A stretch of DNA of 13,555 nt from Thiotrichales bacterium HSG1 (GTDB taxonomy: Bacteria; Pseudomonadota; Gammaproteobacteria; Beggiatoales; Beggiatoaceae), in assembly GCA_030378125.1 (NCBI GenBank), contig JAUCGN010000028.1, positions 1-13,555 on the forward strand, read 5' to 3'. The notes under the pieces were generated by a model. That model was not told the origin of the DNA. It worked only from the letters and a program-made list of their open reading frames with translations, and did no database searches. Positions 1 to 13,555 of this stretch are shown one piece after another. The translations under genes were made by a program, and so were the position numbers. Position 1 is the stretch's first letter. Each line of letters starts with the position of its first letter.

Positions 1-68
1 GACTTCCTTTACTATATTTTCCATTCATCTTAATATAATAGAAATTTTGTCATCAAATGCAATATTTT

Positions 69-110
69 GACTGAAGTCTTTTTCCGTCTGGAAGACGGAG
101 GTTTTAAACC
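69..110 (+). repeat. 42-bp hairpin repeat, copy 1
   Basis: An inverted copy lies at 7949-7990 and matches at 41 of 42 positions. The core at 83-99 is a perfect 7-bp stem (TCCGTCT / AGACGGA) with loop GGA, and it is preceded by a mini-hairpin (GACT-GA-AGTC, 69-78). Weaker similarity to the other copy continues for about 20 bp past position 110. The CHAT reading frame becomes open at this repeat, after an in-frame TGA at 68-70. Seen directly; whether it moves by itself is unknown. Confidence 0.9.
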
Positions 111-112
111 AT

Positions 113-1936
113 TTGAGGGACTATAAAGAATTAAACGCCGTGTATATCAGCTTAGGAAAATGTCACCAAGCATTGGGTGAGTTTTCTGAAGCTGATAAAA
201 TGTACGAAAAAGCCTTAGATGGACTCATAGAACTAAATGAAAAAGGCCAAATATTATCTGACGAAATCAATAAACTCAGCACAATTATTGAATGGTACAA
301 ATCATCACAACGACCGAGTGGACACGATATTTCAGAAGCTTTTGAAACCGCCCTTAAAGGACTTGAATGGTTAGATCGAGTACTAAACCAAATCTCAGAT
401 ACCAGCAAATCAGATTTAGTAGAAAAAAACATCTACCTATATAGAGTATCGGCTGACTTTGCTCTACAATTCAAACAACCAGAACAAGCCTACATCTTCC
501 TTGAACGAAGTAAATCAAGAGTATTGGTTGAACAAATGCTGCGTGAACGCGCCGAGCCGGGTTCCAACGTTGATATAAACTTGCGCATCCAATACCAAAA
601 ACTTCGGGAACAATTGCGCCTACTCATCAACCAACTCGACACCTCAACCCCGACTGGCATAGCTGGCGACGGTACAACCCGCTTTTTCACACCCACCACC
701 CGCAGCATCGAACGTCGTCCCCAACAAACCGAACAACTCTTGCAAAAACAACAAATAGTAGAACAAGAACTAAAAAAAGTACGCGATGCCATAATTGAAC
801 AAGATGCAGCCTTTGGTGAAGCAATCCAACCACGCGCCCTAACCATTAACGAAGTCAAATCACTGATTCCAACAGATACCCTAGTTATTGCCTTCGAGCA
901 ACGTCCAGAATTCTTGTATCTCTACGCCATAACCACACAAGGCATATCAACACCCTTGCAAATAAATGTATCTTTACAGCAAGTTAATGAACGGATAGCA
1001 GTATTTCAAACTGAAATCACTGGAGAAAGAATAAAGAATCGAAAAACAGAACTAACAAATCTTAATCAATGCCTAGATAAATATTTAAAACAAGCATTTA
1101 CCCAACTAACAACCCAATTTCAACCCAAGCAGATAATCTTAATTCCCCATATTGGTTGGCACTTACTACCAATTCATTTGGTCAGTATAAATGACGAACC
1201 ATTAGCCATGCGTTATACTGTACGTTATTTACCCTCTCTACAGATTTTACGCTTAATTTCCGAACGCCCACCAGCGAATCAAGGCAAAGGCTGTATTATT
1301 GCAAATCCTTGGAGTGAAGCATTAGAAAAATTAATAGGTAAAGAACATGAATTAATCAGTGGCGAGCAAGAAGGCCATAAAGTTTATAAATTACGCACCC
1401 AAATAGATCAACTTCTAGTCCGTGAACAAGCAACCTCAACCGCAGTACGCCAAGCACTTGATAAAACACAACACAGCCATTTTTCGTGTCACGGTCATTT
1501 TGATGCAGACTTAACCAAAGCCGGATTGACATTAGCAGACTGTAAAGATTTGGTTGCAATGGAAATGTTCACCAGCATCCGTTTAGACAATCCCCGCCTA
1601 GTTGTCATGAGTGCCTGTGAAACTGCCCAAATAAAACCCACCCTCGCTGATGAGTACATGGGACTTAGTTCAAGCTTCTTATTTGCTGGAGCGCATAACG
1701 TCTTAGCCACTCTTTGGCAAGTTGATGACAATGCCACCCGCTTGCTGATAGAAGATTTTTATCAAGGCTTAAATGATGGACTATCACCAGTCAAAGCATT
1801 ACAACAAGCACAGCATCAACTACGCAACATGAGCGTAGAAGCAATATTAGCCCGTTCTCCTGAACAAACAATCACTCGAACATACAAAGATTCTTACTAT
1901 TGGGCAGGATTTGTATTGATTGGGGATGGAGAATAA
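113..1936 (+). CDS. TPR-CHAT caspase-like protease, probably 5'-truncated
   Basis: A cysteine peptidase-like protein of the CHAT (caspase HetF associated with TPRs) family. The first ~40 residues form one TPR hairpin. A helical region follows, including the stretch YIFLERSKSRVLVEQM typical of the TPR-to-CHAT linker, then a coiled coil around residues 210-235 and the CHAT domain from about residue 245 to the end. The catalytic dyad is visible: His460 in HFSCHGH and Cys502 in MSACETA. Relatives usually carry several TPRs before this point. Here the frame opens at a stop (68-70) and a repeat, the only available start is TTG at 113 or an internal ATG, and there is no ribosome site, so the N-terminus looks lost. 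Known relatives cleave a partner protein after an infection or stress signal; the partner here is unknown. The two following genes on the same strand are candidate partners. Domain call sure; start and present function unsure. Confidence 0.88.
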   Translation: MRDYKELNAVYISLGKCHQALGEFSEADKMYEKALDGLIELNEKGQILSDEINKLSTIIEWYKSSQRPSGHDISEAFETALKGLEWLDRVLNQISDTSKSDLVEKNIYLYRVSADFALQFKQPEQAYIFLERSKSRVLVEQMLRERAEPGSNVDINLRIQYQKLREQLRLLINQLDTSTPTGIAGDGTTRFFTPTTRSIERRPQQTEQLLQKQQIVEQELKKVRDAIIEQDAAFGEAIQPRALTINEVKSLIPTDTLVIAFEQRPEFLYLYAITTQGISTPLQINVSLQQVNERIAVFQTEITGERIKNRKTELTNLNQCLDKYLKQAFTQLTTQFQPKQIILIPHIGWHLLPIHLVSINDEPLAMRYTVRYLPSLQILRLISERPPANQGKGCIIANPWSEALEKLIGKEHELISGEQEGHKVYKLRTQIDQLLVREQATSTAVRQALDKTQHSHFSCHGHFDADLTKAGLTLADCKDLVAMEMFTSIRLDNPRLVVMSACETAQIKPTLADEYMGLSSSFLFAGAHNVLATLWQVDDNATRLLIEDFYQGLNDGLSPVKALQQAQHQLRNMSVEAILARSPEQTITRTYKDSYYWAGFVLIGDGE

Positions 1937-1985
1937 AATATTTTGAGTTATACTTAAATATACTTTACACTGTTATAAATAAGGA

Positions 1986-2002
1986 ATACCGCAGAGCGGT
2001 AT
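1986..2002. repeat. Short hairpin, ACCGC family
   Basis: Perfect 7-bp arms ATACCGC / GCGGTAT with loop AGA. The same TACCGC/GCGGTA arms recur in the hairpin at 8089-8110. It lies in the gap between the CHAT gene and the small helical gene, next to another hairpin. No T-run follows, so it is not a classical terminator. Confidence 0.75.
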
Positions 2003-2010
2003 ACTAGGAA

Positions 2011-2032
2011 TTCCCAACGAAGACGTTGGGAA
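2011..2032. repeat. Short hairpin, CCCAACG family, flanked by a direct repeat
   Basis: Perfect 9-bp arms TTCCCAACG / CGTTGGGAA with loop AAGA. The heptamer CTAGGAA occurs on both sides (2004-2010 and 2033-2039), as a target duplication or a repeat unit edge would. It is intergenic, about 40 bp ahead of the next start codon. Confidence 0.75.
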
Positions 2033-2071
2033 CTAGGAAAACAGGATTATAAAACTTACTGGAGATAAATA

Positions 2072-2377
2072 ATGAACTTACACAATAATATTCAAAGTTA
2101 TATCAAAGAATTACAAGAATTATTAAACGAAACTGATGAACAGAAATTAATAGATAAAGCTTATGTTAAATGGGGAGAAGATGACTCTCGTTATGAAGTT
2201 TTAGAACAGTTTATAGAATCATCGCAGGGAAGTAGCAGAACAATATCGCAAACAGTAGAAAAAGTTTATAATATTGGGAAAATTGATAATGCCAGCTTTG
2301 ACAGTTTCGATAAACCAGCTGACCCACCAGCAGATACAAAGCCTGATAGTGGTGGTCAAAACAAACCAGTTAAATAA
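2072..2377 (+). CDS. Small helical protein of the CHAT module, unknown function
   Basis: 101 residues, not recognised as a named family. The start is supported by GGAG at 2061-2064, seven bases before the ATG. Residues 1-50 are charged and helical (IQSYIKELQELLNE and onward). Residues 62-76 (a TVEKVYNIGKIDNASF stretch) look like a short beta hairpin of the kind that often ends the N-terminal adaptor domains of bacterial conflict proteins; this resemblance is from memory and weak. The last 25 residues are polar and rich in Pro, Asp and Lys, probably disordered. It sits between the CHAT protease gene and the membrane protein gene on the same strand, which suggests an adaptor, inhibitor or substrate role within that module. 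No signal peptide or membrane segment. Confidence 0.75.
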   Translation: MNLHNNIQSYIKELQELLNETDEQKLIDKAYVKWGEDDSRYEVLEQFIESSQGSSRTISQTVEKVYNIGKIDNASFDSFDKPADPPADTKPDSGGQNKPVK

Positions 2378-2382
2378 TTTTT

Positions 2383-2415
2383 AGACCTGACAGGTTTTGG
2401 AAACCTGTCAGGTCT
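2383..2415. repeat. 33-bp perfect palindromic hairpin
   Basis: 15-bp perfect arms starting AGACCTGACAGG, with a 3-nt loop TGG. It lies 5 bp after the stop of the 101-residue gene and 22 bp before the next start. No T-run follows the second arm on the plus strand, so it is better read as a REP-like element that may pause or protect the transcript than as a standard terminator. If transcribed, it would be by far the most stable hairpin in the window. Confidence 0.9.
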
Positions 2416-2437
2416 CTCAACTCCTATTACAAAAATA

Positions 2438-3874
2438 ATGAACCATCTAAACTACGAATTTTATTTCCTATTTCAAGTAACGTATAACGATACCAATGAA
2501 ATATGCCAAGAGCCTCTATTTTTTCCTAACAAAATTCAAAAAAATTTGCATAGCCTTCGTATTGATAAAGATAAAATCCTATTTCGTTATGCACCATCTA
2601 ACAAAGCTAAACTTAATGAATGGCAACAACATCTACAACAAGGCTGGAAACAGATAATAGATTGTTATCAAAATGATTTTAAGCCAGAAGCATTTATAGG
2701 CGTAGCTTTACTTATTCTTGATGAAACAGTAAACAAATATAAAATTAGTTGTAAAACAAATATTGGCACGGTTACTTTCCAACCAGCAATTAATTATAAA
2801 ACACCAAATGAAAAGTTTTTACTAAAAATAGCATCAAATGAACTGAAAGAAATACCACCAGCAACTTTAGAAGAATTTGAGCCACAATATCAACCAATAA
2901 CAAATTGTTATAACTGGCAAATTAAAATCTCTACACCAATCAGTTTAAAACCAATGGAACTTGGTGAAAACCACCATAATCCTATTTTTGCAGTTTATGG
3001 TTTAGCACATGGTAATTTACCTTCCGAAGCTGCAGATCAATTGCAAAATTTTTTATGCAGTGGCGATGTAGCACTGATGTGGCAAGTATTAACCCGTTTA
3101 ATAATGCAAAAATGGCAATTTGAACGTTTTGATATGACCGCTGCTAAATTACGACAGCAACTTGATTCTAAAAATGAAATTTATCAACAAATACCTGATA
3201 ACAATTTAAAATGTGCCAACGATAAAAAATTTGAAGCAGAATTGCATAATATTATGCGGCTAGATGCAGATGCCAAACAAGTTTTAGCACGATTGGATGC
3301 AGCTACAAAAACTTTGGAAATCAATCGCTATAATTTAGAAAGACATTTACATCGCAGCGAACAAGTTTGGCAATATTTAGACAAAACAGATAAAATCTAT
3401 TATTGGCAATTAACTTGGCAAAATGATACCGAAGTCCCTTTATTGGATAGCTTTGATTTAAATATTAACAATTTAAAAAATCATACCACTTACATTCAAG
3501 ACTCCTTAGCTTATTTAGATGGCATTCGTACTCGCTGGCAATTACACCTTGATGGACAACGTTTACAATACGAATCCAATATTCAAAAACTATTGTTTGT
3601 ATTAACATCTATTGCAGCATTCACTGGTGTAGTTGCTTTCATCACCCAAAATCCTGAAGACGTAGCTCTTTTATTAGGAATCTTTGCCGATAATCCACAA
3701 AAAATAACTCAAATAGGACATTTGTTATTAATCGGGATTAATTTACTGATTTTAATATTCTTTATACTGCCGTTTTTCTATTTATATTTAAAATCACGCT
3801 GGAAAAAATTTCATTGTTGGTTTAAGCAGTTGTTTCTCTCTAGTCCAATCATCAACCTGCATCGCCGCAAATAA
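2438..3874 (+). CDS. Two-helix membrane protein of the CHAT module
   Basis: 478 residues, no family recognised with confidence. Residues 1-230 look like a mixed alpha/beta soluble domain. Residues 230-380 are strongly helical and probably coiled coil (DAKQVLARLDAATKTLEI and onward). Two hydrophobic helices follow at about 384-402 and 428-450, joined by a short loop containing TQNPED, and then a basic tail. The order long helix, TM, short loop, TM resembles CorA-type transporters, but the GMN motif is absent, so I do not call it CorA. The last ~20 residues read antisense through the stub of the convergent ATPase gene, so the natural C-terminus may have been replaced. It follows the CHAT and small helical genes on the same strand; a membrane-acting effector or sensor activated by the protease is plausible inference. 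No clear Shine-Dalgarno precedes the ATG. Confidence 0.8.
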   Translation: MNHLNYEFYFLFQVTYNDTNEICQEPLFFPNKIQKNLHSLRIDKDKILFRYAPSNKAKLNEWQQHLQQGWKQIIDCYQNDFKPEAFIGVALLILDETVNKYKISCKTNIGTVTFQPAINYKTPNEKFLLKIASNELKEIPPATLEEFEPQYQPITNCYNWQIKISTPISLKPMELGENHHNPIFAVYGLAHGNLPSEAADQLQNFLCSGDVALMWQVLTRLIMQKWQFERFDMTAAKLRQQLDSKNEIYQQIPDNNLKCANDKKFEAELHNIMRLDADAKQVLARLDAATKTLEINRYNLERHLHRSEQVWQYLDKTDKIYYWQLTWQNDTEVPLLDSFDLNINNLKNHTTYIQDSLAYLDGIRTRWQLHLDGQRLQYESNIQKLLFVLTSIAAFTGVVAFITQNPEDVALLLGIFADNPQKITQIGHLLLIGINLLILIFFILPFFYLYLKSRWKKFHCWFKQLFLSSPIINLHRRK

Positions 3875-4204
3875 TTCCGAATCTTTAGGCACATGATTAC
3901 TAGCACATAAAGTTTCCGCTATATGCTGATAAAAACTATTTTCACGACTTTCTAACACATTATCACAAGACAAATAAATAACCACATATTTATCAGGCTT
4001 TCCAACTAAATTCTCCCAAACCTGAGAAAAACGATATAATAAACAACTCTTTCCCAACTTTTTATCACCAACAATATTAATACTAGTCGGCTGTGCAGCT
4101 TCCATTTGTGAAACAACATATTTAAAATCAACTTCACGCCCTATAAATGGGCCATCAATCTCAATCTTAGATGCCGCCACAAAAGGATTCGCTTCTATTT
4201 TCAT
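3794..4204 (-). pseudogene. N-terminal remnant of a STAND/AAA-type ATPase
   Basis: 136 residues keeping only the beginning of a P-loop ATPase. The entry motif NPF...GPFIGRE is followed by a P-loop GDKKLGKS (residues 46-53) and the second core strand YVVIYLSCDN. No Walker B, sensor or C-terminal recognition domain follows. The frame runs into the 3' end of the plus-strand membrane protein gene, and its last ~10 residues (ending TMKFFPA) are antisense of that gene, with a fortuitous stop. Full relatives are several hundred residues or longer. The start is well supported by GGAGAT seven bases before the ATG. STAND ATPases commonly act as signal-sensing switches in conflict systems, so this may once have belonged with the CHAT module. 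As it stands it cannot be a working ATPase. Confidence 0.82.
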
Positions 4205-4278
4205 ATTCTATCTCCAATTTTGTTGAGTTTCCTTAATATCCCTCTTATCAAAGTATATCATTTTCCACACACGTTCAC

Positions 4279-7200
4279 TTAAGCCAAAACCGGAGCCAAC
4301 CACCTCTCAACTTCCTCCACAGTCATACCTTTACGTTTAGCATAATCTGCAACCTGATCTGATTCAATTTTACCTGTACCAAAATAGCGACTATCTGGAT
4401 GAGAAAAATACCAACCAGAAACTGAAGATGCTGGATACATTGCAAAGCTTTCCGTTAGGTTTATTTCAGCATTTTCATCCGGTTGCAATAACTCCCACAA
4501 AAGAGCCTTTTCAGTATGATCTGGACAAGAAGGATAACCAGCAGCAGGTCTAATTCCCTGATAACCTTCCTTAATTAATTCCACATTACTTAAATTCTCA
4601 TCTTTAGCATATGCCCAAAATTCTTTCCGTACCCTTTCATGCAATCTCTCTGCAAAAGCCTCCACCAATCTATCTGCTAATGCTTGCAATAAAATCACAT
4701 TATAATCATCATGTTGCTGTTTAAATAAATCTATCTGTCGCTCAATACCAATCCCAGCAGTCACCGCAAAAGCTCCCAAATAATCAGGATGTCCAACTGG
4801 AGCTATAAAGTCAGACAGACATAAATTTGGCTTATCTTTCTTTGGAATCTGTTGACGTATATGATGCAACGTGGTGGTAACTTTAGTTCGAGTATCATCA
4901 CTGTAAATAGCAATATCATCATCATTGATCATATTAGCTGGAAAGAAAGCAATAACACCTTTAGCTTGTAACCAGTTCTCAGCAATAATCATTTTTAACA
5001 TAGTTTTAGCATCATCAAACAACTTTTGAGCTTCAACTCCAACCTTGCTATCATCCAAAATTTGCGGATATTTACCAGATAAATTCCAAGTTCTAAAAAA
5101 TGGATTCCAATCAATATATTCCAACAGTTCTGCCAATGAATAATCAGTGAAAGTTTTTAATCCTAAAAAAGTTGGTTGTGGTGGGGTATAGTTTTTCCAA
5201 TCATCCCTAAATTTATTAGCTCTAGCCTGTTGGAGAGATAGCTGTTTACGTTGTTTTTTACCAGCTCTACGTTCTCTTATTTCAGCATATTCTGCTTTTA
5301 TTTCATTAGCATATTCTGCTTTAATATTAGAATCTAACAGCTTACGCACCACCCCAACTGCTCTTGACGCATCCAATACATACACTGCTGGATGGCTATA
5401 ATTAGGAGCAATTTTAATAGCAGTGTGAACTTTGGAAGTAGTTGCACCACCAATTAATAGCGGAATTTCAAACCCTTGACGCTCCATCTCTTTAGCAACA
5501 AACACCATCTCATCTAATGAAGGAGTTATCAATCCAGACAGCCCAATCGCATCACAGTTATGCTCTTTAGCTTTAGCAAGAATAGTATCGGCTGGCACCA
5601 TAACCCCAATATCAATCACTTCAAAATTATTACACTGCAATACTACAGTTACAATATTTTTACCAATATCATGGACATCGCCTTTAACCGTTGCCATCAA
5701 AACTTTGCCAGCACTGCTACTAGCTCCATCTTTTTCTGCTTCAATGAAAGGCATCAGATAAGCAACAGCTTTTTTCATTACTCGTGCTGACTTAACTACT
5801 TGAGGTAGAAACATTTTACCCGCTCCAAACAGGTCTCCAACAGTATTCATACCATCCATCAAAAGTCCTTCAATCACATGGAGAGGTCGCTCTGCTTTCT
5901 GTCTAGCTTCTTCAGTATCAACATCAATATATTCAGTAATTCCCTTCACCAAAGCATAAGATAACCGTTTTTCTACTGGCTCTTCACGCCATGCTGCTGT
6001 CTGTTCTTCAACCTGCTTACTACCTCCAGCTCTATATTTATCCGCTATTTCCAACAACCGATCAGTTCCATCTTCTCGCCGATTTAAAATAACATCCTCA
6101 ACTCTGTCCCGTAATTCTTCGGGTAGGTCTTCATAGATTGCTAACTGGCCCGCATTAACGATTCCCATATCCATACCAGCCTTGATTGCATGGTAGAGAA
6201 ATACCGAATGAATTGCTTCCCGAACTGGGTTATTGCCTCGGAAAGAGAACGATACATTGGATACACCACCAGAGATTAAAGCATGGGGTAAAGTTTGCTT
6301 GATTTCGGCAACAGCTTCAATAAAATCAACCGCATAGTTATTATGCTCTTCAATTCCAGTGGCAACAGCAAAGATGTTTGGATCAAAAATAATATCTTCA
6401 GGTGGAAATCCAACTTTCTCAGTTAAAATTTTATAGGAGTTAGTACAGATTTCAAGTTTGCGAGCTTTGGTATCGGCTTGTCCTTGTTCATCAAATGCCA
6501 TTAAAATGATAGCAGCTCCGTAGCGTTTGATTAAACTGGCTTTTTCGATAAATAAATCTTCACCTTCTTTCATACTGATGGAGTTTACGATAGATTTACC
6601 TTGCACGCATTTCAAACCAGCTTCCAGCACTTCCCATTTAGAAGAATCAATCATGATTGGAACTTTGGCTATATCTGGTTCGGTGGCTACTAAGTTTAAA
6701 AATTTAACCATCTCCACATTAGCATCAAGCAAGCCCTCATCCATATTAATATCAATGATTTGAGCCCCATTTTCTACCTGTTTACGAGCTACTTCTAAAG
6801 CTTCTTCATATTTCTTTTCTTTAATCAAACGCTTAAACTTGGCAGAACCAGTAACATTAGCTCTCTCTCCAACATTTACATACAATGAGTCTACATCAAT
6901 TGTACAAGGCTCCAAACCTGATAATCTACAAGCTATTGGAATTTCTGGTATTTTGCGGGGAGTACACTGCTCAACTGCTGTTTTGATAGCTTGAATATAA
7001 TCTGGAGTTGTACCACAACAGCCACCAACTATATTTAAGAAACCGCTATTAGCCCATTCCACAATTTCATTTGCCATGTTTTCTGGTGTTTCGTCAAATC
7101 CACCTAAATCATTGGGCAAACCAGCGTTGGGATGAGCGGAAATATAACAATCAGAAATTTTAGATAATTCAGCGATATACTGACGTAATTCTTTAGCTCC

Positions 7201-7929
7201 TAATGCACAGTTGAGACCAATTGACAACGGTTTAGCATGACGGAGAGAGTTCCAAAATGCTTCCACTGTTTGTCCAGAAAGAGTTCTCCCGGAAGCATCA
7301 GTGATTGTACCCGAAATCATAATTGGTAATTCGGTATTAAAATCAAGGAAATACTTTTGTACCGCAAATACTGCGGCTTTAGCGTTAAGAGTATCAAAGA
7401 TGGTTTCTATTAATAATACGTCAGCTCCACCATCGACTAAGCCTTTGGTTGCTTCATAATAGGCTTCTACCAAAGCATCGAAAGTTATATTACGAACACT
7501 TGGATCGTTAACATCTGGGGAAATTGAGCAAGTTCGGTTAGTTGGACCTAAAGTACCAGCAACAAAGCGTGGGCTGTCAGGAGTTGCTATAGAATCAGCA
7601 GCTTCTCTGGCTAGTTTAGCTCCGGCAAAGTTTAATTCATATACCAATTCCTCCATTTGGTAGTCAGCCATTGCTGTTACTGTACTACTAAAGGTATTGG
7701 TTTCAATTATATCGGCTCCAGCTTCAAGATATAAACTATGGATTTCTTTGATTATTTGTGGTTGAGTAAGTGACAGCAGATCATTGTTACCTTTTACATC
7801 ACATGGCCAGTCTTTAAACCGTTCCCCACGATAATCAGCTTCTTCTAGTTTATATCTTTGGAGCATCGTACCCATTGCTCCATCAAGGATTAGGATACGT
7901 TGTTGCAATAATTTTTTAATGTTTGACAT
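4279..7929 (-). CDS. metH: Cobalamin-dependent methionine synthase
   Basis: Transfers the methyl group of 5-methyltetrahydrofolate through cobalamin to homocysteine, giving methionine and tetrahydrofolate in the cytoplasm. 1216 residues, close to the 1227 of the E. coli enzyme and complete. Modules in order: homocysteine-binding barrel (about 1-325) with zinc ligands Cys241 (GLNCALG), Cys304 and Cys305 (GGCCGTTP); folate-binding barrel (about 345-630, with [11 protein letters not shown] and FDPNIFAV); helical cap and cobalamin domain (about 640-870) with the lower axial ligand His753 in DVHDIGKN; and reactivation domain (about 890-1216) with the S-adenosylmethionine-binding stretch [12 protein letters not shown] near 1127-1138. 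The ATG is preceded only by a weak GGGACA. About 20 bp upstream lies the 42-bp repeat, which would be in the leader RNA. No SAM or cobalamin riboswitch was recognised. The STAND ATPase stub lies 74 bp downstream on the same strand. Confidence 0.98.
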
Positions 7930-7948
7930 TTTTTATTGTCCCATAAAT

Positions 7949-7990
7949 GGTTAAAAACCTCCGTCTTCCAGACGGAAAAAGACTTCAGTC
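7949..7990 (-). repeat. 42-bp hairpin repeat, copy 2
   Basis: Inverted relative to copy 1 at 69-110, with one mismatch. Its hairpin core is at 7960-7976. It ends about 20 bp before the metH start codon, and similarity with copy 1 continues weakly right up to that codon. The two copies bracket the CHAT module plus metH as a 7.9-kb inverted-repeat pair. Confidence 0.9.
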
Positions 7991-8008
7991 AAAATTTATA
8001 TAAAAATC

Positions 8009-8110
8009 GTGCGAAGCACACTACGCTTTTTACTTTAGTCGGCGGTTTAATCCGTCGATAAAGAGACTTCCAGTCTAAATTTTTGAATCTACCGCTCTTC
8101 TAGGCGGTAG
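8009..8110. repeat. Cluster of four small hairpin elements upstream of metH
   Basis: Four hairpins lie within about 100 bp: GTGC-GAA-GCAC (8009-8019); TCGGCGG / CCGTCGA with one G-U pair (8039-8058); AGACT-TCC-AGTCT (8064-8076); and CTACCGC / GCGGTAG (8089-8110). On the minus strand the third reads AGACTGGAAGTCT, sharing the central CTGGAAG of the 42-bp repeat but with different paired arms. The fourth has CTAGAAG in its loop and the same arms as the hairpin at 1986-2002. They resemble a clustered REP/BIME-type array. There is no T-run, so they are not terminators. Confidence 0.7.
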
Positions 8111-8251
8111 TGGTTCAATTGTGGGTAGTCCTGAACAAAGTAGTGTTAGTATAAAATTAAACAATATTAGCATTATAGTGATGAATAAAGTACCAAATAG
8201 CTCCAACATGATTTGGATTCTTTTTGCAAAAATATTTGTTTTATATAATCA
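8111..8251. other. Intergenic stretch between the hairpin cluster and a MITE
   Basis: Completes the account of the gene-free region 7930-8541. Only very short frames occur here, one on each strand, with no ribosome site. I see no conserved structure, RNA gene or convincing promoter. Confidence 0.4.
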
Positions 8252-8499
8252 TAGGACTTACGCATTGACAACTTCTAAAAAATAATATTTCAATAAAATT
8301 ATATAGTTATAAAATATATTTGATTTATCATAATTTCTGTAAAAATTGAAGTATAAAATTACAATGCTAAGTTGCGTAAAGGAATTATGTAATTTTAAAA
8401 TATAAATTATATGTATATTAAATTTAACTATTTATATGGTAACTTATTGTATTTAAATAGTTTCATAATATAATGAAACTTGTCAATGCGTAAGTCCTA
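8252..8499 (+). mobile_element. MITE-like element, copy 1 (244 bp plus TA flanks)
   Basis: Terminal inverted repeats GGACTTACGCATTGACAA at 8254-8271 and its exact complement at 8480-8497, with TA at both outer edges (8252-8253 and 8498-8499). The interior is very AT-rich and holds no plausible gene. An internal 8-bp hairpin (AGTTTCAT / ATGAAACT, 8459-8480) abuts the right end. A second copy, inverted and diverged, lies at 11295-11524. TA flanks and a non-coding interior fit a miniature element mobilised in trans by an IS630/Tc1-type transposase; the family assignment is inference from the TA alone. Confidence 0.85.
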
Positions 8500-8541
8500 A
8501 CTAAACAATATACTAATAATAAAAATATTTCTAAACATAAG

Positions 8542-9387
8542 TTATTGCTCCTTAAGATTTTGTATTTGTTCTAAAGATAAATTTGTTGCTTGAGCTATTT
8601 GTTCGTCTGATAGCAATCCAGTAGATAATAAATTAATGGCAGTTTCTTTTTTTATTGTATCTGTAATTTCATATTTAACTTCTTGCCTAACTTCCTTTTT
8701 AACTTCTTGCCTAACTTCCTTCTTAAGCTCTTGCCTTATTTGCTCAATCCCATATTCATCAATCATTACAGCTCGTTCCTTAGGAGTAATTAGGTCTTTC
8801 TCTATCAATCCAAAAATTTGCTGAATTTCAGGAGAAGAATAATTTAACTCATCAACTTGTTCATCCAAACTATCTTCGATTGCTTCTAGCCATTCATGAT
8901 ATTGTTTAGGAGTGACTGTTTTATCTAAATATTTAGGACAAATATAGATAACTTTATGAGGAATTTCTCCTATTGGATTACCTTGTAAATCTTTTGGGTC
9001 AAAATCTATAATAGCCACATCTTTTTTATGTTTATCTCCTGAAGTCAATATAACAAAAGTAAACACTCGTAAATCAGGTTGATAATTATCTGAACTAGCT
9101 ATTTGTTCTAATAAAGCCACGCAATGATAATGTAAAAAACGATGATAATGATCTGGAAAACGTACATGTTGAATTTCAACTATTATTCGATTTTTCTTAT
9201 CTTCTGCGTACAAGTCAAATTTAACTTCTACATTGCCAATAGTTGGAGTGTAAGTTTTATCTGTTTCTACCTTGTCAATTTCTATTTCAATATCCAAGAA
9301 ATCTCGCACAAAAGCTGTAAAAATTTCTGGAACACTGAATGCTTTTTTGAAAATCACATCGTATCGTAATGGGGCAACTTGTTTCAT
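8542..9387 (-). CDS. Rpn-family PD-(D/E)XK nuclease / putative transposase, paralogue B
   Basis: 281 residues of the Rpn (recombination-promoting nuclease, PDDEXK_2) family, DNA endonucleases reported to raise recombination and proposed to aid transposition. The nuclease core covers about residues 8-170. The motif residues are Asp58 (KFDLYAED) and Glu71-x-Gln73 (VEIQH), the E-x-Q form usual for this family, so the active site looks complete. A charged coiled-coil linker at 216-247 contains an exact double of KKEVRQEV, made by a 24-bp tandem repeat at 8677-8724. The C-terminal 30 residues (NLLSTGLLSDEQIAQATNL) form a helix-turn-helix-like tail typical of the family. The ATG is three bases after the stop of its paralogue, so translation is probably coupled. 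The 3' end is 42 bp from the MITE at 8252-8499. Confidence 0.92.
   Translation of the reverse strand: MKQVAPLRYDVIFKKAFSVPEIFTAFVRDFLDIEIEIDKVETDKTYTPTIGNVEVKFDLYAEDKKNRIIVEIQHVRFPDHYHRFLHYHCVALLEQIASSDNYQPDLRVFTFVILTSGDKHKKDVAIIDFDPKDLQGNPIGEIPHKVIYICPKYLDKTVTPKQYHEWLEAIEDSLDEQVDELNYSSPEIQQIFGLIEKDLITPKERAVMIDEYGIEQIRQELKKEVRQEVKKEVRQEVKYEITDTIKKETAINLLSTGLLSDEQIAQATNLSLEQIQNLKEQ
8677..8724 (-). repeat. 24-bp in-frame tandem repeat in the Rpn linker
   Basis: Two adjacent 24-bp units (8677-8700 and 8701-8724) differing at one base encode the doubled KKEVRQEV octapeptide of the coiled-coil linker. A partial third unit may follow. The upstream paralogue has a different lysine/glycine/isoleucine-rich repeat at the same place, so the linker changes by repeat slippage while the nuclease core stays nearly the same. 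Confidence 0.85.
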
Positions 9388-9390
9388 AAA

Positions 9391-10239
9391 TTACTTACCA
9401 TTTTTTAAATCTTGTACTTGCTTTAAAGATAAATTTGTTGCTTGGGCTATTTGTTCTTCTGTTAAAGTTCCAATAGATAATAAATTAAGAGCAATATCTT
9501 GGTTAGCTTGTTGTTTTCCTTCTTTAATACCTTTTTTTATGCCTTTTTCTATACCTTTTTTCATAACTTTTTCTGTTATTTCTTGCTTAATTTGTTCAAT
9601 TCCATACTCATCAATCATTATAGCAAGCTCTTCAGGGGTTACTTGGTCTTTTTCTATCAGTTTGAAAATTTGTTGGATTTCAGGGGAGGTATAATGAGAT
9701 TCATCAACTTGTTCGTCTAGACTGTCTTCAATAGCTTCTAACCACTCATGATATTTATTTGGAGTAACGGTCTTATCCAAATATTTAGGACAGATATAAA
9801 TAACTTTATGAGGAATTTCCCCTATTGAGTTACCTTGCAAATCTTTCGGGTCAAAATCTATGATAGAAACGTCTTTTTTATGTTTATCACCAGAAGTTAA
9901 AATAACAAAGGTAAATACTTGTAAATCAGGTTGATAATTACCATGAGTGGCCACTTGTTCTAACAAAGCAGCACAGTGATAATGTAAAAAACGATGATAA
10001 TGGTCTGCAAATCGTACATGTTGTATATCAATGATGATACGGTTTTTCTTATCTTCGGCATATAGATCAAACTTAACTGCAACTTTACCAATTGGAGGAG
10101 TGTAAGTTTTATCTGTTTCTACTTTGTCAATTTCTATTTCAATATCCAAGAAATCTCGAACGAAAGCTGTAAAAATTTCTGGTACACTGAATGCTTTTTT
10201 AAAAATCACATCGTATCGTAACGGGGCTACTTGTTTCAT
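9391..10239 (-). CDS. Rpn-family PD-(D/E)XK nuclease / putative transposase, paralogue A
   Basis: 282 residues, nearly identical to the following gene over the first ~215 residues, so the two arose by tandem duplication. I chose the ATG at 10239 because the protein then begins MKQVAPLRYD exactly like the paralogue; a TTG five codons upstream is also open. Asp58 is kept, but the catalytic Glu71 of the paralogue is Asp here (IIDIQH), which may reduce or abolish cleavage. The linker holds KKGIEKGIKKGIKEG, unlike the KKEVRQEV repeats of the neighbour. The HTH-like tail (NLLSIGTLTEEQIAQATNL) is conserved. A hairpin at 10250-10267 overlaps the ribosome site. It lies 36 bp after the upstream nuclease-like gene, same strand. 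Confidence 0.9.
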   Translation of the reverse strand: MKQVAPLRYDVIFKKAFSVPEIFTAFVRDFLDIEIEIDKVETDKTYTPPIGKVAVKFDLYAEDKKNRIIIDIQHVRFADHYHRFLHYHCAALLEQVATHGNYQPDLQVFTFVILTSGDKHKKDVSIIDFDPKDLQGNSIGEIPHKVIYICPKYLDKTVTPNKYHEWLEAIEDSLDEQVDESHYTSPEIQQIFKLIEKDQVTPEELAIMIDEYGIEQIKQEITEKVMKKGIEKGIKKGIKEGKQQANQDIALNLLSIGTLTEEQIAQATNLSLKQVQDLKNGK

Positions 10240-10249
10240 GATAACTATT

Positions 10250-10267
10250 TCCAAAATAAATTTTGGA
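10250..10267 (-). promoter_or_regulatory. Hairpin overlapping the Rpn A ribosome site
   Basis: Perfect 7-bp stem (TCCAAAA / TTTTGGA) with a 4-nt loop in the 36-bp gap between the nuclease-like gene and Rpn A. On the minus strand the second arm contains the GGA that is the only Shine-Dalgarno candidate for the ATG at 10239, so folding would hide it. The structure is seen in the sequence; a regulatory effect is inference. Confidence 0.5.
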
Positions 10268-10275
10268 TTCTATTT

Positions 10276-10893
10276 CTAATAAAAATCCACAATAGTTTGT
10301 AATGCTCCTAATAATTTATTAGGATTATCAATATAATACTTAATATTATCTGTATTGATTATATCTTTCTCAAGTTTTAAAAATTGCCATATTTCACCTG
10401 TTGTAACTACTCCAAAAATGGTAGTAATTGTAGTTTCTTCCATATAATTAAATTCCCTTGCTCCAACCATTTGAGCTATACATTGTCCAAGACTTCTATC
10501 AATTATATTTCTCTTAGCTTCAACTAGGCAAAAAATTGGTGTATCTATGGTTGTAGATTGAGGATTTCTAGTTAATATAAAATCACATTCTCCGTTTAAA
10601 TTTCGTTGTTTATCAACTTCTAAATCTTCACCAGAAAATAGAGCAATTTTATTACTATTACGCTGTTTTAATTCAAATAAAAATGGAGCTACTATACCTT
10701 CCGAGCGTGCCTTTTCAGATTTTAAAGGAATTTGTTTAGTAATGGCTAATGTGGTTTGTAACCAATCACTTATTTTAATATCTACAACTTCTATAAATAA
10801 ATCAGTATTAACTTCAGTTAATTCAAAAGTTTGTTTGACTTCTTTAAAAGAAAATTGACTATATGGCATTTTTCTAATTTTAAATCCTGACAA
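10276..10893 (-). CDS. Small PD-(D/E)XK nuclease-like protein, unknown family
   Basis: 205 residues, cytoplasmic. The middle shows a restriction-endonuclease-type core: GECDFILTR with Asp104, then FCLVEAKR with Glu125-x-Lys127, then a helix with Gln141 (GQCIAQMVGARE) in the place where many such nucleases have a conserved Gln. A final strand pair (IFGVVTTGEIWQFL) completes the fold. The protein is not an Rpn member. Start uncertain: TTG at 10893 has AGGA four bases upstream, while the ATG at 10869 (MPYSQFSF) has no ribosome site. It is first of three same-strand nuclease-fold genes, probably co-transcribed. Function unknown: it could be a solitary restriction-like enzyme or part of a mobile cassette. 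Similar small proteins are scattered in repeat-rich genomes, from general knowledge. Confidence 0.75.
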   Translation of the reverse strand: MSGFKIRKMPYSQFSFKEVKQTFELTEVNTDLFIEVVDIKISDWLQTTLAITKQIPLKSEKARSEGIVAPFLFELKQRNSNKIALFSGEDLEVDKQRNLNGECDFILTRNPQSTTIDTPIFCLVEAKRNIIDRSLGQCIAQMVGAREFNYMEETTITTIFGVVTTGEIWQFLKLEKDIINTDNIKYYIDNPNKLLGALQTIVDFY

Positions 10894-10906
10894 TATTTCC
10901 TAAACT

Positions 10907-10947
10907 GTAACATAACCTAAATATTTATTCAATTAAGATTATGTTAC
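10907..10947. promoter_or_regulatory. Inverted repeat upstream of the nuclease block
   Basis: 9-bp perfect arms GTAACATAA (10907-10915) and TTATGTTAC (10939-10947) separated by 23 bp, lying 14-54 bp before the first start of the three-gene nuclease block. On the minus strand one arm contains a -10-like CATAAT. It could be an operator or a leader hairpin. Confidence 0.3.
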
Positions 10948-10975
10948 CATTAATAATAACTAAAACATGCATATC

Positions 10976-11017
10976 CACCTGAACACCAGTAACAAACTCG
11001 TGAAATAGATTCAGGTG
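10976..11017. repeat. 8-bp inverted repeat in the intergenic region
   Basis: Arms CACCTGAA (10976-10983) and TTCAGGTG (11010-11017) with a 26-bp spacer. Too long a loop for a terminator; role unknown. The remainder of 10948-11294 shows no gene, RNA or convincing promoter. Confidence 0.35.
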
Positions 11018-11294
11018 ATTCATTTCGGTAGTGTGCTTGGACTATTTTGAAATTTATAAATATGCTTAAATATCAGTATGTTATACAAAACAGGTGAAGC
11101 TTGTAATTAATTGATATTTAACAAGTTTTAATTTTTTCTTAATAGTCGACACCCACTATCCAACAACAGCCAAATTATAAAAATTAATTATTTTTCAAAC
11201 AAATTCTTACCATTGATTCTAAATTCATACTACAGAAATATTCTACACCCATTCCCCTTCTTGTTTCAACTTTTTGATGTATTCCTTAAATTAT

Positions 11295-11524
11295 TATGAC
11301 TTACGCATTGACAAAGCAATAAGTTTATAAAAAATGCTTAAATACAATATATTACACTATATAGTTACATTTGATATATGTATAATTTTCTTTTATAATT
11401 ACATGATTCCCTTATGTTATTTAGTATTGTAACTTGTACCCCAATTTTTATGAAAATTATAGCAATTCAGTTTACATAATTATATGATTTATAATATATT
11501 GCTTTTGTCAATGCATAAGTCCTA
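11295..11524 (-). mobile_element. MITE-like element, copy 2 (226 bp plus TA flanks)
   Basis: The ends match copy 1: the left end at 11297 differs by one base in the first position and by one indel after GACAA, and the right end reads GGACTTATGCATTGACAA on the minus strand (11505-11522). TA flanks both sides (11295-11296 and 11523-11524). Its interior in reverse orientation aligns with the right half of copy 1 (for instance both contain ATTGTATTTA and a TTACAAT block), so it is the same element, inverted and diverged. It carries an extra subterminal inverted AGCAAT. No coding capacity. Confidence 0.8.
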
Positions 11525-11542
11525 CTCAATATAAATCCCCCC

Positions 11543-11595
11543 AAAAAAAAACCTTCCAAGTTTCAAAAACTCCTAGAAGGTTTGATGGAAGGTTT
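11543..11595 (-). terminator. Rho-independent terminator of the lipoprotein operon
   Basis: Read on the minus strand, an arm AAACCTTCCA (11595-11586) pairs with TGGAAGGTTT just before a run of T (11551-11543). A second copy of the arm, AAACCTTC (11583-11576), can pair with the same 3' strand around a small inner hairpin AGTTT-TTG-AAACT. It lies 17 bp after the stop of the FlgO-family gene. Confidence 0.85.
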
Positions 11596-11611
11596 ACTAC
11601 TACCAATCTTT

Positions 11612-12157
11612 CTAACGTTGCTTCCGTAACATACGTTTGGTATCAGGGCCTATTGGCAGATTATAATCATAAGAACTCAAAATAACACTATCCTTAGCTC
11701 GAATTAGTTTAGCCACCACATACACAGATTCCTTACCAACAGCATAAGTACCAACTACAACAGCATAAGCGTCATGTTGAAGACTAATTTTGCGTAACTC
11801 CCTAGATAACAATAATTCTCCAGTTCGTTCTTGCACAAAAACATTGGAAGTACGCATCTTCATCTCAATAACTTTATAACCACTTTGAGCTAGGCGAGAA
11901 CCAATTTGTTCACCAACTATTCGCCCAAAAGTTGAAGATTGTTGAACGTTATCAATGTTTACGAAACTAGTTACTAAAATAGGTTGTTTAGTATAAACTC
12001 CATTATGACGTGGTTCTAAATGATGAATGTCTCGAACACCCTTCAATAACCTATCGGCAGCCCTATAGCTAGTAGAAATTAGGTTATAATCCTTAGCAAA
12101 TATGGAACACCCAGCTATAAATGAAACTATCAAAAATGAGGTAAGTATTCGTTTCAT
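11612..12157 (-). CDS. FlgO-family lipoprotein
   Basis: 181 residues with a lipoprotein signal: MKRILTSFLIVSFIAGC, lipobox IAGC, acylated Cys17. The mature part fits the FlgO domain: YRAADRLL near the start, ILVTSFVNIDN strand, TFGRIVGEQIGSRL helix, ELLLSRELRKI, then the repeated strands of AYAVVVGTYAVGKESVYVVA and the closing SYDYNLPIGPDTKRML. In Vibrio, FlgO is an outer-membrane lipoprotein needed for flagellar stability and motility. No flagellar genes are nearby, and the domain is also found outside flagellar loci, so I give no gene symbol. The start is two bases after the stop of the upstream lipoprotein gene, with AGGTGG ten bases upstream inside that gene, so translation is probably coupled. 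A strong terminator follows. Confidence 0.88.
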   Translation of the reverse strand: MKRILTSFLIVSFIAGCSIFAKDYNLISTSYRAADRLLKGVRDIHHLEPRHNGVYTKQPILVTSFVNIDNVQQSSTFGRIVGEQIGSRLAQSGYKVIEMKMRTSNVFVQERTGELLLSRELRKISLQHDAYAVVVGTYAVGKESVYVVAKLIRAKDSVILSSYDYNLPIGPDTKRMLRKQR

Positions 12158-12159
12158 TG

Positions 12160-12846
12160 TTAATTAACCACCTGATAAGTTTTAGCAATATCTTCATAAT
12201 GGTCGTAATCACCAGTGTTTATGTAGTACATCCTAGAATCTCCAAACACATATTGTTGACTCATAGTAACTGATGTGGTGATAATAACCTCAGTATTAGT
12301 TTCACCCGGCAAATAATGATCTAATAGTGCATCTGTGTCTGCCGCTAAGGTAAATGGAAATACAGCCAAACCGGGATATGCCCAATTATCAATGGCACTG
12401 ACAATCATCCATACACCACCAGCCAATGCAGTATAAGCACCTGGAGGCGGATAAGTTAAACGTCGGTCTTTGTGATGAACTACTTGCATCTCATAACCAA
12501 CCACTAAAGTATCTCTGCCAAACCCAGCATCATTAGTCAAAACTATTAAACTTTGTTGAACCAACTTAGTATTAAGTAAATTGTAAAAAGCCTTACCAAA
12601 AGGAATTTCCTCTTGTTCATCGGATATTTTTACGAATACTGGTGGTAGAGTCTCAGCATTAGGAAAAGTTAGTTCCATTGTTTTTTTCAAACGGTTGGCA
12701 ACATCAGTCGCCAATACATCCCAATGATGAGCAGCTTGCATTTTTTGCTGTCCAGTTACTGGGTAAGATTTAGCTAATGGTATAGGTCTATGAGAACAAC
12801 CAACCACCAGTAAACCAAGTATTGCAATTAAAATATATCTTTTCAT
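12160..12846 (-). CDS. Putative outer-membrane lipoprotein, partner of the FlgO-family gene
   Basis: 228 residues, family not recognised. N-terminal lipoprotein signal MKRYILIAILGLLVVGC with Cys17 as the acylation site; the following Ser favours outer-membrane sorting. Residues 40-60 (HHWDVLATDVANRLKKTM) and 80-110 form an alpha/beta part resembling the periplasmic lipoproteins often found with FlgO-type proteins. Residues 135-160 (GGVWMIVSAIDNWAYPGLAVF) are hydrophobic enough for a helix lying in or on the membrane. The start is supported by AGGA eight bases before the ATG. First gene of a two-gene operon with the FlgO-family lipoprotein, so the two probably act together in the cell envelope. 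Precise function unknown. Confidence 0.8.
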   Translation of the reverse strand: MKRYILIAILGLLVVGCSHRPIPLAKSYPVTGQQKMQAAHHWDVLATDVANRLKKTMELTFPNAETLPPVFVKISDEQEEIPFGKAFYNLLNTKLVQQSLIVLTNDAGFGRDTLVVGYEMQVVHHKDRRLTYPPPGAYTALAGGVWMIVSAIDNWAYPGLAVFPFTLAADTDALLDHYLPGETNTEVIITTSVTMSQQYVFGDSRMYYINTGDYDHYEDIAKTYQVVN

Positions 12847-13160
12847 GATAAATCCTGCAATTAATTATGAATGCTCAATTCTTAATTGAAACCTATACCA
12901 TTTTGCTGATTTTAACCAACACAAACGGCCTGTACTGTTATTTACTCCACCATTCCTGCGACATTATTGCAGTTAAAAAAACTTACGGTTGAGTATTAAG
13001 AATTAAAAAACCATATAGTTTGTAAGAACTAACAGTCGAATCTTAAAGTAGTTTCTAAATTATAATGTAAAGCAAAACAAATATCCAGAAAATGTCTCAT
13101 TATTTATGTTTTTATTATTTTCAAACTCAGTAAATTTTCAAAACTAATCAGACCTACAAT
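12847..13160. other. Intergenic region between dcd and the lipoprotein operon
   Basis: 314 bp without a gene. Besides the promoter candidate it contains a small hairpin CAATT-CTT-AATTG near 12876-12888 and a related inverted ATTAAGAAT near 13000. No terminator for dcd is visible after its stop. No RNA gene recognised. Confidence 0.5.
12892..12919 (-). promoter_or_regulatory. Weak sigma-70-type promoter candidate for the lipoprotein operon
   Basis: On the minus strand TTGGTT (12919-12914) and TATAGG (12897-12892) are separated by 16 bp, placing initiation about 40 bp before the ATG at 12846. The match to consensus is only partial. Confidence 0.3.
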
Positions 13161-13555
13161 TTAAGCTTTTGGTAGAGTAACTCCAGTTTGTCCTTGATAT
13201 TTACCACCTCTGTCTCGATAAGAAACTTCGCAAACTTCCTCTGCTTCTAAAAATAATAGTTGAGCAACTCCTTCATTAGCATAAATTTTGGCTGGTAAGG
13301 GGGTTGTATTAGAAAATTCAAGGGTAATATGACCTTGCCATTCAGGTTCAATAACAGTGTTATTTACCACAATCCCCATTCTGGCATAGGTACTTTTTCC
13401 AGATACAATGCCTAATACATTGCGTGGAATTCGAAAATATTCTACGGTACGAGCCAGAGCAAAGGAATTAGGTGGAATTATACAGACATCAGAATTTATA
13501 TTGACAAAACTTTTAGCATCAAAATTTTTAGGATCAACAATTGTGGTATTGATAT
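13161..13555 (-). CDS. dcd: dCTP deaminase, C-terminal part (runs off the window)
   Basis: Converts dCTP to dUTP plus ammonia, the first step of dTTP synthesis in most gammaproteobacteria; a cytoplasmic trimer. The frame is open to the window edge at 13555, giving 130 C-terminal residues; the ~188-residue family member suggests about 58 are missing. Visible landmarks: [19 protein letters not shown], then GKSTYARMG (the Ser/Arg active-site loop), [12 protein letters not shown] with the catalytic Glu in ITLEF, then [16 protein letters not shown] and the C-terminal GGKYQGQTG triphosphate-binding segment. It resembles the shorter pseudomonad-type enzyme more than the E. coli one. Slightly unusual is [16 protein letters not shown] where I remember ARCGIIVNVTPLEPEW in relatives. 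An internal ATG at 13379 is not the true start. Confidence 0.95.

Follow-up and report, generated by a model that had tools for sequence, protein, structure and literature searches.

Introduction

Few bacterial systems come as close to caspase cell death as CHAT proteases with dedicated partners, as in Craspase and the CHAT-gasdermin systems. In the CHAT-bacterial gasdermin pairs the protease gene adjoins that of a membrane protein, the partner protein of Craspase is Csx30, CATRA systems include a small component, and Borvo (BovA) is a single-gene system. In type III-E Craspase the TPR-CHAT protein is Csx29 (available parts of PMC9729208 and PMC10028731), whereas CATRA is termed a caspase-dependent ternary conflict system in the accessible part of PMC8195603. 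A CorA-type membrane protein serves as a second-messenger-gated CRISPR effector, according to the available part of PMC10600005. Here we describe a CHAT gene that, in giant sulfur bacteria, often has as neighbors a gene for a small protein and one for a two-TM protein, an arrangement suggestive of a protease-controlled system for membrane damage or alarm.

Results

A conserved gene trio with a truncated protease gene

The window, i.e., the whole stretch of 13,555 nucleotides analyzed here, is an entire contig of a Beggiatoaceae genome whose closest named relative is Ca. Halobeggiatoa sp. HSG11. All three open reading frames of the preliminary description are present at their positions on the plus strand (Table 1). 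They are under purifying selection compared to HSG11, with dN/dS values of 0.24 for the shared part of the CHAT gene, 0.15 for the small gene and 0.12 for the membrane-protein gene, and are therefore not chance reading frames. The ATPase gene fragment on the opposite strand, which matches TniB (3e-4) and NACHT (0.005), both under the Pfam cut-off, is probably a neighbor outside the module.

Table 1. Features of the window and the basis of their assignment.
Feature	Position	Strand	Basis or remark
Dispersed repeat	1..124	.	In place of the CHAT 5′ part, or sign of an assembly break
CHAT protease gene, lineage A	113..1936	+	5′-truncated; 607-aa ORF starting with TTG
CHAT domain	1061..1927	+	PF12770 match
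Catalytic-type His460 codon	1490..1492	+	Aligned in seeds of two CHAT lineages
Catalytic-type Cys502 codon	1616..1618	+	Aligned in seeds of two CHAT lineages
Small protein, 101 aa	2072..2377	+	Family alignment; dN/dS 0.15 vs. HSG11
Insert in small protein, motif TISQTVEKVYNIGKIDNASF	2240..2299	+	HSG11 ortholog without insert
Two-TM membrane protein, 478 aa	2438..3874	+	AlphaFold2 mean pLDDT 76.6
Predicted N-terminal beta-rich domain, residues ~1-198	2438..3031	+	AlphaFold2 model, fold searches
Predicted TM helix 1, residues 385-403	3590..3646	+	End of 71-residue helix 334-404
Predicted TM helix 2, residues 429-447	3722..3778	+	Followed by basic KKxxC-type segment
P-loop (STAND/NACHT-like) ATPase gene fragment	3794..4204	-	Overlaps end of membrane-protein gene

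The CHAT domain matches PF12770 far above the curated cut-off of 24 bits (E 1.2e-49, 169.8-172 bits). Its His and Cys residues are intact, as originally noted, in the contexts SCHG and SACET, and align in all ten seeds of CHAT lineages A and B as a catalytic-type dyad. Of the label TPR-CHAT, the CHAT part holds, while the TPR part comes down to one weak repeat under the cut-off (TPR_1, E 7e-4). The 607-aa protein had been taken as complete; it is instead part of a longer one, corresponding to residues 1173-1783 of the 1783-aa HSG11 CHAT with 68% identity. Because bases 1-124 are a dispersed repeat and homology to HSG11 begins only at base 125, right after it, neither the start codon nor the length of the window CHAT is native. 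The same genome carries seven further full or partial copies of this repeat (E <= 1e-13). A search of this genome, which is 63% complete, for the missing 1172-aa front returned no match, an empty answer that proves no absence. Ahead of its TPRs, the HSG11 CHAT contains a region with 11 hydrophobic segments, all of which fall between residues 195 and 827.

The three genes recur together in Beggiatoaceae

Linkage was counted at 30 of 33 loci of the membrane-protein family, three weak ones (G011:C83, G025:C22 and G031:C30) having been dropped beforehand. The small gene lies on the same stretch at 19 of these 30 loci. A CHAT gene or remnant is found within 2.1 kb at 16 loci and within 5 kb at 18; given 307 CHAT matches over 81.4 Mb (16 genomes), 0.94 and 1.6 such loci would be expected, assuming independent loci and uniform CHAT density. 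These counts are based on a profile, and loci were labeled as near or far from CHAT by reading the search results; phmmer with the window CHAT alone misses lineage-B CHATs. Thus, the neighborhood proposed as a test in the preliminary description does recur in other genomes. Moreover, CHAT tracks the small gene, being present at 17/19 loci with it and 1/11 without it (Fisher p 2e-5; p 0.003 over the 22 loci left after removal of one duplicate and seven loci judged to be cut by contig ends). The duplicate pair, G011:C88 and G012:C225, is 99.9% identical over 6.8 kb.

Seen from the protease side, and with remnants included, the small and/or membrane gene is present on 16/21 CHAT-B contigs (E <= 1e-58) and 6/10 CHAT-A contigs (E <= 1e-60); both genes are absent from the two weaker CHAT-B contigs inspected (E > 1e-58; G016:C156 and G027:C87). 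Association of the three genes is thus well supported. The membrane family has a patchy distribution, occurring in 17 of 42 genomes of the bacterial family, with mixed strands and many broken copies. Its occurrence outside Beggiatoaceae was judged by a two-pattern scan alone, which in species genomes placed 12 of 14 confirmed loci in Beggiatoaceae/Thiotrichaceae-type records. The six database relatives with a named source organism are also of this kind. A phage origin was considered and rejected: of the 30 stretches that the pattern picked out in viral contigs, none codes for a relative.

One partner pair for two CHAT lineages

In the CHAT tree, lineage B is split with full support from lineage A together with the background CHATs. 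Both lineages had been defined beforehand by similarity, so their monophyly was expected; the informative point is solely that background CHATs separate them. This split indicates that one partner pair is common to two CHAT lineages. In the membrane-protein tree, neither the neighbors of CHAT-A nor those of CHAT-B form one clade (3 and 5 changes). The membrane protein of locus L043 clusters with CHAT-less ones, which is why the presence of a CHAT gene 4.7 kb from it may be due to chance. Three genes follow each other on one strand at locus L133: a small-like one (E 2.5e-4), one for a four-TM protein and a CHAT-B gene. The membrane-family profile does not match this four-TM protein, so that the membrane partner looks swapped.

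The small protein

Including the window's own, the small family comprises 30 proteins. The 101-aa protein consists of a conserved N-terminal part of ~52 residues, helix-like by sequence pattern, a variable linker and a short C-terminal tail that reads QNKPVK among close relatives. In the PDB, the family matches a designed helical bundle (E 1.5e-4) and, at E >= 0.02, proteins that are unrelated. A profile of the small domain matched no CHAT or membrane ORF of the fetched stretches, hence no homotypic fusion was seen there.

Stretches weakly resembling the TISQTVEKVYNIGKIDNASF insert occur in two adjacent genes on HSG11 contig G010:C234 (E 0.002 and 0.057), a pair that carries NB-ARC and TPR. 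Their arrangement is like that of BASS (bacterial amyloid signalling motif), where, in the available part of PMC8086366, the same short motif lies at the C-terminus of an effector and the N-terminus of a neighboring NLR.

The membrane protein

The membrane family was collected with a single sequence (38 proteins) and a profile (44), adding up to 45 members with the window's own. It has no match in Pfam, NCBIfam or PADLOC, and a PDB sequence search returned none either. A housekeeping transporter, the identity that would have spoken against the module, is rejected for the 478-aa protein, which matches no such family. Hydropathy predicts the two C-terminal membrane segments, which follow long helices in the AlphaFold2 model. 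Residues 315-333 form a loop modelled with low confidence, ahead of a Pro334-Leu335 pair that hardly varies in the family. A [KR][KR]xxC pattern is found near the end of 30/45 members. The last ~12 residues of the window protein are not conserved, homology to HSG11 ending at 3825 (blastn) or 3835 (profile).

Of the top 38 Foldseek matches of the model, 37 belong to CorA or the related CmaX (best E 1.5e-4); this count includes six T. maritima mutant entries, which we take to be CorA. The prediction, from model and hydropathy, has the CorA-type topology of a stalk helix leading into TM1, followed by a C-terminal TM2. For the N-terminal domain, Foldseek and VIA gave no convincing fold, and CorA N-domains were not among the matches listed. 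The Pfam CorA family PF01544 does not match the window protein and is not among the 25 of 26 families listed for 24 members (E up to 10). At E <= 1e-5 it has no match in eight of ten genomes searched, all eight of which carry the membrane family, and in these ten genomes two PF01544 matches (G013:C174 and G039:C1) sit apart from membrane-family loci. A GMN motif after TM1 is found in none of the 45 members, fragments included. Membership in CorA was rejected on the missing Pfam match, the missing GMN and an hhalign probability of about 1% or less. The modelled protein is thus predicted to resemble the CorA stalk and two membrane helices, which we keep as an analogy, with no detectable sequence kinship.

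Discussion

The module is most likely a proteolysis-regulated membrane effector similar in kind to CHAT-gasdermin or Craspase, with a membrane partner that is new. Our leading interpretation, held with slightly less than even confidence, is that the window contains a protease-truncated copy of a CHAT/small/two-TM module which recurs in Beggiatoaceae and acts as a protease-triggered membrane effector. A trigger would be sensed by the CHAT front, i.e., by the TPRs and, in HSG11, also by a membrane-embedded part, and the small protein, by way of its conserved domain and flexible tail, may dock the protease and the membrane protein. Once activated, CHAT would cut the membrane protein or end its restraint, upon which the CorA-like stalk and the two TM helices could come together to form an opening, or some other lesion, in the membrane that would arrest or kill the cell. 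We infer the docking, the cleavage, the membrane lesion and the role in defence. More tentatively, and at clearly less than even confidence, we propose that CHAT may switch a CorA-like effector, exchangeable for an unrelated one, via the small docking protein, a modular, non-gasdermin mode of protease-gated membrane killing recruited by two CHAT lineages.

A rather unlikely alternative is that the membrane protein, together with the small one, is a sensor or anchor that frees or activates CHAT upon ion or membrane stress, with CHAT cleaving other host proteins. This would fit the membrane segments of the HSG11 CHAT itself and the large conserved N-terminal domain of the membrane protein with its invariant residues. 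Five loci of one clade (L039-L042 and L044) carry neither the small gene nor CHAT, so that the membrane protein may not need the protease to act; however, a contig end is close by at three of these loci, and both genes are present at L043, which belongs to this clade too. The apparent replacement of the membrane partner at L133 is equally compatible with an effector and with an anchor. We disfavor the view that repeat-rich, CHAT-rich genomes simply juxtapose genes that share no function, and consider it very improbable: the number of CHAT matches, the mixed strands, the many broken copies and the repeat beside the window copy speak for it, but the excess of CHAT-linked loci over expectation, the co-segregation of CHAT with the small gene and the same partners being used by two CHAT lineages speak against it.

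There is also a slim chance that the trio is a CATRA or other EAD-type conflict system with the small protein as a death-like adaptor, in line with the pairing of a caspase-like protease with a small protein, the ternary nature ascribed to CATRA (PMC8195603, accessible part) and a weak EAD4 match in one of 16 small-family members (E 0.022); the lack of CATRA/CATASP families among the Pfam matches listed, and of homotypic fusions in the fetched stretches, argues against it. Finally, rather than in phage defence, the module might act in regulated cell death as giant sulfur bacteria develop colonies or filaments. The restriction of most scanned loci and of the organism-named relatives to this kind of bacteria would agree with such a role, as would the many metacaspases of a Thiomargarita genome (available part of PMC4853749), yet we regard it as quite improbable, since patchy presence and broken copies look like those of conflict genes and defence-type neighbors occur at L045 (AAA_21 and DUF4276) and L041 (AAA_15 and DUF4435), though both loci are without CHAT.

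If the protease-triggered effector is real, the existence of another, unrelated membrane partner would point to more than one origin of protease-gated membrane killing, and the CorA-like scaffold, which the available part of PMC10600005 describes in a CRISPR effector gated by a second messenger, could couple to proteolysis as well. For part of the large CHAT expansion in these sulfur bacteria, the proposal also offers a specific role that can be tested.

Comparison with known systems

No paper describing the CHAT/small/two-TM trio was found by title or abstract start among the best matches listed, mostly from open-access literature. Like CATRA, the trio combines a caspase-superfamily peptidase with several genes. 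The likeness to CATRA put forward in the preliminary description is not supported, as no CATRA/CATASP profile is among the Pfam matches listed, with weak ones filtered, for 24 membrane-family (25 of 26 families) and 16 small-family members in a Pfam copy that may lack these models; a CATRA identity was set aside for want of profile support. The PADLOC models of BovA (Borvo system) match the CHAT region only (E 3.3e-7 in the window protein and 3e-9 in a CHAT of lineage B), and in contrast to the single gene of Borvo, two dedicated partners are present here.

As in type III-E Craspase, a TPR-CHAT is accompanied by dedicated partner proteins, but both partners match no family, and the window CHAT scores 69.2 bits with the NCBIfam Csx29 model, which requires 300. 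The CRISPR-associated CorA effector (PMC10600005, available part) has the same build as the modelled membrane protein, which differs in being linked to CHAT and in having no detected CorA sequence kinship. With the CHAT (TPR-CHAT, PF12770) proteases in general, the window protein shares the domain, the catalytic-type His/Cys and, in its relatives, a TPR-type front, whereas in HSG11 a part with 11 hydrophobic segments comes before the TPRs, and the module partners are new. No gasdermin family is among the Pfam matches for the trio and the membrane family, a search that bacterial gasdermins can escape. As in the CHAT-gasdermin pairs, CHAT lies beside a membrane protein as the natural candidate effector; in contrast to these pairs, CHAT is partnered by a conserved helical protein with two TM segments, and a third, small gene joins them.

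A CHAT protease gene recurs with a small-protein gene and a membrane-protein gene

The preliminary description had reported three genes in a row on one strand, and ORFs for a CHAT protease, a small protein and a two-TM membrane protein were indeed found there, on the plus strand. Searches of Pfam, NCBIfam and PADLOC returned no match to the 478-aa membrane protein and only sub-threshold matches to the 101-aa small protein. The nearest named relative, Ca. Halobeggiatoa sp. HSG11, has the identical trio in identical order (L035, contig G010:C32; CHAT of 1783 aa, small protein of 88 aa, membrane protein), and dN/dS values against it are 0.24 for CHAT, 0.15 for the small gene and 0.12 for the membrane gene.

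Features of the trio and its left edge
Feature	Position	Strand	Evidence
Dispersed repeat	1-124		window copy plus seven more, full or partial, in the same genome, E ≤ 1e-13
CHAT protease ORF	113-1936	+	Pfam CHAT 1.2e-49; H460 and C502 present
Small-protein ORF, 101 aa	2072-2377	+	ORF call
Membrane-protein ORF, 478 aa	2438-3874	+	ORF call

Three weak loci among 33 were dropped, leaving 30 distinct membrane-protein loci. A CHAT gene or remnant lies within 2.1 kb at 16 of these (random expectation 0.94) and within 5 kb at 18 (expectation 1.60), with expectations derived from 307 CHAT matches in 81.4 Mb; among these 18, G019:C57, G010:C133 and G011:C88 have no more than a fragment or a front part cut off by the contig end. 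CHAT and membrane gene agree in strand at 9/18. The small gene is found on the same stretch at 19/30 loci, and CHAT lies within 5 kb at 17 of these 19 versus one of the 11 without it (Fisher p 2e-5; p 0.003 on the 22 loci left after removal of a duplicate and seven contig-end cases). This co-occurrence largely bears out the earlier idea of a module; the suggested parallel to CATRA systems is not supported. In L037, L038, L055 and L058-L062 the membrane-protein gene is interrupted or divided between two or more frames, and other copies are intact, a pattern that would fit either conflict genes or assembly errors.

Two CHAT lineages and a possibly exchangeable membrane partner

A tree of 48 CHAT domains gives full support to lineage A, to which the window's CHAT belongs (10 domains), to lineage B (18) and to the split of B from A plus background; both lineages were picked by similarity beforehand, so that only their separation is informative. 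His and Cys are present in both. Counting remnants, a small and/or membrane gene accompanies CHAT on 6/10 lineage-A contigs (E ≤ 1e-60) and 16/21 lineage-B contigs (E ≤ 1e-58); three genomes, all from a single genus, have lineage A without either partner.

Locus L133 (genome G041) has, in succession on one strand, a small-like gene (E 2.5e-4), a gene for a 310-aa protein (L133 9076-10277) and a lineage-B CHAT gene. The 310-aa protein has four hydrophobic segments, hits no Pfam family, is not matched by the membrane-family profile and may represent a second membrane partner family. This one genome suggests that the membrane partner changes but small gene and protease stay paired, and would make the membrane protein an exchangeable output or anchor.

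The small-protein family

Thirty proteins of the family were found, including the window's own. About 52 N-terminal residues are conserved and, judged by sequence pattern, helical in appearance; a linker that varies leads from them to a short tail at the C-terminus, which reads QNKPVK in close relatives. The conserved domain occurs twice on some stretches (L043, L053, L066). EAD4 matched one of 16 members, not significantly (E 0.022).

The window protein has an insert of ∼20 residues (TISQTVEKVYNIGKIDNASF, 2240-2299) missing from the HSG11 ortholog. Insert-like stretches form the end of a DUF4062-like protein and the start of the adjoining NB-ARC-TPR protein on HSG11 contig G010:C234 (L067 5277-8275), a pair alike in arrangement to bacterial amyloid signalling motifs. 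Between small and membrane genes (2375-2437) lies a long perfect hairpin, AGACCTGACAGGTTT...AAACCTGTCAGGTCT (-24.4 kcal/mol), with no T-run after it.

The window copy is truncated at the protease

Judged by alignment, the window CHAT gene is incomplete and this module copy is truncated at the protease. DNA alignment to HSG11 begins at base 125, and the 607-aa ORF aligns with residues 1173-1783 of HSG11 CHAT (68% identity), whose front, absent here, has 11 hydrophobic segments followed by weak TPRs. This front was not found in the rest of the host genome (Beggiatoaceae, incomplete; 2.22 Mb, 63% complete), in which the window makes up all of contig C190. Because a dispersed repeat stands in the place of the missing front, either the repeat inserted or the assembly broke within it. 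The repeat includes GGAGG just ahead of the TTG at 113, and one of its seven other copies sits at 7935-7995. Membrane-gene homology to HSG11 ends at base 3825-3835, where an opposite-strand ATPase fragment starts; the 478-aa protein thus ends in 12 residues that are not ancestral.

metH (4279-7929) adjoins the module, and an ORF beginning like metH adjoins a lineage-B module on the opposite side in G012 (L046 1-1402); this position is perhaps an insertion hot spot. Two adjoining, very similar PDDEXK_2 (PD-(D/E)XK transposase-family) genes follow at 8542-9387 and 9391-10254, and ORFs with the same beginning occur in L134 and L136. Two membrane-protein loci without CHAT have defence-type neighbours, AAA_21 and DUF4276 (L045 2503-4205) or AAA_15 and DUF4435 (L041 5589-7588).

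Proposed working and comparison with known systems

The most likely working is proposed by analogy to Craspase and CHAT-gasdermin. The TPR part of CHAT would sense a trigger, the small protein may dock the protease to the membrane partner, and either proteolysis or release could let a CorA-like stalk and TM helices open or damage the membrane; a defence role, like docking, cleavage and membrane activity, is inferred. The main rival is the reversed order, in which the membrane protein would serve CHAT as sensor or anchor. Loci L039-L042 and L044, where the membrane protein has neither CHAT nor small gene beside it, would allow this, though three of the five lie near contig ends, and the changed partner in L133 would fit an anchor as well as an output. 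The CRISPR-associated CorA effector, in which a CorA-like membrane domain sits beneath a unique N-terminal domain, is a precedent for such a build in immunity (PMC10600005).
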